NCBI GenBank assembly: GCA_016191115.1
Contig: JACPPG010000023.1
Location: 1 to 64,000 of the forward strand
Source of the DNA: Planctomycetia bacterium
GTDB taxonomy: Bacteria; Planctomycetota; Planctomycetia; Pirellulales; JACPPG01
Length of the DNA: 64,000 nucleotides
Reading direction: 5' to 3'
Made by a program: the position numbers and the translations under genes
In this document: positions 1 through 64,000 of the stretch, piece by piece
Position numbering within the stretch: the stretch's first letter is position 1
How the letters are laid out: each line of letters begins with the position of its first letter
The notes under the pieces: model-generated
What the model saw: only the letters and a program-made list of their open reading frames with translations
What the model was told of the DNA's origin: nothing
The model's database searches: none

Positions 1-233
1 CCCCCAGCGCGAAAGCCGCACCCAAGCGGCCTCCCACTCCCGGCCTCGCCGCCAAGCACCACAAAAGGCCCACTCCCCCCCGCGCAAAACCCCGCTCCGG
101 GGCTCCGCCCCTACAATCGGCATTCCCCGCCCAAAACTTGCCAATTGCGCACCGCGAACATGCCTGCACGCTGCAACGAATTTGCACCCCAAGATGAGAT
201 TTCCATTTGGGCGGCTTTTCATCGTTAAACTGT

Positions 234-262
234 TTGACAGCATTTTTTGCGATGGATATCGT
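234..262 (+). promoter_or_regulatory. Candidate sigma70 promoter P1 for the locus
   Basis: A perfect -35 hexamer TTGACA (234-239) is followed after exactly 17 nt by TATCGT (257-262), which matches four of six positions of the -10 consensus. It lies in a locally AT-richer patch of an otherwise GC-rich window, upstream of the first gene of the locus. Sequence-only prediction. Confidence 0.45.
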
Positions 263-405
263 GGCAATTGGACACGCTCGCCGGCCCACAGCCACTTCAG
301 TCCGTCGTTCGAGGACGCTCGGCGCCGATTCCGCGGCGTCGCTGGGGAAAGCGCAGCAGTATCCAAGGCGTTGGCGCGGCCGCTGTTCGGCGCTGCGAGG
401 GTACT

Positions 406-434
406 TTGACAACCCGGGTGTGGTCGTCTAGAAC
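406..434 (+). promoter_or_regulatory. Candidate sigma70 promoter P2 for the locus
   Basis: A second perfect TTGACA (406-411) is followed after 17 nt by TAGAAC (429-434), four of six matches to the -10 consensus. It is in the same orientation as P1, about 170 nt closer to the exosortase start. Two consensus -35 boxes with ideal spacing so close together suggest tandem promoters for the polysaccharide locus. Confidence 0.45.
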
Positions 435-605
435 GTGCGGCCGACGGCTTGTGCGGCGGACGTGGAAAACCTGTGCGAAGCGCCTGCAACCCGGCGGCGA
501 GCGCGTCTTGATCGAGACCGGCCACGGGGTGCTAGCAGGCATGTGGCCGGTAGCTGGAATTGGCCCCACCTCCGAGACCTAAACGCAAGAAATCAAATCC
601 AAACG

Positions 606-1544
606 ATGCCCAACGAATCCTTTCTGTCGCAATTCGAGGTACCCCAAGCGCAGCGACGTCCGGTAGCGATGCTCCTCGGGCTGGCCGCGCTATTGATCCT
701 TTTCTATTGGAACACTCTGCGAGAGGTCTCGGTTTCGTGGAACAACCCCGAGTATTCGCACGGATGGTTGGTCCCGCTTTTTGCCGCGGTGCTTTTGTGG
801 TTGCGACGCGAACCGATCAGCGAGCCGCCGGCAGTGGAGCGGTGGTACGGCGTCGGCCTTTTGTCCTTGGGGCTGGTCATCCGCATGGCCGGGACGTATA
901 TCGGCTACCCCTATATCGACGGGATCTCTTTCCTGCCGGCGCTGTTTGGAGTGTTCTTGGTGGTCGGCGGAGCGTCGCTCTTGCGGTGGGCCGGACCGGC
1001 ACTGGGATTTCTGGTCTTCATGTATCCATTGCCGGGCATCTTGTCGCGCGCCCTGCTGAATCCACTGCAAAGGGTGGCGACGGTATGCAGCACCTTTGCC
1101 CTGCAAACGTTGGGCGTGGCGTCGTACCGCAGCGGTAACATCATTCGCCTGGGCGAGATCCACAACCTGAACGTGGTGGACGCCTGCAGCGGATTGCGGA
1201 TGTCGACGATCTTCCTGGCCCTGGCGGTTGCCATCACGCTGATCACGACGCGGCCGTGGTGGGAACGCGTCATTATCATTTTGAGCGCCATTCCGATCGC
1301 ACTTTTAGTGAACATCATTCGTATAACCGTCACGGGCGTCCTCTACCTTACAACCACCAACGAGATCGCCGAGGTTGTGTTTCACGATCTGGCCGGCTGG
1401 ATCATGATGCCCTTGGCGATGGGCTTTTTGCTGCTGGAATTGCACCTCTTGTCGCTGTTGTTCCTGGAAGACGAGGAAGAGGCTCCCATGCCGATCGGCA
1501 TGGTTCCGGCGGCCGCGGGCCCACGGCTCCCTGGCCAGCGGTAG
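606..1544 (+). CDS. Exosortase (EpsH/Xrt family transpeptidase)
   Basis: Predicted 312-residue polytopic inner-membrane protein of the exosortase family, which recognises C-terminal PEP-CTERM-type sorting signals, cleaves them and is thought to transfer the protein to a surface acceptor. About eight hydrophobic segments are visible. The catalytic triad is intact: Cys194 in the motif VVDACSGLRM, Arg239 in LLVNIIRI, and His260 in VVFHDLAGW. The ATG at 606 is chosen because the in-frame extension back to 435 is basic, non-hydrophobic and unlike the family. It heads the locus, followed by the chain-length/kinase gene and EpsI, the classic exosortase-EPS arrangement. No PEP-CTERM substrate is encoded in the window, so its targets are probably elsewhere in the genome. 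Confidence 0.93.
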   Translation: MPNESFLSQFEVPQAQRRPVAMLLGLAALLILFYWNTLREVSVSWNNPEYSHGWLVPLFAAVLLWLRREPISEPPAVERWYGVGLLSLGLVIRMAGTYIGYPYIDGISFLPALFGVFLVVGGASLLRWAGPALGFLVFMYPLPGILSRALLNPLQRVATVCSTFALQTLGVASYRSGNIIRLGEIHNLNVVDACSGLRMSTIFLALAVAITLITTRPWWERVIIILSAIPIALLVNIIRITVTGVLYLTTTNEIAEVVFHDLAGWIMMPLAMGFLLLELHLLSLLFLEDEEEAPMPIGMVPAAAGPRLPGQR

Positions 1545-1787
1545 CCGCCAGCGCCAAAGGGTGAGAAAAAGAGAGAAGTCGGGTTCCGACGATGCGCAAA
1601 AGCCACGCCAGAACCGACCGCGTTTGTCATTGAAGCTTGGGCAACCTAGTTCGTCATCGGCATTTAGGACGCAAGCGCAAGCCGGTCAGGATGGCCGGCC
1701 CATGAATTGCGTCCCAGATCGCGACCACGCAGGCGGAACGGGACGGCACGGATTCCAGACGCTTCCCGCGAGCGCGAATACAACTTT

Positions 1788-1793
1788 GGAGAG
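1788..1793 (+). promoter_or_regulatory. Shine-Dalgarno site deciding a GTG start
   Basis: GGAGAG ends 8 nt before the GTG at 1802. It favours that start over the in-frame ATG at 1832, whose upstream sequence has no purine-rich box. Confidence 0.6.
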
Positions 1794-1801
1794 TTCAACC
1801 G

Positions 1802-4054
1802 GTGGCTACGTCTCGCAACTCCGATTCGGGCATGGTCAACACGATTGCTCCGCCACCTGACGAGCGGCGCGGCGGCGAACTGGTGCCGGTGGGTGCGCAG
1901 AGCCTGGCTCCCTACACGGGGCCCATCTGGCAGGGGGGCATCGCCCCGCGGCCCGAGATGCTCTCCTCAGGCCCCGACCCCATGTCGCTTCTGCGGGCCT
2001 TCAAGCGGCGGTGGATGTTGGCCACCGGCTTGGGAATGCTCGCGGCGATGGCGGCGGCGCTGGCAGCGTGGTTTCTCGTCCCGGAGCGCGGGGAAGTGGT
2101 GGCGTACGTTCTCGTCGCGCGGCACCCCGATGCCGTCATGGACAAGGACCGCATCCCCGACGGCAACGAGTTCATCACCTTCAAGGCCACGGTCATCCAG
2201 CAGATCCGCAATAAGTCGCTGTTGATTCGCGCGCTGCGCGATCCGCAGATTTCCCAGTTGCCCATGGTCAAGGCGCAAAAGGACCAGGTGGGCTGGCTGG
2301 AAGACGAGTTGATGCTCGACTACCCCGACGACGCCGAGATCTTGCGGATTCGCATGCGGGGCGAGGACGTCGATCAGGTGGTGAAGATCGTCAACGCGGT
2401 CGTCGACGCCTTCTTCAAGGTCGTGGTGGAGGAGAAATTCCGTCTCCGCGACAAGAAGGAGAAGGATCTCGAGCAACTGCACCGCGAAAAGAACGAAGAG
2501 CTGTTTCAGAAGCGCGAGTCCGTGAAGAAGTTGGCGGAAGCCATCGGCGCGCTCGACTCGACGACCGCCGTCATGCGGCATTCCGAGTTGCAGAGCAACG
2601 TGGCCAGCAAGAGCAACGCGCTGCTTCAGGCAAAGCAGCAGAAGCTGACCGCCGAGATCGAGAAGCTCAGGCTGGAGAACGAGATCAAGCTGGCCAAGGA
2701 CCCTTCCACGATTCAGGCGCTGGCCGAGGAGGAGATCAAGAAAGACGAGCAGATCAAGGACCTCGAAAAGGAGCTCGCGGATTGGGACAAGACGATCGCC
2801 ATCGCCAGAAAGACGGCCAACGGGGAGTCTTCGTCGGTCAAGCGCTACAAGACGCAGCAGAAGGGCGTTGCGGAACAGTTGGAAGAGCGGCGCAGCAAGC
2901 TGCTGAAAGACTACGAGGAATTGCATTCGGGGCAGAAAGTCCGCGAGCTGGAGAGCAAGCTCGAGGTGGTGGAGGAATCCATCAGGCGGGCCGACGAGCA
3001 AATCAGCGAGCTCAAAGAGCAAATCGAGGAGGACCAGGCGCGGCTATCCCAGTTGGGCGGCGACTCCGTGCAAATCGACCACAACAAGCAGGAAATCCTC
3101 ACGCTCAACCAGTTCACGAGCGAGGTGACGAAGAAGCTGGAAGAATTGCGGACCGAAAAGCGGGCCCCCTCCCGCATCCAACGCTACGGCGACGCGATCG
3201 CCCCGAACGACATGGGCTCGATGCGCAAGCTGGCGATGGTCGCCTTCAGCGGCTTTGCCGCCTTCACCCTGATTGGCTTGGCCGTGTCTTTCATCGAATT
3301 CCAGGCGCGCCGCATCAGTTCCTCGACGCAATTGATCGATGGACTGGGGATGCGCGTGGTCGGCGCGTTGCCGTCGATCGCCCGGCCGGGCCGCAAGGCG
3401 CTGGCATCGGCCAAGGGTGACTTGAACGGCGTCTTACTCGAGTCGATCGACACCGTGCGGACGAATCTGATCCACAGCTCCGCGTCGGAGTCGACGCGCG
3501 TGGTCATGGTCACAAGCGCGCTCGATCGCGAGGGAAAAACAACCGTCGCCAGTCAATTGGCGGCCAGCCTGGCGCGGTGCGGCAGGCGCACGCTGTTGGT
3601 CGACGGCGATCTCCGCCGGCCCACGGCGCACCGCCTGTTCGAGTTGCCGCTGGAGCCGGGTGTTTGCGAGGTGCTGCGCGGCGAGGCAGAGATCGACGAC
3701 GTGATCCGGCCCACCCGCGTCGCCGGCTTGTGGATGATTCCGGCCGGCCAGTACGATCTGGAGAGTATCCAGGCGCTGAGCAGGCAGGGTGCGGGAGACG
3801 CCTTCGACGTGCTGCGAAACCGCTTCGATTTCGTCATCGTCGACTCGGCCCCGGTCCTGAGCATTGCCGACGCGTCGATGCTGGGTCAGCACGTCGACGC
3901 CGCCATCCTGTGCGTCATGCGCGACGTCAGCCAGGCGGCCAAGGTGTACGACGCAAGCGAGCAGCTTCGCAGCGTCGGCATTCATGTGCTTGGCGCTGTG
4001 ATCAACGGGGAACGCACCGCCGCGACCTATCGCGCTTACGCGGCGAGGAGATAA
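1802..4054 (+). CDS. Wzz-type chain-length determinant fused to BY-kinase
   Basis: Predicted 750-residue polysaccharide co-polymerase with a cytoplasmic tyrosine autokinase domain (GumC/CpsC plus CpsD type). It would control polymer length and export through cycles of phosphorylation. A proline-rich N-terminus is followed by TM1 (about 72-94), a long charged periplasmic coiled coil (about 210-455) and TM2 (about 476-497). The ATPase domain has a Walker A motif with G578-K579-T580, the Walker A' motif LLVDGD (598-603) and the Walker B motif FVIVDSAP around D681. The C-terminal tail is short, with only two tyrosines in TYRAYAARR, fewer than the usual cluster. The GTG start has a good Shine-Dalgarno site. 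Coding density and strand fit an operon with the flanking exosortase and EpsI genes. Confidence 0.92.
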   Translation: MATSRNSDSGMVNTIAPPPDERRGGELVPVGAQSLAPYTGPIWQGGIAPRPEMLSSGPDPMSLLRAFKRRWMLATGLGMLAAMAAALAAWFLVPERGEVVAYVLVARHPDAVMDKDRIPDGNEFITFKATVIQQIRNKSLLIRALRDPQISQLPMVKAQKDQVGWLEDELMLDYPDDAEILRIRMRGEDVDQVVKIVNAVVDAFFKVVVEEKFRLRDKKEKDLEQLHREKNEELFQKRESVKKLAEAIGALDSTTAVMRHSELQSNVASKSNALLQAKQQKLTAEIEKLRLENEIKLAKDPSTIQALAEEEIKKDEQIKDLEKELADWDKTIAIARKTANGESSSVKRYKTQQKGVAEQLEERRSKLLKDYEELHSGQKVRELESKLEVVEESIRRADEQISELKEQIEEDQARLSQLGGDSVQIDHNKQEILTLNQFTSEVTKKLEELRTEKRAPSRIQRYGDAIAPNDMGSMRKLAMVAFSGFAAFTLIGLAVSFIEFQARRISSSTQLIDGLGMRVVGALPSIARPGRKALASAKGDLNGVLLESIDTVRTNLIHSSASESTRVVMVTSALDREGKTTVASQLAASLARCGRRTLLVDGDLRRPTAHRLFELPLEPGVCEVLRGEAEIDDVIRPTRVAGLWMIPAGQYDLESIQALSRQGAGDAFDVLRNRFDFVIVDSAPVLSIADASMLGQHVDAAILCVMRDVSQAAKVYDASEQLRSVGIHVLGAVINGERTAATYRAYAARR

Positions 4055-4113
4055 GGTTCGATTGATCGCCTGGGTCCGCGGGCACCCGCCGAGCGACATA
4101 TTCTCTCAGGACA

Positions 4114-4860
4114 ATGACGATGAAACAGTATCTGGCCGCCGCCGTCGCGGGCGTGTTAATCGTGTCGACCGGGTTGGTGCACGCGTATTGGACGGGCGTG
4201 TTTGGCAGCGTCGACCATAGCGCCGTCTTGCAACAATTCGCCGACCGGCTTCAAGACGTGCCCCTGGAAGTGGGGGACTGGTCCGGCGAGGATCTACAAG
4301 AGATGGACGCCCGCGAGCGCCTCGTGGCCGGCGCGACCGCCGCGCTCTCGCGACGCTACGTCAATCGGCAGACCAAGCAGGGCGTGTCGGTGTTCATGGT
4401 CACCGGCTACTTCCGCAACATCGCCCAGCACACTCCCGATCAGTGCTACGTGGCCGCGGGTTTCACCATGCTGAACCCGCCCATCCAGTATTCGGTGGAG
4501 ACGGATGTCGGAAAACTCGATGCCTACACCACCGTGTTCAAGAAAGACGAATCGACGGGCACGCAATACCTTCGCGTGTTCTGGACGTGGAGCTACGACG
4601 GCGAGTGGCAGGCCCCTAACATGCCGCGCGTGGCATTGGTCGGGAAACCCGCCCTCTACAAGATGTATCTTGTCACCGAGACGGCTCCCAATCAGGAGAT
4701 CGGGCAGAATCCGTCGATCGACTTCATGCTGCAGTTCATCCCGGCATTGAATGCCGCGTTGTTCAAGGACTCGACGGCCCCCGGTAGAGGGGAGACGCCT
4801 CCGATGCCGGGCAGCGAGTCGCCGGTTGCCCCCACCAGTCCCACCGAGCCGTCCAGTTGA
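4114..4860 (+). CDS. Exosortase-associated EpsI family protein (DUF3485)
   Basis: Predicted 248-residue protein with an N-terminal hydrophobic segment (about residues 5-20) and an extracytoplasmic domain typical of EpsI. The segments DVPLEVGDWSGEDL, GYFRNIAQHTPDQCYVAAGF and RVFWTWSYDG resemble the family. EpsI proteins accompany exosortases in exopolysaccharide loci and are sometimes fused to them; their exact role is not known. Two ATG codons lie at 4114 and 4120. The AGGAC at 4108-4112 is better spaced for 4120, so the protein may be two residues shorter. The C-terminal 30 residues are rich in Pro, Ser and Thr and look unstructured. Confidence 0.88.
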   Translation: MTMKQYLAAAVAGVLIVSTGLVHAYWTGVFGSVDHSAVLQQFADRLQDVPLEVGDWSGEDLQEMDARERLVAGATAALSRRYVNRQTKQGVSVFMVTGYFRNIAQHTPDQCYVAAGFTMLNPPIQYSVETDVGKLDAYTTVFKKDESTGTQYLRVFWTWSYDGEWQAPNMPRVALVGKPALYKMYLVTETAPNQEIGQNPSIDFMLQFIPALNAALFKDSTAPGRGETPPMPGSESPVAPTSPTEPSS

Positions 4861-5407
4861 AGGCGCGCGGCGCACCCTTTGGGCTTCATCTGGCGACGCG
4901 CGTTCGGCCCCGTCGTCACCCATCTCTTTGTTCGCGGCGTTGCCTGAGAGCATGAGCGCCGTTGCCAAGCGGCTATCGGTGTTGACGGGACGCAACGTGC
5001 GTCGGCGCGCGGAAGCGACTAAATTTGAATGAAGCGGATCGCAAACGGCGATTTACGCCGTAGAATCGTGAGATTCGTCGAATTGCGTTCCGGCAAGGAA
5101 GCGAGAGTTGCGTCACCCACGGGAACGGAGTGCGCGCCGGCGCATGCTAGCAGTTCGGTCGGGAGTCGGCCGGGACGAGGAGTTTTTTCATTGCGTTTTT
5201 CGCGATCCGGCCCCAGAATAGCACAAGCGACGTCGGAGCAAATCGCAAGTTTGGTCGAGCCGACAGGCGGGGTTATCGGCGTCGGGCGTCCGCGATATAG
5301 GGGGCGATTGCACCATGTCCGGCATCCACGGAAACCCCGCCTGAACGACGGCGCGACAAGCACGTTCGGGCGACATCCACCTCGAAGCGGCACCTCGGAG
5401 GCCCTTT
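4861..5407. other. Intergenic region before the second operon
   Basis: About 550 bases without a supported gene. A small perfect hairpin (6-bp stem, 5-nt loop) lies at 5045-5061, with no T-run after it. TAGAAT at 5061-5066 resembles a -10 box but has no matching -35. One frame is open from 5029 to 5421, but its basic, low-complexity product resembles nothing and it overlaps the next start. Confidence 0.4.
5397..5401 (+). promoter_or_regulatory. Shine-Dalgarno site for GTG start at 5408
   Basis: GGAGG ends 6 nt before the GTG at 5408. It supports that start and therefore the presence of the N-terminal membrane domain in the product. Confidence 0.65.
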
Positions 5408-6937
5408 GTGAACTCGTCTAAGCTGCGCTTTACCACGGGCATGCTGCTGCGGATGGGGGCAGACGCCGTGATGGTCAATGCGGCGCTTCTGACCGCGCTT
5501 GCGCTGTGGTTCATGGCGCTTGTGATCACGCAGGACGGAGCGAACGCCGGCGTGATTTTCCGGAGCATGCTCGATCACTTCACGAGCGCCGCATGGCCAC
5601 TGACGCTCGTTTGCTTGGTCCTCTTTTACTTCAGTGGTTTCTACACCTACGGACGCGCGTACCAAAGCCGGTACAAGGCGCTGATCGTCACGCAGGCGGT
5701 GACGCAGGGCTTTTTGGCGTTCGGTTTTCTGTCGTCCTTCTTCGGCGGCGCCGGCGGCGGATTCATGCTGCCGCGGTCGGCGCTCGTGCTGGCGTGGTTG
5801 TTCAGCCTGCTATTGTTGGTCGGTTCCCGCGTGTGGACCACGTTGTGGGTGAAAATCGTGAGTCCCGAGAGGGCCGCCATCGAGGCCAAACGCGGCCGCG
5901 AGAGAACCGTGCTTGTGATCGGCGGAGCGGGCTACATCGGCTCGGCGCTTTTGCCGAAACTGCTCGACAAGGGCTACCGCGTCCGCGTCCTGGACCTGAT
6001 GATCTTTGGCGACGAGCCGGTCGAAAGGATCTTGAACCATCCGCGGCTGGAGATTCGCCGCGGCGATTTCCGCCACGTCGAGCAAGTCGCCGAAGCGCTC
6101 GCGGGCGTCGATTCCGTCGTCCACCTGGGGGCCATCGTTGGCGACCCGGCCTGCAATCTGGACGAGGAGCTGACGATCGAGGTGAACCTCACGGCCACCC
6201 GCATGATCGCCGAGCTGGCCAAGGCGGCCGGCGTCGAGCGGTTCGTCTTCGCCAGCACCTGTTCGGTCTACGGCGCCACAACCGAGACCCTGGACGAGCG
6301 GAGCATCGTCAGGCCGATCTCGCTCTACGGTCACACCAAGCTGGCCAGCGAACGCGTGCTGTTGGACATGGCGACCGAGCGATTTGCGCCCACCGTCCTG
6401 CGATTCGCCACGATTTACGGCCTGTCGGGCCGCACGCGTTTCGATCTGGTGGTGAACTTGCTCACGGCCAAGGCCAAAATCGAGGGAAAGATCACCGTGT
6501 TTGGCGGCGAACAGTGGCGGCCGTTCGTACACGTCGACGACGCGGCCCTGGCGGTGTCGACCGTGCTCGAGGCGCCGCAGGCGGTCGTTGCCAACCAGAT
6601 CTTCAACGTCGGCTCGAACGACCAGAACTACACCATCCAGGAAATCGGCGAGTTGGTGCACCAGTGCGTCATTTCCGCCGACCTGATCCTCGACAAAGGT
6701 GACGGAGACCGGCGCGACTATCGCGTCAATTTCAACAAGATCCGCAATCTGCTGGGCTTCGCGCCGCGATGGACGGTGCGGCAAGGCATCCAGCAAGTCT
6801 TGGACGCCATCGCCAATGGCGACGTCTCCGATTACTCCGATCCCCGATACAGCAACGTTAAATTCTTGCGCGAGAAGAAATCGGTGGCACGCGACAACTG
6901 GGCCCAGGAGCTGGTCCGCGTTATCGCGTCGCAGTAG
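5408..6937 (+). CDS. Membrane-anchored NAD-dependent epimerase/dehydratase
   Basis: Predicted 509-residue fusion. Residues 1-150 hold four hydrophobic segments (about 20-42, 61-83, 91-113, 124-147), like the N-terminal membrane region of PglF/WbpM/CapD dehydratases. Residues 168-509 form an extended SDR domain with the NAD motif GGAGYIGS (G172-S179), SVYG, and the catalytic Y307xxxK311 in LYGHTK. The intermediate Rossmann (CoA-binding-like) domain of PglF/WbpM is missing, and the SDR part reads more like a UDP-sugar 4-epimerase or reductase than a 4,6-dehydratase. It precedes the DegT aminotransferase by 245 nt, so it may supply a keto or epimerised sugar nucleotide to that enzyme. The exact substrate cannot be read from sequence. 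Confidence 0.85.
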   Translation: MNSSKLRFTTGMLLRMGADAVMVNAALLTALALWFMALVITQDGANAGVIFRSMLDHFTSAAWPLTLVCLVLFYFSGFYTYGRAYQSRYKALIVTQAVTQGFLAFGFLSSFFGGAGGGFMLPRSALVLAWLFSLLLLVGSRVWTTLWVKIVSPERAAIEAKRGRERTVLVIGGAGYIGSALLPKLLDKGYRVRVLDLMIFGDEPVERILNHPRLEIRRGDFRHVEQVAEALAGVDSVVHLGAIVGDPACNLDEELTIEVNLTATRMIAELAKAAGVERFVFASTCSVYGATTETLDERSIVRPISLYGHTKLASERVLLDMATERFAPTVLRFATIYGLSGRTRFDLVVNLLTAKAKIEGKITVFGGEQWRPFVHVDDAALAVSTVLEAPQAVVANQIFNVGSNDQNYTIQEIGELVHQCVISADLILDKGDGDRRDYRVNFNKIRNLLGFAPRWTVRQGIQQVLDAIANGDVSDYSDPRYSNVKFLREKKSVARDNWAQELVRVIASQ

Positions 6938-7170
6938 AGTGCGACACCGCACCGCCGTCGAGCACGGAGCCCGACTTCAAGCACGCTAGCCTGGCCGCAT
7001 TTGCCATCGTTGCTACCCAGTCGGTTTCGCGTTCCCGCGCTTTGGCCCAAGCAGTGAATGCGGGTCCGATCGCGCGCGATGCGAAATCGTGCGTTTCCCC
7101 TTTTTCGTCCTCATTTTCGGTCGAATCGAGCGATCGATCGTGACCACCCGACGTGCTCACAAGCGGATCC

Positions 7171-7175
7171 GGAGG
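7171..7175 (+). promoter_or_regulatory. Shine-Dalgarno site for start at 7183
   Basis: GGAGG ends 7 nt before the ATG at 7183 and selects this codon over an upstream in-frame start at 7153. Confidence 0.65.
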
Positions 7176-7182
7176 TAGAACG

Positions 7183-8385
7183 ATGCGTGAATCGCCGGCG
7201 GTTCTGGGCGGGCAGCCCGCGTTTGCTGAGTTGCTGCGGTTCGTAAAGCCGGATTTACCCAGCCACGCCGCCCTGGAGCCAGCCTTGCGCGAGATCGTCT
7301 CCTCCGGCATGCTCACGAAGGGGCCGTACCTGGGCCGGTTCGAGCGCGCCGCGGCCGAGCATCTGGGCGTCAAGCACGCGGTGGCCGTGTCGAGTTGCAC
7401 GTCGGGCTTGATGCTGGCCTATCGCGGGCTGGACCTGCGCGGCGACGTCGTCGTGCCCAGCTTCACGTTCATGGCGACCGTCAGCGCACTGGTGTGGGCC
7501 GGCTTGCGCCCGGTATTCGCCGACGTCGACCCCCTCAGCACGAACCTGACGCCCGAGGCGGCCGAGCGGGCGATCACGCCTGACACCTCGGCCATCGTCG
7601 CCGTGCACAACTTCGGCAACCCGGCCGATATCGAGGGGCTGAAGGCGGTCGCCGAAAAGCACGGCGCGGCGCTCGTCTTCGACGCGGCGCACGGGTTTGG
7701 GGCGTTGTACCGCGGCTCGCCGGTGGGCGGTCAGGCGAGCGCGCACGTCTTCAGCCTCAGCCCGACCAAGCTCCTGATCGCCGCCGAAGGTGGCATCGTC
7801 GCCACGAACGAAGACCGGCTGGCGGAACGCATCCGCGTGGGCCGCGAATACGGCAACGACGGCCACTACGACAGCCTGTTCGCCGGCCTTAACGCGCGGA
7901 TGCCGGAAATGAACGCTCTACTGGGCCTGCACGGCCTGGCCATGCTGGAAGACGTGGCGCGGCGCCGCAACCAGGCGGCCGACGAATATCGGCAGCGCTT
8001 GCACGAGATTCCCGGTCTTGCGCCCATTCATGTCGCGGCCGGCAATCGCTCGTCGTATAAGGACTTCGCCGTCACGGTTGACCCCGACCGTTTCGGGCTC
8101 TCGCGCGACGAGCTGGTTCGCGCGCTGGCGGCCGAGAATATCGACACGCGCAACTATTACGATCCACCCGTCCACCGTCACAAGGCTTATCGCCACTTCG
8201 CCGCGGCGGATTTGAGGCTGCCGAATACGGACCTGCTGGCGGCGTGCAGCGTCAGCCTTCCCATCGGCTCCAATCTGGGCGAGGGTACGGTCGCGAAGAT
8301 CTGCGATGCGGTCCATCGCATCCACCGATCGGCCCGCGACGTGAAGGCCAAACTGAAGGGCGGACGCGACAGCGTCGTCGTTTGA
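7183..8385 (+). CDS. DegT/DnrJ/EryC1/StrS sugar aminotransferase
   Basis: Predicted 400-residue PLP-dependent aminotransferase that converts a keto-sugar nucleotide into an amino sugar, normally with glutamate as donor. Typical family features are SSCTSGLMLAYRGL near the N-terminus, VVPSFTFMATVSA, the PLP-ring aspartate D167 in LVFDAAHGFGA, and the Schiff-base lysine K196 in SLSPTKLLIAAEGG. The length is normal for the family. It sits between the membrane-anchored epimerase and the initiating sugar transferase, and two PglD/NeuD-like acyltransferases follow later. This suggests the amino group it installs is then acylated on the first or second sugar of the repeat unit. Confidence 0.93.
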   Translation: MRESPAVLGGQPAFAELLRFVKPDLPSHAALEPALREIVSSGMLTKGPYLGRFERAAAEHLGVKHAVAVSSCTSGLMLAYRGLDLRGDVVVPSFTFMATVSALVWAGLRPVFADVDPLSTNLTPEAAERAITPDTSAIVAVHNFGNPADIEGLKAVAEKHGAALVFDAAHGFGALYRGSPVGGQASAHVFSLSPTKLLIAAEGGIVATNEDRLAERIRVGREYGNDGHYDSLFAGLNARMPEMNALLGLHGLAMLEDVARRRNQAADEYRQRLHEIPGLAPIHVAAGNRSSYKDFAVTVDPDRFGLSRDELVRALAAENIDTRNYYDPPVHRHKAYRHFAAADLRLPNTDLLAACSVSLPIGSNLGEGTVAKICDAVHRIHRSARDVKAKLKGGRDSVVV

Positions 8386-8467
8386 AGACAGAAGGGCGCG
8401 CCATCGACCGCGCGCCTATGTCACTGCACTGGCAAAGCCAGTGGCACGCGGACTTTTCCGGGAACTC

Positions 8468-9742
8468 ATGCGCGTCTTGCTCATTCACCAATGGTTTGCC
8501 GCCCCCACCGAGCCGGGCGGCACGCGCCACTACGAGCTCACGTCGCAACTGGCGCGGCGCGGCCAGGAGTGCGTGATCGTGGCTAGCAATCTCAATTACG
8601 CCACGGGCAAGCGGATCGTCGACGGCCGCGGGCTGGTGGTCGAACAGCGCTTCGGCGATTTGCGCGTGCTCCGCGCGTATGCCTATCCCTCGGTCCACAC
8701 GTCGTTCGCGGGGCGCCTGGTGTCGTTTTTCAGCTTTATGGCCACGAGCTTTTGGGCCGCGATGCGCGTGCGGAAGGTCGACGTGGTGATGGCCACGTCG
8801 CCGCCGTTGTTCCAGGCGGCTTCCACGTGGCTGGTAGCCTTCTTGCGGCGGCGGCCCCTGCTCTTGGAAATCCGCGATCTGTGGCCGGAATTCGCGATCG
8901 ACATCGGCGTCCTGAAAAACCCGGTTCTGATCAAGCTGGCGCGATGGCTGGAGCGTTTCTTGTACGCCCGCGCCACGCACTTTCTGGTCAACTCGCCTGC
9001 CTATCGGAACTATCTGACGGGCAAGGGAATCCCGGCGGAACGGATCACGCTGATCGCCAATGGCGTCGATCCCGGCATGTTTCACCCGGACGCCGACGGC
9101 CGCGCCTTCCGCGACGCGCTTGCGCTCGACGGCAAGTTCGTCGTTACCTATGCCGGCGCGTTGGGCATGGCCAACGACATCGAGACGATCCTCCGCGCGG
9201 CAGGCCGGCTACGCGATCAATCGGGGATCCAATTCCTCTTGGTCGGCGGAGGCAAGGAGAAGGCCCATCTCGAGGCGCTCGCGCGCGACATGAAACTCCC
9301 CAATGTGGCCTTCGTCGGTACCCGCACGAAGAATGAGATGGCCGACGTCTTGGCCGCCTCCGACGCCTGCCTGGCGACGCTCAAGGATATCCCCATGTTT
9401 CGCACCACCTATCCCAACAAGGTGTTTGACTACATGGCGGCCGCGCGGCCAACGATCCTGGGGATCGATGGGGTGATTCGCGACGTGGTCGACGCGGCGG
9501 GAGGGGGCATTTTCGTTCCGCCCGGCGACGACGCGGCACTGGCCGACGCCGTGCAACGCCTCCGCAACGACCCGGGCCAGGCCCGCGCGATGGGTCGTGC
9601 CGCCCGCGAATACGTTCAAGAGCACTTCAATCGCCACGTGCAGGCGGACCAATTCGCCGATTTGTTGGAACGGCTCGCCGACCCAAGCGGATGCTCCACG
9701 CGTGAACCGCCTGTACCGGAAGTTCGGCAAACGTGCGCTTGA
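8468..9742 (+). CDS. Glycosyltransferase family 4 (WbuB-like)
   Basis: Predicted 424-residue GT-B fold glycosyltransferase acting at the cytoplasmic membrane face. The N-terminus LLIHQWFAAPTEPGGTRHYE carries the glycine-rich acceptor-domain loop of WbuB-like enzymes. Other segments are LLEIRDLWPEFAID, LIANGVDPGMFHP, VTYAGALGMANDIETILRA and a C-terminal nucleotide-sugar-binding domain. The ATG at 8468 is chosen because the encoded beta-strand starts immediately after it; the upstream extension is unlike the family. Its 3' end overlaps the next gene, the initiating sugar transferase, by about 40 nt. The two are therefore probably made together, with this enzyme adding the second sugar. Confidence 0.9.
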   Translation: MRVLLIHQWFAAPTEPGGTRHYELTSQLARRGQECVIVASNLNYATGKRIVDGRGLVVEQRFGDLRVLRAYAYPSVHTSFAGRLVSFFSFMATSFWAAMRVRKVDVVMATSPPLFQAASTWLVAFLRRRPLLLEIRDLWPEFAIDIGVLKNPVLIKLARWLERFLYARATHFLVNSPAYRNYLTGKGIPAERITLIANGVDPGMFHPDADGRAFRDALALDGKFVVTYAGALGMANDIETILRAAGRLRDQSGIQFLLVGGGKEKAHLEALARDMKLPNVAFVGTRTKNEMADVLAASDACLATLKDIPMFRTTYPNKVFDYMAAARPTILGIDGVIRDVVDAAGGGIFVPPGDDAALADAVQRLRNDPGQARAMGRAAREYVQEHFNRHVQADQFADLLERLADPSGCSTREPPVPEVRQTCA

Positions 9743-10400
9743 TCTAGCGATCAGCGTTCCGGCCCTCGTTCTGTTCTCGCCCGTGCTATTGCTGACGGCG
9801 CTCGTGCTCCGGCGCCGGCTGGGTAAGCCCGTGCTGTGGCGAGAGACGCGGCCGGGTCGCGGCGCGCGGCCGTTCGTGTTGTGCAAGTTCCGCACGATGC
9901 TCGACACGCGCGACGCGGAAGGCAACCTTCTCCGGGACGCCGAGCGCATGGAGCCGGTGGGGACATTCATCCGTTCGGCAAGTCTCGACGAGTTGCCGCA
10001 GCTTTGGAACGTGGTGAAGGGAGAGATGAGCCTGGTCGGCCCTCGGCCCCTGGTCACGCGGTACCTCCCCCGCTATACGCCGGAACAATTTCGCCGGCAC
10101 GAGGTGCTTCCCGGCATTACCGGCTGGGCACAGGTGAACGGGCGGAACGACATCCCGTGGGAGCGGAAGTTCCAACTCGATACGTGGTACGTCGATCACT
10201 GCGGGTTCTGGCTGGACATGAAGATCTTGTGGATGACCGTGCTGAAGACGTTCAAGAAAGAAGGGATCAACGCGGCCGGCCATGCCACGGCGCCCGAATT
10301 CGAGGGGACCGCCAGGCAGCAGCCGTCCATCGAACCGGGGGATGACGATTCGGTCGTGGTTGCTGACGCTTCCCGGAGCAAAAGTGCCGGGAGCGGCTAG
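9702..10400 (+). CDS. Initiating sugar-phosphate transferase (PglC/WbaP family)
   Basis: Predicted 232-residue monotopic phosphoglycosyl transferase that moves a sugar phosphate from a UDP-sugar to undecaprenyl phosphate, starting each repeat unit. An N-terminal hydrophobic re-entrant helix lies at about residues 10-32. The catalytic Asp-Glu dyad D96-E97 is in SLDELPQLWNV, followed by GPRPL and GWAQVNGRN. The short length is that of PglC, not of full WbaP. GTG 9702 is chosen because it gives the family-type N-terminus NRLYRKFGKRALDLAI. The last 40 residues are polar and probably disordered. PglC enzymes prefer acylated diamino sugars, which fits the aminotransferase upstream and the NeuD/PglD-like acyltransferases downstream. 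Confidence 0.93.
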   Translation: MNRLYRKFGKRALDLAISVPALVLFSPVLLLTALVLRRRLGKPVLWRETRPGRGARPFVLCKFRTMLDTRDAEGNLLRDAERMEPVGTFIRSASLDELPQLWNVVKGEMSLVGPRPLVTRYLPRYTPEQFRRHEVLPGITGWAQVNGRNDIPWERKFQLDTWYVDHCGFWLDMKILWMTVLKTFKKEGINAAGHATAPEFEGTARQQPSIEPGDDDSVVVADASRSKSAGSG

Positions 10401-10891
10401 GATCCGCGCGGGAAGCGGGAAAACGGGGACGGCATCCAACGACGCCACTGGCCGGACGTGCCTGCGGGTCAGGTCGGCCCGCATCCAGATTTGCGGTACA
10501 TAGGTAGTTGTGGACGAGCCAACGCCGACCTTAAACTTACAAGGTCGTAAGGAGACGTTCCGACGCATTGCGTCGCGTCGGCCGGGGCTGTAGTAACTGA
10601 AGATGTCGTCGGGCCAGCAGTAATCGCAGACTTGAGCAAAAGAACTACTTCGCGAAAAGCTCTAGCGGTCGGAAGGGCGAAGTTCCGGCCCGTGCCGAGC
10701 GCGCGAAGAAAACCGCGCTGACCCAGGCAAGTGGTCAAGAATCGGGCGCGGGTGCGGTCGGCGATACTGACAGGGGGCTTTGCGCCCTTCGGAGTGCTGC
10801 CTATACGTTTTGCGCGGACGAAAGCGGTCCATTTGTTTAACGCGCTCTTGGGCGGGATCATCGCGACGGCGGAGCGCACGAGATCGAGTCG
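10401..10891. other. Intergenic region before the FemAB gene
   Basis: About 490 bases with no supported gene on either strand. A hairpin with a 7-bp stem and 8-nt loop is at 10560-10581; it has no T-run and is not a clear terminator. No promoter with two good boxes was found. The frames that cross this stretch on the minus strand are antisense to the next gene. Confidence 0.4.
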
Positions 10892-11941
10892 ATGAGCCTC
10901 AGGTTCCTGACGGTCGACGACGCCGAGTGGGGCGAGTTCCTCGGCGGAGTGCGACACGACTTCTACCATCTGCCCTCTTATGCGCGCCTGTCGGCGCCGT
11001 TCGACGGCGGCAGGCCGGAGGCCGTATTGTTCCGGCAAGGCTCCCGCTATTTCTTCCTCCCCTACGTCGTGAGACCATTGTCGCAGCTTCGGTGGTTGGG
11101 TAGCGAAGGGGATGAACTCTTCGATATCGTCTCGCCTTACGGCTATCCCGGGCCGCTGGCGTCGCCGGATAGCCGGTTCGTCACCGACGCCATCGGTCAA
11201 TGGCGGGCCGCGATGCGCGACCGCGGCGCTGTCAGCGGATTCATTCGATTGCACCCCTTGATCGAGGCCGACCACGAAGCCCTGGCGGCTCACGGCGAAT
11301 TGGTCTCGCGCGGCCGGACGGTCTCAATCGACTTGACCCTCTCCCCCGACGAAATGTGGAGCCAGACCAGCCAAACGCATCGCAACGAGATCTCCAAGGC
11401 GCGGCGGGCCGGGCTGACCGCTTTGATGGATTCACGGCTTGTCAACATGCCCACGTTCTTGGCTATGTACTACGAGACGATGGATCGCGCCGCGGCCTCG
11501 CAGTACTACTACTTTCGCGAAGGGTATTTTTCCGAGCTCCGCGATGCCCTGGGCGACTCGCTCTCGCTGTGTCTGGTGCGCGACCCGGAGGGACAAGTGT
11601 TGTGCGGAGGGTTGTTCACGGAGTGTTGTGGAATCGTGCAATATCACCTTTCGGCGACTTTCAGCGCCGCGCTGCGGCAGCATCCCGCGAAGCTGATGCT
11701 GGATTACGTTCGTAAATGGGCCAAGGAGCGCGGCAACACGGTGATGCACCTGGGAGGCGGGATGGGCGCGCGCGAGGACTCCCTGTTCAGCTTCAAGTCG
11801 CGTTTTTCGCCCCGTCGCCACGCCTTTTTCACCTGGCAAATGCGGCTCCTGCCCGATGTTTACGAGAAGCTGGAGAGCCGTCGCCGCAGCATGGCCAATG
11901 GAGCCGTCGAAAGTTCCTATTTTCCCGTCTACAGGGCCTGA
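10892..11941 (+). CDS. FemAB-like GNAT transferase
   Basis: Predicted 349-residue protein with a double-GNAT fold, related to FemA/B/X and to the FemAB-like proteins of exosortase-linked EPS loci. FemAB enzymes transfer amino acids from tRNA to peptidoglycan precursors; the EPS-linked members have no proven reaction. Recognisable parts are DFYHLPSYARLSA near the N-terminus, SQTHRNEISKARRAGL in the middle, and YHLSATFSAALRQHPAKLML plus HLGGGMGAREDSLFSFKSRF near the C-terminus. It is well separated from its upstream neighbour, so it may begin a transcription unit. A role in attaching an aminoacyl or acyl group to the polysaccharide is a fair inference only. Confidence 0.82.
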   Translation: MSLRFLTVDDAEWGEFLGGVRHDFYHLPSYARLSAPFDGGRPEAVLFRQGSRYFFLPYVVRPLSQLRWLGSEGDELFDIVSPYGYPGPLASPDSRFVTDAIGQWRAAMRDRGAVSGFIRLHPLIEADHEALAAHGELVSRGRTVSIDLTLSPDEMWSQTSQTHRNEISKARRAGLTALMDSRLVNMPTFLAMYYETMDRAAASQYYYFREGYFSELRDALGDSLSLCLVRDPEGQVLCGGLFTECCGIVQYHLSATFSAALRQHPAKLMLDYVRKWAKERGNTVMHLGGGMGAREDSLFSFKSRFSPRRHAFFTWQMRLLPDVYEKLESRRRSMANGAVESSYFPVYRA

Positions 11942-12122
11942 ATCGGGTGGCCGGCGTCCTTCCCCCCGGGAACGGGCGTCTATCGCAATACCTTGGTCGC
12001 CCGTTGGGGTTTGATGGTTCGGAGCCGTTTTGCCGCTGTCCGGTTGAAAGAATCGACTGTCCCACAGCACGACGACGTCCCCCGCTGTGGCGAGGCCGGG
12101 GAAGCCGCGCATAGCTAGACCC

Positions 12123-12797
12123 ATGAACCATTCCGCAGGAAGGCTTGTCGTCGTGGGCGCCGGCGGCCATGCCAAGGCCGTGGTCGGCGCCTCCCAGACG
12201 GCCGGCTATGACGTCGTCGCCGTCTATGACGACGATGCCAGGAAATGGGGCAAGACGCTCTTGGGAGTGCCGATCTTTGGTCCCATCGACCGCGTGCTCG
12301 ACATCGGGCGGACTCCGGTCCTCATCGGGATCGGAGATGCCGGCACGCGCGAAACGCTGGTCGAGCGGCTGCAACTGGACTGGGCCACGGTGATTCATCC
12401 CTCGGCATTTCGGCACCTTAGCGCGGTCGTCGAACCGGGAACCGTCATTTTCGCGGGCGCCGTTGTGCAACCCGAGGCCCGAATCGGCGCCCACGTGATC
12501 GTGAATGCCAATGCGACCGTCGCCCACGATTGCATTCTAGAGGACTACGTGCACTTGGCACCGGGCGTCGCCCTGGCTGGGTCGGTGCGGGTCGGCAAGG
12601 CGGCGTTCGTGGGCATTGGCGCCGTCGTGATCAACAACATCACGATCGGCGCCGGCACGATCGTCGGCGCGGGCGCCGCCGTCACGAGCGACCTGCCGAA
12701 GGGCGTCATCGCCGTCGGAAGTCCGGCACGGCCGATCAAGTTCGTCGACGGCCAGATGCTGCCGGCTGGAGTGCTGTATGAGGAGCCCGCGACTTGA
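12123..12797 (+). CDS. NeuD/PglD-like sugar O/N-acyltransferase
   Basis: Predicted 224-residue acyltransferase of the NeuD/PglD family. The N-terminal Rossmann-like domain begins RLVVVGAGGHAKAVV. A left-handed beta-helix with hexapeptide repeats covers about residues 90-205, including VEPGTVIFAGAVVQPEARI and AHDCILEDYVHLAPGV, with the likely catalytic His in VAHDC. PglD acetylates a 4-amino sugar nucleotide and NeuD O-acetylates sialic acid. Here the gene is the first of a coupled module (its TGA overlaps the TTG of the ACP gene), so its donor may be an acyl-ACP instead of acetyl-CoA. A second, divergent copy closes the module at 16870. Confidence 0.88.
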   Translation: MNHSAGRLVVVGAGGHAKAVVGASQTAGYDVVAVYDDDARKWGKTLLGVPIFGPIDRVLDIGRTPVLIGIGDAGTRETLVERLQLDWATVIHPSAFRHLSAVVEPGTVIFAGAVVQPEARIGAHVIVNANATVAHDCILEDYVHLAPGVALAGSVRVGKAAFVGIGAVVINNITIGAGTIVGAGAAVTSDLPKGVIAVGSPARPIKFVDGQMLPAGVLYEEPAT

Positions 12798-13174
12798 CGG
12801 ATCGGTGGCCCCCGCAAGATTCGGGCGGTGAGCAGGCAGGCGCGCACCCCGCGCGGCCGGCCCCTGCGCCCGACGCCGACCGCGTCCTGGCGCTCATCTG
12901 GCACGCCGTCGATGAGCTGAACGAGCTATTGCCCGAGGACGCCCGCATCGCCAAGGACGTCGACGCCGTGCTGTTGGGCGAATCGGGCGCGCTGGATTCG
13001 TTTGGCCTCGTGAACCTGGTCGTGGCGCTCGAGCACCGGATCGAGGACGAATTCGGCACGAGCGTCACCTTGGCCGACGAAAAGGCGATGTCCAAAAGCC
13101 GCAGCCCCTTCCGTAGCGTGCGGACGCTGCGCGATTACGTCGCCGAGGTCCTCTCGCGCGCGACTCATGGCTGA
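12794..13174 (+). CDS. Acyl carrier protein, first of two
   Basis: Predicted 126-residue carrier protein. After a 28-residue Pro/Ala-rich extension it shows an ACP four-helix pattern (about 29-120) with the probable phosphopantetheine serine S69 in GALDSFGLVNLV. The usual DSL is DSF here. It is longer than housekeeping AcpP (about 78 residues) and resembles carriers found in sugar-modification islands. It starts with TTG overlapping the stop of the acyltransferase gene, and its own TGA lies inside the start region of the FabG-like gene. This points to tight translational coupling and a dedicated role in the module. Confidence 0.82.
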   Translation: MTDRWPPQDSGGEQAGAHPARPAPAPDADRVLALIWHAVDELNELLPEDARIAKDVDAVLLGESGALDSFGLVNLVVALEHRIEDEFGTSVTLADEKAMSKSRSPFRSVRTLRDYVAEVLSRATHG

Positions 13175-13868
13175 TCGCCCGGTCATCCTCATCACCGGCA
13201 CGAGCCGTGGCATCGGCCGCCAATTGGCCGAGCACTACGGGGCGAAGGACTACCAAGTGGTGGGCTGCAGCCGGCGCGAGCCGGCAATCACCGACGCGAA
13301 CTATCGCCACTTCGCGCTGGACGTGGCCGACGAGCCGGCCGTGAAGAAGATGTTCACGGCGATGCGCGGCGACTACGGGCGCCTGGACGCGCTGGTGAAC
13401 AACGCCGGAATCGCCAGCATGAACCATATCCTGACGACGCCCATGGCAACCGTGCTCGACGTGCTCTCGACGAACGTGGCCGGAACGTTCCTGTTTTGTC
13501 GCGAGGCGGCCAAGTTGATGCAGCGGCGGCGCGCCGGCCGCATCGTCAATTTTTCCAGCGTGGCCGCGCCTTTGAAGCTTGAGGGCGAAGCGATCTACGC
13601 CGCGTCAAAGGCGGCGGTGATCTCTCTGACCGAAGTTCTTGCCCGCGAATTGGCCGATTTCGGCATCACCGTCAACGCGATCGGACCGACGCCGATCCAT
13701 ACCGACCTGATCGCCTCGGTGCCGGCCGCCAAATTGGACAGCCTGATCGCGCGGCAGGCCATCCGCCGCTACGGCGAGATCAGCGACGTGATCAACGTGA
13801 TCGACTTCTTTCTGCGGCCGGAGAGCGACTTCGTGACGGGCCAGACGATTTTTCTGGGGGGCGTGTAG
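13167..13868 (+). CDS. 3-oxoacyl-ACP reductase-like SDR
   Basis: Predicted 233-residue classical short-chain dehydrogenase of FabG type, reducing 3-oxoacyl-ACP to 3-hydroxyacyl-ACP with NAD(P)H. It has the cofactor motif TGTSRGIGRQ, LVNNAG, the catalytic serine S131 in NFSSVAA, and Y144xxxK148 in IYAASKAA. The C-terminus ends TGQTIFLGGV, typical of FabG. It overlaps the ACP gene before it and the ligase gene after it. The context points to a dedicated reductase for a short 3-hydroxyacyl substituent, not the housekeeping enzyme. Confidence 0.9.
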   Translation: MADRPVILITGTSRGIGRQLAEHYGAKDYQVVGCSRREPAITDANYRHFALDVADEPAVKKMFTAMRGDYGRLDALVNNAGIASMNHILTTPMATVLDVLSTNVAGTFLFCREAAKLMQRRRAGRIVNFSSVAAPLKLEGEAIYAASKAAVISLTEVLARELADFGITVNAIGPTPIHTDLIASVPAAKLDSLIARQAIRRYGEISDVINVIDFFLRPESDFVTGQTIFLGGV

Positions 13869-15268
13869 TGCCGATTGGGTTCTTGCTCGACGCGTTCGCG
13901 GCGCATCGCGAAGCCGACGCCATCGTCTGGCGGGACCGCGCCTTCTCCTATGGCTGGCTCGAGGAACACATCGCCGATTGGCGGGACCAACTTGCTGCGG
14001 AAGCGATTCCGCCGGGCGCGGTCGTGGCGATCGAGGCCGATTTTTCCCCGGCTGCCGTGGCGTTGTTCCTCGCCCTGATCGAGCACGGCGCGATCCTCGT
14101 GCCGCTGACCGAGAGCGTCGCGCAGCAGCGCGACGAGTTTCTCGACATCGCCGAGGTAGAATTCACGATCGCTTTGGATCGAGCCGACGCGGCGACGTTT
14201 GCCCGCCGTCCGGTCGCCGCCGCCCACGAATTCTACGTGCGTCTGCGGGCGCTTGCGCACCCCGGCCTGGTGCTCTTTTCGTCGGGGTCGACGGGCAAGA
14301 GCAAGGCCGCGGTACACGACGTCGTCGGTATCCTGGAAAAGTTCCGCGTTCCGCGGAAACGGATGCGGACGATCTCGTTCCTGCTCTATGACCATATCGG
14401 CGGCATCAACACGATGCTCTATACGCTTGCCAACGCCGGCTGCTTGGTGACGGTCGCGGACCGTACGCCCGACGGCGTGCTGGGCGCGGTCGCGCGGCAC
14501 AAGGTCGAGCTATTGCCCACGTCGCCCACGTTCCTGAACATGCTCTTATTTAGCGAGGCCTACACCCGTCACGATACGTCGAGCCTGCACACGATCACGT
14601 ACGGCACCGAGCCGATGCCCGAAAGCACGCTGCGGCGACTGCACGAGCTATTCCCGGACAAACAGCTCGTGCAGACGTACGGCCTGTCGGAGGTGGGGAT
14701 CCTGCGGTCGAAATCGAAGAGTTCGGACTCCCTGTGGGTCAAAATCGGTGGCGAGGGGTTTGAGACCCGCGTCGTCGATCGCATCCTGCAGATCAAGGCC
14801 CGCTCGAGCATGCTGGGCTACCTGAACGCCGCCAGCCCCTTCACGTCCGACGGCTGGTTCGTCACGGGGGACGAGGTCGAGGTTGACGGGGAATACGTGC
14901 GGATTTTGGGGCGCAAGAGCGAGCTGATCAATGTCGGGGGCCAAAAGGTCTTTCCGGCCGAGGTAGAGGGCGTCATTCAGGAAATGCCAGGGGTCGCCGA
15001 CGCCACGGTGTACGGCGAGCGCAACGCGATCACCGGGCAGATCGTGTGCGCGAAGGTAACGCTCGACGCGTCGGAAGACACGGCCACGTTTCCGCGCCGT
15101 TTGAAACAACATTGCCGCGGCCGGCTCGCGCTCTTTAAGGTCCCGGTCAAGGTGGACGTGGTCGCAGCCCCGCAGCACGGCGCACGGTTCAAGAAAATGC
15201 GGAACGCCGAACAGACGGCCGCGGCGCCGGCGCCGCGCGCGGGCGAGGAAGCAGCCGATGGCCGCTAG
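13868..15268 (+). CDS. AMP-dependent acyl-CoA/acyl-ACP ligase
   Basis: Predicted 466-residue ANL-superfamily enzyme that activates a carboxylic acid as acyl-AMP and passes it to CoA or a carrier protein. The P-loop SSGSTGK is at 138-144, followed by VQTYGLSEVGIL and the hinge/motif segment ILGRKSELINVGGQKVFPAE. A lysine-rich C-terminal segment (FKKMRN) could provide the adenylation lysine. It is shorter than typical long-chain acyl-CoA ligases (500-560 residues). The GTG start overlaps the stop of the FabG-like gene, and its 3' end overlaps the KAS III start by 11 nt. An AMP-ligase is also a regular member of exosortase-A EPS loci. Whether it loads one of the two ACPs here cannot be told from sequence. 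Confidence 0.9.
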   Translation: MPIGFLLDAFAAHREADAIVWRDRAFSYGWLEEHIADWRDQLAAEAIPPGAVVAIEADFSPAAVALFLALIEHGAILVPLTESVAQQRDEFLDIAEVEFTIALDRADAATFARRPVAAAHEFYVRLRALAHPGLVLFSSGSTGKSKAAVHDVVGILEKFRVPRKRMRTISFLLYDHIGGINTMLYTLANAGCLVTVADRTPDGVLGAVARHKVELLPTSPTFLNMLLFSEAYTRHDTSSLHTITYGTEPMPESTLRRLHELFPDKQLVQTYGLSEVGILRSKSKSSDSLWVKIGGEGFETRVVDRILQIKARSSMLGYLNAASPFTSDGWFVTGDEVEVDGEYVRILGRKSELINVGGQKVFPAEVEGVIQEMPGVADATVYGERNAITGQIVCAKVTLDASEDTATFPRRLKQHCRGRLALFKVPVKVDVVAAPQHGARFKKMRNAEQTAAAPAPRAGEEAADGR

Positions 15269-16319
15269 CAGCGTCAAAGGCGTCCGCATCGCCGGCGTCG
15301 CCAGCGCCGTGCCGGAAACCGTCCTCACACTGGAGGACGACGCCAAGGTTTTCGGCCGCATGGAGATCGAACGAATCAGCCAGAACATCGGCGTCAAGCG
15401 CCGGCACGTGGTCCGCGAAGGGACCTGCACCTCCGACCTGTGCTTCGCGGCCGCCGCGCGGTTGCTGGACGAGCTGCCCTGGCCGCGCGATTCGGTCGAC
15501 GCGATCATTTTCGTGTCGCAGACGGCCGACTACTTCATGCCGGCCACGGCCTGCGTTCTGCAAGACCGCCTGCGACTGGCGAGGCACTGCGCCGCGTTTG
15601 ACGTGAACCAAGGCTGCGCGGGTTACGTGTACGGGCTGTGGATCGGCTCTCAACTAGTTCGCGGCGGCTGCCGGCGACTGCTGCTATTGGCCGGCGATAC
15701 GACCAGCCGGCTCGTGTCGCCGCGGGACCGCACCGTGGCGTCGTTGTTCGGCGACGCGGGAACCGCCACGGCTCTGGAAGTCGACGAAGAGGCCCCGGCG
15801 ATGCACTTCGAGCTGGGCACCGACGGCAGCGGCCGGAAATGTTTGATGGTTCCGGCGGGCGCCTTCCGCCAGCCGCACACGGCCCAATCGAGCCAGCGGA
15901 CTGAGCGCGAAGGGGGCAATATCCGCGGCGACGAAGACCTGGTGATGGACGGCGGCGAAGTGTTCACGTTCGCCCTGCGGGAGGTGCCCCGGCTGGTGCA
16001 AACGATCCTTTCCGCGGCCGGTTGTGGCACGGCCGACATCGATGCTTTCGTGTTCCATCAGGCGAACCATTTCATGCTCAACCACCTGGCGAAACGCTTG
16101 AAGTTGCCGCAGGAAAAAGTGGCGGTCGGGCTCACGGACTACGGGAATACGAGCTCCGCCTCGATCCCCTTGGCGATCACGACCGAGCTTCGCGAGGCCC
16201 TGTCCACGCAAGGCCGGCGGTTGCTCCTGGCCGGCTTCGGCGCGGGGTTTTCCTGGGCCGCTTCGGTGCTGTCGTGCGGCCCGGCGTGCGTGCCCCCGGT
16301 CCTTGTGGCGGCCTCATAG
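15258..16319 (+). CDS. 3-oxoacyl-ACP synthase III (FabH-like)
   Basis: Predicted 353-residue thiolase-fold condensing enzyme. The KAS III triad is complete: C120 in NQGCAGYVYG, H267 in FHQANHFM and N297 in YGNTSSASIP. It would condense an acyl-CoA primer with malonyl-ACP to give a 3-ketoacyl-ACP. There is no KAS I/II gene in the window, so only one round of elongation would be expected, followed by reduction by the neighbouring FabG-like enzyme. Comparable KAS III, ACP and FabG-like genes occur in glycosylation islands where an amino sugar receives a 3-hydroxybutanoyl group. It overlaps the ligase gene by 11 nt. Confidence 0.92.
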   Translation: MAASSVKGVRIAGVASAVPETVLTLEDDAKVFGRMEIERISQNIGVKRRHVVREGTCTSDLCFAAAARLLDELPWPRDSVDAIIFVSQTADYFMPATACVLQDRLRLARHCAAFDVNQGCAGYVYGLWIGSQLVRGGCRRLLLLAGDTTSRLVSPRDRTVASLFGDAGTATALEVDEEAPAMHFELGTDGSGRKCLMVPAGAFRQPHTAQSSQRTEREGGNIRGDEDLVMDGGEVFTFALREVPRLVQTILSAAGCGTADIDAFVFHQANHFMLNHLAKRLKLPQEKVAVGLTDYGNTSSASIPLAITTELREALSTQGRRLLLAGFGAGFSWAASVLSCGPACVPPVLVAAS

Positions 16320-16333
16320 CGAGGAGGCGTCGA

Positions 16334-16423
16334 TTTTGGCACCCAAACCGGCAAGAATCGCGGTACCTGAGCGCCCCGCGGTGGTTCAATGCAATACAAA
16401 GTTTTGGCACCTTTCCGAGCAAG
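16334..16423 (+). promoter_or_regulatory. Repeated TTTTGGCACC-N7-GCAAG motif
   Basis: Two 22-nt copies of a split motif, at 16334-16355 and 16402-16423, lie in the gap between KAS III and the second ACP gene. Each is TTTTGGCACC, seven variable bases, then GCAAG (with GC preceding AAG in both). The layout recalls a sigma54 -24/-12 promoter but the GG-to-GC distance is one base too long in both copies. A regulator-binding repeat is equally possible. Confidence 0.25.
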
Positions 16424-16528
16424 TATCCAAGACAAGTGAATCTGCGCGGTACACTACACCGTCCGACGTGGGGCAGATTGCGGGCCCAGGGCGCGCGGCA
16501 GTAGCCGCGAAGCGGTGACAGACCAACC

Positions 16529-16771
16529 ATGGTGGATGCGAACGCCGAATTCGTGCGACGACTGGCCGAGGCCTTGAACGAGGACTCGGCCGCCGTCCAA
16601 GAAAACACCCGGCTGGCCGACCTGGAGGGGTGGGACTCGGTGGGGCAACTTTCCGTCATCGCACTTGTCGACGAGTGTTTCAATCGCCGGCTCAACGTCG
16701 ACGCGCTGCGGAAGTGCCAAAGCGTGTCCGACCTGCTGCACCTCATTAACGGGCAGTCCCAGCAGCCGTGA
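16529..16771 (+). CDS. Acyl carrier protein, second of two
   Basis: Predicted 80-residue ACP of normal size. The phosphopantetheine attachment serine is S37 in the motif GWDSVGQLSV (DSV instead of DSL). The four-helix pattern is clear, ending SVSDLLHLINGQ. It is separated from the KAS III gene by about 210 nt and followed after 98 nt by the second NeuD-like acyltransferase. It is not close in sequence to the 126-residue ACP at 12794, so the two probably serve different partners: for example, one for chain building and one for transfer. Confidence 0.9.
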   Translation: MVDANAEFVRRLAEALNEDSAAVQENTRLADLEGWDSVGQLSVIALVDECFNRRLNVDALRKCQSVSDLLHLINGQSQQP

Positions 16772-16869
16772 TCCCGATCATGCGCCATTGTGAGTCCGCG
16801 CCCTCGCAGACGCTGGATCCGCGAAGTCCGCGGCAGGTCGCCAGAGCGAAGGACGGCGGGAGCTAACCA

Positions 16870-17505
16870 ATGCACCACAAGAAACGCCTGTACATCGTGG
16901 GCGCGGGGGGATTCGGCCGTGAAGTGGCCTGTTGGGCCAGCGACTTCTGTCGGGCGCAAAGCGATTGGGAGTTGGTGGGCTTCCTCGACGACAAACGCGA
17001 CGCCCTGGAAAACTACCCGAGCAATCTCGCGGTGGTGGGAACGCTGGATGCGCAGCAGTTCGGGCCGCAGGATCGGGTATTCATCGCCATCTGCGAGCCC
17101 CGCGTCAAGATGCAGATCGTGGAGAAGTTCGCCGGCCGGGTCGAGTTCGCCACGATCATTCATCCCACGGCCATCATCGGATCGCATTGTGAGATCGGCG
17201 TCGGCTGTATCCTCTGCCCCAACGTCACGCTGTCGACCAATATCACCATCGGCGACCACGTCCACTTGAACCTCAAGGCCACGGTCGGGCACGATGCCAC
17301 GATCGGCTCCTTTTCCACGCTCAACAGCCACGTCGACGTCACAGGCGGCGCCGCGATCGAGGAAGGCGTCTTCATGGGCTCGCACGCCACCGTCCTGCCC
17401 AAAGCCCACGTCGGCCGCTTTGCCCGCATCGGCGCCGGAAGCGTGGTGTTGCGCAACGTGCCGGCCGAAGAGACGGTGTTGGGCGTACCGGCGCAGAAGG
17501 TGTAA
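16870..17505 (+). CDS. NeuD/PglD-like sugar acyltransferase, second copy
   Basis: Predicted 211-residue acyltransferase with the N-terminal nucleotide-sugar-binding motif LYIVGAGGFGREVACW and a C-terminal left-handed beta-helix (about 95-205; NVTLSTNITIGDHVHLNLKA, VGHDATIGSFSTLNSHVDV). The likely catalytic His is in VGHDATIG. It ends with the family-type GVPAQKV. A GGGAG box 7 nt before the ATG supports the start. It is clearly divergent from the copy at 12123, so the locus probably acylates two positions or two sugars. It directly follows the small ACP gene, consistent with an acyl-ACP donor, although acetyl-CoA is the known donor in the family. Confidence 0.88.
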   Translation: MHHKKRLYIVGAGGFGREVACWASDFCRAQSDWELVGFLDDKRDALENYPSNLAVVGTLDAQQFGPQDRVFIAICEPRVKMQIVEKFAGRVEFATIIHPTAIIGSHCEIGVGCILCPNVTLSTNITIGDHVHLNLKATVGHDATIGSFSTLNSHVDVTGGAAIEEGVFMGSHATVLPKAHVGRFARIGAGSVVLRNVPAEETVLGVPAQKV

Positions 17506-17524
17506 ACGAGGCAGGTCTAGGCAC

Positions 17525-18655
17525 TTGGCTCATCTTCGTCCGCTCCTGATCTTCGGCACCCGGCCCGAGGCCATCAAAATGGCGCCGGTCGTGCTGGAGT
17601 GCCTGCGCCGCGCGGGCCAGATTGAGCCGATCGTGTGCCTCACCGGACAGCATCGCGAGATGCTCGCCCAGGTGACCGACTACTTCGGCCTGAAGGCGGA
17701 CCTCGACTTGGCGCTGATGCGGCCCAATCAGACCTTGGCCGAGCTCACGGCCCGCTGCATCGTGGGGGTCGACGAGGCAATCGAGCGATTCCGCCCCCAC
17801 TGCGTCGTGGCGCAGGGAGACACGACGACCGTGATGGTCGCGGCGCTCGCGGCGTTTTACCGTCGCGTGCCCATGTTGCACGTCGAGGCGGGGCTGCGAA
17901 CCGGCAACCTCATGGCCCCCTGGCCCGAGGAATTGAATCGCCGCGTGGCCTCGATCGTCACCGCCGTCCACTGCGCCCCCACGGCGCGGGCTGCCGACAA
18001 CCTTCGCGCCGAGCGCGTGCCCGAGAGCGCCATCCACGTCACCGGCAACACGGTGATCGACGCGCTCTTGTGGGCCGTCGAGCGCGAGCGGGCCGGCTCG
18101 GAGCGCTGGCGCGACAAGTACAGCCTGCTCGGCGAGGGTCGCATGGTCCTGGTGACCGGGCACCGGCGGGAGAGCTTCGGGCAGGGCTTTCAGAATATCT
18201 GCCAGGCCATCGCCGACCTGGCCGCGCGATTTCCGGACGTACATTTCGTCTATCCGGTTCATCTGAACCCCAACGTGCACGAGCCGGTGCATCGGCTCCT
18301 GGGCAAAAAGCCCAACGTACACTTGACCGAGCCGGCGCCGTATCCTGAATTCGTGTGGCTGATGGACCGCTCGACCGTGATCCTCACCGACTCGGGCGGC
18401 GTGCAGGAAGAAGCCCCGTCGCTCAAGAAGCCGATCCTGGTGATGCGCGAAACGACCGAGCGGCCCGAGGCCCTCGAGGCGGGCGCCGTCGAACTGGTCG
18501 GCACGGACGTCGATAAGATCGTAAGCTCCGTCACGACGCTCCTGACCGACCCCCAGGAATACGCCCGGCGACAGATCGACGTCAACCCGTACGGCGACGG
18601 GCATGCGGCCCAACGCATCGTGGATATCATGCTCAACCAACACTGGCAGTCATGA
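17525..18655 (+). CDS. wecB: UDP-GlcNAc 2-epimerase, non-hydrolysing (WecB)
   Basis: Predicted 376-residue GT-B-fold epimerase converting UDP-GlcNAc to UDP-ManNAc in the cytoplasm. Diagnostic segments are LIFGTRPEAIKMAPV at the N-terminus, HVEAGLRTGN, VTGHRRESFG and LTDSGGVQEEAPSLKKP. The length is that of bacterial WecB/MnaA. TTG at 17525 is the only in-frame start close to the conserved N-terminus; the frame is open further upstream but that part is antisense-like overlap with the previous gene. The stop overlaps the ATG of wecC in an ATGA arrangement, giving a clear two-gene pathway to UDP-ManNAcA. Confidence 0.94.
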   Translation: MAHLRPLLIFGTRPEAIKMAPVVLECLRRAGQIEPIVCLTGQHREMLAQVTDYFGLKADLDLALMRPNQTLAELTARCIVGVDEAIERFRPHCVVAQGDTTTVMVAALAAFYRRVPMLHVEAGLRTGNLMAPWPEELNRRVASIVTAVHCAPTARAADNLRAERVPESAIHVTGNTVIDALLWAVERERAGSERWRDKYSLLGEGRMVLVTGHRRESFGQGFQNICQAIADLAARFPDVHFVYPVHLNPNVHEPVHRLLGKKPNVHLTEPAPYPEFVWLMDRSTVILTDSGGVQEEAPSLKKPILVMRETTERPEALEAGAVELVGTDVDKIVSSVTTLLTDPQEYARRQIDVNPYGDGHAAQRIVDIMLNQHWQS

Positions 18656-19908
18656 GCTCTGACACGCACAGCGAATCGCGCCGCGCCCGACCTATCAAGC
18701 CGTCAGACACAACCGTCTGCGTGATGGGATTGGGCTACATCGGGCTGCCGACCGCCAGCATCCTGGCCAACAAGGGATACCACGTCCACGGCGTCGACGT
18801 CCGGCCGGAAGTCGTCGAGACGATCAACCGTGGGCAGATCCACATCGAGGAGCCGGACCTGGACATCCTCGTCCGCTCGGCCGTCAACAGCGGCCAACTA
18901 AAGGCCGGCCTCGAGCCGCAGCCGGCCGACGTATTCATCATCTGCGTTCCCACGCCCATCAATCCCGACCACTCGCCCGATCTGTCCTACGTCGAGCAGG
19001 CGGCGCGAGCGATTCGGCCGCACGTGCGGGCCGGCAACCTGGTGATCCTCGAGTCCACGAGCCCCCCGCACACCACCGAGCGGATCGTGCTGCGGCATGC
19101 CGTGCCGGATGATCTGGCACCGGGTCGGGACATCTTTGTCGCGCATTGCCCGGAGCGGGTGTTGCCAGGGCGGATTTTGCTGGAGGCGGTGCAGAACGAT
19201 CGCGTGGTGGGGGGAATCACGCCGGCCTGCTCGCTAAAGGCCAAGGAGTTCTACGAGACCTTCGTCAACGGCAACGTGCTGGCCACGAGCGCCAAGACGG
19301 CCGAGGTCACCAAGCTGGTCGAGAATTCCTACCGCGACGTGAACATCGCCTTCGCCAACGAGCTGTCGATCCTGGCCGACGAGCTGGAGATCGATCCCTG
19401 GGAATTGATCAGCCTGGCCAATCGCCACCCGCGCGTGAACATCCTCACGCCCGGGCCCGGCGTAGGCGGGCATTGCATCAGCGTTGACCCCTGGTTCCTG
19501 GTGCACGCCGCGCCCAAGATCACTCCGCTGATCCGCACGGCCCGCGAGGTGAACGACGCCAAACCGCACCACGTCGTCGAGCACGTCGTCGAGCTGGCCC
19601 GCCAGTTCGCCTCGCCGCGAATCGGCTGCCTGGGCCTGACGTACAAGGCGGACGTGGACGACCTGCGGGAGAGCCCGTCGCTGGACATCGTCCGCGAGCT
19701 GCGGAAGCGGAACGCCGGCGAGGTGCTGGCCTGCGACCCGTACGTTTCTCCGGAACGGTTTACCGAGTTTCCGCTATACTCGCTGGCCGACGTGCTGCAC
19801 CGCAGCCAGGTGCTGGTGCTGTTGACCGACCACCGGCAATTCCGCGACGTGCCCCGCAAGGTGCTGCAAGAGAAAGTCATCGTCGACACGCGCGGGCTGT
19901 GGCGATGA
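18652..19908 (+). CDS. wecC: UDP-ManNAc 6-dehydrogenase (WecC)
   Basis: Predicted 418-residue NAD-dependent nucleotide-sugar dehydrogenase that oxidises UDP-ManNAc twice at C6 to UDP-ManNAcA. It shows the NAD motif VMGLGYIGLPTASILA (about 24-39), VPTPINPDHSPDLSYV, the central AKTAEVTKLVENSYRDVNIA segment and the catalytic cysteine C275 in GVGGHCISVDPWF. These distinguish the WecC/WbpA branch from UDP-glucose dehydrogenase. It is translationally coupled to wecB. The product is a uronic acid, which is relevant to the lyase gene at 22191 and to the two amidotransferase genes in the locus. Confidence 0.94.
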   Translation: MSSDTHSESRRARPIKPSDTTVCVMGLGYIGLPTASILANKGYHVHGVDVRPEVVETINRGQIHIEEPDLDILVRSAVNSGQLKAGLEPQPADVFIICVPTPINPDHSPDLSYVEQAARAIRPHVRAGNLVILESTSPPHTTERIVLRHAVPDDLAPGRDIFVAHCPERVLPGRILLEAVQNDRVVGGITPACSLKAKEFYETFVNGNVLATSAKTAEVTKLVENSYRDVNIAFANELSILADELEIDPWELISLANRHPRVNILTPGPGVGGHCISVDPWFLVHAAPKITPLIRTAREVNDAKPHHVVEHVVELARQFASPRIGCLGLTYKADVDDLRESPSLDIVRELRKRNAGEVLACDPYVSPERFTEFPLYSLADVLHRSQVLVLLTDHRQFRDVPRKVLQEKVIVDTRGLWR

Positions 19909-19987
19909 GCCCATTTCGGGAGGGCGAGGCTCCCGCCGAGCCGCCGGTTGAAGTGGTGGCGACATTCGTCCAGCAGAGACAATCCTC

Positions 19988-22132
19988 GTGAAGCAGGTCG
20001 TGCAAAACTTTCGCTCCGGCGTCCTGGAGCTCTTGGACGTGCCTTGCCCGGCCGCCGGGCGCGGACAGGTGCTGATCCAGACCCGCGCCAGCCTTATCTC
20101 GGCCGGCACCGAGCGGGCGCTTGTCGAGTTCGGCCAGGCCAATTTGCTTTCCAAGGCCCGGCAAAGTCCCGAACGCGTCAAGCAGGTGCTCGACAAGATC
20201 CGCACCGAGGGCTTTCTGGCCACGTTCGACGCCGTCATGGCCAAGCTCGATGAGCCGCTCCCCCTGGGTTACTCCAACGCCGGCGTGGTCGTCGAAGTCG
20301 GGCCGGGTGTCACCCGCTTCGCCGTCGGCGACCGCGTCGCCAGCAACGGCGGGCACGCCGAAATGGTCAACCGGCCGCTGAATCTTTGCGCCAAGATTCC
20401 CGACGCGGTGAGCGACGCCGAGGCCAGCTTTGCCGTGCTTGGCTCGATCGCTTTGCAAGGCATCCGATTGGTGAAGCCTGAAATCGGCGAGACGGTCGTC
20501 GTCTTCGGGCTCGGACTGATCGGGCTCTTGGCTGTGCAACTTCTGGTGCAGGGCGGAGCGCGGGTGCTGGGGATCGATCCGGACTGCGGCCGCCTGGATC
20601 TGGCCAGGTCGTTCGGCGCCACGCCGATCGATGCCACGGCCGATCCGGTAGCCGCCGTCCTGGCGGCGACCCGCGGGAACGGGGCCGACGCCGTGCTCAT
20701 CACCGCTTCGGCCAAGGAGGACACCATCGTCAGCCAAGCCGCTCGGATGTCGCGCAAACGCGGCCGGATCGTGCTGGTGGGCATGGTCAATCTGGAGCTC
20801 AACCGCGCCGAGTTCTACGAGAAGGAGCTGTCGTTCCAGGTCTCCTGCTCCTACGGACCCGGCCGGTACGACGCGCAATACGAAGAGCAGGGCATCGACT
20901 ATCCCTATGGCTACGTCCGCTGGACCGAGCAGCGGAATATCGAGGCCGTGCTGGAGCTGATGGCCGCGCGCCGATTGAATGTCGAGCAGCTCATCACGCG
21001 GCGCATTCCGCACGCCCAGGCGACGCAAGCGTATGAGCTTCTGTCGAGCGATCGCGGGCAGTTGGGCGTCGTGCTCGAATATCCGGCGCGCCAACCGTCA
21101 CACGAGCGGACAATCTTCCACAAGCCGCCGGCGCAACCGACGAAGGCCGCGGGCAGCGCCACGGTCGGCGTGATCGGCGCGGGGGCATTCGCCAAGAGCA
21201 CGCTCCTGCCGGCCTTGATTCGCACTCCGGCCCGGCTGGCCGTGATTGCTAGCGCCGGCGGCGTCTCGGCGGCCCACGCCGCGCGGAAATTCGGCTTCGA
21301 GACCAGTACGACCGACTATCGCTCGATCTTGGCCGACAAGCACATCAACACGGTTTTCATCACGGCCCGCAGCAACCTGCACGCGCCGGTGGCGATCGAG
21401 GCCCTGGCGGCCGGCAAACACGTCTTCGTCGAAAAGCCGCTGGCGCTGTCGCGGGGCGAGTTGGCGCGGGTGCAAGAGGCATATGCCGCCACCAGCGGTT
21501 TGCAGCTTCTGGTCGGCTTCAACCGGCGGTTCTCGTCGCACGCCGTGAAGATGCGGCAGCTATTGGCCACCCGCTCGCAGCCGGCCACGATGAGCATGTT
21601 GGTCAACGCCGGCCATTTGCCGCGCGAACACTGGATGCACGATCCGCACGTCGGCGGCGGGCGGATCATCGGCGAGGCGTGCCACTGGATCGATCTGTTG
21701 AGCTATCTGGTCGATTCACCCGTCGTCGCCGTGCAGGCCGTCACGGTGGGCGACGTCGACAGCATGCCCACCCGCAACGACCACATGTCGATCACGCTGT
21801 CGTTCGCCGACGGATCGCTGGGCACCATCCACTACTTCGCCGGCGGCCACTTTTCGTTTCCCAAGGAAACGCTTACCGTCTTCTGCGGCGGCAAGGTGCT
21901 CGAACTCGACAACTTCCGCCGCCTGCGCGGGTATGGTTTCTCGGGTTTCAAGCGGCTCAACCTCTTCCGCCAGGACAAGGGGCACAACGCCGAAGTGGCC
22001 GCCTTCATCGAGCGCGTCGCCACCGGCGGCCCGCCGGTCATCCCGGTCGGGCAATTCTGGAACGTCACCGAAGCCTCGTTTGCCGCCGAAGAAGCGGCCG
22101 CCGAGCACACGCGCGTCCAGCTTGAAGGGTAA
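19988..22132 (+). CDS. Two-domain oxidoreductase: MDR plus Gfo/Idh/MocA
   Basis: Predicted 714-residue fusion. Residues 1-365 are a medium-chain, zinc-alcohol-dehydrogenase-like domain (SLISAGTERALVEFG, LGYSNAGVVVEVGPGV, cofactor loop VVFGLGLIGLLAVQLL). Residues from about 393 form a Gfo/Idh/MocA NAD-dependent domain (VGVIGAGAFAKSTLLPAL, VFVEKPLALSRGEL). This architecture is known from other surface polysaccharide loci, usually beside a heparinase II/III gene, as here. The reaction is unknown; oxidation and reduction of a sugar ring position on a nucleotide sugar is plausible. It starts with GTG, 79 nt after wecC. Confidence 0.9.
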   Translation: MKQVVQNFRSGVLELLDVPCPAAGRGQVLIQTRASLISAGTERALVEFGQANLLSKARQSPERVKQVLDKIRTEGFLATFDAVMAKLDEPLPLGYSNAGVVVEVGPGVTRFAVGDRVASNGGHAEMVNRPLNLCAKIPDAVSDAEASFAVLGSIALQGIRLVKPEIGETVVVFGLGLIGLLAVQLLVQGGARVLGIDPDCGRLDLARSFGATPIDATADPVAAVLAATRGNGADAVLITASAKEDTIVSQAARMSRKRGRIVLVGMVNLELNRAEFYEKELSFQVSCSYGPGRYDAQYEEQGIDYPYGYVRWTEQRNIEAVLELMAARRLNVEQLITRRIPHAQATQAYELLSSDRGQLGVVLEYPARQPSHERTIFHKPPAQPTKAAGSATVGVIGAGAFAKSTLLPALIRTPARLAVIASAGGVSAAHAARKFGFETSTTDYRSILADKHINTVFITARSNLHAPVAIEALAAGKHVFVEKPLALSRGELARVQEAYAATSGLQLLVGFNRRFSSHAVKMRQLLATRSQPATMSMLVNAGHLPREHWMHDPHVGGGRIIGEACHWIDLLSYLVDSPVVAVQAVTVGDVDSMPTRNDHMSITLSFADGSLGTIHYFAGGHFSFPKETLTVFCGGKVLELDNFRRLRGYGFSGFKRLNLFRQDKGHNAEVAAFIERVATGGPPVIPVGQFWNVTEASFAAEEAAAEHTRVQLEG

Positions 22133-22142
22133 CGGGTGGCCC

Positions 22143-22172
22143 AAGGGTTGCCACCCGTGGGCTTCGCAAGCG
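22143..22172. repeat. Short dispersed repeat, also at 49074
   Basis: A 30-bp GC-rich sequence between the convergent oxidoreductase and lyase genes; it contains the partial palindrome GGGTTGCCACCC. It matches 49074-49103 at about 27 of 30 positions. It may act as a bidirectional terminator for the convergent genes, but there is no T-run. Confidence 0.55.
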
Positions 22173-22190
22173 CTTTGTTCGCCGGATTCG

Positions 22191-24338
22191 TTATCGCGCC
22201 GCTATCTTTCGGCTCGAGAGCCTCTCGATCTCGGCCGCGAGCGCGCGATCGGCGATGCCGGTGATCGCGAGCGGCGCGCCGGCTGCGTCGCCGGCTGCCG
22301 CGCATTCGATCCCGGCTTCCGCAGGCCCCACGACCGTCACCAGCCGTAGCGGCGCTTCGGCCCAGCCGCGCGTGACCAAGGTCGGCACTGCCTCGCGCTC
22401 GGCGTAATAGCGAGATTGCCATCCTTCGGGCTGCGGCTCCGCCTGGCCGCCATGGTGCCGCGTCGCGAAGGCCGGCGGCGCGATCACGCGTAGCGCGATC
22501 GCCTGGTCGCCGGCCCGCGCGTGCCATGCGCCTTGTTGTTCCTGCCAGCCGGCCGGATGCAGCCGCCAGCGAAGGGCCACGTCGTGGCTGCCGGCGCCCA
22601 GGATGTCGTCGATGATGACGTAGGCGTCGAGAATCCGCGCGATCGAGCGGCGGTGCACCAGCCGGCCGCTGAGCCGCAGGTAGCCGTAGTGCTCGCCGGC
22701 CAGGAAGCTCGCCCGGCCGTCAGCCGACGTCTCGAACGCCAGCAGCTTGGCCTGTGTCCAGTGGAACCACAGGAAGCTCGGCCCGCGATCCATCTGGTCC
22801 CGGCCATCGATCTCTACGGTATTGTGGGCCGCGGTCGACTCGAAGAAGTGCTGCCACGGCGGCTGTGCGTAGTAGTGGAAGCTGCCGCCGTCGGCCAATA
22901 CGTTCACACCGTCGTACCACAGGTCGACGTGCAGCATGTCGGCCTGATGCGGCCGGTCGCGATACGCGTGCACGCGCGTGAAGGCCCAGGAACGCGGGCC
23001 GCTAGTTGTGTAGTACCCACCCACCGGGGCGGAAAAATGCGCCGGCCTGCCGCCGCCTTGCACGCGCGCCGCCAGCGGCTCGGGCCCACACAGCCACAGC
23101 ATCTCTTCATCCCAAGGCCCGGCCGGAAAGAGTCGCGAACCTTTCAGCAAGTAATTTGCGGCTTGCGCGACTGGCCGGTAGTCGGTAAAGTCGCAGCACG
23201 CCAGCGGCAGCACGAGCGCCCCGTCGTTCGCCCCATAGTTGGGCGCGCGGCCGGTTTTTGGGTCGATCATGGCGGTGAGCCATTCGACAGCGCGCAAGAG
23301 CGGCTCGTGCACTTCCGGCAGCGGATCGCCCGCAAGCGCCCCCAGCCGCACGGCCCACAGCGCGTCGTCCAGCATGACGCGGTGGTAGTTCATGCTGTGC
23401 TGGACGTACGAGCCGTCGGGGTAAATCTGCCGCCGCAGGTCGGCCACCAGGATCCGCCGACCCTTGGCGCGCCATGCCTCGGCTCGCCGCAGCTCGGGGA
23501 ACAACAAGCCCAGCGTCCACAGGCACATAGCTTCGCTGACGGCGTGGTTGTTCTTCTGGCTGCGGGCGTAGGGGATATTGTCCTCGACCAAAAGGCCCGT
23601 CAGGCACGCTAGTTCCGTCAGGCGGTGATACCGCGCGGCCTGCGCATCGGGCGCGTCGAGGAACGCGCAGGCCGCGAACAGCCACGCCATCAGCCGGAAC
23701 GTGGCTTCCTGGCCGCACACCCACTGAGCCGTGCGGCCGAACGGGTTCTGCCGGTCCCAATCCGACAAGAGTTGCCAGAACAACCGCTCGCCCGGCGAGC
23801 TCGCGTCGCGCACGTAATCGCGGGCAAGCGCCCAGGCCACCGAGAACCGCGACGCCTCCCACACGCACTTCAAATCGGCGTACTTCGGATCGAACTGGCG
23901 ATAACTGCGCCACGACAGCCCGGTCGGCCACGAAATGCCGGAGAGCGGATCGCGGTTGAAATCGACCGGCCAGCCGGTGTCGGAAACCGCGTGGTTGAAG
24001 AACCGCATCTTGCCCTGCGGCAGAAGCGCCACCTGTTCGCCGACGTGGCGCTGCCAGAGCTCGGCGTCCGCGACCTGAGCAAGCGCCGTGCGAAGCCCGG
24101 CCATCTGCCGCGGGCCGACGAAGAATCGCTCGGCACGGCCGCGCCAGTGCGTCAGGGCGTCTTCCGGGCGATAGTCGGCGACAAACTGCTCCGCGAGGCA
24201 GCCGGCGGCCAGCCTTCGCACCAGGCGGCGGCGACTGTCGAGCCCCAGGCGCCCCTTGGCGATGTGCCAGGCGCGGCGGGGGACGTTCTCCCAGCCCACG
24301 CCCCGCACGATCCAGTACAACCGCGCCAGTCGATTCAT
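22191..24338 (-). CDS. Heparinase II/III family polysaccharide lyase
   Basis: Predicted 715-residue protein with an N-terminal alpha/alpha-toroid (Hepar_II_III_N; HAVSEAMCLWTLGLLFPELR, QHSMNYHRVMLDDALWAV) and a C-terminal beta-sandwich (about 420-700; GGYYTTSGPRSWAFTRVH, HADMLHVDLWYDG-like region, AAHNTVEIDGRDQM). Family members cleave uronic-acid-containing chains by beta-elimination. No signal peptide is evident, as is common for members found in EPS loci. It is convergent with the bidomain oxidoreductase, a frequent partner. In this context it could trim or edit the polymer. The substrate would need a uronic acid, and the window encodes two uronic-acid-forming dehydrogenases. Confidence 0.88.
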   Translation of the reverse strand: MNRLARLYWIVRGVGWENVPRRAWHIAKGRLGLDSRRRLVRRLAAGCLAEQFVADYRPEDALTHWRGRAERFFVGPRQMAGLRTALAQVADAELWQRHVGEQVALLPQGKMRFFNHAVSDTGWPVDFNRDPLSGISWPTGLSWRSYRQFDPKYADLKCVWEASRFSVAWALARDYVRDASSPGERLFWQLLSDWDRQNPFGRTAQWVCGQEATFRLMAWLFAACAFLDAPDAQAARYHRLTELACLTGLLVEDNIPYARSQKNNHAVSEAMCLWTLGLLFPELRRAEAWRAKGRRILVADLRRQIYPDGSYVQHSMNYHRVMLDDALWAVRLGALAGDPLPEVHEPLLRAVEWLTAMIDPKTGRAPNYGANDGALVLPLACCDFTDYRPVAQAANYLLKGSRLFPAGPWDEEMLWLCGPEPLAARVQGGGRPAHFSAPVGGYYTTSGPRSWAFTRVHAYRDRPHQADMLHVDLWYDGVNVLADGGSFHYYAQPPWQHFFESTAAHNTVEIDGRDQMDRGPSFLWFHWTQAKLLAFETSADGRASFLAGEHYGYLRLSGRLVHRRSIARILDAYVIIDDILGAGSHDVALRWRLHPAGWQEQQGAWHARAGDQAIALRVIAPPAFATRHHGGQAEPQPEGWQSRYYAEREAVPTLVTRGWAEAPLRLVTVVGPAEAGIECAAAGDAAGAPLAITGIADRALAAEIERLSSRKIAAR

Positions 24339-24980
24339 GCGGAACGGTCTTCCGAAGCAGCAAGGCGCCTCTCACCTCCCGCCGGCCAGTCGAGCGGCTG
24401 GGAACCGCCCTCGTGCGCGGCCGAAAGGCACAGCCCGCGCGTGCCAAATCGCGCGGACCGTTGCCGCCGGAACCGGCCGGAACCGCCAGGGCGGGGAACC
24501 GCTTTTGGGGCCATCGACAGCGCCGTTTTAGACGGGTAACTTAAAAGCTGGGAATTCCGCACCTCGCCATCCAAACCTTGCCGGCAGCAGGTCCATCTCA
24601 GCCGGTTCCGCTCCCGTGGAGGATCACTTTTCCGATCCGTGCAAGCGGCACGGGCGTCGAAGACGGTAATCTAAGCTAGCATTGAAGTTCCACCACGACG
24701 GCGGCGGTCGAACGAAGCTCGGAAATCGCGCGGCCGGCAGCCGATCCGACGGGTGGAAACGTAGTGGATTGTCGGACAACGAAGGGGCGCACAAAGGGGA
24801 CGAACGGTCACCCACGGGACCGGAGTGCGCGCCCATCTTTGGAATTGTCCCCCGCGGATGATGTAGCGTCCAGTCGAGCGCCGCGCGGCCGCGGCGGCTA
24901 AACCGTTAACGCCGACGACGGTGCTCACAGAGTACCGTGCGATCCTGACCACTGACCACTGATCACTGTCCACTGCATCC
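24339..24980. other. Divergent intergenic region
   Basis: About 640 bases between the minus-strand lyase gene and the plus-strand antiterminator gene, so promoters for both directions are expected here. No pair of good -35/-10 boxes was found. The last 35 bases are a heptamer tandem repeat (listed separately). No gene is supported. Confidence 0.45.
24946..24980 (+). repeat. Heptamer tandem repeat abutting a start codon
   Basis: Five consecutive 7-nt units: TGACCAC, TGACCAC, TGATCAC, TGTCCAC and the degenerate TGCATCC. The last unit ends immediately before the ATG at 24981, in the place where a ribosome binding site would be expected. Unit number could affect expression of the downstream regulator. 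Confidence 0.7.
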
Positions 24981-25544
24981 ATGCCCATTCTTTCGCCAGA
25001 GCCGAGCATCTATCCGGCCGACCTGCTGGAGCACGTAGACGGCGCCTCGGAGCCTGACGTCCGCTGGTGGGCCCTGTACAGCCTGCCGCGGCAGGAGAAG
25101 CAGTTGATGCGCCGCCTGCACGCGCAGGCGACGCCCTTCTACTCGCCCGTGGTGCCCAAGCGGAGCCGCTCCCCATCGGGCCGGGTGCGGGTTTCGCACG
25201 TGCCGCTGTTCTCCGGCTATGTGTTTCTGTACGGCAGCGGCGTGCAACGGCACGCGGCGATGACGACCAACTGCGTTTCCCGTTGCCTGGAAGTGCCCGA
25301 CGGCCGCCAGTTGTCGGGCGACCTGCGGCGCATCTTTCAACTGATCGCCACCGGCCAGCCGCTGACGCCCGAGGCCCGGCTCGAGCCCGGCGAGCCGGTG
25401 CGTATTCGCTCCGGAGCGCTTGCCGGGCTGGAAGGCGTGGTAATCCGGCGAGCGAACGAGACGCGGCTGTTGGTTGCGGTCAACTTCCTGCAGCGCGGCG
25501 CGAGCGTGCTGCTGGACGACTGCCAGGTCGAGACGCTCTGCTGA
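24981..25544 (+). CDS. NusG/RfaH-like antitermination factor
   Basis: Predicted 187-residue NusG paralogue. An extra 27-residue acidic N-terminus is followed by an NGN domain (about 28-125; RWWALYSLPRQEKQLMRRL, VPLFSGYVFLYG) and a KOW domain (about 130-187; GEPVRIRSGALAGLEGVVIR). Specialised NusG paralogues such as RfaH, UpxY and LoaP are often encoded in long polysaccharide operons and stop RNA polymerase from terminating early. This one sits in mid-locus, right before the nonulosonic acid operon. No Shine-Dalgarno site is seen; the start directly follows the heptamer repeat. It is not the housekeeping NusG, which would normally lie beside secE and the ribosomal genes. Confidence 0.9.
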   Translation: MPILSPEPSIYPADLLEHVDGASEPDVRWWALYSLPRQEKQLMRRLHAQATPFYSPVVPKRSRSPSGRVRVSHVPLFSGYVFLYGSGVQRHAAMTTNCVSRCLEVPDGRQLSGDLRRIFQLIATGQPLTPEARLEPGEPVRIRSGALAGLEGVVIRRANETRLLVAVNFLQRGASVLLDDCQVETLC

Positions 25545-25569
25545 GGGGGCGTTTGGCCGTGCGTTTCTT

Positions 25570-25657
25570 GTAGGAGGCGACTCCCGTCGCCGATGACGCT
25601 GAGGATAAACTAGGCGGTGCCCAAGCACCGGTCCGCGTCGGGAGACGCCTCCTACAA
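25570..25657. repeat. Palindromic intergenic element, family of 54056
   Basis: The left arm starts TAGGAGGCGACTCCCGTCGC at 25571; the right arm at 25635-25656 is its imperfect inverted copy. About 40 nt separate the arms. The same arm sequence occurs three times in tandem at 54056 and once inverted at 54182. A transcript would fold into a long hairpin between the antiterminator gene and neuB. Confidence 0.75.
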
Positions 25658-25711
25658 CGGAATGGCACTAGGTTCATTCCCTCCTACAGCGTTTTTGCTG
25701 TCGCTTCACGA

Positions 25712-26830
25712 ATGGCGCAGAACTCGGAAACCATCCACATAGCCGGCCGGCCCGTCGGGCGGGGCCACCCGTGCCTGATCGTGGCCGAGGTTGGCCAGGC
25801 ACACGACGGGAGCCTGGGTACCGCGCATGCGTATATCGACGCGGCCAAGCGCGCGGGTGCGCACGCCGTCAAGTTTCAGACGCACATCGCGGCCGCCGAA
25901 TCGACGCCGGCCGAGCAGTTCCGGGTCAAGTTCTCCAAGCAGGACGCCACCCGCTACGATTATTGGAAGCGGATGGAGTTCACCTTCGGCCAGTGGCAGG
26001 GACTCGCGCAGCACGCGGCCGACGCGGGACTCCTTTTCCTGTCGTCGGCATTTTCGATCGAAGCGGTGGAGTTGCTCGATTCGCTCGGCATGCCGGCCTG
26101 GAAAGTCGGCGCCGGCGAGATCGGCAGCCTGCCGATGCTCGAGCGGATGGCCGCAACCGGCCGGCCCGTGCTCCTCTCGAGCGGACTAGCCGGCTGGGAC
26201 GACCTGGACGCCGCGGTCGACTGCGTGCGCAGGGCCGGCGCGCCTGTCGCTGTGTTCCAGTGCACGACCGCGTACCCCTGCCCACCGGAGAAGGTCGGCC
26301 TCAACGTGCTCGATGAGCTGCGCAAGCGCTATCGCTGCCCGGTCGGGTTGTCGGACCACTCGGGAACGATCTACGCGGGGCTGGCGGCGGCCGCTCTCGG
26401 CGCGAATCTCATCGAGGTTCACATCGTCTTCTCGCGCGAGTGCTTCGGGCCCGATGTGCCAGCTTCGCTGACGACAGATGAGGTTAAGCAACTAGTCGAG
26501 GGCGTGCAGTTCATCGAGGCAGCGCTGGCGCATCCGATCGACAAGGAAGCCATGGCCGAGGACCTGGCCGCGGTGCGCCGGACGTTCGGCAAGAGCGTCG
26601 TCGCGGCGCGGGCTTTGCCGGCCGGCCACCGCATCACCGCCGCCGACGTGGCCTTCAAAAAGCCCGGCAATGGCATCCCGGCGGCCCAAGTAAACACCGT
26701 GATCGGCGCCACCACGGCGCGGGCGATGGCACCGGACGAATTGTTCTCGATCGAGGATTTGATTGCTTCGCAGACTGCCGCTCCGGGAACCGCTGGGCCG
26801 GCAGCCGGTCGGGCGGAGACGCGATCATGA
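25712..26830 (+). CDS. neuB: Nonulosonic acid synthase (NeuB family)
   Basis: Predicted 372-residue enzyme condensing a six-carbon N-acyl sugar with phosphoenolpyruvate to give a nine-carbon sialic-acid-like sugar. The TIM barrel (about 1-290) shows LIVAEVGQAHDGSLGTAHAY, AVKFQTH and PVGLSDHSGTIYAG. A C-terminal SAF domain (about 300-360; ALPAGHRITAADVAFKKPG) is present. NeuB, LegI and PseI cannot be separated safely by eye. The adjacent hydrolysing 2-epimerase argues for a Neu- or Leg-type route. The stop overlaps the ATG of the next gene (ATGA). Confidence 0.92.
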   Translation: MAQNSETIHIAGRPVGRGHPCLIVAEVGQAHDGSLGTAHAYIDAAKRAGAHAVKFQTHIAAAESTPAEQFRVKFSKQDATRYDYWKRMEFTFGQWQGLAQHAADAGLLFLSSAFSIEAVELLDSLGMPAWKVGAGEIGSLPMLERMAATGRPVLLSSGLAGWDDLDAAVDCVRRAGAPVAVFQCTTAYPCPPEKVGLNVLDELRKRYRCPVGLSDHSGTIYAGLAAAALGANLIEVHIVFSRECFGPDVPASLTTDEVKQLVEGVQFIEAALAHPIDKEAMAEDLAAVRRTFGKSVVAARALPAGHRITAADVAFKKPGNGIPAAQVNTVIGATTARAMAPDELFSIEDLIASQTAAPGTAGPAAGRAETRS

Positions 26831-28014
26831 GCACCGCCAAACGCCGCAAAGTGTGCGTCGTGCTCGTGGACCGGGCCAACTACGGGCGGCTAAAGCCGGT
26901 GATGAAAGCCATCGCCGACCGGCCGGAATTGGAGCTGCAAGTCGTGTGCTCGGGCACGATGGTCCTGGAGCGCTTCCAGCAGCCGGTCGACGTCGTGCGC
27001 GAAGATGGCTTTCGCGTCGACGGCGAGGTCTACATGGAGCTGGAAGGCTCGACCCCCACGACGATGGCCAAGAGCGTCGGCTTCGGCATCGTCGAGTTCG
27101 CCACCGAGTTCCAGCGGCTCAAGCCCGACCTGGTGCTGTTGATCGGCGACCGGTACGAGGCCCTCTCCGCCGCCCTGGCCGCGGCCTACATGAACCATAC
27201 GATCGTGCACGTGCAAGGGGGCGAGGTGTCGGGCTCGATCGACGAGAGCGCCCGCCACGCGATCACGAAGTTCTCACACTTCCATTTCCCGAGCACGAAG
27301 CGATCGGCCGAGTACCTGGTGCGGATGGGGGAGCGGCCCGCGACGATCCTCGGCACCGGCTGCCCGTCGAGCGACATTGCCCGCACGCTCGACCGCACGC
27401 TCGATCCGGCGGTGATCAACAGCCGCGGCGGCGGTGCTGTGATCGACCTGGCGAAGCCGTTTCTCCTGGTGCTGTTTCATCCCACAACCACCGAGTTCGG
27501 CGGCGAGCGAGTGCAGATGGAAGCCGTGCTCGAGGCCGCCGATCGCTTGCAGACGCAGACCGTGCTCCTGTGGCCGAATATCGACGCCGGCAGCGACCAC
27601 ATCAGCAAGGCGATCCGCGTGTTCCGCGAAAAGCGCGGCCCCAAGTGGCTGCGCACGCTCACGAATCTCAGCCCGGAAAAATACCTGAAGGTGCTGGCGG
27701 GCGCGGCCTGCGCGATCGGAAATTCGAGCAGCTTCGTGCGGGACGCGGGCTACTTCGGCACGCCCGTCGTGCTGGTGGGGAATCGGCAGGAGGGGCGTGA
27801 GCATGACGTACACGTGACGCCGGTCGTTCCGCTGAGCGATGCGATTCATGCCGCCGTTCAAGCCCATTTGGCCCACGGCCGGTACGCGCCTAGCACGCTG
27901 TACGGCGACGGGCACGTGTCGGAGCGGATCGCCGAGGGGTTGGCGCGATTGGATCCGTACGTGCAGAAACGTCTGCACTTCATCTACGACGGCCGAGACG
28001 GCGACGGAAAGTAA
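26827..28014 (+). CDS. neuC: UDP-sugar 2-epimerase, hydrolysing (NeuC family)
   Basis: Predicted 395-residue GT-B-fold enzyme that releases UDP while epimerising at C2, producing free ManNAc or its 6-deoxy diamino analogue for NeuB. Family segments are CVVLVDRANYGRLKPVMKAI, LIGDRYEALSAALAAAYMNH, HVQGGEVSGSIDESARHAIT and IGNSSSFVRDAGYFGTPVV. It is distinct from the non-hydrolysing WecB at 17525. It is coupled to neuB before it and to neuA after it (TAATG overlap), so NeuB, NeuC and NeuA are probably made in balanced amounts. Confidence 0.92.
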   Translation: MSTAKRRKVCVVLVDRANYGRLKPVMKAIADRPELELQVVCSGTMVLERFQQPVDVVREDGFRVDGEVYMELEGSTPTTMAKSVGFGIVEFATEFQRLKPDLVLLIGDRYEALSAALAAAYMNHTIVHVQGGEVSGSIDESARHAITKFSHFHFPSTKRSAEYLVRMGERPATILGTGCPSSDIARTLDRTLDPAVINSRGGGAVIDLAKPFLLVLFHPTTTEFGGERVQMEAVLEAADRLQTQTVLLWPNIDAGSDHISKAIRVFREKRGPKWLRTLTNLSPEKYLKVLAGAACAIGNSSSFVRDAGYFGTPVVLVGNRQEGREHDVHVTPVVPLSDAIHAAVQAHLAHGRYAPSTLYGDGHVSERIAEGLARLDPYVQKRLHFIYDGRDGDGK

Positions 28015-28736
28015 TGCTGCGCGTCCTGGGCGTCGTCACGGCACGCGGCGGTTCCAAGGGAATCCCGCGCAAGAACACCACGCTCGTGGCCGGGCGGCCG
28101 CTGCTGGCCTACACGGCCGCCGCGGCGCTCGCCGCCAAACGGCTTGCGCGCGTGGTGCTGTCGACCGACGACGAGGAGATCGCCCAGGTGGGCCGGGACT
28201 GCGGCCTGGAAGTTCCCTTCAGGCGGCCGCCGGAGTTGGCGCGCGACGATACGCCCTCCCTGCCCGTGGTGCAAGACGTGGTGCGGCGGCTGGAGGCGTC
28301 GGGCGACCGGTTCGATGCGATCTTCACGCTGCAACCCACCAATCCGCTGCGGCTCGCCTCGGACATCGACGGGGCGATTGACCTATTGGAGCGAACCGGC
28401 GCCGACGCGGTGATCTCGTTTGTCGACGTGGGCGAGCGGCACCCGGCCCGCATGAAGTTTATTACCGACGAAGGCCGGGTCGTGGATCCGCCGTTTGCCG
28501 AAACGTTCGAGGGGCAACGCCGGCAGGAGCTGCCGAAACTCTACCTGCGCGACGGTTCGGTATACCTCACCCGGCGCGACGTGCTGATGAATGACAATTC
28601 CTTCAAGGGTCTCGACTGCCGTGCGTGGCTGATGCCCGTCGAGCGGTCGTGCAACGTGGATACGCCGTTTGACTTGTATCTGGTCGAGCGGCTGCTCGAA
28701 TATCATGCCGCGCATGTGGGAGCCATGCCGGCGTGA
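28014..28736 (+). CDS. neuA: CMP-nonulosonate cytidylyltransferase (NeuA family)
   Basis: Predicted 240-residue nucleotidyltransferase activating the nine-carbon sugar with CTP. The CTP-binding motif TARGGSKGIPRKN lies at about residues 9-21, with VVLSTDDEEIAQ and TLQPTNPLR following. It lacks the extra C-terminal phosphatase or esterase domain of some NeuA proteins. It overlaps neuC upstream and the dehydrogenase gene downstream. Together with NeuB and NeuC this makes a complete route from a UDP-HexNAc to a CMP-nonulosonic acid; which acid is undecided. Confidence 0.92.
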   Translation: MLRVLGVVTARGGSKGIPRKNTTLVAGRPLLAYTAAAALAAKRLARVVLSTDDEEIAQVGRDCGLEVPFRRPPELARDDTPSLPVVQDVVRRLEASGDRFDAIFTLQPTNPLRLASDIDGAIDLLERTGADAVISFVDVGERHPARMKFITDEGRVVDPPFAETFEGQRRQELPKLYLRDGSVYLTRRDVLMNDNSFKGLDCRAWLMPVERSCNVDTPFDLYLVERLLEYHAAHVGAMPA

Positions 28737-29689
28737 AGGTCCTCATCGCCGAATCGGGTGGGTTCTCGCCCGCCGCGCTGGCCACGCTGCGGCAGGCGGC
28801 CGAGGTGGTCGCCGGGGACCTCGACCGGGCTGCCTTGCTGGCAGCGGTGCGCGACTGTGACGTGCTGTGGGTCCGCCTGCGGCACAAGATCGACGCCCAG
28901 GTGATTGCCGCCGCCGCCAGCTTGAAAATCATCGTCTCGCCGACGACGGGACTGAATCATATCGATCTGGCGGCGGCCGCCGGCCGCGGCGTCGAGGTCG
29001 TGTCGCTCCGCGGCGAAGCCGACTTCCTCAAGGACGTTCGCGCCACGGCGGAATTGACCATCGGCCTGATCCTCGCGCTACTGCGAAAGATTCCCGAAGC
29101 CGTTGCTGACGTGCAGCGCGGCCATTGGGACCGCGATGCGTTTCAGGGGCGCGAGTTGTACGGCAAGACGGCCGGCGTCGTCGGCTATGGCCGGTTGGGG
29201 CACATCGTCGCCCGGTATTTGCAAGCGTTCGACGTGCGCGTGCTGGTCTGCGATCCGGACGTCGATGCCGAGGAGCTGGAGCCGGGTTTGTCGCGAGTCT
29301 CGCTCGACAAGCTCTTGGCCGCTTCCGACATCGTGACCTTGCACGTGAACTTGTGTGACGACACGATTGGCTTTTTCGGCCCCGAGCAATTCCAGGCGAT
29401 GAAGCCGGGCGCGGTCCTCATCAACACGGCCCGCGGCGAGCTGGTGGACGAGGCGGCGCTTGTTGCCGCGCTCAATAACGGCCGACTGGCCGGCGCGGCC
29501 CTCGACGTCGTGACGAATGAAGACGCATCGGGCATGGCGGGGCACGCACTCGTCGAGCGGGCTAAGACCGACCCCCGCCTGATCATCACGCCGCACGTCG
29601 GCGGCTGCACGCGGGAATCGATGGAAAAGACCGAACGCTTCCTGGCCGAGCGGCTGGTGCAATTGATCGCGCCGGCCGCGGGCCGATGA
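28733..29689 (+). CDS. D-2-hydroxyacid dehydrogenase-like protein
   Basis: Predicted 318-residue NAD-dependent dehydrogenase of the SerA/phosphoglycerate dehydrogenase family without ACT domain. The NAD motif G151-Y-G-R-L-G156 is followed by the catalytic arginine R234 in NTARGELVDE and histidine H288 in TPHVGGCTRES. It starts at a GTG overlapping the neuA stop, so it belongs to the nonulosonic acid operon. Its substrate is unknown. Possibilities are an alpha-hydroxy or alpha-keto acid substituent on the sugar, or a lactyl group. Housekeeping serine synthesis is less likely in this context. Confidence 0.88.
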   Translation: MKVLIAESGGFSPAALATLRQAAEVVAGDLDRAALLAAVRDCDVLWVRLRHKIDAQVIAAAASLKIIVSPTTGLNHIDLAAAAGRGVEVVSLRGEADFLKDVRATAELTIGLILALLRKIPEAVADVQRGHWDRDAFQGRELYGKTAGVVGYGRLGHIVARYLQAFDVRVLVCDPDVDAEELEPGLSRVSLDKLLAASDIVTLHVNLCDDTIGFFGPEQFQAMKPGAVLINTARGELVDEAALVAALNNGRLAGAALDVVTNEDASGMAGHALVERAKTDPRLIITPHVGGCTRESMEKTERFLAERLVQLIAPAAGR

Positions 29690-29714
29690 AGATGCGTTTC
29701 CAGCGACGCACAGC

Positions 29715-31112
29715 ATGGCGGAAGTAACAGATCCAGCATTGCCGGCGGATGCAGCAGGCGCGAAGCCTGCCGTTCGCCCGTCCGCCGCCCGGAGCACGCT
29801 GGAAATATTCGCCACGCGGGTGGTCTCGTTCCCGCTGACCTTGGGAACCGGGTTCTTGGTCGCCGGCGTCCTGGGCGCCGCCGAGCAGGGCGTCTACACG
29901 TTTCTGATGCTGTTGGGCGGCTTCGTGTTGCCGCTCATGTCGTTCGGCTTCGGCGCGGCGATCGTCTATTTCATCGCCAACAAGCGGTATGCCGCCCGCG
30001 ACGTCTATTTGACCTGTTTGGGGATCGGGCTCTTGCAAGGCGTCGCCAACGCGGGCATCGTCGCCGGGCTCTGGTACTTCGACTTCCTGGGCAACGTCGC
30101 CCACGGAATACCGGGATCGTTGATGGTTCCCATCCTGCTCGTGCTGCCGTTGCAGGGCGTGCAGTTGATGATCACCAGAATCCTGTTGGGCGACTCCTGG
30201 TTCTCGCTCAATAACCACATCACGGTTGCCAGCCCGCTTCTGCTTTCCACGCTGTTGTTGATTTTGGTCGTGGCGGCGGGTTGGGGAGTGGAAGGAGCCG
30301 TGGCCAGCGTCGTTTGGTCGAACTTCTTGGTCGTCTGTGGGCTGGTGGTGGCCAGCATCCGCCGCTATCGCCCGGCCCTGACGTGGGACTGGCGATTCGT
30401 TTGGGAAGGCTATCACTACGGCGTGCGTGCCTGGTTTGGCGACCTGGCGATTCGGGCGAACCTTCGGGCCGACCAGTTGCTCTTGTCGTTTACGGGCAGC
30501 AGCGTGGAGCTGGGCGTCTATTCGATTGCCGTCAAGATCTCGGAGCTGTTGTGGTTTTTGCCCGACTCGCTGGCGTTCGTGCTCTTTAACAAGATCGCGG
30601 CGGAGAAGAGCGAGGAGGGGAAGATCGCGCTAACGGCCCGCGCCCACCGCGCCATGCTGGCCACGATGGCGCTCTTGGGGCTGGCCGTGACGGTCGTCGG
30701 CTTCTGGGCCATTCCGTTCTTCTTCGCGTTCTTCAAGGCGGGCAAGGACTATACGCCCGCCGCCGTGTACCTGGCGCTCCTCATGCCGGGGACGGTGCTC
30801 TTTACGACGATGAAGGTGATCACCAAGTATTTCGCCGCCAGCGGCATGCCGACCTTGAGCAGTGCCGTGCTCTTGATCGGGGCGGTGTTCGGTATTGTGC
30901 TCTACTTCGTGCTGGTGCCGTGGTATGGAGCGGCCGGCGCGGCGATCGCTTCGAGCGTGGGCTACATCGCCACCGCGGCCGCCAGCGTTGTGCTGTACCA
31001 GCGGCAGGTTCGGCCGAATCCGACGCATTTGTTCGCCTTCCGCGCCGACGATCTTTGGTGGATCGTGGACCAGTGCCGCCGCGCGTTCCGCCGCACGCGC
31101 CCCGCCGCCTGA
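29715..31112 (+). CDS. Wzx-type polysaccharide flippase
   Basis: Predicted 465-residue polytopic membrane protein of the MOP/MVF superfamily with about 12-14 hydrophobic segments. It would flip undecaprenyl-diphosphate-linked repeat units across the inner membrane. The pattern of long hydrophobic stretches (for example GTGFLVAGVLGAAEQGVYTF and GGFVLPLMSFGFGAAIVYFI) and of positive loops fits Wzx. It follows the dehydrogenase gene by 25 nt. It is the only flippase in the window and probably works with the Wzy-like polymerase at 43182. Confidence 0.88.
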   Translation: MAEVTDPALPADAAGAKPAVRPSAARSTLEIFATRVVSFPLTLGTGFLVAGVLGAAEQGVYTFLMLLGGFVLPLMSFGFGAAIVYFIANKRYAARDVYLTCLGIGLLQGVANAGIVAGLWYFDFLGNVAHGIPGSLMVPILLVLPLQGVQLMITRILLGDSWFSLNNHITVASPLLLSTLLLILVVAAGWGVEGAVASVVWSNFLVVCGLVVASIRRYRPALTWDWRFVWEGYHYGVRAWFGDLAIRANLRADQLLLSFTGSSVELGVYSIAVKISELLWFLPDSLAFVLFNKIAAEKSEEGKIALTARAHRAMLATMALLGLAVTVVGFWAIPFFFAFFKAGKDYTPAAVYLALLMPGTVLFTTMKVITKYFAASGMPTLSSAVLLIGAVFGIVLYFVLVPWYGAAGAAIASSVGYIATAAASVVLYQRQVRPNPTHLFAFRADDLWWIVDQCRRAFRRTRPAA

Positions 31113-31217
31113 AGTGGACCTCAGGTTTCGAATACGCGGAATCCGAGATCTCATGATCTCAAATCCGAGATTTCAGATGGCATGCAAGTTGGTGGCCCGA
31201 AGCCGCGGGCTCCGGCT

Positions 31218-31238
31218 CCGGCTAGTTGCTAATCGCTA
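31218..31238. repeat. 21-bp repeat, inverted copy at 36774
   Basis: This 21-bp sequence, starting CCGGCTAGTTGC, is the exact reverse complement of 36774-36794. It lies in the gap between the flippase and the first Gfo/Idh gene. The surrounding gap (31113-31257) also holds partly palindromic GAGATCTC-like repeats. Confidence 0.7.
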
Positions 31239-31257
31239 ATCGCCAGTCGCTTAAGAA

Positions 31258-32373
31258 TTGTCCCGCGCCGTTAACTACGCGAAGAGTATTGCCCGCCGCC
31301 TGCTGGGCCGCGGCCGCGAGCTGCGCGAACAGTATGCGCTCGCGCGGTCGAAGTTGGCCGTGGACGCCCGCCTGTCCGGCGCGGCCGGAACCGTGGCCCT
31401 CATCGGCTCCGGCGTTCAAGGGAGGACCATCGCCCGCGCGATCAAGCTGCTGCCCGGCTGGCGGCTGGCGACGATCTTTGATCTGAAGCGCGAAGCGGCC
31501 GATCGCATGCGCGCCGACCTGTGGCCGGCGGCCGACGTGCCTTCGGGGGACGAGGCCTTCTGGAAAGCGGCAGCCGCGGCCGACGTCGTGGCGATCGCCA
31601 CCACGGCGCCCAGCCACTTCGCCTTGGCCACCAAGGCGATCGAATCCGGCGCGAAGGCGGTCCTGCTCGAAAAACCCATCACCAATCGCCTGGCTGACGC
31701 CGACCACCTGATCGAGGCTGCCGCCAAGCGCGGTTGCCGGATGGCTGTCGATCACACGCGGCGTTACATGCCGTCGTCCGAAGGGCTGAAGCGGCTGGTG
31801 TCGCGCGGCATTGTCGGCAGGCCGCGGTCCGCCTCGTACCTGTACGGTTGCGCCGGCTTCGCCATGATCGGCACCCACCTGTTCGACCTGGCCCGATGGC
31901 TCTTCGACTCTGAGATCGTGAGAGTGCGGGCTGAGCTGGACGACGAGGTGCACCCCTTTGACCGCGGTCCGCAGTTCGTCGACCACGCCGGCCGGTGCGA
32001 GGCGCGGCTGGCCAACGGCGTGCGGCTGTCGCTCGATCTGTCGGGAAATCTGCACACGAAACACCAATTGCTGGTCGTGGCCTGCGACCGCGGCCGATTC
32101 GAGGTCGACGAGCAGCGGGGCAGCATCCGCCTGGTGGGGACTGGCATTCATACCTGGGATTCCGACTACCTGGCCTCGGCCAACTTGGAGCTGTCGGTCG
32201 CCCGCGCGCTCTTGGAGCTAGGGCAGGGCAAGGCGCCGCGGTGCGGCCTGGCCGACGGCCGTGCGGCGCTCGAGGCGGCCATCGCCTGCCAGGTTTCGGC
32301 CCGCGAGGGGAGCGGCTGGGTTGATTTGCCTCTCATCGACGGATTGCGCGAGGAGGCCTTTCCCTTTGCCTAG
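31258..32373 (+). CDS. Gfo/Idh/MocA family oxidoreductase
   Basis: Predicted 371-residue NAD(P)-dependent sugar oxidoreductase. A basic 40-residue N-terminus precedes the Rossmann fold (TVALIGSGVQGRTIARAI). The family motif EKP is in LLEKPITNRLADA, followed by AVDHTRRYMPSS. The TTG at 31258 is the earliest plausible start; a later GTG near the Rossmann fold is possible. It is followed without a gap by another Gfo/Idh gene. These enzymes often perform oxidation or reduction of nucleotide sugars during rare-sugar synthesis. Confidence 0.85.
   Translation: MSRAVNYAKSIARRLLGRGRELREQYALARSKLAVDARLSGAAGTVALIGSGVQGRTIARAIKLLPGWRLATIFDLKREAADRMRADLWPAADVPSGDEAFWKAAAAADVVAIATTAPSHFALATKAIESGAKAVLLEKPITNRLADADHLIEAAAKRGCRMAVDHTRRYMPSSEGLKRLVSRGIVGRPRSASYLYGCAGFAMIGTHLFDLARWLFDSEIVRVRAELDDEVHPFDRGPQFVDHAGRCEARLANGVRLSLDLSGNLHTKHQLLVVACDRGRFEVDEQRGSIRLVGTGIHTWDSDYLASANLELSVARALLELGQGKAPRCGLADGRAALEAAIACQVSAREGSGWVDLPLIDGLREEAFPFA
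32351..32356 (+). promoter_or_regulatory. Strong Shine-Dalgarno for an alternative TTG start
   Basis: AGGAGG ends 9 nt before the in-frame TTG at 32366, which overlaps the end of the previous gene. The conventional ATG at 32378 has only a weak, too-close AGGG. The TTG may be the true start, adding four residues. Confidence 0.4.
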
Positions 32374-32377
32374 GGCG

Positions 32378-33400
32378 ATGGAGACGGGCGAGGAGCTGCG
32401 GCTGCTGGTGATCGGCGCCGGCAAGATGGGCCAGGCCCACGCGCAGGCGTTCGGCCGCCAGCCGGGCGTGCGGATCGTGGGGGTTGCCAGCCGGCAAGGC
32501 GACAGCGCCGCGCGGCTGGCCGCGGAAGTGGGCGCGGAGCACAGCGCCGATTGGCGTGCGTTGGCCGAGCGCCTGCGCGTCGACGCGTGCGTGGTGGCCG
32601 TCGTCGCCACGATCAACGAACAGATCACGCGCGAGGTTCTCTCGGCCGGCTACCATGTGCTTTCGGAAAAACCGGTCGCGTTCACCGAGGGCGCCGTGCG
32701 CGCGCTGGCGGACATGGCCGCCGCGCGGAACCTGGTGGCAATGGCGGCCGTGAACCGGCGGTTCTTTGCTCCGGTGCTATCGGCCATCGAGTCGGTCCGA
32801 TACTACGGGCGGCTCCTGGGCGTCACGGCGCTTGCCCCGTCGCCAGTCGCCGCGCGGCGCGCGGAGGGCCGCCACAGCGCGTTTGTTTGCGACCATTGGA
32901 TGCTCGCCCAGACGATCCACGTGATCGACCTTCTGCGGCTGGCCGCCGGCGAGCCGGAAGAAACGCTGGGTCTCGCCGCGGTGGACGCCGAGGATGGCGA
33001 GACGAATGTCGCCGGGTTATTTCGATTCTCCAGCGGCGCGCTCGTGAGCTTCGACAGTTTTTCCTCATCGGCCGAGGAATGGGAATTGCGCCTGCACGGC
33101 GAGCGGGTCGAAGCCCGGCTTTGCCCGCTGGAGCGGGGTTGGCTGCGGGTGGGGAATGGCGCGGCGCGGGCCCTGCCGGCGAGCTTTGCGGGCGACAAGG
33201 GGTTGAAGCTGGGCTTGGGCGGCCAGGCGGCCGCGTTCGTCGCGGCCGTGCGCGAGCTGGCGCCGCCCGCCTACCCGGCCTCGGATTTTTACGATCATGC
33301 CCGCACCATCACGCTGGCCGAACAGCTCAGGGCGGCCGGTGCGCGCGGCTGCAATGGCGAAGGAGCAGTTGTCACGGGTGCCATGCCCACGTCGCGCTAA
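32378..33400 (+). CDS. Gfo/Idh/MocA family oxidoreductase, second in tandem
   Basis: Predicted 340-residue NAD(P)-dependent oxidoreductase with LLVIGAGKMGQAHAQAFGRQ at the N-terminus and the EKP motif in LSEKPVAFTEGAVRA. It is not closely similar to its tandem neighbour, so the two may catalyse successive steps on one sugar. A TTG at 32366 with a strong Shine-Dalgarno box is an alternative start. The last residues (about VTGAMPTSR) are encoded inside a palindromic repeat (33376-33469), so the native C-terminus was probably altered by insertion of that repeat. Confidence 0.85.
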   Translation: METGEELRLLVIGAGKMGQAHAQAFGRQPGVRIVGVASRQGDSAARLAAEVGAEHSADWRALAERLRVDACVVAVVATINEQITREVLSAGYHVLSEKPVAFTEGAVRALADMAAARNLVAMAAVNRRFFAPVLSAIESVRYYGRLLGVTALAPSPVAARRAEGRHSAFVCDHWMLAQTIHVIDLLRLAAGEPEETLGLAAVDAEDGETNVAGLFRFSSGALVSFDSFSSSAEEWELRLHGERVEARLCPLERGWLRVGNGAARALPASFAGDKGLKLGLGGQAAAFVAAVRELAPPAYPASDFYDHARTITLAEQLRAAGARGCNGEGAVVTGAMPTSR

Positions 33401-33469
33401 GCGAGGTGGGCATGCCTGGAAACCAAACGCACATGGCCACGTCGGCGTGCCTCCGTGGCCATGACACCC
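33376..33469. repeat. Palindromic repeat overlapping a gene 3' end
   Basis: Outer arms GGGTGCCATGCCCACG (33376-33391) and CGTGGCCATGACACCC (33454-33469) are imperfect inverted copies. Inner GTGGGCATG and CATGGCCAC segments add a second palindrome. The stop codon of the upstream gene (33398-33400) lies inside it. This looks like a REP-type element. Confidence 0.7.
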
Positions 33470-33484
33470 TTGAGCATTGGACCA

Positions 33485-34948
33485 ATGACCACCGTTTCGA
33501 CCGACACATCGCAAGCACTCGCCGCCGGCGACCGGCCGGCCTGTAAGCTGCTCGTGAATATCACGCACGGCTTTCAGGCGCGGATGCTTTTGCGCTCCGC
33601 GATCGCCGAGGCGCTGCTGGCGCGTGGGGCATCGTTGGTGGTCGTCTCGGCCAGCGCCGGCGAGGAATACTTCCGCCGCGAGTTCAGCCACCCGCGGATC
33701 GCGCTCGAGGAAATGCCCGACCGGTTCTCGCGCGTCGAGGCGCATTTGATCACGCTGCGGCAATATCTGCTGATGAACCCGTCGCTGGGTGGCACGCTGA
33801 ATTTCAAGAACGAGGCCTTCCGCCGCCAGGCGCCGAAGCGCTACTGGATCGCGCGGGCGGGCAACAGCGTGCTGGGGCGGATCACTCCGCTGCGGCGGGC
33901 GTACATGGCGGCCGAGGCCAAGCTGTTCGGCGGCTTTGAATGCGACGACATCCTTGCCCGCCACAAGCCCGACCTCGTCGTGACCGGCACACCGGGCTAC
34001 AACCGCAACGATATACACCTGTTGCGCGCAGCGCGACGGCTTGGCCTGCCGACGGCGTGCGTCATGCTGTCGTGGGACAACCTGACGAGCAAGGGGTACA
34101 TGGGGGGCGTGCCCGACCACCTGCTCGTGTGGAGCGACCTGATGGCCGACGAGGCCGTGAAGTACCACGACTACCCGCGGAATCGCATCCGCTGGTGCGG
34201 CGCAGCGCAGTTCGATCACTATTGCGGGCTGCGGGAGCGGTTCGACCGGCTGGCGTGGCGGCGGCAGCATGGCGTGCCCGACGGCCGGCCCCTCATTGTG
34301 TACGGCACGATCAATCCGGCGCTCATACCGCATGAGATCAACATCCTGCGGCAGATCGTCGAGCGGATGCGCGCCGGCGCGTTTCGCACGAAGCCCTACC
34401 TTTGGGTACGGTTGCATCCACAGGTGATCCGCGGGGCGTTCAGCACGTCGCTGGGACCGTTCCGCGAACTGGCCGGCGAGGACGCGCGGATCGAGGAGCC
34501 GGCGGTGCAATCGGACAAGCTGGCGTGGGACCTGCCGAAAGAGGATGCCGAGCACCTGGCGCACCTGATGGCCGCGGCCGACGTCGTGGTGACGCCCAAC
34601 TCGACACTGAGCATCGACGCCGCCTGCGCCGGGACGCCGATCATCAACGTCTTCTTCGACGGCCAGGAGCCGATCCACCGCGAGCTCTCGGCCGAGCGGT
34701 TCATGCACTACACGCACTACTCGCAGATCCTGGCGACAGGCGGCATCGCCAAGGCCATGACCATCGATGATTTCGTCCGCATGGCGGACGCCTACGTCGA
34801 GAATCCCGATTTGCACCGCGAAGGACGCGAGACGATCATCCGCCAGCAGCTTAACCGGCTGGACGGACAGGCCGGCGTGCGCACGGCCGAGCTGCTATGG
34901 CAGCTGGCCACCGCCCGGCGCGAGGAAATGGCCCGCGCGGCCGGGTAA
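33485..34948 (+). CDS. Putative GT-B-fold glycosyltransferase or surface-carbohydrate protein
   Basis: Predicted 487-residue soluble protein. The N-terminal half binds an unknown acceptor (LLVNITHGFQARMLLRSAIA). The C-terminal half resembles the nucleotide-sugar-binding domain of GT-B enzymes, with HLAHLMAAADVVVTPNSTLS, IDAACAGTPIINVFFDGQ and a weak resemblance to CDP-glycerol glycerophosphotransferases. No named family is clear by eye. ATG 33485 is chosen because the in-frame GTG at 33455 lies inside the palindromic repeat. It is followed by the formyltransferase gene after 10 nt. Confidence 0.65.
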   Translation: MTTVSTDTSQALAAGDRPACKLLVNITHGFQARMLLRSAIAEALLARGASLVVVSASAGEEYFRREFSHPRIALEEMPDRFSRVEAHLITLRQYLLMNPSLGGTLNFKNEAFRRQAPKRYWIARAGNSVLGRITPLRRAYMAAEAKLFGGFECDDILARHKPDLVVTGTPGYNRNDIHLLRAARRLGLPTACVMLSWDNLTSKGYMGGVPDHLLVWSDLMADEAVKYHDYPRNRIRWCGAAQFDHYCGLRERFDRLAWRRQHGVPDGRPLIVYGTINPALIPHEINILRQIVERMRAGAFRTKPYLWVRLHPQVIRGAFSTSLGPFRELAGEDARIEEPAVQSDKLAWDLPKEDAEHLAHLMAAADVVVTPNSTLSIDAACAGTPIINVFFDGQEPIHRELSAERFMHYTHYSQILATGGIAKAMTIDDFVRMADAYVENPDLHREGRETIIRQQLNRLDGQAGVRTAELLWQLATARREEMARAAG

Positions 34949-34958
34949 ATCATCCACC

Positions 34959-35804
34959 ATGAAGCGAATCGTCATCCTCACGGGCTCCGAGTTGCGGCAT
35001 ACGTTCGTGCGCATGGCGATCGCCGTCAGCCCGAAGATCGAGGTGCTGTGCACGTACTGCGAGGGGCTGGAGCAGAGCCTGCCGGAGACGATCGACGCCA
35101 CGGCGCCCGGCGCCGAGCTGCAGGCGGCACATGTCGCGGCCCGTGCCCGCAGCGAAGAGGATTTTTTCGCGCCGTTCGTCGCGCTTGTGGCGGATCGTTC
35201 GCGGCCCGAGTTCATCCCCAAGGGAGCGATCAACGACGGGCCGCACGCGGCGCGAATCGCCGAGCTTACGCCCGATTTGATCGTGGCCTACGGCTGCTCG
35301 CTCATCAAAAGCGACCTGGTCTCGCAATTCGCGGGCCGGTTCCTCAATCTGCACCTGGGGCTCTCGCCGTACTACCGCGGGTCGGGCACGAACTTCTGGC
35401 CGCTGGTGAACGGCGAGCCGGAGCACGTCGGCGCGACGTTCATGTTTCTCGACGAGGGAGTCGACACCGGCCGGGTCATTCACCAGGCGCGGGCCCGCGT
35501 CTTTCCCGGCGACACGCCGCACCAGATCGGCAACCGGTTGATCGCCGATGCCGCCGCGGCCTACCGGCTGTTGATCGAGCGGTTCGACGAGCTGGCCGAC
35601 ATGCCGCCCCTCGCCCAGCCGCCGAAGGCGCGGTACTATCGCCGCCGCGATTTCACGCCCGACGCCACGCGGCAGTTGTACGACAACTTCGCCGCGGGGC
35701 TGGTGGACCGATACCTGGTCGAACACGACGCGCGCGTGGCACGGGCGCCGATTATCGACAATCCTGCACTGGCGAGCACGGCCCCGCAATGGGACACAGC
35801 TTGA
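34959..35804 (+). CDS. Formyltransferase-family protein
   Basis: Predicted 281-residue protein with the formyl-transferase fold of Fmt, PurN and ArnA. The core segment NLHLGLSPYYRGSGTNFW supplies the Asn and His of the catalytic triad, and LDEGVDTGRVI supplies the Asp. The substrate is probably an amino sugar nucleotide with 10-formyl-THF as donor, because sugar N-formyltransferases are common in surface polysaccharide loci. The C-terminal tRNA-binding domain of Fmt is absent. The ATG lies 10 nt after the previous stop, so the two genes are probably co-translated. Confidence 0.85.
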   Translation: MKRIVILTGSELRHTFVRMAIAVSPKIEVLCTYCEGLEQSLPETIDATAPGAELQAAHVAARARSEEDFFAPFVALVADRSRPEFIPKGAINDGPHAARIAELTPDLIVAYGCSLIKSDLVSQFAGRFLNLHLGLSPYYRGSGTNFWPLVNGEPEHVGATFMFLDEGVDTGRVIHQARARVFPGDTPHQIGNRLIADAAAAYRLLIERFDELADMPPLAQPPKARYYRRRDFTPDATRQLYDNFAAGLVDRYLVEHDARVARAPIIDNPALASTAPQWDTA

Positions 35805-35826
35805 TACATTCGGTCGAGCAGCCTTC

Positions 35827-36783
35827 GTGAAGTTCATCATGTACCATTACGTGCGGCCGCCATGCCCGGAGCTGCCGTACTTCCGCTTTCTCGCGCTCGA
35901 TGACTTTTGCCGCCAGTTGGACTACTTCGAGCGCGAGTTCGGATTCGTGTCCTACGATGACTTCACCGGCGTGCTGGACGGGCGCGCGGCGGCGGGCAAC
36001 GGCGTCGTCCTCACGTTCGACGACGGCGTCGTGGACCACTACGCCCACGTGGTTCCGGAGCTCGTGCGGCGCGGCTTGTGGGGCATCTTTTACGTCCCCA
36101 CCGGCATGTACGCGACCGGCAAGCTCCTGGACGTGCACCGTATCCACTTCTTGCTGGGCCGGTTCGGCGGCCCGGCCATGATCGACGCCGCCCGCGAAAT
36201 CATCACCGACGACATGCTGTCGCACGCCCACGTCGACGAGTTCCGCCACATGACCTACGCGCGGCAAGTGAACGACGCCGCGACGACCGAGTTCAAGCGC
36301 ATCCTGAACTACTACGTCTCGTACGAGCATCGGGAGACCGTGCTGGACAAGCTGATGCGCCGCTCGCCGGCCGAGGATAACCTGGTGCGGCAATACTACG
36401 TCGAGCCCGCGCTTCTGGCCGACATCGAGCGGCAGGGCATGATCGTCGGCGGGCACAGCGTCAGTCATCCCGTGTTCAGCAAGCTGGACGAAGCCGACCA
36501 GCGGCGGGAAATCCACGACTGCTTCGATTTCCTGGACCGCGCGACAGGCGGCTTGCGGCTGCGGACGTTCTGCTATCCTTACGGCGGCTTCCACTCGTTC
36601 ACGCCGGCCACCGAGCGGCTATTGGCCGAGGCCGGCTGCCGGTTCGCACTCAATGTCGAGGCGCGCGACGCGGTGGACGCCGATTTTCGAAAGCGTCCGC
36701 AGGCGCTACCGCGGTACGATTGCAACGCTTTCCCCCACGGCCAAAGCCGGCTGCAAAACCAGCAATTAGCAACTAGCGATTAG
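35827..36783 (+). CDS. Polysaccharide deacetylase (NodB homology)
   Basis: Predicted 318-residue carbohydrate esterase family 4 protein. The metal-site motif LTFDDG contains D65-D66, and H210xxxH214 in GGHSVSHP completes the metal triad; RTFCYPYGG follows. It removes N-acetyl groups from amino sugars. No signal peptide is evident, so it may act on lipid-linked precursors in the cytoplasm. Polysaccharide deacetylases are regular members of exosortase-linked EPS loci. It starts with GTG. The last residues and stop codon lie in a dispersed repeat (36774-36794), so the C-terminal tail is not conserved sequence. Confidence 0.88.
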   Translation: MKFIMYHYVRPPCPELPYFRFLALDDFCRQLDYFEREFGFVSYDDFTGVLDGRAAAGNGVVLTFDDGVVDHYAHVVPELVRRGLWGIFYVPTGMYATGKLLDVHRIHFLLGRFGGPAMIDAAREIITDDMLSHAHVDEFRHMTYARQVNDAATTEFKRILNYYVSYEHRETVLDKLMRRSPAEDNLVRQYYVEPALLADIERQGMIVGGHSVSHPVFSKLDEADQRREIHDCFDFLDRATGGLRLRTFCYPYGGFHSFTPATERLLAEAGCRFALNVEARDAVDADFRKRPQALPRYDCNAFPHGQSRLQNQQLATSD

Positions 36784-36794
36784 CAACTAGCCGG
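36774..36794. repeat. 21-bp repeat, inverted copy of 31218
   Basis: Exact reverse complement of 31218-31238. It contains the stop codon of the deacetylase gene (36781-36783) and so encodes its final residues. Confidence 0.7.
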
Positions 36795-36805
36795 ATTAGA
36801 GGATG

Positions 36806-36893
36806 TTGTTTATCCGCAGATTACGCAGATTTCGCGGATAGTGAGTAAGAGAGGCGAACTTAATCTGCGTCATCTGCGAAATCCGCGGATCAT
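36806..36893. repeat. Palindromic CGCAGAT-type repeat
   Basis: Two arms rich in CGCAGAT/ATCTGCG units (36811-36839 and 36864-36893) can pair imperfectly, with a loop of about 25 nt. The element ends 6 nt before the ATG of the epimerase gene, so it occupies that gene's leader and may influence its translation. Confidence 0.6.
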
Positions 36894-36899
36894 TCTTGT

Positions 36900-37952
36900 A
36901 TGCGCGTCCTAGTCACCGGTAGCAGTGGACTGATCGGCTCCGAGGCCGTGCGGTTTTTCGACCGCATGGGCTTTGACGTGGCCGGCGTCGACAACAACAT
37001 GCGGGCCGATTTCTTCGGTCCCAAGGGGGATACGCGCTGGAACCGCGAGCGCCTCGAGTCCACCTGCCCGCGATTCCGCCACCATGAAGTTGATATCCGC
37101 GACCGGGCGGGCGTCGACGAGCTACTGCGGAAGGGGAAATACGAGCTCGTGGTCCACGCGGCGGCCCAGCCCAGCCACGACCTGGCGGCGCAGCGCCCCT
37201 TCGACGATTTCGACGTCAACGCGGTGGGCACCTTGAACATGCTCGAGGCTTGCCGCCGGCACTCGCCCGACGCCGTGTTCATCCACATGAGCACCAACAA
37301 GGTGTACGGCGACGGGCCGAACCACATCCGCCTTGCGGAGCTCGCAACGCGGTGGGACTACGACGACCCGCGCTACGAGCACGGCATCGCCGAGGATTTT
37401 TCGATCGACAACTGCCTGCACTCGCTGTTTGGAGCGTCGAAAGTGGCCGGCGACGTTCTGGCCCAGGAGTACGGCAAGTATTTCGGGCTGAAGACGGGCA
37501 TCTTCCGCGGCGGCTGCTTGACGGGCCCCGCGCACTCGGGCGTCGAGCTGCACGGGTTTTTGAATTACCTGGTGCTGGTGGCGCTCGCCGAGCGGCCGTA
37601 CACGATCTTCGGCTACAAAGGGAAGCAGGTCCGCGACCAGATTCACAGCCACGACGTGATCAACGCCTTCTGGAACTTCGCCCAGAACCCGCGGCCGGGC
37701 GAGGTCTACAACCTGGGGGGGGGCAAGGGGAACGCGGCCAGCGTGCTGGAGTGCATCGAGATGATCGCCGGTGCGAGCGGCAAGCGCCCGCAAGTCACGT
37801 ACAGCGACACCAACCGCATCGGCGACCACATCTGCTATTATTCCGACCTGCGGAAGCTCGAGTCGCATTTCCCCGGCTGGCGACTGACCTACAGCCTGGA
37901 CCGGATCGTCGACGAAATGGTCGAAGCCGTGCAGAAGCAGAACCGCGCATGA
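36900..37952 (+). CDS. SDR nucleotide-sugar epimerase (CDP-paratose epimerase-like)
   Basis: Predicted 350-residue extended SDR with the NAD motif [12 protein letters not shown] at the N-terminus. The segments [32 protein letters not shown] and [16 protein letters not shown] resemble CDP-paratose/tyvelose 2-epimerases and a related uncharacterised branch. The catalytic YxxxK is replaced by F177xxxK181 in [10 protein letters not shown]. The tyrosine may be supplied elsewhere, or the reaction may differ from a standard SDR epimerase. It overlaps the following methyltransferase gene (ATGA). Confidence 0.85.
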
Positions 37953-38812
37953 CGACACAATCCACGACATTCGTCAACGACGAAGCGGCGCGGGTCTCCG
38001 GCGAGACCCTGGGGTTCAGCTTCGGAGCCAACTGGAAGAAGTTTCTCGTCACGGTCGACGAGCCGATCATCGGCTCCGCGATGCAGAGTTTTACGGCCTT
38101 CACGCATCTGGCGAGCCTTGCCCCCCACGAGTTTCTGGACCTCGGCTGCGGGAGCGGGCTGTCGAGCCTGGTGGCCATCCGGCTGGGCGCGCGCCGCGTC
38201 GTATCGGTCGACATCGATCCGCACTCGGTCGATTGCGTTCGTCGCCTTCGAGATCAGGAGAACTTGGGAGAAGATCGCTGGGCGGTGCATCACGGGTCGG
38301 TGCTGGACGAGGCACTTTTGGAGTCGCTCGGCCGGTTCTCCTACGTTCATTCGTGGGGCGTGTTGCACCATACAGGCGCGATGTGGCGGGCGTTAGCTAA
38401 CGTGGTGAAGCACAACGTCGAGCCGAATGCGCTCTTGCACCTCGCGCTTTACAACGCACATCGCAGCGCCCCGCGTTGGCTGCGGGTCAAACGGCTGTGC
38501 AACCGCTCGCCGCATATACTGTTTCCGCTTTTGAAGAACGGGTATCTGGCGCTCTTGTTCGGCAAGATGCTTGCACAGTTTCGCTCGCCGATCCGATTCG
38601 TTCGCGAGTACCACGCGACGCGCGGCATGAGCTTCGTGCGCGACATGGACGACTGGTTTGGCGGTTTGCCGTACGAGTACTGTAGCCCCGACCAGGCGCT
38701 CGATTTCCTGGCGGAGCGCGACTTTTCAATGCTGAGGATCAAAACCACACGGTCCTGCGGCTGCAACGAATTCCTGTTTCGCGCGGGGGGAGGTCTCGAT
38801 CCGGCGGCCTGA
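37949..38812 (+). CDS. Class I SAM-dependent methyltransferase
   Basis: Predicted 287-residue methyltransferase. Motif [21 protein letters not shown], covers about residues 62-81, and the acidic motif II is VVSVDIDP. A later segment [19 protein letters not shown] has the look of ubiE/Coq5-type motif III. It overlaps the epimerase gene by four bases and is probably co-expressed with it. It may methylate a sugar hydroxyl or the nonreducing end of a chain; the substrate cannot be inferred. Confidence 0.85.
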
Positions 38813-38822
38813 ACGCATCCTC

Positions 38823-40058
38823 TTGGTTTCCTGGGGTCTCCCGCCCTCGGTAACCGGCTCGTCGGTGATTGTCGAGAATCTGTCGCGACAGTTCCGACAG
38901 GACGAAATGGTCTTGGCCGGCCAGGTGTGGAGCGGCGCCGAGGGCTATCGGCGCGATGCTGCGCTGCCCACGATTCACTACGTCGGCCGGGAATGGACGT
39001 GGCCGAAACGCGGTCAACGCTTCGTCCGCTGGGCCCGGTGGCTAACGCTACGACGACTCGCGCGCAGCGTCGAACGCGTGGCCCGCGAGGAGGCGTGCGA
39101 TGCGATTGTCAGCATTTTTCCCAACGAGTTCTATCTCTACGCCGGCTACGAGGCGGCCCGTCGGCTGAAGCTGCCTTACTACCCTTACTTCCACAATACG
39201 TACCTGGAGAATCGCCGTGGCCTGCCGCTTCGGTTTGCCCGTTGGCTCGAGCGGCGCGTGTTCGAGGACGCGCCCGTCGTCTTCGTGATGAGCGAGGGGA
39301 TGAAGGAATACTACGAGCCGCGATATCCGGGCGTGCAGTTTGAGCCTCTGGTGCACACGTTCAACGAACCGATCCCCGATTTCGCGTCGCCGCCGGCGCC
39401 CGGCTCGCCGATCGGCCTCGCGTTTATCGGAAACTTGAATGAATCCAATGTCGACGCGGCCCGGCGGATGGCCCAGATGGTGAACCAGCGCGAGGACTGC
39501 CGCCTGACGACCTACTCCGGCACGCCCGACTGGTACTTCGCCAAGACCGGCGTCTGCGGTTCGCGGATCAAGCACACGCGCGTGGCGTACGACGAAGTGA
39601 CGCAGGCGCTCCGTTCGCACGATATTCTGCTGTTCCCGCACGGCTTTACGGGCGGGACGAGCGAGGCGGAGTACGCTACGATCTTCCCCACGCGAACGAT
39701 CGCGAGCCTGCTGGCCGCTCGGCCGATCCTAGCGCACACGCCCCCCGGCTCCTTCCTCACGCGCTGGCTTCGAAACCATGATTGTGCCGAGATCGTGGAC
39801 ACGCCGGACGTGCAGGCCCTGAGCGCGGCGTTGGATCGGTTGCGCGACGGCGCGGCGCGGCGCGAGGAGCTTGTCCGCAACGCGTTGGTGGCGGTGCGCC
39901 AATTTCATGCCCCGGCCGTGGCCGCGAATCTCCGGCGGATCTTGGCAGAGACGGGCGGCCCGCGGATTGACGGCGGCCGCCCCGAGCCCTCGTCCGCGAA
40001 GCGCACTGTCGCGCCAGAGCTCCCAGCGGCAACGGGCGCTAGAAGCCGCGACGGCTAA
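38823..40058 (+). CDS. Glycosyltransferase, GT-B fold (GT4-like)
   Basis: Predicted glycosyltransferase of about 411 residues. N-terminal VSWGLPPSVTGSSVIVENLS and the central and C-terminal segments VFVMSEGMKEYYEPRYPG, GLAFIGNLNESNVDAARR and GGTSEAEYATIFPTRTIASL fit a GT-B enzyme. The TTG at 38823 is the first canonical start. However, the frame continues upstream with residues [10 protein letters not shown] that resemble a normal GT-B beta-strand. A GGAGG box at 38789-38793 is well placed for the ATC at 38799, so the true start is uncertain. About 40 C-terminal residues are low complexity. Confidence 0.78.
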   Translation: MVSWGLPPSVTGSSVIVENLSRQFRQDEMVLAGQVWSGAEGYRRDAALPTIHYVGREWTWPKRGQRFVRWARWLTLRRLARSVERVAREEACDAIVSIFPNEFYLYAGYEAARRLKLPYYPYFHNTYLENRRGLPLRFARWLERRVFEDAPVVFVMSEGMKEYYEPRYPGVQFEPLVHTFNEPIPDFASPPAPGSPIGLAFIGNLNESNVDAARRMAQMVNQREDCRLTTYSGTPDWYFAKTGVCGSRIKHTRVAYDEVTQALRSHDILLFPHGFTGGTSEAEYATIFPTRTIASLLAARPILAHTPPGSFLTRWLRNHDCAEIVDTPDVQALSAALDRLRDGAARREELVRNALVAVRQFHAPAVAANLRRILAETGGPRIDGGRPEPSSAKRTVAPELPAATGARSRDG

Positions 40059-40137
40059 GCCCGACGGTTGGTTTGCGGCGATAGGTCGTTTGGCCGCCTG
40101 TTTCATCTTTTTGCATCTGCCTACTGCCTACTCTTCC

Positions 40138-42015
40138 ATGTGCGGCATCTGCGGCATTGCCTATCGCGACCCTCGGCGCCAGCCCGACGCAGCCGTGCTG
40201 CGCCGCATGGCCGCCACCATCCGGCATCGTGGCCCGGACGACGAAGGGTGCGAAGTGCTGGGGCCGGTGGGCCTGTCTTTCCGACGCCTGTCGATCATCG
40301 ACCTTTCGCCGGCCGGCCATCAGCCGATGGCGAACGAAGACGGCACGGTATGGATCATCTTCAACGGTGAGATCTACAACTTCCAGGAACTGCACGCTGA
40401 TCTGGTTGGCCGCCACCGGTTCCGCTCGCGCTCCGACACCGAGGTCCTCGTGCACCTGTACGAGGAGCGCGGGCCGGCGATGGTCGATGCGATCGATGGC
40501 ATGTTCGCCTTCGCGATCCACGACCGGAAGCGAAAGTCGCTGTTTCTGGCGCGCGATCCGTTCGGCATCAAGCCGCTCTTCTACGCACTGGACGATAACC
40601 GGCTGGTATTCGGCTCGGAAATCAAGCCGATTCTGGCATCCGGTGAGGTGTCTCGACAGGTTGATCGCTCGGCCCTCAACGATTATTTTGACTTCCACTG
40701 GATCCCGGCGCCGCGGTCGATTTTTGCCGACATCCGTAAGTTGCCGCACGCGCACACGTTGGAATTGGATCTCGACTCCTGGCAGAGTCGATCGCGGCGC
40801 TATTGGCGGCCGCGATATGCGCCGCAAGATGGCAAATCGCTCGACACGTGGGTCGACGAGGTCGACGAAGTGCTGGGGCGCTCCGTCAAAAGCCAGCTCG
40901 TGTCGGATGTGCCGCTGGGGCTCTTTCTCAGCGGCGGCATCGATTCCTCGCTCGTGACCCTCGAAGCGTCGAAGGCCGGTGGCGGCCCACTGCGAACCTT
41001 CACGATCGGCTTTGAAGACGACGCGCTCTCGGAAGTGCCCTACGCCCGGCAAGTAGCCGAGGATTTGAAGACCGAGGCCGTGTATCGAACGCTACCGTAC
41101 GATTCGCTCGAGCAGCTTCCGGCGCTCACGGAGTTCTACGACGAACCCTTCGCCGATCCGTCGCAACTGCCCACAAGTGCCGTCAGTCGCGTGGCGCGGG
41201 AGTATGTCACCGTGGCACTCTCGGGCGACGGGGGTGACGAGCTCTTTAGCGGCTACCGGCACCACAAATTGAGTAAGTCGGTGAGCCGCCTGGACGTAAT
41301 TCCGGCCGCCGTGGCGCGGGTCGTGTTCGGCGGTGTGGCGCGACTGGCGCCGGTTTCAACGCGGGCGCACGACTGGGGGCGGCGGTTCGCGCTATCGAGC
41401 GACGAACGCCGCATGTCGATCATCCGATTGCCGGGGCGCGAGCTGCGGGCCGACGTGTTGGCGCCCCACCAGCGCGAATGTCCCGAGGCACGACTGTGGC
41501 ATATGCGCGAACACGTCGCCGAGCTGCGCGGTTTACCACCGGTGACGCAGACGCAACTTTACGACCTGTTGATGTACCTGCCCAACGATATGCTCGTGAA
41601 AGTGGATCGGGCGAGCATGGCGTGCAGCCTCGAAGCGCGCGTGCCGTTTCTGTCGCGAGCCGTGGCGGAGCTGGCCTTCCGAATTCCGGAGCACGTCCGC
41701 TTCGAGGGGGCCACGGAAAAGCGCGTCTTACGGCGGCTCGCGGCCCGACGCTTCGGCGACACTTTTGCGCGCCGCCGCAAGCAAGGCTTTGGCATTCCGC
41801 TTCAATCGTGGATGGCGGCCGCGGCCCACGACGCGCGGCTGCAAGATCGCGTGCAGAACGGCCCGGCCGTTCACGCCGGGATGCTCGACGCGCAGGGCGT
41901 GGGCCGGCTGTTCGCCCGCGTCCGCCAGGGCGGCGGTCGGATACTGACCGACCGCAGTGACGAGTTGTTCGCGCTTTTAGTCTTCGACGCGTGGTGGAAC
42001 CGATACGCCGCATGA
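40138..42015 (+). CDS. Asparagine synthase-like glutamine amidotransferase
   Basis: Predicted 625-residue AsnB-type enzyme. After Met, Cys2 in MCGICGIAYRD is the Ntn-hydrolase nucleophile that frees ammonia from glutamine. The C-terminal synthase domain has the pyrophosphate loop LSGGIDSS around residues 264-271. In polysaccharide loci such proteins (WbpS type, and the amidotransferase of exosortase loci) are thought to amidate the carboxylate of a uronic acid. UDP-ManNAcA from WecBC is an obvious candidate here. The ATG at 40138 is fixed by the required N-terminal Cys. It overlaps the next glycosyltransferase gene. A second, divergent copy lies at 52039. Confidence 0.92.
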   Translation: MCGICGIAYRDPRRQPDAAVLRRMAATIRHRGPDDEGCEVLGPVGLSFRRLSIIDLSPAGHQPMANEDGTVWIIFNGEIYNFQELHADLVGRHRFRSRSDTEVLVHLYEERGPAMVDAIDGMFAFAIHDRKRKSLFLARDPFGIKPLFYALDDNRLVFGSEIKPILASGEVSRQVDRSALNDYFDFHWIPAPRSIFADIRKLPHAHTLELDLDSWQSRSRRYWRPRYAPQDGKSLDTWVDEVDEVLGRSVKSQLVSDVPLGLFLSGGIDSSLVTLEASKAGGGPLRTFTIGFEDDALSEVPYARQVAEDLKTEAVYRTLPYDSLEQLPALTEFYDEPFADPSQLPTSAVSRVAREYVTVALSGDGGDELFSGYRHHKLSKSVSRLDVIPAAVARVVFGGVARLAPVSTRAHDWGRRFALSSDERRMSIIRLPGRELRADVLAPHQRECPEARLWHMREHVAELRGLPPVTQTQLYDLLMYLPNDMLVKVDRASMACSLEARVPFLSRAVAELAFRIPEHVRFEGATEKRVLRRLAARRFGDTFARRRKQGFGIPLQSWMAAAAHDARLQDRVQNGPAVHAGMLDAQGVGRLFARVRQGGGRILTDRSDELFALLVFDAWWNRYAA

Positions 42016-43130
42016 ACCCGCGTCGCGTCGCGCTGTTCATCAACACGCTCGTGCACGGTGGCACGGAACGGAACGTCACCATGTTTTGCAAGCACATGGA
42101 TCGCTGTCGCTACGTGCCCCAGGTGTGGACGCTGCATCCGGGCGGCGAGTACGAGGAGGCCGTGCGAGCCGCGGGCGTCGACGTGCATTGCCTGAACCGC
42201 ACGGGCTCGTTCAGTCCCCGCTTCGCCCTTAACGCGGCGCGCCAGATCGCGCGGGTCGAGGCCGATTTGTTTCACGTGTTCTTGCCAGCGATCATGTTCT
42301 ACGTGGGGTTGTCGAAATCGCTATGCCGCGCACCGCCGCCGGTTGTCTACTCCGAGGCGACCACGCTGTCGGCCCGCGCGTGGCTGCGTCCGGTGCAAGC
42401 GTGGATGCTCCGCACGCAGTGCGCGGCCTACGCCGCCAATTCGCAATCGACCCGCGCGTTTCTCGCCGGCCACGGCGTGCCGGAGGACAAGATCGAACTG
42501 ATCGCGAACGGGCACGAGACGGAACGGTTCTGCGCGCCGGTCGACCGGAATGCGGTGCGCGCGGGAATCGGCGTCGAGCCTGCCGAGCGGCTGGCCATCT
42601 TCGTCGGCCGGCTGGTGGACACGAAGCGAGTCAACGATCTCATTGGCGCCGTGCACGGGCTCAACGGCGCCGCGAAGGGCCTGCGCGTCGCGATCATCGG
42701 CGACGGCCCCCAGCGCGGAACGCTCGAGGCGCAAACGCGCGAAGCCGGCCTCGCCGAGGTGATAAGATTCCTGGGCGTGCGGCGCGACGTGGTCGAGCTG
42801 TTGCGGAGCGCCGACTTATTCGTCTTTCCGTCGGAAATAGAAGGGCTCTCGAATGCCGTCATCGAGGCGGCCTTGGCCGGGTTGCCGATCGTGGGCTGCG
42901 ACGTGGCCGGCGTGCGCGACATCGTCGACGACGGGCGCGAGGCGCTGCTTGTCCCTCCGCGCGATCCGGCGGCCCTGGCCGCCGCGATCCGCCGCTATTT
43001 GGACGATCCCGCGTTGGCCGCCCGGCATGGGGCGGCGGCCCGAGAACGCGCCCTGCAAGCATATGCGATCCAAAATACGCTCAAGCGATTATACTGTGTC
43101 TATGACCGCGTGTTGGCCACCAGGAACTAG
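42012..43130 (+). CDS. Glycosyltransferase family 4
   Basis: Predicted 372-residue GT-B glycosyltransferase. The N-terminal strand VALFINTLVHGGTERNVTMF contains the glycine-rich loop, and the donor-binding half has LIANGHETERF, AIFVGRLVDTKRVNDLIGAV, VFPSEIEGLSNAVIEAALAG (with the E(x7)E signature) and LVPPRDPAALAAAI. The ATG at 42012 overlaps the stop of the amidotransferase gene (ATGA), so the two are translationally coupled. An in-frame ATG at 41991 is less likely because it lies deeper inside the upstream gene. Confidence 0.92.
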   Translation: MNPRRVALFINTLVHGGTERNVTMFCKHMDRCRYVPQVWTLHPGGEYEEAVRAAGVDVHCLNRTGSFSPRFALNAARQIARVEADLFHVFLPAIMFYVGLSKSLCRAPPPVVYSEATTLSARAWLRPVQAWMLRTQCAAYAANSQSTRAFLAGHGVPEDKIELIANGHETERFCAPVDRNAVRAGIGVEPAERLAIFVGRLVDTKRVNDLIGAVHGLNGAAKGLRVAIIGDGPQRGTLEAQTREAGLAEVIRFLGVRRDVVELLRSADLFVFPSEIEGLSNAVIEAALAGLPIVGCDVAGVRDIVDDGREALLVPPRDPAALAAAIRRYLDDPALAARHGAAARERALQAYAIQNTLKRLYCVYDRVLATRN

Positions 43131-43181
43131 GGGCGCCTCGTCCAGAAAGCGATTCGGCGCAATCCGGTCTAGATATTCGCC

Positions 43182-44549
43182 ATGACTCGATTCCCCACAC
43201 AAGCAAGCGCGCTAACGGCTGTCACGATGCCGCCCGCCGCCTGGACGTCTCCGGCCGCGAAGGCCGAGCGCCCGGTCCCTGGCATCGCGCTCTGGTCGTT
43301 CTTGGCCTTCTTCTTGTTCTCCCTGTGGAACGTGGCGGGCATCTTCATGACCTTCAACAGCAAGTACGAGGGCTTGCCCATCCAGCCGCTGGCGTTCGCC
43401 CTCACTTGCGTCATGGTGATCCCGTGGACGAAGGGCAAACCAAGCTTTGGCTACTTCAAGGCGGCGTGGGCCTTTTGGTTCGTCTTCACCGTGATCGGCT
43501 ACGCGGGTCCGCACTTGCCGGTGGCGTTTTACGATTACCACCTCATCCAACTGGCCGCGAAAATGTGGATTAGCCTGATCGGCATTCCGCTTCTGGCGAT
43601 CCGGTCGATCAACCGCGACAAGCTGCCGTTCTTTCTCCGCTTCACGTCGGTCGCCGGCGCGGTAGGCGGGGCGCTCGCCGCCTTGCAGATGTTCATTACT
43701 GGGCCGTTCAAGAAAATCGTAAGCGACGAGGGCCGCGGCGCCGGTTTCTGGGTCAACCCGAACAGTTGCGCTGAGGTGTGCGGGTTCTGTCTGTTTATCT
43801 CCTTGATCTGTCCCTTCCGCTCCAAGTCCGCCAATGTGCTTGTCCGCTTGGCGTTGATGGCCGGCGTCATGTCGACCTTGTCCCGCACGGGCATCATGCT
43901 GTTGGTTGTCGGGTTCTTCGTGTACGGAATCGCCGCCAAGAAGATGAAGACCGTTTTCCAGGTCAGCCTGGTGCTGTTCGTCACGCTTTTGGCAGGCAAT
44001 CTGTTCGTGAACTACCTTGCGACGACGAAGCTGGTGAACCCCAAACGCATCGAGCGGATCAGCGGGTTTATGCGAGGCGATCTTGGTTCGAAGTCGCAGG
44101 GGGATCGCGCGGCTCTCTGGTCGGTCGCCATGAAGGCCGTCTCACACGATTGGATTATCGGCCGCGGTCACCGCACGATGGACGAGGTTGTGCCTGTCCC
44201 GGGACGGGCGCGTGGAGGATTGGGGCCGCACAACTACTACATCTACGTGTGGGGGAACTCCGGCATTTTCGCTTTGCTCCTATTCTGCGTGTACGTCATC
44301 ACGCTGTACAGGATGGGGTCGAAGAGCGTGGAGCCGCGAGCACGGAGTTCCCTTTGCGCGATGGCTGTCATGATCGCGTTTATTGCGATGGTGGACCATT
44401 CCTTCTTAAATAACCAATTCTTCGGCCCCGTGTTCACCGTGATGGTAACGACGGCGTACTACGTTCAGCCGCAAAAGCGCCGCATGGCGACGCGCTCCGT
44501 CGCGGCGTCCTTCGCGCCGCCGCCCGTCCGGCGCGCGGCGCCGTCTTGA
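43182..44549 (+). CDS. Wzy-like O-antigen/EPS polymerase or ligase
   Basis: Predicted 455-residue polytopic membrane protein of the O-antigen ligase/polymerase (Wzy_C) family with about 10-12 hydrophobic segments. A periplasmic loop and following helix, RGGLGPHNYYIYVWGNSGIF, resemble the HN-containing region of the Wzy/WaaL fold. It would join flipped repeat units in the periplasm under control of the chain-length protein at 1802. It is the only polymerase-like gene in the window. No Shine-Dalgarno site is evident. The C-terminus is short and basic. Confidence 0.85.
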   Translation: MTRFPTQASALTAVTMPPAAWTSPAAKAERPVPGIALWSFLAFFLFSLWNVAGIFMTFNSKYEGLPIQPLAFALTCVMVIPWTKGKPSFGYFKAAWAFWFVFTVIGYAGPHLPVAFYDYHLIQLAAKMWISLIGIPLLAIRSINRDKLPFFLRFTSVAGAVGGALAALQMFITGPFKKIVSDEGRGAGFWVNPNSCAEVCGFCLFISLICPFRSKSANVLVRLALMAGVMSTLSRTGIMLLVVGFFVYGIAAKKMKTVFQVSLVLFVTLLAGNLFVNYLATTKLVNPKRIERISGFMRGDLGSKSQGDRAALWSVAMKAVSHDWIIGRGHRTMDEVVPVPGRARGGLGPHNYYIYVWGNSGIFALLLFCVYVITLYRMGSKSVEPRARSSLCAMAVMIAFIAMVDHSFLNNQFFGPVFTVMVTTAYYVQPQKRRMATRSVAASFAPPPVRRAAPS

Positions 44550-44569
44550 GCACGTGCACTGGATCGATG

Positions 44570-45829
44570 TCAGGGAGTGGGTTCCTCGCCCTCGCCCGCG
44601 GTGCTGGGAGCAACGTCGGTTCCCTCGCGCGGCGGTGCGGAGAAAACTCCTTCGGCCGCCATGTCCGCGATACGGACGGCGATCAATTCGCCGGCAAGTC
44701 GATGCCCCAAGGCGTTCCAATGGCCGCGGCCGATCTTCGAGTTTTCGAACCCGTGCAGGTACTCGTGATGCGCCGCCGCATACTCGGCCAGCGTCGGAGC
44801 AAGCGTCAACACGGCGATCCGGTGCGCCTCGCAGAACTGCCGGATACGCTCATCGGGGTAGAACAGGTCGCTCACGCCCAATCGGGCCAGATATTGCCGC
44901 CGCACGTCCGGATCGGGCTCGACCTGATCGCTGTTCGATAGGGTCACCACCAATAGCGTAGCTCCCATCGCCCTTGTTTCTTCATCCATCGCCGCCAGCA
45001 AACGCTCGGTAAGTTCCCACGCGTCGCGCCACGGTTGCGTCGTCGGCTCCTGATAAATCTCGTCGTCGAGTCCTAGTTCCCGTGGTGGGGCCGTGCCCAG
45101 CGCCCGTGCTTGGGCGACGACCGTTCTCCATTGCATGGCGCGGCGGACCTGATAGTACAACTGCACGATCCGCGACCAATCCGCCAGCTTGTGCCGCAGC
45201 ACCGCCGGCCAACGCTCCTCGCTCGCTACCCAATCTTGAAACGACTCATCGAGCGTCAGTTGCCCATCCTGCACGAAGAAAAACGGACGTCTCTCGTGCG
45301 GCCGCAGCGACAGGCTGTTGTCGCTCAGGTCGTTTCCGGTCAGGAAGGCCAGCACCACGAGATCGGGCTGGTACTTGGCCACGCGGTCTCGCAGCACCAG
45401 CAGCTCCTGCCCCGTCCCGTAGCCCGACATGCCGAAGTTCATCACCCGCGCCGAGCGACCGGCCAACGCCGGCGATTGGCCGAGCATTCGGGCCAGCACT
45501 TCCGTGAACCGAGAATCGGCGGGCACTTGAAATGCTTCGGTGTAGGAGTCGCCCAGCACGGCGATGCGCAACTCGTCCTTCGCTTTCGCAATCGGCCATT
45601 CCTCGTCGCGGAATCCGGCGCTATTGATTTGGACGAAGGATTCCCCTTCCTGGCGGTACCGGTAGGACATGCTCGGCCGATGGATCACGCCCAGCACCGG
45701 ATCGGCCTGCGTCATCCGGGGGTGATAGATCCCGACAAGGCGCAAGACGATCTCGATCGCCAGGAGCGCGAGGATCATCGCCGCACCAGCCAGAGACAGC
45801 TTCTTAAGAATGCCAACGGGCCGGGGCAT
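44570..45829 (-). CDS. SGNH-fold protein, membrane-anchored (orphan)
   Basis: Predicted 419-residue SGNH/GDSL-family protein with an N-terminal signal anchor (about 9-33). Block I VLGDSYTEAF carries the nucleophile serine, FLTGNDLSDN resembles the Asn-containing block III, and GHWNALGHRLAGE provides the His block. It is on the minus strand and has no MBOAT partner immediately next to it, unlike the other SGNH proteins of the locus. It could hydrolyse or transfer acyl groups on the polysaccharide in the periplasm. Copy A of the 139-bp repeat lies upstream of its start. Confidence 0.85.
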   Translation of the reverse strand: MPRPVGILKKLSLAGAAMILALLAIEIVLRLVGIYHPRMTQADPVLGVIHRPSMSYRYRQEGESFVQINSAGFRDEEWPIAKAKDELRIAVLGDSYTEAFQVPADSRFTEVLARMLGQSPALAGRSARVMNFGMSGYGTGQELLVLRDRVAKYQPDLVVLAFLTGNDLSDNSLSLRPHERRPFFFVQDGQLTLDESFQDWVASEERWPAVLRHKLADWSRIVQLYYQVRRAMQWRTVVAQARALGTAPPRELGLDDEIYQEPTTQPWRDAWELTERLLAAMDEETRAMGATLLVVTLSNSDQVEPDPDVRRQYLARLGVSDLFYPDERIRQFCEAHRIAVLTLAPTLAEYAAAHHEYLHGFENSKIGRGHWNALGHRLAGELIAVRIADMAAEGVFSAPPREGTDVAPSTAGEGEEPTP

Positions 45830-46270
45830 GGGGCACGAGGGGAAGGGGAAACAAGAGGGGAATGCGCCCGCGGCAGCCGGCGCGCCACGACGGCCGGGCG
45901 ATCGTGCGCCGCCAGGTTGGCTCAGACCGCATTATGTTTCGCCAGCGGCGGAGCGTCAACGCAACCGTCGCGCAGGCCAGGGCCGTTCACAGATTCAAGC
46001 TTGCCGGCGGCGCACCGGCGGGAAAGTGGGACAGGCACCGAGACGCAGCGTTGGTATGAAAGGGCTTGCGCTGTTTGTGCTCGGAGCCAGTCCCATTTTC
46101 CCGCCTCGCCATTTTGGTCCGTTGCGCCCACGCACGCCGCATCCCTTTCGTAAATTGGCCCATCGTGATACGGTCGTGCATCCGGCGGGCGAATCCTGCC
46201 ACGATCGTGCCGCGAAAGGCGTTTTTGTTTCCCGTCCATCGCTAGCGGCCAACCCGAGCCAAGATCGCCG
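45830..46270. other. Intergenic region with repeat copy A
   Basis: About 440 bases between divergent SGNH genes. It holds the 139-bp repeat copy A (45977-46115). No gene or clear promoter is seen; frames crossing it are shadows of the repeat. Confidence 0.5.
45977..46115 (-). repeat. 139-bp palindrome-ended repeat, copy A (inverted)
   Basis: Reverse complement of copy B (49139-49277), equal length, about 133 of 139 positions identical by eye. Its inner part has inverted arms GCGGGAAAATGGGAC and GTCCCATTTTCCCGC-like, about 25 bp each with the CTCCGAG extension. Copies A and B face each other and flank the SGNH-MBOAT gene pair at 46271-49030. It has the look of a REP or MITE element. Confidence 0.85.
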
Positions 46271-47347
46271 ATGACTTCCGTCGAAGAGCGCCCCGCGCCA
46301 CCGGCCGTGCAGCCCGCGACAGCCCCGTCGCTGCCGGCCTCGATGGCGCGGATGCTTCTTGCGCCGGCGCTCGGCGCCGTGCTCGGGTTTCTACTGCTGG
46401 TCAAGGTCGTGCTCCCCACGGTGGGCGTGGGCGGCGTCGAACGGATCGTGGCGCTTGGGAACCATCTCGATGCGTCGCTCGCGCCGCCACCGGTCGTGGC
46501 GCTTCTCGGCAATTCCATCACGCGCGAAGGGATCGACGCGCGGATCGTCGAGGCCCACGCCCCCTCGGGCTGGCACGCGCAGAATCTCGCCACGAGCGGG
46601 TGCGGCCTGTCCGAGATGCGCGTGCTCGTGCCGAAGCTGATGGCGGCCCATCCGGCGGCGGTGGCGATCGGTCTGCGGCCGGAGGACCTGGGACGGGTCG
46701 ACGACTTCGATATCGACAAGGCCTATGCGTATGCCCTGGGGGGTTTCGTCGCCGCCTGGCCCGCGGACTGGACGAGGGCCGACCTGCCGGGCGTCACCGA
46801 GGCGACGTACGCCGCGTTGCGCTCGACCCCCTTTGAGCAGAACATGCACTTCCGCACCGCGCTCTTGAACGTCATCAATCAGCAAGTGCGATTGCGGCTC
46901 CGCAAGGGCGATCTGCGCGAGATTGCTCCCGACAACTGGACCGACCCGTACGAGCTAACGTTCAACGTCCGCGACGAGCGTCTGGACCGGCACGCCCGCA
47001 CCACGCGCGAACAGATGGACGCCCGCCTGGCCGGCGGGGCTGGCACCGGGGCCACGCTCATCGCCACGTTGGCGGCCGAGATTCGCCGGGCGGGCGCGAT
47101 GCCGATCCTGGTGGCCCTGCCGCTGCACCCGCTATTGCGCGATGGGATGGAGCCGCACGTCGCCGCGATGCAAGCCCTCATGGCCCGCGTGGCGCGTGAG
47201 CAATCCGGCCTAACGATCGACGCAATCGACGTGCTTTCGGCCAACGACTTTGCCGACGTGCTCCACCCGAACCGCGAAGGGCGCGAGATTTACAGCCGAT
47301 TCCTGGGCGAGCGCCTGCCGCCGCCGGCAGCAACTGAGAAACCGTAG
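46271..47347 (+). CDS. SGNH-like periplasmic protein (MBOAT partner 1)
   Basis: Predicted 358-residue protein with an N-terminal signal anchor (about 29-50, LLAPALGAVLGFLLLVKVVL) and an SGNH-type domain. Block I is ALLGNSITREG, with the nucleophile serine but Asn in place of the usual Asp, as in AlgJ/AlgX- and DltD-like partners. The DxxH block is ADVLHPNREG. Such proteins receive an acyl group from the adjacent MBOAT protein and transfer it to the polysaccharide. The MBOAT gene starts 18 nt downstream, so the two are surely one unit. The pair is flanked by inverted copies of a 139-bp repeat. Confidence 0.82.
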   Translation: MTSVEERPAPPAVQPATAPSLPASMARMLLAPALGAVLGFLLLVKVVLPTVGVGGVERIVALGNHLDASLAPPPVVALLGNSITREGIDARIVEAHAPSGWHAQNLATSGCGLSEMRVLVPKLMAAHPAAVAIGLRPEDLGRVDDFDIDKAYAYALGGFVAAWPADWTRADLPGVTEATYAALRSTPFEQNMHFRTALLNVINQQVRLRLRKGDLREIAPDNWTDPYELTFNVRDERLDRHARTTREQMDARLAGGAGTGATLIATLAAEIRRAGAMPILVALPLHPLLRDGMEPHVAAMQALMARVAREQSGLTIDAIDVLSANDFADVLHPNREGREIYSRFLGERLPPPAATEKP

Positions 47348-47365
47348 CGCGCCACCGCGAATCGC

Positions 47366-49030
47366 ATGCTGTTCCAAACGCGCGAATTCCTGATCCTGAT
47401 GCTGGTCGTGCTCGCCGGCATCGCCATCTTGCGCCAGGCCCGCGCGCAGCACTGGATGCTTCTGGTCGCGAGCTACATGTTCTACGCCTGGTGGGACGTG
47501 CGATTTTTGATCCTGCTCTTGCTCACCTCGATGATCGACTACTCGGCGGCGCTGGGGATCTACGGCGTGCAGCTCAGTTGGAAAGAACGCTTCCGGCTGA
47601 GTCTGCTTTTGATCGCCGGGGCGTACTTGACCTTGGGCCTCAACTGGCCGGCAGTGCAAGGCCGGCAAACGCAAATCGCGCTTGCCGAGTTTTTCCGGCC
47701 CGGCTGGGAGCAGGCGCCGGCCGCGATCGCGGCGATCGCCGCTTTCGCGCTCGTGGGCCCGGTGATCTACGGCTGGTATTTCCGCTTGAGCGAAAACGCC
47801 CGCCGCAACGCCTTTTTGGCCACCAGCATGTGCGGCAATCTGGCCATCCTCGGCTTCTTCAAGTATTTCGACTTTTTCCGCGACAATCTTGCCGGTCTCG
47901 GGGGTGCGCTGGGCTACCACTGGGCACTGCCGGCGCTCAACGTCGCCCTGCCGGTGGGGATCAGCTTCTACACGTTCGTGACGATGAGCTACGGCATCGA
48001 CGCCTACCGCGGCGACATCGTGCCGGAGCGGTCGTTCGTGCGGATGGCGCTCTTTGTGTCTTACTTTCCGCACCTGGTGGCCGGGCCCATCATTCGCCCG
48101 CAACAGTTGCTCCCCACGCTCACCGCGCCGTGGACGCTGTCGGCCGAACGGCTCACAAGCGGCTTTCATCTGGCGGCCGTGGGCCTGGTGAAGAAGGTGC
48201 TCATCGCCGACAGCGTGGCGCCTTTGGTCGATTCGATCCTCGCCCATCCCGACGGTCAGCCCAGTATCGCGATCTGGCTGGGGACGGTGCTGTTCGCGGT
48301 GCAGATTTACGGCGATTTTTCCGGCTACACCGACGTGGCCCGCGGCGTCAGCCGGATGGTGGGCGTCGAGCTGCCGTTGAATTTTAACTTTCCCTATTTC
48401 AGCACCTCGATTGTCGAATTCTGGCGCCGCTGGCACATCAGCCTGTCGAGCTGGCTGCGCGACTACCTGTACATCCCGCTTGGCGGCGGCCGCGTCAGCA
48501 TGCCGCGCGTGTACGCCAACCTGATGATCACCATGGCGCTCGGCGGCTTGTGGCACGGGGCAAGTTGGAACTTTGTGATTTGGGGCACGTATCAGGGAGC
48601 CCTCTTGTGCGTCAACCGCTTTTTTAGCGAGTGGAAAGCCAAGAGCGAGCGGCTAGTGGCCTTGTTCGAAAGGCCGGCGGTCAAGGTCCTCTGCTGGGCC
48701 GTGACCATGTACTTCGTGCTGTTGGGCTGGCTCATTTTCCGCGTGACCGATTTCGCGCATTTGCAGGAAGTGGCGCGCAAATTCGTGATCTTCGACGGCC
48801 GCTGGGAGCTTACGAGCCTGGGCCTGGGCACCGGTTCGCCGGTGATCGCGCTACTGGCGTTTCTGATTTTCGTCGTGCTGCACTGCTTCTCGTACTTCGA
48901 GATTCGCTGGGCGGAACTGCTGGACCGGGCGCCGGCGCCGGCCCTGTCGCTCGTGTATATGCTGTTGGGGCTCGTATTTTTCTTCGCCTGGCCGAGCGAG
49001 AACGCGCCGTTTATCTACTTTCAGTTTTGA
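47366..49030 (+). CDS. MBOAT family O-acyltransferase 1 (AlgI/DltB type)
   Basis: Predicted 554-residue polytopic membrane O-acyltransferase, the channel that brings an acyl group across the membrane for O-acylation of the polymer. The family block FWRRWHISLSSWLRDYLYIP and the catalytic histidine H397 in GGLWHGASWNFVIWG are intact, as is SFYTFVTMSYGIDAYR. The C-terminus ends with APFIYFQF, shared by all three MBOAT proteins here. It is the longest of the three. It pairs with the SGNH gene directly upstream. Confidence 0.93.
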   Translation: MLFQTREFLILMLVVLAGIAILRQARAQHWMLLVASYMFYAWWDVRFLILLLLTSMIDYSAALGIYGVQLSWKERFRLSLLLIAGAYLTLGLNWPAVQGRQTQIALAEFFRPGWEQAPAAIAAIAAFALVGPVIYGWYFRLSENARRNAFLATSMCGNLAILGFFKYFDFFRDNLAGLGGALGYHWALPALNVALPVGISFYTFVTMSYGIDAYRGDIVPERSFVRMALFVSYFPHLVAGPIIRPQQLLPTLTAPWTLSAERLTSGFHLAAVGLVKKVLIADSVAPLVDSILAHPDGQPSIAIWLGTVLFAVQIYGDFSGYTDVARGVSRMVGVELPLNFNFPYFSTSIVEFWRRWHISLSSWLRDYLYIPLGGGRVSMPRVYANLMITMALGGLWHGASWNFVIWGTYQGALLCVNRFFSEWKAKSERLVALFERPAVKVLCWAVTMYFVLLGWLIFRVTDFAHLQEVARKFVIFDGRWELTSLGLGTGSPVIALLAFLIFVVLHCFSYFEIRWAELLDRAPAPALSLVYMLLGLVFFFAWPSENAPFIYFQF

Positions 49031-49073
49031 GGGAGCGACCGCGGCGCGAACGACGAATCGCGACGAAAACCGC

Positions 49074-49103
49074 AGGGGTTGCCACCCCTGGGCTTCGCAA
49101 GCG
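49074..49103. repeat. Short dispersed repeat, also at 22143
   Basis: About 27 of 30 bases match 22143-22172. It contains AGGGGTTGCCACCCCT, a near-perfect palindrome, and lies just after the MBOAT 1 gene where it may form a transcript hairpin. Confidence 0.6.
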
Positions 49104-49138
49104 TGGTGGCCGCCGATGACAGGGGCATTCTGTTTTTC

Positions 49139-49277
49139 AAAATGGCGAGGCGGGAAAATGGGACTGGCTCCGAGCATAAACAGCGCAAGTCCTTTCAGAC
49201 CAACGTTGCGTCTCGGTGCCTGTCCCACGTTCCCGCCGGTGCGCCGCCGGCAAGCTTAAATCTGTGAACGGCCCTGG
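49139..49277 (+). repeat. 139-bp palindrome-ended repeat, copy B
   Basis: Direct orientation of the element whose inverted copy is 45977-46115. It begins in a GGCGAGGCGGGAAAATGGGA-like arm and contains the inverted arm CCTGTCCCACGTTCCCGCC. A third, diverged copy of only the palindromic core is at 58602-58693. Confidence 0.85.
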
Positions 49278-49312
49278 CTGCCGACGATGCTTGGCTTGAT
49301 TTCGCGACATAG

Positions 49313-50758
49313 ATGATCTTCACGACGTTTGCCTTCGTTCTGTTTTTGGCGGTGATCTTCACCGCCTACTGGTCCTTCACCAGCTTCAAGGTCCAGAATG
49401 GCCTGTTGGTGCTCGCCAGCTTCCTTTTCTACGGCTGGTGGGATGTGCGTTTTTGCGGCCTCATGTTCTGGGCCGCCGGCCTGGACTTTCTGGTCGGCGT
49501 AGGCCTGGAAAAGTCCACTAACCCGCGCGCCCGCCGGGCCCTTCTGTGCGTGACGTTGTGCGCCAACCTGGGCCTGTTGGGCTTTTTCAAGTACTACAAC
49601 TTCTTCATCGAGAACTTGCAGGCGGCGCTGGCCACGATCGGCTCGCCCATCAGCCCCAGCACGCTGTACGTCGTCTTGCCGGTGGGGATCAGCTTCTACA
49701 CCTTCCAGACGATGAGCTACACGATCGAGGTGTACCGCCGCCGCATGCACGCCACCACGAGCGCGATCGACTACTTCGCCTTCGTGACGTTCTTTCCGCA
49801 GTTGGTCGCCGGGCCGATCGAACGAGCCTACCGCCTGCTTCCGCAGTTCGAGACCACCCGCCGCTTCGACCCGGCAATGGCCACCGACGGTTGCCGGCAG
49901 ATGCTGTGGGGCTTCTTCAAGAAGATGGCCATCGCCGACAACCTGGCCATCGCCGTCGACACCTGCTACCGCAACCCCGGCGCGCATTCAGGCCCGCAGA
50001 TGGCCTTCGCCACGATCTGTTTTGCCTTCCAGATCTATTGCGATTTTTCCGCCTATTCCGACATCGCCACCGGCACCGGCAAGCTGTTCGGCATCCAACT
50101 GATGCGGAATTTCGCCTACCCGTACTTCTCGCAGACGATCGGCGAGTTCTGGCGCCGCTGGCACATTTCGCTGTCGACGTGGTTCCGCGATTATGTGTTC
50201 ATCCCGTTGGGCGGCAGCCGGACCACCGCCGCGCGAACCGCGCAGAACATCCTTGCCACGTTCACCCTCAGCGGCATCTGGCACGGGGCAAGCTGGAATT
50301 TCCTGATCTGGGGGGCGATCAACGGGCTGGGCGTCCTGCCCACGGCGCTGCGCAAGTCGCACGTCATCATCCGCGCCCACGACACGCCCGGAGGCGAGTC
50401 ACTGATCCCGTCGCCCGTGACGCTGTTCCGGATGCTGCGAACGTTCCTGATTATTTGCCTCGGGTGGGTCTTCTTTCGCGCCGCCACGATCCACGACGCG
50501 CTGTCGATCCTCCGCGGCTTCGTCGTCGATGCCGCCCATCCGAGCGCTTATCACCTTCCGGTAACGGGCAGCGTCAAGGGGTTAGCGGCATTGGCCATGC
50601 TGATCCTGGCCGAATGGGTGCAGCGCCGCCGCGTGTATCCGCTGGACGTGCCCAACTGGCCCCGCGCGGCGCGGTGGCTGGCGTACACCGCGCTCTTCTG
50701 GGCTACACTGTACATTACGCCCGGGACGCGCAGCCCCTTCATCTACTTCCAGTTCTGA
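49313..50758 (+). CDS. MBOAT family O-acyltransferase 2
   Basis: Predicted 481-residue polytopic O-acyltransferase. The block FWRRWHISLSTWFRDYVFIP and the catalytic histidine H324 in LSGIWHGASWNFLIWG are intact. SFYTFQTMSYTIEVYR matches the family. The C-terminus SPFIYFQF is nearly identical to those of the other two MBOAT proteins. The SGNH partner gene lies 7 nt downstream, the reverse of the order in the first pair, so the two pairs did not arise by simple tandem duplication. Confidence 0.93.
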   Translation: MIFTTFAFVLFLAVIFTAYWSFTSFKVQNGLLVLASFLFYGWWDVRFCGLMFWAAGLDFLVGVGLEKSTNPRARRALLCVTLCANLGLLGFFKYYNFFIENLQAALATIGSPISPSTLYVVLPVGISFYTFQTMSYTIEVYRRRMHATTSAIDYFAFVTFFPQLVAGPIERAYRLLPQFETTRRFDPAMATDGCRQMLWGFFKKMAIADNLAIAVDTCYRNPGAHSGPQMAFATICFAFQIYCDFSAYSDIATGTGKLFGIQLMRNFAYPYFSQTIGEFWRRWHISLSTWFRDYVFIPLGGSRTTAARTAQNILATFTLSGIWHGASWNFLIWGAINGLGVLPTALRKSHVIIRAHDTPGGESLIPSPVTLFRMLRTFLIICLGWVFFRAATIHDALSILRGFVVDAAHPSAYHLPVTGSVKGLAALAMLILAEWVQRRRVYPLDVPNWPRAARWLAYTALFWATLYITPGTRSPFIYFQF

Positions 50759-50765
50759 AGCGCCG

Positions 50766-51746
50766 ATGCCTCGATTCTTGTTGAAGCTGTTTCTGTTCGC
50801 GCTTTTGCAGTGCGCGATCGGCGCCGTGGTGCTGGCGAACTATCGCATCGACGACAATTCGTTCCTCGCTGCCGTGCGCGACAAGCACGATCGCCTGGCG
50901 AAGCTCGCCTCGCCCCGGCTGGTGCTCGTGGGCGGATCGAACGTCTGCTTCGGCACCGACAGCGCTCAGATCGAGAAATCGCTGGCCATCGGGCCGGTCG
51001 ACATGGCCATGCAGGGAAGCCTGGGCGTGGGCTACATGCTGCACGAAGTGGAGGACGAGGTCCGGCCGGGGGACATCGTCGTCGTTTCGCCGGAGTACGA
51101 GCAATTGACCCGGCGCATGCAGGAGAGCGTGACCCTGATGCGGCTCTTCGAGCAAAATCCCGCGGCCGTGGGCCAGGTGGATTGGGATTGGCCACTGGTG
51201 AAGATGTTTCTCGACGAAGGGCACTTGTGCATCCGCGAGGTGGTGGTTCGCGGCATCGACCGGCTGGCGTCGGGTAAGACGCCGACTTCTCCGCTGCCCT
51301 ATCGCCGCGAGGCTTTCAATGAATATGGCGACGTCGTCGGCCACCATGCCATGGCCCCGCTTCCCGCGGAAGTCCGCGCCAGCCAGCTCCTTTTAGGAGA
51401 CTCGTTCGACGGCCAGTTGCGCGCCACGATCGGGCAGTTGAACGCCTTCCACGAGGCGTGCCGAAAGCGCGGGGCGGACGTCTACTTGTTCCTGCCGGCG
51501 ATCCCGGAGCGATGCTTGAAGCGCGACGAGCAAAAGATCCGCCACATCGTCGAGCGGCTAAAGAGCGATTGCACCATTCCCATCTTGAATACGCCCGACG
51601 AGATGGCCTTCCCCGAGTCGGAGTTCTTCAATACGGTGTACCACTTGACGGAAGCAGGCACCGCGCGTCGGACGAGCCTGCTCGTCGAGCGGCTGAGAGA
51701 TAAGATTCCCAGTAGAAATGGCACGGCAGCAAGCAGTGCGAACTAG
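50766..51746 (+). CDS. SGNH/DltD-like protein (MBOAT partner 2)
   Basis: Predicted 326-residue protein with an N-terminal signal anchor (about 5-24). Block I is LVLVGGSNVCFGTDS, retaining the serine as GGS, and the His block is FFNTVYHLTEAG. In related proteins this last segment normally carries Asp where Asn stands here, so the catalytic triad may be altered. Its position 7 nt after MBOAT 2 makes it the likely periplasmic acyl-transfer partner of that protein. Confidence 0.78.
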   Translation: MPRFLLKLFLFALLQCAIGAVVLANYRIDDNSFLAAVRDKHDRLAKLASPRLVLVGGSNVCFGTDSAQIEKSLAIGPVDMAMQGSLGVGYMLHEVEDEVRPGDIVVVSPEYEQLTRRMQESVTLMRLFEQNPAAVGQVDWDWPLVKMFLDEGHLCIREVVVRGIDRLASGKTPTSPLPYRREAFNEYGDVVGHHAMAPLPAEVRASQLLLGDSFDGQLRATIGQLNAFHEACRKRGADVYLFLPAIPERCLKRDEQKIRHIVERLKSDCTIPILNTPDEMAFPESEFFNTVYHLTEAGTARRTSLLVERLRDKIPSRNGTAASSAN

Positions 51747-52038
51747 GAAAACGAGTCCGCGTGGCCGACCCGCATGGAATTCGTGCGGAGCACTCAGCCG
51801 CGCAAGCGGCGACGGCGTATAGCCAGGTGCCCGCGGCCCCTGGGACGGTCGGCATTGTCCCGTTTTCAAGCCCCGATAGGGCCGACGTCCCGCCTGACGG
51901 TTGGTCGCAACGCCGACGTCGCCCCTGTCGGGGCTCATACGGCGTTGCTATGCGCCCGCGTTCCACGGTCTTACGCCCGCGGCTACACGCCGCCGCCCCT
52001 CGCGGGGCTGAACTTCCCAATCCACTACCGGTCGCCCG
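51747..52038. repeat. Intergenic region with inverted AGCCCCGA-type repeat
   Basis: About 290 bases between SGNH 2 and the minus-strand amidotransferase gene. Arms at 51869-51889 and 51915-51935 (starting AGCCCCGATAGGG and ending CCTGTCGGGGCT) pair at about 18 of 21 positions. The rest is GC-rich with scattered short inverted repeats. Between convergent genes this could serve as a terminator. Confidence 0.65.
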
Positions 52039-53904
52039 TCACGCGAATTCCCGCAGCCACATCTCGAGCATCAATAGCGCCCACAGGGGGTACACGTGGT
52101 CGGCCTGGCCACTGGTGTGCTCGCGCAGCAGCCGGGCGACCCCCTCAGGCTTGAAGTAGCCGCGGCGGCGGACCGTGTCTTCCGACAAAGCGTCGGTCAA
52201 CAGCTCGCGCAATTCCTTGCGGAACCAATCGCGCAAGGGCGGCGTGAAACCCATCTTCGGACGGTCGACCAGGTCGGTGGGCAGATAGCGGTACAGGAGC
52301 TTCCGCAGCAGGTACTTTTTCTGGCCGCTGCGGATTTTCAGCGACAAGGGAAGCCCGACCGCGCTTTCCCACAAGCCCTTGTCCAGCAGCGGGGCACGGG
52401 CTTCGAGCGAGAAACCCATCGTAGCGCGGTCCACCTTGACCAGGATGCCGTCGATCATCGGATGCGTCGCGTCGTAGATCATCGCCCCCGCGGTGGGACG
52501 CAGGCCCAGGGCCCGAATGAAGCGCGCCACTTCCTGCTCCGGCGATTCGCCCAGCTTTTCCTCGGGCACGAACGTGGAAAGGCCGGCGTATCGCCCCAGG
52601 TTGGCAAACAAACCGAAGAACGTGGCCGGGTCCCGCGCCGCCGACAGTTGGGCAAAACGCCGCAGCCGCTCGCGAGGCAAGAAGCGGTGCACGCGGGCGA
52701 CGGCGCGGCGGACGCGATGCCCGGCGAACCGCGCGTAATACTCGAAGTAATGCGACGCCAGGTACCGCTCGTAGCCGCCGAAAAGCTCGTCGCCTCCGTC
52801 ACCCGTCAGCACCACCGTGACGTCGCGGCGGGCCATCTGGGCGATCGCCAGCGTCGGAAACAGCGAAAAATCAACAATCGGCTCGTCGTAGTACTTCACC
52901 ACGTCCGGCACGTACGCCAGCAGGTCGTCGACCGACATGCGGTGCACCGTGTTTTCCACGCCCAGATGCGCCGCCACGCGAACGGCGTACTGGCTTTCGT
53001 CGAACTCGGAACTCGAGAAGCCGATCGTGAACGTCCTCACCCGGTCGGAGGCAACTTCCCGCATCAGGGCGACCACCAGGCTCGAATCGGTTCCGCCCGA
53101 AAGAAAGGCGCCCAAGGGCACGTCGGCCACCAACCGCTTCCGCACGGCGGACCGCATCTGGGCGTCGAGGTGGTCGAGCAACTCCGCTTCGCCGGAAAAC
53201 CGCGGCGCGTCGCGCCGGGCCACCTCGACCAGGCTCCAATGCGCGCGGTCGCGCTCGACGCCCTCGGGGCCGATCACCACGTAGTGACCGGGCCGCACCT
53301 TGAACGTGTCGACCAACAAGCTCCGCGGCGCGTGCAGGTATCCGACCTTGATGAACTCGTAGACGCTCGCTTCGTCGACCGCGGTGGGCACGTCGGGCCA
53401 GATGGCGATGGGCCGCAGCGTCGAGCCAAAGACGAGCAACTGGCCAGGCCGGTGGTAGTAGAAGAGCGGCTTCTTGCCGTGCGGGTCGCGGGCCAGCACC
53501 ATGCGGCGGTGGCGATCGTCCCAGATCGCGATGGCGAACATGCCGTCGAAGCGGGAGAAGCACTCCGCCTTCCATTGCTCGTACGCATGGACGATGACTT
53601 CGCTGTCGGTATGGCTGCGGAAGCGGTGCCCCAGTCCTTCGAGCTCGCGCCGCAACTCCTGGAAATTGTAGATCTCGCCATTGAAGACGGCCCAGATGTC
53701 GCCGGCCTCGCCGGTCATGGGCATCCGTCCGTGCGGCGAGAGATCGATGATCGACAGCCGCCGGTGGGCCAGGGCGACGTTGCCGTTGAGCCACGTGCCG
53801 GCGTCGTCCGGCCCGCGGCGAACGAGCGTATCGCGCGAGCGCTCGACGGCCCGCACGTCGACCGGCTGGCCGCCGGGGTACCAGACTCCGAAAATCCCGC
53901 ACAA
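52039..53904 (-). CDS. Asparagine synthase-like amidotransferase, second copy
   Basis: Predicted 621-residue AsnB-type enzyme with the N-terminal Cys2 nucleophile in MCGIFGVWYPGG and the synthase-domain loop LSGGTDSS around residue 269. Like its partner at 40138 it probably amidates a carboxyl group of a sugar; UDP-GlcA derivatives or ManNAcA are both possible. The two copies share the domain plan but differ in many positions, so they are old paralogues or separate acquisitions. It is one of three minus-strand genes in the locus. Confidence 0.9.
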   Translation of the reverse strand: MCGIFGVWYPGGQPVDVRAVERSRDTLVRRGPDDAGTWLNGNVALAHRRLSIIDLSPHGRMPMTGEAGDIWAVFNGEIYNFQELRRELEGLGHRFRSHTDSEVIVHAYEQWKAECFSRFDGMFAIAIWDDRHRRMVLARDPHGKKPLFYYHRPGQLLVFGSTLRPIAIWPDVPTAVDEASVYEFIKVGYLHAPRSLLVDTFKVRPGHYVVIGPEGVERDRAHWSLVEVARRDAPRFSGEAELLDHLDAQMRSAVRKRLVADVPLGAFLSGGTDSSLVVALMREVASDRVRTFTIGFSSSEFDESQYAVRVAAHLGVENTVHRMSVDDLLAYVPDVVKYYDEPIVDFSLFPTLAIAQMARRDVTVVLTGDGGDELFGGYERYLASHYFEYYARFAGHRVRRAVARVHRFLPRERLRRFAQLSAARDPATFFGLFANLGRYAGLSTFVPEEKLGESPEQEVARFIRALGLRPTAGAMIYDATHPMIDGILVKVDRATMGFSLEARAPLLDKGLWESAVGLPLSLKIRSGQKKYLLRKLLYRYLPTDLVDRPKMGFTPPLRDWFRKELRELLTDALSEDTVRRRGYFKPEGVARLLREHTSGQADHVYPLWALLMLEMWLREFA

Positions 53905-54228
53905 AGGTCGGCTCCCTGCTCAATGGGCCCGCGCGCGGCGTGGGCAGCGTATATTTCGATGCGGGACTCGGCAACAGCGTATCAGAATCATAGCCCCCGG
54001 GCCGGTCAAGGAGTTGGTCGCGGACAGTGCGAGGATGATTGCCACATCTTCGGTGGGAGGCGACTCCCGTCGCCGAACGACCGCTGTAGGAGGCGACTCC
54101 CGTCGCCGAACGACCGCTGTAGGAGGCGACTCCCGTCGCCGAACGACCGCGGGCAAGGGTTGAATATCTGGTTTGATTCGTCGGCGACGGGAGTCGCCTC
54201 CTGCAATGTCCGTTCGTAGCATGAATGA
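53905..54228. other. Intergenic region with tandem repeats
   Basis: About 320 bases between the divergent amidotransferase and glycosyltransferase genes, so promoters in both directions are expected. It contains the 33-bp tandem repeat (listed separately). No good -35/-10 pair was seen. Confidence 0.45.
54056..54203. repeat. 33-bp tandem repeat (three copies) plus inverted copy
   Basis: Three direct units of exactly 33 bp begin at 54056, 54089 and 54122, each starting GGAGGCGACTCCCGTCGCCG followed by AACGACCGC. An inverted copy of the first 22 bases lies at 54182-54203. The arm sequence is shared with 25570-25657. The inverted copy could pair with any of the three direct units, giving alternative hairpins. 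There are no spacers of differing sequence, so this is not a CRISPR array. Confidence 0.85.
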
Positions 54229-55398
54229 ATGAAGGTCCTGCTCAACACCACCACGCTCAATAAGGGCGGCGCGCTGCAAACATCGGGCGCGTTCATCCTG
54301 CAGGTTCTGCGCAACGACGACGGGATCGATTGGACGTTTGCCGTGTCGCGGCAGGTGGCCGACGAGCTAGCTCACTTTGGCGTCGACGCTCGGGAGCGGA
54401 TGATCGTTTTCGAGGAACTGCCCAGCCACAGCAAGGCCGCGCGCCGCCAATTGTCCGCTTTGGAAGCCGAAATACGGCCCGACGTCGTCTTCACGTTCTC
54501 TGGCCCCGCCTACGTCCGTTTCCGGAACTTCCACCTGATGGGCTGCTCGAACCCTTGGGTGACGCACTCGACGTTGACGGCGTACCGCAGCTTGTTTCCG
54601 CGCGGCTGGGCCGACAACGTGGCCCGCAATGTATACCGTGGCTGGTGGTTTCGCGCGGCTGACGCATGGGTCGTGCAGACCGAGACGGCCCAGCGGGGCC
54701 TGGCCCGCCGGCTGCGACTGCCGGCCGAGCGAATCGACGTCATCTCGAACACCTGCGGCGAGCGCTACCTCGCCGAGCAGGGCGCCCGGCCGTTTCCGCA
54801 GCCCGGCCAGAAGGTGCGAATCTTGAGTTTCTCGGCCCCGTACCGGCAAAAGAACCTGCAACTGCTGCCGCGGATCGCCCAGGAGCTCGCGCGGCGGCGG
54901 CCGGACCTCGATTTTTCGATCGTTATCACATTGCCGGAGGACCACTATGTCTGGCGGCTGGTGAGCCGGCGGATCGCGCAGGCCGGCGTCGCGCGCGTGA
55001 TCGAGAACCGCGGTCGCGTCCCAGTGGCCCAGGGGCCCGACCTATACCGCGCTTGCGACATCTGCCTCTTGCCCACCCTCCTGGAGACGTTCAGCGCCAA
55101 CTATCCCGAGGCGATGGCGATGGGCTTGCCGATTGTGACGACCGACCTCGATTTTGCTCGCGAGGTGTGCGGCGACGCCGCCTTATACTATCGGCCGCAC
55201 GACGCCGGGGCGGCGGCCGAGTGCGTCCTGCGGCTGTTGTCGGATCGCACGCAGTGGGAGCGGCAGATCGCCCGCGGCAAAGAGGTGCTCAAGCGGTTTC
55301 CCACGCCGCACGAGCGCTACCGGGCCTACGTCGACTTGCTGCGCCACTGGGGCGACCGGTTGCCGGCGCGCGAGCGGCACGAGGCAAAGACCACGTGA
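54229..55398 (+). CDS. Glycosyltransferase family 4, tandem copy 1
   Basis: Predicted 389-residue GT-B glycosyltransferase. The N-terminus MKVLLNTTTLNKGGALQTSG and the segments VVFTFSGPAYVRFRNFHLMG, ILSFSAPYRQKNLQLLPRIA and LLPTLLETFSANYPEAMAMG (donor-binding, with the E(x7)E pattern) are clear. It lies after the tandem repeats. Its stop overlaps the start of a paralogous gene. The two genes share most of these motifs word for word, evidence of tandem duplication. Confidence 0.9.
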   Translation: MKVLLNTTTLNKGGALQTSGAFILQVLRNDDGIDWTFAVSRQVADELAHFGVDARERMIVFEELPSHSKAARRQLSALEAEIRPDVVFTFSGPAYVRFRNFHLMGCSNPWVTHSTLTAYRSLFPRGWADNVARNVYRGWWFRAADAWVVQTETAQRGLARRLRLPAERIDVISNTCGERYLAEQGARPFPQPGQKVRILSFSAPYRQKNLQLLPRIAQELARRRPDLDFSIVITLPEDHYVWRLVSRRIAQAGVARVIENRGRVPVAQGPDLYRACDICLLPTLLETFSANYPEAMAMGLPIVTTDLDFAREVCGDAALYYRPHDAGAAAECVLRLLSDRTQWERQIARGKEVLKRFPTPHERYRAYVDLLRHWGDRLPARERHEAKTT

Positions 55399-56573
55399 AA
55401 GTCCTCCTCAACACGACGACGCTTCGCCTGGGCGGCTCGCTGCAAACGTCGAGCGCCTTCATCATGCAGGCGCTGGCGAATCCCGGCGAGATCGAGTGGG
55501 TCTTTGCCGCCTCGAAGATGGGCGTCCGCGAGCTGGCGCAATTCGGCGTGGAGCCGCCGCCGAACATGATCGTGTTCGACAAGCCGCCGACCTTCAGCCC
55601 CCGTGTGCGCAGGCGCCTGTGGAAGCTGGAGGACGAGGTCAATCCGGACATGGTGTTCACGTTCTCCGGCCCGGCCTACGTGCGCTTTCGCCGCTTCCAC
55701 CTGTTGGGCTGCTCGGCCGGCTGGGTGACGCACTCGACGTGGACCGCCTATCGCAGCCTGGGCACAGTGCGCGATTGGGCCATTTGCGCCGTCCGCAATC
55801 TGTACAAGGCGCTGTGGTTCCGGCAGGCCGATGCGTGGGTCATGCAGACCGAGACGGCCAAGCGCGGCCTCTCGCGGCGATTGCGCGTCCCGCCGGAGCG
55901 AATCAGCGTGATCCTCAATACGTGCGGCGAGCGCTACCTGAAGGAGCAAGGCGCGCGCCCCTTTCCCGTGCCTGGCCAGACGACGCGCATCCTCTGCTTC
56001 TCGGTGGGCCACAAGCACAAGAACCTGGAGATTCTGCCGCGGATAGCCGCCGAACTTGATCGGCAACGGCCCGATCTGGATTTCAGGATCGTGATCACGC
56101 TTCCCACGAACGATCGCGTCTGCCGGCGGGTGATGCACCGTGCTAAGCGGCTGGGTGTGACCGACCGGTTCGAAAACGTCGGCCCCGTGCCCGTGGCTCG
56201 CGGCCCGGAGCTCTATCGCACTTGCGACATTTCCTTGTTGCCTACGCTGCTGGAGACATTTAGCGCGAACTATCCCGAGGCGATGGCGATGGGGCTGCCG
56301 CTGGTGACGACGGACCTCGATTTCGCGCACGACGTGTGCGGCGACGCGGCGCTGTACTACCCGCCGCAGGACGCCGCGGCCGCGGCGGCGTGCGTCGCGC
56401 GATTGCTCGGCGACCGTGAGCTGTGGCAGCGGCAGATCGCCCGCGGCACCGAAGCGCTCAAGCGCTTCCCGACTCCCCGCGAGCGATATGAGCAGTACGT
56501 GAGCTTGCTGTTGTCGTTGCGCGACAGGATGCCGGCGCCCTCGCGCGAGCCGGCGGCGCCGGTGGCGAAGTGA
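55395..56573 (+). CDS. Glycosyltransferase family 4, tandem copy 2
   Basis: Predicted 392-residue paralogue of the preceding protein, starting at GTG 55395 overlapping the previous stop (GTGA). The segments FTFSGPAYVRFRRFHLLGC, ERISVILNTCGERYL and LLPTLLETFSANYPEAMAMG match copy 1 closely. The acceptor-binding N-terminal half differs more than the donor half. This suggests both use the same or a similar nucleotide sugar but add it to different acceptors, for example two successive residues of the same sugar. Confidence 0.9.
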   Translation: MKVLLNTTTLRLGGSLQTSSAFIMQALANPGEIEWVFAASKMGVRELAQFGVEPPPNMIVFDKPPTFSPRVRRRLWKLEDEVNPDMVFTFSGPAYVRFRRFHLLGCSAGWVTHSTWTAYRSLGTVRDWAICAVRNLYKALWFRQADAWVMQTETAKRGLSRRLRVPPERISVILNTCGERYLKEQGARPFPVPGQTTRILCFSVGHKHKNLEILPRIAAELDRQRPDLDFRIVITLPTNDRVCRRVMHRAKRLGVTDRFENVGPVPVARGPELYRTCDISLLPTLLETFSANYPEAMAMGLPLVTTDLDFAHDVCGDAALYYPPQDAAAAAACVARLLGDRELWQRQIARGTEALKRFPTPRERYEQYVSLLLSLRDRMPAPSREPAAPVAK

Positions 56574-56623
56574 CGAGGTTGACAGCCCCTCCCGGGGACG
56601 TAATCCCGTCTTTCGGCGGCCAA

Positions 56624-56652
56624 TTGTCGCGGTTGCAGACCGTGGCTATGCT
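56624..56652 (+). promoter_or_regulatory. Candidate promoter for carbamoyltransferase
   Basis: TTGTCG (56624-56629) is followed after 17 nt by TATGCT (56647-56652). Each hexamer matches the sigma70 consensus at four of six positions. The site lies in the 270-bp gap before the carbamoyltransferase gene. Weak sequence-only prediction. Confidence 0.3.
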
Positions 56653-56846
56653 ATGGTTTCTTGACCCTTTGCCCGGTGGCTAGCCGGGGGGCGAGTGGGT
56701 GGCTGGCAGGCTCGCCGAAACCGGGGCGCCGTAAGAAGATTCCTTTAGCCGCCGTTCGGCGGCGCCCCTGGGGCGGCCGTCAACCCTACTACGTTTCCGC
56801 TTGCCGGGGCCGGCAAGCGGCCCCACCCCGCGAGAACAACCTCCCG

Positions 56847-58589
56847 ATGAGCGTCATTTTAGGGATCAACGCCTTCCACGCCGGCGCAAGCGCGGCGCTA
56901 TTGGTCGATGGCCAGCCGGTGATCGCCATTCCCGAGGAACGGCTCAACCGCGTCAAGTACTACGCCGGCTTTCCCAGCATGGCGGTGCGCCGCTGCCTGG
57001 AGATCGCCGGGCTGAAGCTTGCGGACATCGACCACGTGGCCGTGGGGCGCGAGCCGTCGGCCAACCGTGGCAAGAAGATCGAGTACGTCCTCAAGAACCC
57101 CACGAAGCTTTTGAAGCTGCTCAAGGTCCGCGCGGCCCGCAGCCAGTTGGACGATCTCAAGACGCTGATCGCCGAGGGGTGCGACGCCGATCCCGGCCAA
57201 CTCCGCTTTCGCCAGTGGAACGTCGAGCACCACCTGGCCCACACCGCCAGCGCCTACTTTATCTCGGAGTGGGACAAGGCGGCCGGATTCTCGCTGGACG
57301 GGTCGGGCGACTTCGTCACATGCATGCTGTGCGACTGTGAAGGGGACCAGATCACCGTCAAGCACCGCGTGTACGTGCCACACTCGATGGGGTCGCTGTA
57401 CACGATGATCTGCGAGTTCATCGGCTACGGCCAGTACGGCGACGAAGGGAAGGTGATGGGTCTGGCCCCGTTGGGCAAGGACACCTACCACGAGCGGTTC
57501 GACGAGATGGTGATCCTGGACGGCGACAATTTCCAGCTCAATTCGAAATACTTTTTGCCCTTCGGCTCGGACCAGGGGCTGGAGATCGACGACAAGGGAC
57601 AGATGGTCATCCACCGCCACTATTCGGATTACATGCTGGAGCTGTTCGGACCGCCCCGCGCCGACAAGGCCGAGCTGACCCAGCGCGAGATGGACCTGGC
57701 GTTCGGCCTGCAACGCGTGTTCGAAAAGGGCTACATGCACATCCTCAACGCCCTGCACCGCATGGTCCCGTGCGAGCGGGTGGTGATGTCGGGCGGCTGC
57801 GTCTTGAACAGCGTGGCCAACGGCAAGCTGTTCGATCAGACGCCGTTCCGCGAGACGTGCATCCAGCCGGCCGCCGGGGACGACGGATTGTCGCTGGGCG
57901 CCGCGCTGTACGTCAGCAATTCGATGCTCAAGGAAGGCCGCCGCTATGCGATGCGCGACGCTTACCTGGGCCCCGAGTTCAACGAGGCCGAAATGAAGGC
58001 CGACCTGGATAGCGCGGGCGTGAAGTACCGGCGGCTGGAGCGGCAGCCGCTTTTGGAAGCGACGATCGACGAGATCGTCAAAGGCAACGTCGTCGGCTGG
58101 TTCCAGGGACGCATGGAATGGGGGCCGCGGGCCTTGGGCAACCGCTCGATCGTCGTGCATCCGGGTCTGCCGAACATGAAGGACGTGCTCAACGCCCGCA
58201 TCAAGCGCCGCGAGGCGTTCCGTCCGTTCGCCCCCAGCGTGCTGGCCGAGCGGCAGACGGACATCTTCGAGCATGCGCACCCGTCGCCGTTCATGCTGCA
58301 CGTCTACAAGATCAAGCCCGCCTGGCGCGAGCGGCTGGTGGCCGTGAACCACGTGGACAATACCGGCCGCTTGCAGTCGGTCAGCCGCGAGGAGAATCCG
58401 CTCTACTACGATCTGATTCGCGAGTTCGACAAGCGGACCGGCATTCCGGTGCTGTTGAACACGAGCTTCAACGAGAACGAGCCCATCGTCTGCCGGCCGT
58501 CGGAAGCAATCGACTGCTTTCTCCGCACCAAGATGGATACGCTGGCGATCGGCCCGTTCGTGTGTACGAAGGGGCCAGGCGCCGCCTGA
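56847..58589 (+). CDS. Carbamoyltransferase (NodU/CmcH/TobZ family)
   Basis: Predicted 580-residue cytoplasmic O-carbamoyltransferase. It makes carbamoyl-AMP from carbamoyl phosphate and ATP, and transfers the carbamoyl group to a sugar hydroxyl. The N-terminal Kae1-like domain shows ILGINAFHAGASAALL, VEHHLAHTASAYF (His cluster about 127-131), FSLDGSGDF and SGGCVLNSVANGK. The C-terminal YrdC-related domain shows MEWGPRALGNRSI (about 422-434), FRPFAPSVL and PVLLNTSFNENEPIV. The ATG at 56847 fits the family N-terminus exactly; the open frame upstream is arginine-rich and unlike it. Confidence 0.93.
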   Translation: MSVILGINAFHAGASAALLVDGQPVIAIPEERLNRVKYYAGFPSMAVRRCLEIAGLKLADIDHVAVGREPSANRGKKIEYVLKNPTKLLKLLKVRAARSQLDDLKTLIAEGCDADPGQLRFRQWNVEHHLAHTASAYFISEWDKAAGFSLDGSGDFVTCMLCDCEGDQITVKHRVYVPHSMGSLYTMICEFIGYGQYGDEGKVMGLAPLGKDTYHERFDEMVILDGDNFQLNSKYFLPFGSDQGLEIDDKGQMVIHRHYSDYMLELFGPPRADKAELTQREMDLAFGLQRVFEKGYMHILNALHRMVPCERVVMSGGCVLNSVANGKLFDQTPFRETCIQPAAGDDGLSLGAALYVSNSMLKEGRRYAMRDAYLGPEFNEAEMKADLDSAGVKYRRLERQPLLEATIDEIVKGNVVGWFQGRMEWGPRALGNRSIVVHPGLPNMKDVLNARIKRREAFRPFAPSVLAERQTDIFEHAHPSPFMLHVYKIKPAWRERLVAVNHVDNTGRLQSVSREENPLYYDLIREFDKRTGIPVLLNTSFNENEPIVCRPSEAIDCFLRTKMDTLAIGPFVCTKGPGAA

Positions 58590-58601
58590 GCGAGCGCGGG
58601 G

Positions 58602-58693
58602 ACGCGGGAAAATGGGACTGGCTCCGAGCGCGTTTGAAGTGGATTCCTCGGACCGCGCCGCGTCTCGGTGCCTGTCCCATTTTCCCGCCGGCG
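58602..58693 (+). repeat. Third copy of palindrome-ended repeat (core only)
   Basis: The terminal arms GCGGGAAAATGGGACTGG (58604-58621) and CCTGTCCCATTTTCCCGCC are the same as in copies A and B, but the loop between them (about 40 nt) is unrelated. Conserved arms with a changed loop suggest that selection or mobility acts on the hairpin ends. It lies between the carbamoyltransferase and propeller genes. Confidence 0.8.
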
Positions 58694-58731
58694 CGGCGAC
58701 CGGGGCGTGAATTGACGAAAGACCCAGCCTG

Positions 58732-59838
58732 ATGGCCGGCCCGGCTTGCCCTTCGCCCTGGACGCTCGAAGAGCTGCGCCCACTGCGCGGCTACAGCATC
58801 GAGTGGGCCGAGCCGGGGGAACTAATCCTGGCCCGCCGCAACGAATTGTTTCGCGCCCGGCAGTTCGGGCCGCCCTTTGAATCGCTGGGCCGCGTGCCGG
58901 CACCGGCGCTCAAGGCCGCGGCCAGCCGCTTTCGCCCCGCCCAGCGGGCGCTGCGGTTCATGTTCTACAACGTGCTGAAGCTTCCCGATGGGCGGCTGTT
59001 CTTCACCTTTGACCGGCTCATCGGCGTGGGGCGCGATGGCCGATACGAGGCCATCTCGGGCCTGGCGCGGCCGGCGCGCGTGCTCCGCGGCTCGTGTGCG
59101 CTCGATTCCCACGGCGACGTGTACTTTGGCGAGTACGTCGGCAATCCCCAGCGGCACGAGATCCACGTCTACAGGCTGCCGCATGGCGCGACGAAACTAG
59201 AGATCGTCCACACGTTCGCCGCTGGCGAGGTGCGGCACGTACACGGCATCTACGCCGATCCTTTTGGCGGCGGTCTATGGTGCGTCACAGGCGATCGCAC
59301 GACCGAATGCCGCGTGATGCGCACCATGGACCGGTTTCGCACGATCGACGTCGTCGGTTGCGGGGACGAGACGTGGCGGGCGGTCAGCCTGCTATTCAGC
59401 CCGCGCGGCATCTACTACGGGTCGGACGCGGAGTTCATCGAAAATCACCTGTATTCAATCGACCGCGTGACGGGCGAGCGGACGTGCCTGAGTGCGATCG
59501 ACGGGCCCGTCTACTATTCTTGCGCCGTAGGGGACGACCTCTTCTTCGGCGTCACCGCCGAGCTGTGCCCCAGTCAGAAAGATCGCCGCGGATCGCTGTG
59601 GCACGTCCGCGCCGGCGCGCCGGCCGCGCGCGTCCTGTCGATCGACAAGGATGCCCTGCCGGTGCGGTACTTTCAGGCCGGCACGTGGCAATTCCCCCGC
59701 GGCCCCGGCTGGGGTGACGATTTGCTCGTGCACCTGGTGGCGCTGCGCGGTGACAATCGGACGTACGCCCTGCGGCGTCGCCGCGTGGCCGCGGCGTCCG
59801 CGAGCCCGTCGGTTGACGAGCCTGCAAGGGGTCATTAG
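58732..59838 (+). CDS. Hypothetical beta-propeller-like protein
   Basis: Predicted 368-residue protein of unknown function. Repeated blade-like segments are visible, such as LPDGRLFFTFDRLIGVGRDG, CALDSHGDVYFGEYVGN, HGIYADPFGGGLWCVTGD, LLFSPRGIYYGSDAEF and LYSIDRVTGERTCLSAID. These match the rhythm of a six- or seven-bladed propeller. No signal peptide or membrane segment is seen, so it may be cytoplasmic. It may bind the nascent chain or a partner enzyme; a glycoside-binding role is possible but unproven. It sits between carbamoyltransferase and SGNH/MBOAT genes. Confidence 0.6.
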   Translation: MAGPACPSPWTLEELRPLRGYSIEWAEPGELILARRNELFRARQFGPPFESLGRVPAPALKAAASRFRPAQRALRFMFYNVLKLPDGRLFFTFDRLIGVGRDGRYEAISGLARPARVLRGSCALDSHGDVYFGEYVGNPQRHEIHVYRLPHGATKLEIVHTFAAGEVRHVHGIYADPFGGGLWCVTGDRTTECRVMRTMDRFRTIDVVGCGDETWRAVSLLFSPRGIYYGSDAEFIENHLYSIDRVTGERTCLSAIDGPVYYSCAVGDDLFFGVTAELCPSQKDRRGSLWHVRAGAPAARVLSIDKDALPVRYFQAGTWQFPRGPGWGDDLLVHLVALRGDNRTYALRRRRVAAASASPSVDEPARGH

Positions 59839-59887
59839 GGTTGAGTTTTCCCTGCTTCCGCCGCCCCCGTCGATCTGTCGCGATAGC

Positions 59888-61108
59888 ATGTCGTTGACTT
59901 CCACAACCGTCGCCACGCCGACCGATGCGGCGGATGACCATGCCGCCGGACCCGATCGGGGATGGCTCGCCATCGTGCCGCTCGTTGCCGGCGCCCTTTT
60001 GGCCGGCTACATGCTCCATGCCGCCTTCGGCGGCCAGCGGACCAGTTTCGAGGACCTCGGCCTGGGCATCAACACCGCCAATCACCTGGGAACGTTCGAG
60101 GGCGAGCCGATCCACGGGCGAGACGCCCGCAAAGACAAACAAGAACCCGGCGATCCCCCGAATGTCGAGCAGGTGATGGCCGCATGGAAGCGGCGCGGCG
60201 CGCAGCCGGTGGGGCTGTTTTTGGGCAATTCGCAGATACACGGCATCAATCAATACAAAGAGGGCCAAGAAAACGCCGCGGAGATGCTCTTCAAACGGCT
60301 AAGGCCGCGAGGCGTCGACCTGCTGACGTTCACGCAGCCTAGCGCCAGCCTTCAGGAGCACTACATCCTGTTCGAGTACTTGTTGGCGCGGCTGCACCCG
60401 AAGTTCCTCATTCTGCCGGTCGTCTTCATGAACCAGCGGGCGTTCGACGTGCGTGACGGGATCGCGGTCTGCGTGCAGGATCCCGAGACGCGGCAGGCAC
60501 TCGCGCAGACCGAGATCGGTCGCCGGCTGGTCGCGCGGTTCGGCGCCGCGCCGGACGAATCGGCCGACAAGGACATGGCAGCGTTGGAAAAGACCACGCA
60601 AGAAGTCACCGAAAAGGCGCTCACCGACTGGCTCTCCAGGCATTGGACGCTGTGGGAGCTGCGGCCCGAGGCTCGCGGCCAAATCGCCGACGCGTTGATT
60701 CGCGGCCGTAACACGGTCCTGGGGATCAGCGGCCAGTCGAAGCGGCACATGATCAAAGGCGCCTACGACGCCAATATGGAGGCTCTGGCGGCGATCCTGG
60801 AATCGGCCCGGCAGCACGACGTGCAAGTTCTCGTATACATCGCGCCGATCCGGCACGATGCCGAGCCGCCGTACATCGCCAGTGAGTACGACGCCTGCCG
60901 GAAGCAAGTGCGAGAGCTGGCCGAAAAGTACGGCGCCGCGTTCGCCGACCTGGATGAAGCGGTCCCGTCGGAACTGTACGGGGTGCACAGCTCGCGCGTC
61001 TTCGGCCGCGAGTCGCAGCCCGACTTCTTCCATTTCCAGGAAGGGGCGCACCGCCGCTTGGCCGACGCCCTGGGCGAGCTGATCGAGAACCGCATCCTGA
61101 ACCATTAG
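59888..61108 (+). CDS. SGNH-like periplasmic protein (MBOAT partner 3)
   Basis: Predicted 406-residue protein with an N-terminal signal anchor (about 26-47, WLAIVPLVAGALLAGYMLHA). Block I is LFLGNSQIHGINQ with the GNS form seen in partner 1, and PDFFHFQEGAHRRLAD supplies the DxxH pair. The region between contains the sequence LIRGRNTVLGISGQSKRHMIKGAYD. It is followed 100 nt later by MBOAT 3, with a palindromic repeat in the gap. ATG 59888 is chosen for the signal-anchor position; the frame is open further upstream, overlapping the propeller gene. Confidence 0.8.
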   Translation: MSLTSTTVATPTDAADDHAAGPDRGWLAIVPLVAGALLAGYMLHAAFGGQRTSFEDLGLGINTANHLGTFEGEPIHGRDARKDKQEPGDPPNVEQVMAAWKRRGAQPVGLFLGNSQIHGINQYKEGQENAAEMLFKRLRPRGVDLLTFTQPSASLQEHYILFEYLLARLHPKFLILPVVFMNQRAFDVRDGIAVCVQDPETRQALAQTEIGRRLVARFGAAPDESADKDMAALEKTTQEVTEKALTDWLSRHWTLWELRPEARGQIADALIRGRNTVLGISGQSKRHMIKGAYDANMEALAAILESARQHDVQVLVYIAPIRHDAEPPYIASEYDACRKQVRELAEKYGAAFADLDEAVPSELYGVHSSRVFGRESQPDFFHFQEGAHRRLADALGELIENRILNH

Positions 61109-61109
61109 C

Positions 61110-61200
61110 TGTTGAAAAAGGGGGGACAGGCGCCTCGCGGCAACCAAAATGCTGTCCGCAAACCTTCACGTGCTCGAAGCCGGTCCCCCGTTTTCAACAC
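61110..61200. repeat. Palindromic element between SGNH 3 and MBOAT 3
   Basis: The left arm GTTGAAAAAGGGGGGACAGG (61111-61130) and the right arm (61182-61198, GGTCCCCCGTTTTCAAC) are inverted copies with small differences; about 50 nt separate them. The element ends 10 nt before the ATG of MBOAT 3. It is of the same type as the other palindromes but not the same sequence family. Confidence 0.7.
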
Positions 61201-61208
61201 AGTAGCCC

Positions 61209-62693
61209 ATGATCTTCAACTCGGTCACGTATTTTCTGCTGTTGGCGATCGTGGTGCCCCTGTGGTGGGTGCTGCCGCGGCGGCCGCGCTTGTGGCTGGT
61301 GTTCGCGACCAGCCTGACGTTCTACGGCTTCTGGCGGTGGGAATTCCTGGCGCTGCTGATGGCCAACACCGGGCTCGACTACGTGCTGGCCCTGCTGATT
61401 CACAACAGCGACGACCAAAGACGCCGGAAGCTTTTGTTGTGCATAAGCCTGACGAGCAACTTCGGGGCGCTCATGTTCTTCAAGTACCTGTCCTTCTTGA
61501 ACTCTAACGCCCTGTCGCTCTTGCAGCTTATGGGGTTCGACGTGCGGATCGAGTGGCCGACGATCTTCGGCGCGTCGCTGGGAGACATCATCCTGCCTTT
61601 GGGGATCAGCTTCTATGTGTTCCACACGCTGTCGTACGTGATCGACGTGTACCGCCGGTTCATCCCGGCCCAGCGCGACTTCATCCTGTATACGGACTAC
61701 GTGCTGTTCTTCCCGCAACTCGTGGCCGGGCCGATCCTGCGGGCCGCCGAGGTGATGCCCAAGATCAGCCAGCGGAAGCCGTTTCGTCTGGACTACATCA
61801 GCGACGGCGTGCAGCGGATCCTCTTCGGTTTGTTTTTGAAGGTGTGCCTGGCCGATCAGATCGCCCCCTTGGTGGATTCGGGCTTCGATCAGTCGGTGGC
61901 GGCCCTAAGCGCGCTCGACGTGTGGACGCTGGCGTTTCTGTTCGGCTTCCAGATCTATTTCGACTTCGCCGGCTATTCGCACATCGCCATCGGCTCGGCG
62001 AAGCTGATGGGCATTCAATTCCCGGAAAACTTCAATTATCCGTACATGGCCACGTCGCCCCGCGACTTCTGGCGCCGCTGGCACATCTCGCTGTCGAGCT
62101 GGATTCGCGACTATTTGTATCTGCCGCTATCCGGGGCGAAGGTGATGATGGATCACTCCACCGGCGGCCTGGCCGGCGCGGCCGGCGCCGAGCACACCGA
62201 ACGGCGGGATTTCGCCTTGTTCGCTTCGTGGGCCATCATGGGCTTGTGGCACGGGGCGGCCTGGCGATTTCTCGTCTGGGGCCTGTGGCACGCGGCGTTC
62301 GTCTTTCTGTACCGGACCACAAAGCCCACGTTCACGAAACTGCCCGCCGGCGTGCAGTCGATCGGCGGCTGGATGCTGACCTTGGCGATCGCCATGCTGG
62401 GCTGGATACCGTTTCGGGCGAGCACGCTTTCGATCGCTTTCGGCATGTGGGTGAAGGTGATCGACCCGCGGCAGTACTTTGCGATGGGGCTATTCGAGAA
62501 CACCTACCTGATCACCGCCCTGTTGATGGCGTTGATGGTCGCGGCGTATTTCGTCGAAACGCGTCTGGCGCCGCGGTCGAGCGAGCGGCCGATCCTGTGG
62601 CTGCCGGTACAGAGCGTTGCCTATGCGTTTCTGATCGCCGCGGTGTTCGTCTACCTGCAGCCGATCAGGCAGTTCATCTACTTCCAGTTCTAA
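61209..62693 (+). CDS. MBOAT family O-acyltransferase 3
   Basis: Predicted 494-residue polytopic O-acyltransferase. The block DFWRRWHISLSSWIRDYLYL and the catalytic histidine H348 in IMGLWHGAAWRFLVWG are intact. Between them it carries an insertion of about 20 residues (AKVMMDHSTGGLAGAAGAEH) absent from the other two copies. SFYVFHTLSYVIDVYR matches the family. The C-terminus ends QFIYFQF like the others. It pairs with the SGNH gene upstream. Confidence 0.93.
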   Translation: MIFNSVTYFLLLAIVVPLWWVLPRRPRLWLVFATSLTFYGFWRWEFLALLMANTGLDYVLALLIHNSDDQRRRKLLLCISLTSNFGALMFFKYLSFLNSNALSLLQLMGFDVRIEWPTIFGASLGDIILPLGISFYVFHTLSYVIDVYRRFIPAQRDFILYTDYVLFFPQLVAGPILRAAEVMPKISQRKPFRLDYISDGVQRILFGLFLKVCLADQIAPLVDSGFDQSVAALSALDVWTLAFLFGFQIYFDFAGYSHIAIGSAKLMGIQFPENFNYPYMATSPRDFWRRWHISLSSWIRDYLYLPLSGAKVMMDHSTGGLAGAAGAEHTERRDFALFASWAIMGLWHGAAWRFLVWGLWHAAFVFLYRTTKPTFTKLPAGVQSIGGWMLTLAIAMLGWIPFRASTLSIAFGMWVKVIDPRQYFAMGLFENTYLITALLMALMVAAYFVETRLAPRSSERPILWLPVQSVAYAFLIAAVFVYLQPIRQFIYFQF

Positions 62694-62906
62694 TTGGGGG
62701 CGGGGCCGCCGCGGATTGGGCCGGCCGTGGGGCCACCTGGATCGGTCGTATTAAAAAGTCGCCCGCCGGGTCAACAGCCGCTTGAGCCACTCGCGTGCCG
62801 CGGTTTGCGTCCCGCGATAAACTACAATTCCCTGGTGCGCAGCCGGCCGTGGCACGCCACCATCGCTCGTTCCAACGGGGCGCCAACCAACACCTGGGCC
62901 AATCTG

Positions 62907-64000
62907 ATGAAGATCGCCGTCATTGGAACCGGATACGTCGGCCTGGTCACCGGAACGTGTTTCGCCGACAGCGGCAACGACGTGACGTGCGTCGACATCG
63001 ACCAGCGCAAGATCGACATGCTGCGAAAGGGCCAGATCCCGATCTACGAGCCGGGCCTGGCCGAGCTGGTCGAGCGCAACGCCGAAGACAAGCGACTGCG
63101 CTTCACCACCGACCTGGCCGCCGCCGTGCGGCCGGCGCGACTCGTGTTTCTGGCCGTCGGCACGCCCCCGGCCGCCGACGGTTCGGCCGACTTGTCGAGC
63201 CTGTGGGCCGTGGTCGACGCCTTGGCGCCGCATCTCAACGAGCAGTCGATCGTCGTAACCAAGAGCACCGTGCCCGTGGGCACGAACACGGGCATCTTCA
63301 ACCGCCTGCGGAAATCGACCGGCCGCGATTGCCGCGTGGCCAGCAACCCGGAGTTTCTCAAGGAGGGGGCGGCGCTGGACGATTTCACCAAGCCGGACCG
63401 CGTGGTGGTCGGCGTTCGCGAGCCGGACACGGCTGAGGTTTTGCACGAGCTTTACGCGCCGTTCTTGCGAACGGAACACCCGTTCCTGGTGATGTCGCCG
63501 GAAAGCGCCGAGATGACCAAGTACGTGGCCAACGCGCTATTGTCGACCAAGATCAGCTTCATCAACGAGATCGCCAACCTGTGCGAGCACATGGAGGCCG
63601 ATATCAACGACGTTCGCCGCGGCATCGGCCACGACAGCCGGATCGGCTTTGCCTTTCTCTTTCCCGGCGTCGGTTACGGCGGGAGCTGTTTTCCCAAGGA
63701 CGTCCGCGCTTTGCAGGCCATGGCTGGGTCGTTCGACGTCGATCCGCAAATACTGCGGGCTGTCGACGAGGTGAACACGCGGCAAAAGCAGGTCCTGTTC
63801 CAGAAGATCGCCCGCCACTTCGAAGGGCGACTGAAGGGCCGCGCGATTGCCGTCTGGGGTCTGGCCTTCAAGCCGCGCACCGACGACGTTCGCGAGGCGC
63901 CGGCCTTGGTCCTCATCGATCGCCTTCTCGCCGAGGGGGCCAGGCTGCAGGTGCACGACCCCGAGGCGATGGAGAACGTCTCACAGCAGTACGGCGATCG
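62907..64000 (+). CDS. UDP-glucose 6-dehydrogenase (3'-truncated by window end)
   Basis: The first 364 codons of a UDP-glucose dehydrogenase (UDP-GlcA synthesis) run off the window end without a stop. The N-terminus [20 protein letters not shown] holds the NAD motif, [17 protein letters not shown] and [12 protein letters not shown] follow, and the catalytic cysteine C261 is in [29 protein letters not shown] is the Ugd/AlgD-type segment, distinct from WecC at 18652. No Shine-Dalgarno site is evident. UDP-GlcA could be a second uronic acid building block of the polymer. Confidence 0.93.

Follow-up and report, generated by a model that had tools for sequence, protein, structure and literature searches.

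Two separable gene units of a candidate amino-sugar N-acylation system in an exosortase-type exopolysaccharide locus of a Planctomycetia bacterium

Gene content of the locus

The window, the whole 64,000-nucleotide stretch of contig JACPPG010000023.1 (assembly GCA_016191115.1) analysed here, contains a module of seven genes on the plus strand at 12123..17505. All seven (NeuD1, ACP1, SDR1, AMP-ligase, KAS III, ACP2 and NeuD2) were confirmed in the layout given by the initial annotation, in which five genes overlap end to start and are followed by a second ACP and a second NeuD. The intergenic gaps were -4 (NeuD1/ACP1), -8 (ACP1/SDR1), -1 (SDR1/ligase) and -11 bases (ligase/KAS III) among the first five genes, and +209 (KAS III/ACP2) and +98 bases (ACP2/NeuD2) in the 3' part. 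Pfam and NCBIfam profiles backed the assignments of both NeuD proteins, the SDR, the AMP-ligase, KAS III and ACP2. Profile scans of the window ORFs further showed that glycan genes fill the surrounding locus; no flagellar families were found among the 50 ORFs scanned, exosortase and polysaccharide genes being present instead. The features discussed are:

5408..6937 (ORF limits), plus strand: NDP-sugar epimerase/dehydratase-type enzyme (domain at residues 167-463)
7183..8385, plus strand: DegT sugar aminotransferase, DesI/VioA-like, candidate amino-group source (PLP_DesI 311 bits, cut-off 650)
9597..10400 (ORF limits), plus strand: initiating sugar-phosphate transferase (PF02397, domain from residue 45)
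12123..12797, plus strand: NeuD1, NeuD/PglD/VioB-type hexapeptide sugar N-acyltransferase (TIGR03570 204 bits, cut-off 160.8)
12794..13174, plus strand: ACP1, unit A, discrete acyl carrier protein (alignments, AF2 model, Foldseek)
13167..13868, plus strand: SDR1, unit A, short-chain reductase (Pfam adh_short, motifs, tree clade)
13868..15268, plus strand: AMP-ligase, unit A, family of the pTML1 ligase (Pfam AMP-binding, identities, trees, invariant residues)
15258..16319, plus strand: KAS III, unit B (NF006829 268 bits, cut-off 249)
16529..16771, plus strand: ACP2, unit B (PF00550 23.8 bits, cut-off 20.8)
16772..16869, plus strand: position of SDR2 in sibling genomes, here 98 bp without a gene (sibling comparison)
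16870..17505, plus strand: NeuD2, unit B, VioB-type N-acyltransferase (TIGR03570 201 bits)

The module consists of two separable units, unit A (ACP1, SDR1 and the ligase) and unit B (KAS III, ACP2 and NeuD2). The order ligase, KAS III, ACP2 was kept in all four sibling genomes, and NeuD1, ACP1 and SDR1 preceded the ligase in the three siblings whose contigs extend far enough. Since KAS III was also 74-76% identical in 4/4 siblings, the arrangement is beyond chance.

Unit B resembles the viosamine islands of flagellar loci

The KAS III protein carries Cys (NQGCAG), His (FHQAN) and Asn (GNTS) motifs, at positions which we take to be those of the catalytic residues of FabH enzymes, and was present in 5/5 genomes of the family; matches to it are common as such (97/246 genomes of the order at 1e-60). 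It was 42% identical to VioS, and orthology with VioS was ruled out by the KAS trees, where the two are not sister groups and VioS-position proteins sit in a clade apart from the window KAS III (support 97/81 in one tree and 100/100 in another). The best solved relative of NeuD2 was VioB (7txp, 105.6 bits; next best 70.7 bits), and NeuD2 shared 46% identity with the protein that occupies the VioB position in P. amygdali. Unit B is of the viosamine-island kind (VioS/ACP/VioR/VioB), which is associated with N-3-hydroxybutyryl sugars.

In Pseudomonas syringae, vioA, vioB and vioR mutants are described as lacking N-(3-hydroxy-1-oxobutyl)viosamine, with vioS and acp assigned to the pathway by homology (PMC3927599). 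The likeness covers KAS III, the ACP and the VioB-type acyltransferase, together with a candidate VioA-like aminotransferase; the siblings add a VioR-like reductase. However, the P. syringae island lies in a flagellar locus whereas the window holds an exopolysaccharide locus, in which SDR2 is absent, unit A and NeuD1 are additional and KAS III belongs to another branch than VioS. Plasmid pBGF3 of Burkholderia glumae similarly carries a vioA-KAS-ACP-KAS-like-SDR-acetyltransferase row, with genes like those of unit B, but adjoining flagellin and fliD. Campylobacter presumably has a fabH2/acp set. The literature as searched has named 3-hydroxybutanoyl transferases and gene modules with KAS III and ACP unmentioned in the portions available.

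An SDR gene followed ACP2 in 4/4 siblings, three of these SDRs being complete and members of a VioR-like clade and one being cut by a contig end. No such SDR2 was found in the source genome, where only 98 bp separate ACP2 from NeuD2 and the best match elsewhere was 36% identical (genome 94% complete, in 93 contigs). The absence of SDR2, together with the fact that the best solved relative of NeuD1 is a perosamine N-acetyltransferase (PDB 4ea7, 117 bits, followed by a pilin glycosylation protein, 4m98, 109 bits, and VioB, 7txp, 107 bits), would suit a locus in which both NeuD proteins take acetyl-CoA, the product is N-acetylated only and the acyl-building genes are vestigial. We consider this highly improbable, as the frames of the other genes are open and overlapping, and both KAS III and the ligase (74-77% identical within the genus) are well kept. 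NeuD1 itself was 60% identical to the NeuD1 of one sibling.

Unit A shares its ligase family with a polyketide starter cassette

The AMP-ligase was 37% identical to the ligase of pTML1, the thiomarinol plasmid, and 50% identical to PKS-linked ligases of Bradyrhizobium. The pTML1 ligase, identified as TmlQ from its gene position, nested within 16 rows of the AMP-ligase family, with support of 100/100 against three paralogues from the source genome. With few changes, the stretches DHIGG, PTxPTF, YGxExM and YGxSE comprise residues that the window AMP-ligase has in common with the pTML1 and PKS-linked ligases. On these sequence grounds the AMP-ligase is placed in the MupQ/TmlQ family. Its relatives occur in PKS clusters and in one halogenase-bearing cluster, as might be expected if the module made a lipid or small molecule with no link to a polysaccharide; this is the least probable of the readings weighed, given the two NeuD-type transferases, the DegT gene, the glycan-rich locus and the unit B homologues in flagellin islands.

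SDR1 carries the usual glycine-rich and S/YxxxK motifs. In the SDR tree it fell into a clade of 11 rows of ligase-linked SDRs (support 100/99), which lay with the TmlS-type clade on the same side of an unstarred branch (93/91). Because of this clade, and because the ligase is akin to that of the ligase-SDR-ACP set of the thiomarinol plasmid, SDR1 is assigned by its sequence to the AMP-ligase and not to KAS III; a partnership of SDR1 with KAS III was rejected on the same tree. The initial annotation's proposal that KAS III and the FabG-like protein alone would make a 3-hydroxyacyl-ACP thus paired the wrong reductase, the VioR-like SDR2 being absent here.

ACP1 had no Pfam match and only weak matches to DltC and carrier proteins. 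It contains a D-S carrier motif, whose Ser69 was invariant across 15 aligned carriers, and a C-terminal stretch conserved in alignments of the subfamily (consensus LADExAMSxxxSPFR). The AF2 model has four helices (mean pLDDT 76.8), and ACPs were among its best Foldseek matches (E 0.2-0.45), with none at E<=0.001.

The pTML1 ligase-SDR-ACP-PKS set is the counterpart of MupQ/MupS/MacpD of mupirocin biosynthesis, a cassette that yields a hydroxyacyl-ACP starter. Ligase, SDR and discrete ACP adjoin in both the cassette and unit A; however, the window has no PKS, SDR1 forms its own clade, the gene order is ACP-SDR-LIG rather than the LIG-SDR-ACP of pTML1, and ACP1 was 20% identical to the pTML1 ACP and different in its C-terminal half. 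Since SDR1 also scored higher with FabG, its closest solved proteins (128-133 bits), than with the TmlS-position SDR (88 bits), unit A need not carry out the MupS reaction. In the mupirocin pathway, MupQ/MupS/MacpD are described as producing 3HP-ACP, and 3HP-MacpD with malonyl-ACP, MmpF and MupD as yielding 3,5-dihydroxypentanoyl-ACP (PMC10098928).

The ligase had at first appeared to lie outside known sets, a view that is not supported. The flagellin islands of Aeromonas group II and of enterobacteria are reported to have genes for an ACP, a 3-oxoacyl-ACP reductase and an AMP-dependent synthetase/CoA-ligase (PMC7874193, PMC4875605), and the O1-specific genes of Yersinia ruckeri are listed as including ACP/reductase/AMP-synthetase or CoA-ligase kinds (PMC5552943). 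As such trios, matched to unit A by gene names alone, are reported in flagellin islands, the ligase is not foreign to such loci; the Aeromonas and enterobacterial trios lie in a glycan locus like that of the window, but with luxC/luxE alongside, and the literature searched, as far as available, names no KAS III beside any of the trios. For the Vibrio cholerae O1 antigen, the ligase RfbL/WbeL is assigned to tetronate, with RfbK as its putative carrier (PMC12208996, PMC3441752). This system, likened here by description, has an AMP-ligase and a putative discrete ACP for the N-acylation of a 4-amino-4,6-dideoxy sugar; the literature searched, in the parts available, describes neither KAS III nor a NeuD pair for it.

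The tetronate assignment favours a reading in which unit A loads a hydroxy, keto or amino acid, with SDR1 a plain ketoreductase, while unit B makes 3-hydroxybutyryl groups from acetyl-CoA, as its P. syringae counterpart is described as doing for viosamine; that FabG is the closest solved protein to SDR1 agrees with it. We regard this as unlikely, since the ligase stretches shared with the pTML1 and PKS-linked ligases suggest similar substrates.

The two units are found apart and appear to have been joined repeatedly

The AMP-ligase was found in 13 of 397 genomes of the class, the source included, and was linked to KAS III in four of them (source, G002, G003 and G872). An acyltransferase gene directly followed the ligase in five of the nine unlinked genomes (G265, G344, G821, G098 and G007, where it encodes a VioB-type NeuD); a PKS-type gene lay near the ligase in two (G024 and G093), and the remaining two (G283 and G860) had neither. 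Unit A thus recurs without KAS III, often then with an acyltransferase gene. Conversely, a ligase lay near KAS in 1/64 named KAS loci. That the module is self-contained, as had been supposed, is thus not supported.

Three lineages have units A and B together: the window genus, Massilia and G872. In the trees, the KAS of G872 pairs with its sister in G049, where the 20-kb stretch gave no ligase match; the ligase of G872 pairs with its sister in G860, where the 20-kb stretch gave no KAS match. These sister pairs and the 1/64 count rule out that the units always travel together, and the trees suggest that they were joined at least twice, apparently separately in G872 and in the window genus.

Such repeated joining would be expected if the units worked in series, the unit A product priming KAS III, gaining two carbons on ACP2 and being moved by NeuD2 as a reduced dihydroxyacyl group (e.g. 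3,5-dihydroxypentanoyl), with NeuD1 an ordinary acetyltransferase. The G872 order, KAS-SDR2-NeuD2-ACP1-SDR1-LIG, is consistent with this, as a single NeuD is present and a motif scan showed no further ACP (the contig stops 0.7 kb beyond LIG), and the mupirocin extension of 3HP-MacpD offers a precedent. However, that extension is described as using a different KS type, unit A adjoins an acyltransferase gene in five of the nine genomes lacking linked KAS III, including the VioB-type NeuD of G007, and the two NeuDs and two ACPs of the window suggest two products. The series arrangement is possible but doubtful; tentatively, the most likely role of NeuD1 is to serve unit A, in parallel with unit B.

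Proposed pathway and its bearing on polysaccharide amides

We favour, with a probability of roughly 0.58, a two-unit system that N-acylates amino sugars of an exopolysaccharide of the exosortase type; most likely it furnishes 4-amino-4,6-dideoxy sugars with one or two N-acyl groups of an unusual kind. The earlier reading, a module that builds acyl groups, transfers them to sugar nitrogens and is related to the flagellin 3-hydroxybutanoyl set, is thereby retained on the strength of unit B and the kinship of NeuD2, while its reductase pairing, the foreignness of the ligase and its self-containment are given up. Substrates, reactions, sugar acceptor and polymer we infer as follows. The AMP-ligase would activate a short carboxylic acid and load it onto ACP1, after which SDR1 would reduce it; the ligase's kinship with the thiomarinol and mupirocin starter enzymes makes a short omega-hydroxyacyl-ACP (3-hydroxypropionyl or 4-hydroxybutyryl) the likeliest product of unit A. 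KAS III would condense a primer with malonyl-ACP2, and the ketoreductase step on its product would fall to SDR2 in the siblings and here to SDR1 or a housekeeping FabG. The resulting 3-hydroxyacyl group would then be passed by NeuD2 to the DegT product, an NDP-4-amino-4,6-dideoxy sugar.

Hydroxyacyl amides shape antigens and surface chemistry. One unit resembles a flagellin-sugar pathway and the other shares a ligase family with the thiomarinol starter step; their combination is open to experimental test, and the literature searched, as far as available, does not name it as a two-unit system. A portable unit A beside sugar acyltransferases and a related unit beside polyketide synthases would link two fields. 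It is rather unlikely, if conceivable, that a polyketide-type starter cassette was coupled to KAS III in at least two independent events to give two-carbon-extended dihydroxyacyl amides (3,5-dihydroxypentanoyl, 3,6-dihydroxyhexanoyl) on a surface polysaccharide, with unit A alone generally supplying the genes for omega-hydroxyacyl amides (3-hydroxypropionyl/4-hydroxybutyryl) of bacterial sugars. Sugars with 4-hydroxybutyramido groups are reported from marine O-polysaccharides, and strains with 4-hydroxybutanoyl in this polymer include Idiomarina abyssalis KMM 227 and a Pseudoalteromonas strain. No genetic basis for these sugars was found in the portions of the literature searched; the portable ACP-SDR-ligase unit beside sugar acyltransferases of glycan loci would be a testable candidate.

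Supply of the amino sugar

The DegT enzyme at 7183, which the initial annotation had named as the amino-group source, is DesI/VioA-like but stays a candidate, scoring below the PLP_DesI cut-off. Its best solved relative was DesI (2po3, 233 bits), and Pseudomonas VioA-position proteins (33% identity) were its nearest among the loci compared. The sibling G001 has a different, PseC-like DegT. RmlA and RmlB are encoded elsewhere in the genome.

Gene organisation and conservation of the module

All seven overlapping or adjacent genes reported in the initial annotation were found on the + strand, overlapping as described there.

Junctions between consecutive genes of the module (LIG, AMP-ligase; negative values, overlaps)
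NeuD1/ACP1, + strand, -4 bases (overlap)
ACP1/SDR1, + strand, -8 bases (overlap)
SDR1/LIG, + strand, -1 base (overlap)
LIG/KAS III, + strand, -11 bases (overlap)
KAS III/ACP2, + strand, gap of 209 bases
ACP2/NeuD2, + strand, gap of 98 bases

Family scans (Pfam, NCBIfam) backed the gene names except that of ACP1, for which the Pfam scan returned no match. Its Ser69 is the carrier serine, invariant across 15 aligned carriers; the AlphaFold2 model has a mean pLDDT of 76.8, and ACPs are among its best, though weak, Foldseek matches.

Within the window's family (five genomes in the set analysed, all of a single genus), KAS III was found in 5/5, at 74–76% identity in the four siblings. All four retain the order LIG, KAS III, ACP2, and NeuD1, ACP1 and SDR1 lie upstream of the ligase in G001, G002 and G003, the 3.5-kb contig of G004 covering just a portion of the module. 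An SDR gene (SDR2) follows ACP2 in 4/4 siblings, complete in G001, G002 and G003 and truncated in G004, whose contig stops within it (23 bits, to SDR1 only). SDR2 was not found in the window genome (94% complete, 93 contigs), where the best match had 36% identity. Directly upstream of the module, at 10892-11941, is a FemAB/GNAT-like protein (XrtA-associated type, weak match) kept in three siblings; in one sibling locus (L115, 13418-14302) an FkbM-type methyltransferase lies between FemAB and NeuD1, with none at that place in the window.

Assignment of the genes to two units

In the SDR tree, SDR1 falls in one clade with ligase-adjoining SDRs (11 rows, 100/99), while SDR2 of three siblings clusters with SDRs at the VioR position in Pseudomonas and others (10 rows, 100/99). 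Given these clades, SDR1 is grouped with the ligase and ACP1 as unit A, and unit B takes in SDR2 together with KAS III, ACP2 and NeuD2, so that the pairing of SDR1 with KAS III first proposed is not upheld. Other lineages also have VioR-like SDRs with unit B, so that SDR2 having been lost from the window lineage would be more parsimonious than its acquisition by the siblings.

Unit B and the viosamine island

By sequence comparison, unit B is of the viosamine-island kind. The best solved relative of NeuD2 is VioB (105.6 bits; next 70.7), and NeuD2 is 46% identical to the VioB-position protein of P. amygdali. The likeness to the flagellin KAS III/ACP/FabG set suggested earlier is supported. Two things speak against equating unit B with the viosamine set outright: the window KAS III is not sister to VioS in our trees, and matches to KAS III are widespread (97/246 order genomes at 1e-60). 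According to the available portion of the P. syringae study, vioA, vioB and vioR mutants lack modified viosamine, and vioS (KAS III) and acp were placed in the same pathway by homology (PMC3927599).

Across 64 named KAS III loci, surveyed with score cut-offs and including many short contigs, so that counts are lower bounds, at least 19 had a NeuD-type gene within 4 kb of KAS III, at least 26 an SDR, at least 18 both, at least 30 an ACP and at least one (Massilia) the ligase; at least 25 had a DegT gene no more than 9 kb away. B. glumae pBGF3 bears flagellin, fliD, fliT, a TPR gene, vioA, KAS III, ACP, a second KAS-like stretch, SDR and acetyltransferase; the second stretch (L176, 8956-10057) is unannotated and in two pieces, perhaps a decaying gene. 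In Pseudomonas viridiflava p4.B4 (L067, 8204-11719), two different KAS III genes flank the SDR and VioB-type gene of a viosamine-type cluster.

Unit A and the thiomarinol/mupirocin cassette

The ligase search of plasmids matched 10/72,556 records (E≤1e-40), one being pTML1, the thiomarinol plasmid, with LIG, SDR, ACP and polyketide synthase (PKS) in a row. In the ligase tree, the pTML1 ligase lies inside the 16 family rows (100/100 against three paralogues of the window's own genome). We take the row as TmlQ, TmlS, TacpD and TmpF because it adjoins a 750-residue PKS, as MmpF (745 aa) adjoins macpD/mupQ/mupS; in mupirocin, according to the available portion of the study, MupQ, MupS and MacpD provide a 3-hydroxypropionate starter from malonyl-CoA (PMC10098928). 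Three results count against a full equation of unit A with TmlQ/TmlS/TacpD: SDR1 scores FabG structures at 128–133 bits but the TmlS-position SDR at 88 bits, it groups with the TmlS-type clade at 93/91, unstarred, and the pTML1 ACP shares only 20% identity with ACP1.

Bradyrhizobium japonicum p1S06B, from soybean nodules and typed conjugative, carries a ligase-SDR-ACP-type I PKS-hydrolase-PPTase cluster flanked on either side by IS elements (L136, 11953-22120). Burkholderia stagnalis (L137) carries a comparable row of ligase, SDR, (ACP), large ORF and hydrolase.

The AMP-ligase was first read as standing outside the known set. Compared by gene names, and as far as the available portions of the sources go, Aeromonas group II flagellin islands hold an ACP, a 3-oxoacyl-ACP reductase and an AMP-dependent synthetase, enterobacterial flagellin islands acp, fabG and caiC (both PMC7874193, PMC4875605), the Yersinia ruckeri O1-specific genes such a trio (PMC5552943), and V. 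cholerae O1 RfbL/WbeL, putatively with RfbK, for tetronate (PMC12208996, PMC3441752); because of these, the ligase would not be foreign to glycan loci of such kind. The portions of the literature searched did not describe both units in one locus, nor link the trio to the mupirocin cassette.

Distribution of the ligase and possible joint or separate action of the units

Counting the window's own genome each time, the ligase occurred in 13/397 class genomes (15-row profile, E≤1e-75) and, with the window protein as query, in 7/297 genomes at 1e-40 and 2/392 of the phylum sample, where G667 carries ACP1-SDR1-LIG with no acyltransferase matched downstream of LIG. Of the 13, four (own, G002, G003, G872) have KAS III linked. 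Among the other nine, the gene that directly follows the ligase encodes a hexapeptide transferase in three (G265, G344, G821), a VioB-type NeuD in G007 (G821 and G007 called by homology scores) and a GNAT in G098; G024 and G093 have a PKS-type gene nearby, called by ORF length and start rather than family scan, the G093 contig having only 1.8 kb on one side; G283 and G860 have neither, a glycosyltransferase following in G283.

Such occurrence of unit A with an acyltransferase and without KAS III, and the two NeuDs and two ACPs of the window, speak for the units acting separately, with NeuD1 serving unit A, a tentative reading (probability about 0.35). Use of the unit A product as primer by KAS III is nearly as likely; it draws on the presence of both units together in three lineages and on G872, where KAS-SDR2-NeuD2-ACP1-SDR1-LIG includes one NeuD and no second ACP by motif scan, on a contig ending 0.7 kb past LIG. 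In the trees, the G872 KAS groups with G049 (99/99) and its ligase with G860 (100/100), suggesting that at least these two, G872 and the window genus, were joined separately, although one unit may instead have been replaced.

A Rhizobium sp. T1470 plasmid typed conjugative (L138, 10037-17656) has, in one row, ACP, GNAT-like (just under the Pfam cut-off), SDR, LIG and NeuD-like (under the TIGR03570 cut-off) genes and a gene annotated as a CmlS-type halogenase, with an alpha/beta hydrolase also adjoining, an unusual small-molecule cluster. Massilia sp. IC2-477 (L004, 6508-17077) carries KAS-ACP1-SDR-ligase-ACP2-KAS-Rieske-SDR-hexapeptide transferase, perhaps a flagellin glycosylation island given an FlhB-family gene 2.3 kb away.

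Locus setting and acceptor sugar

Family scans of the window locus identified a DegT aminotransferase, an initiating sugar-phosphate transferase, glycosyltransferases, NeuB, Epimerase_2 (NeuC-type) and cytidylyltransferase (NeuA-type) genes, a flippase-type protein, a Wzy_C protein, MBOATs, a carbamoyltransferase, an exosortase, a Wzc-like ATPase domain and a DUF3485 (EpsI-type) protein. WecB-like and WecC-like genes, named by eye from sequence, lie downstream of NeuD2. The DegT protein appears DesI/VioA-like: its best solved relative is DesI (2po3), and it scores 311 bits to PLP_DesI (cut-off 650). As RmlA and RmlB are present in the same genome, dTDP-4-amino-4,6-dideoxyglucose is a fair guess at the acceptor. 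Siblings G001 and G003 have a different upstream DegT (154–155 bits against that of the window); in G001 it is PseC-like with an adjoining dehydratase-like gene, and the product would still be a 4-amino sugar. At 19988-22132 in the window, one ORF joins zinc-alcohol-dehydrogenase-like and Gfo/Idh/MocA domains.
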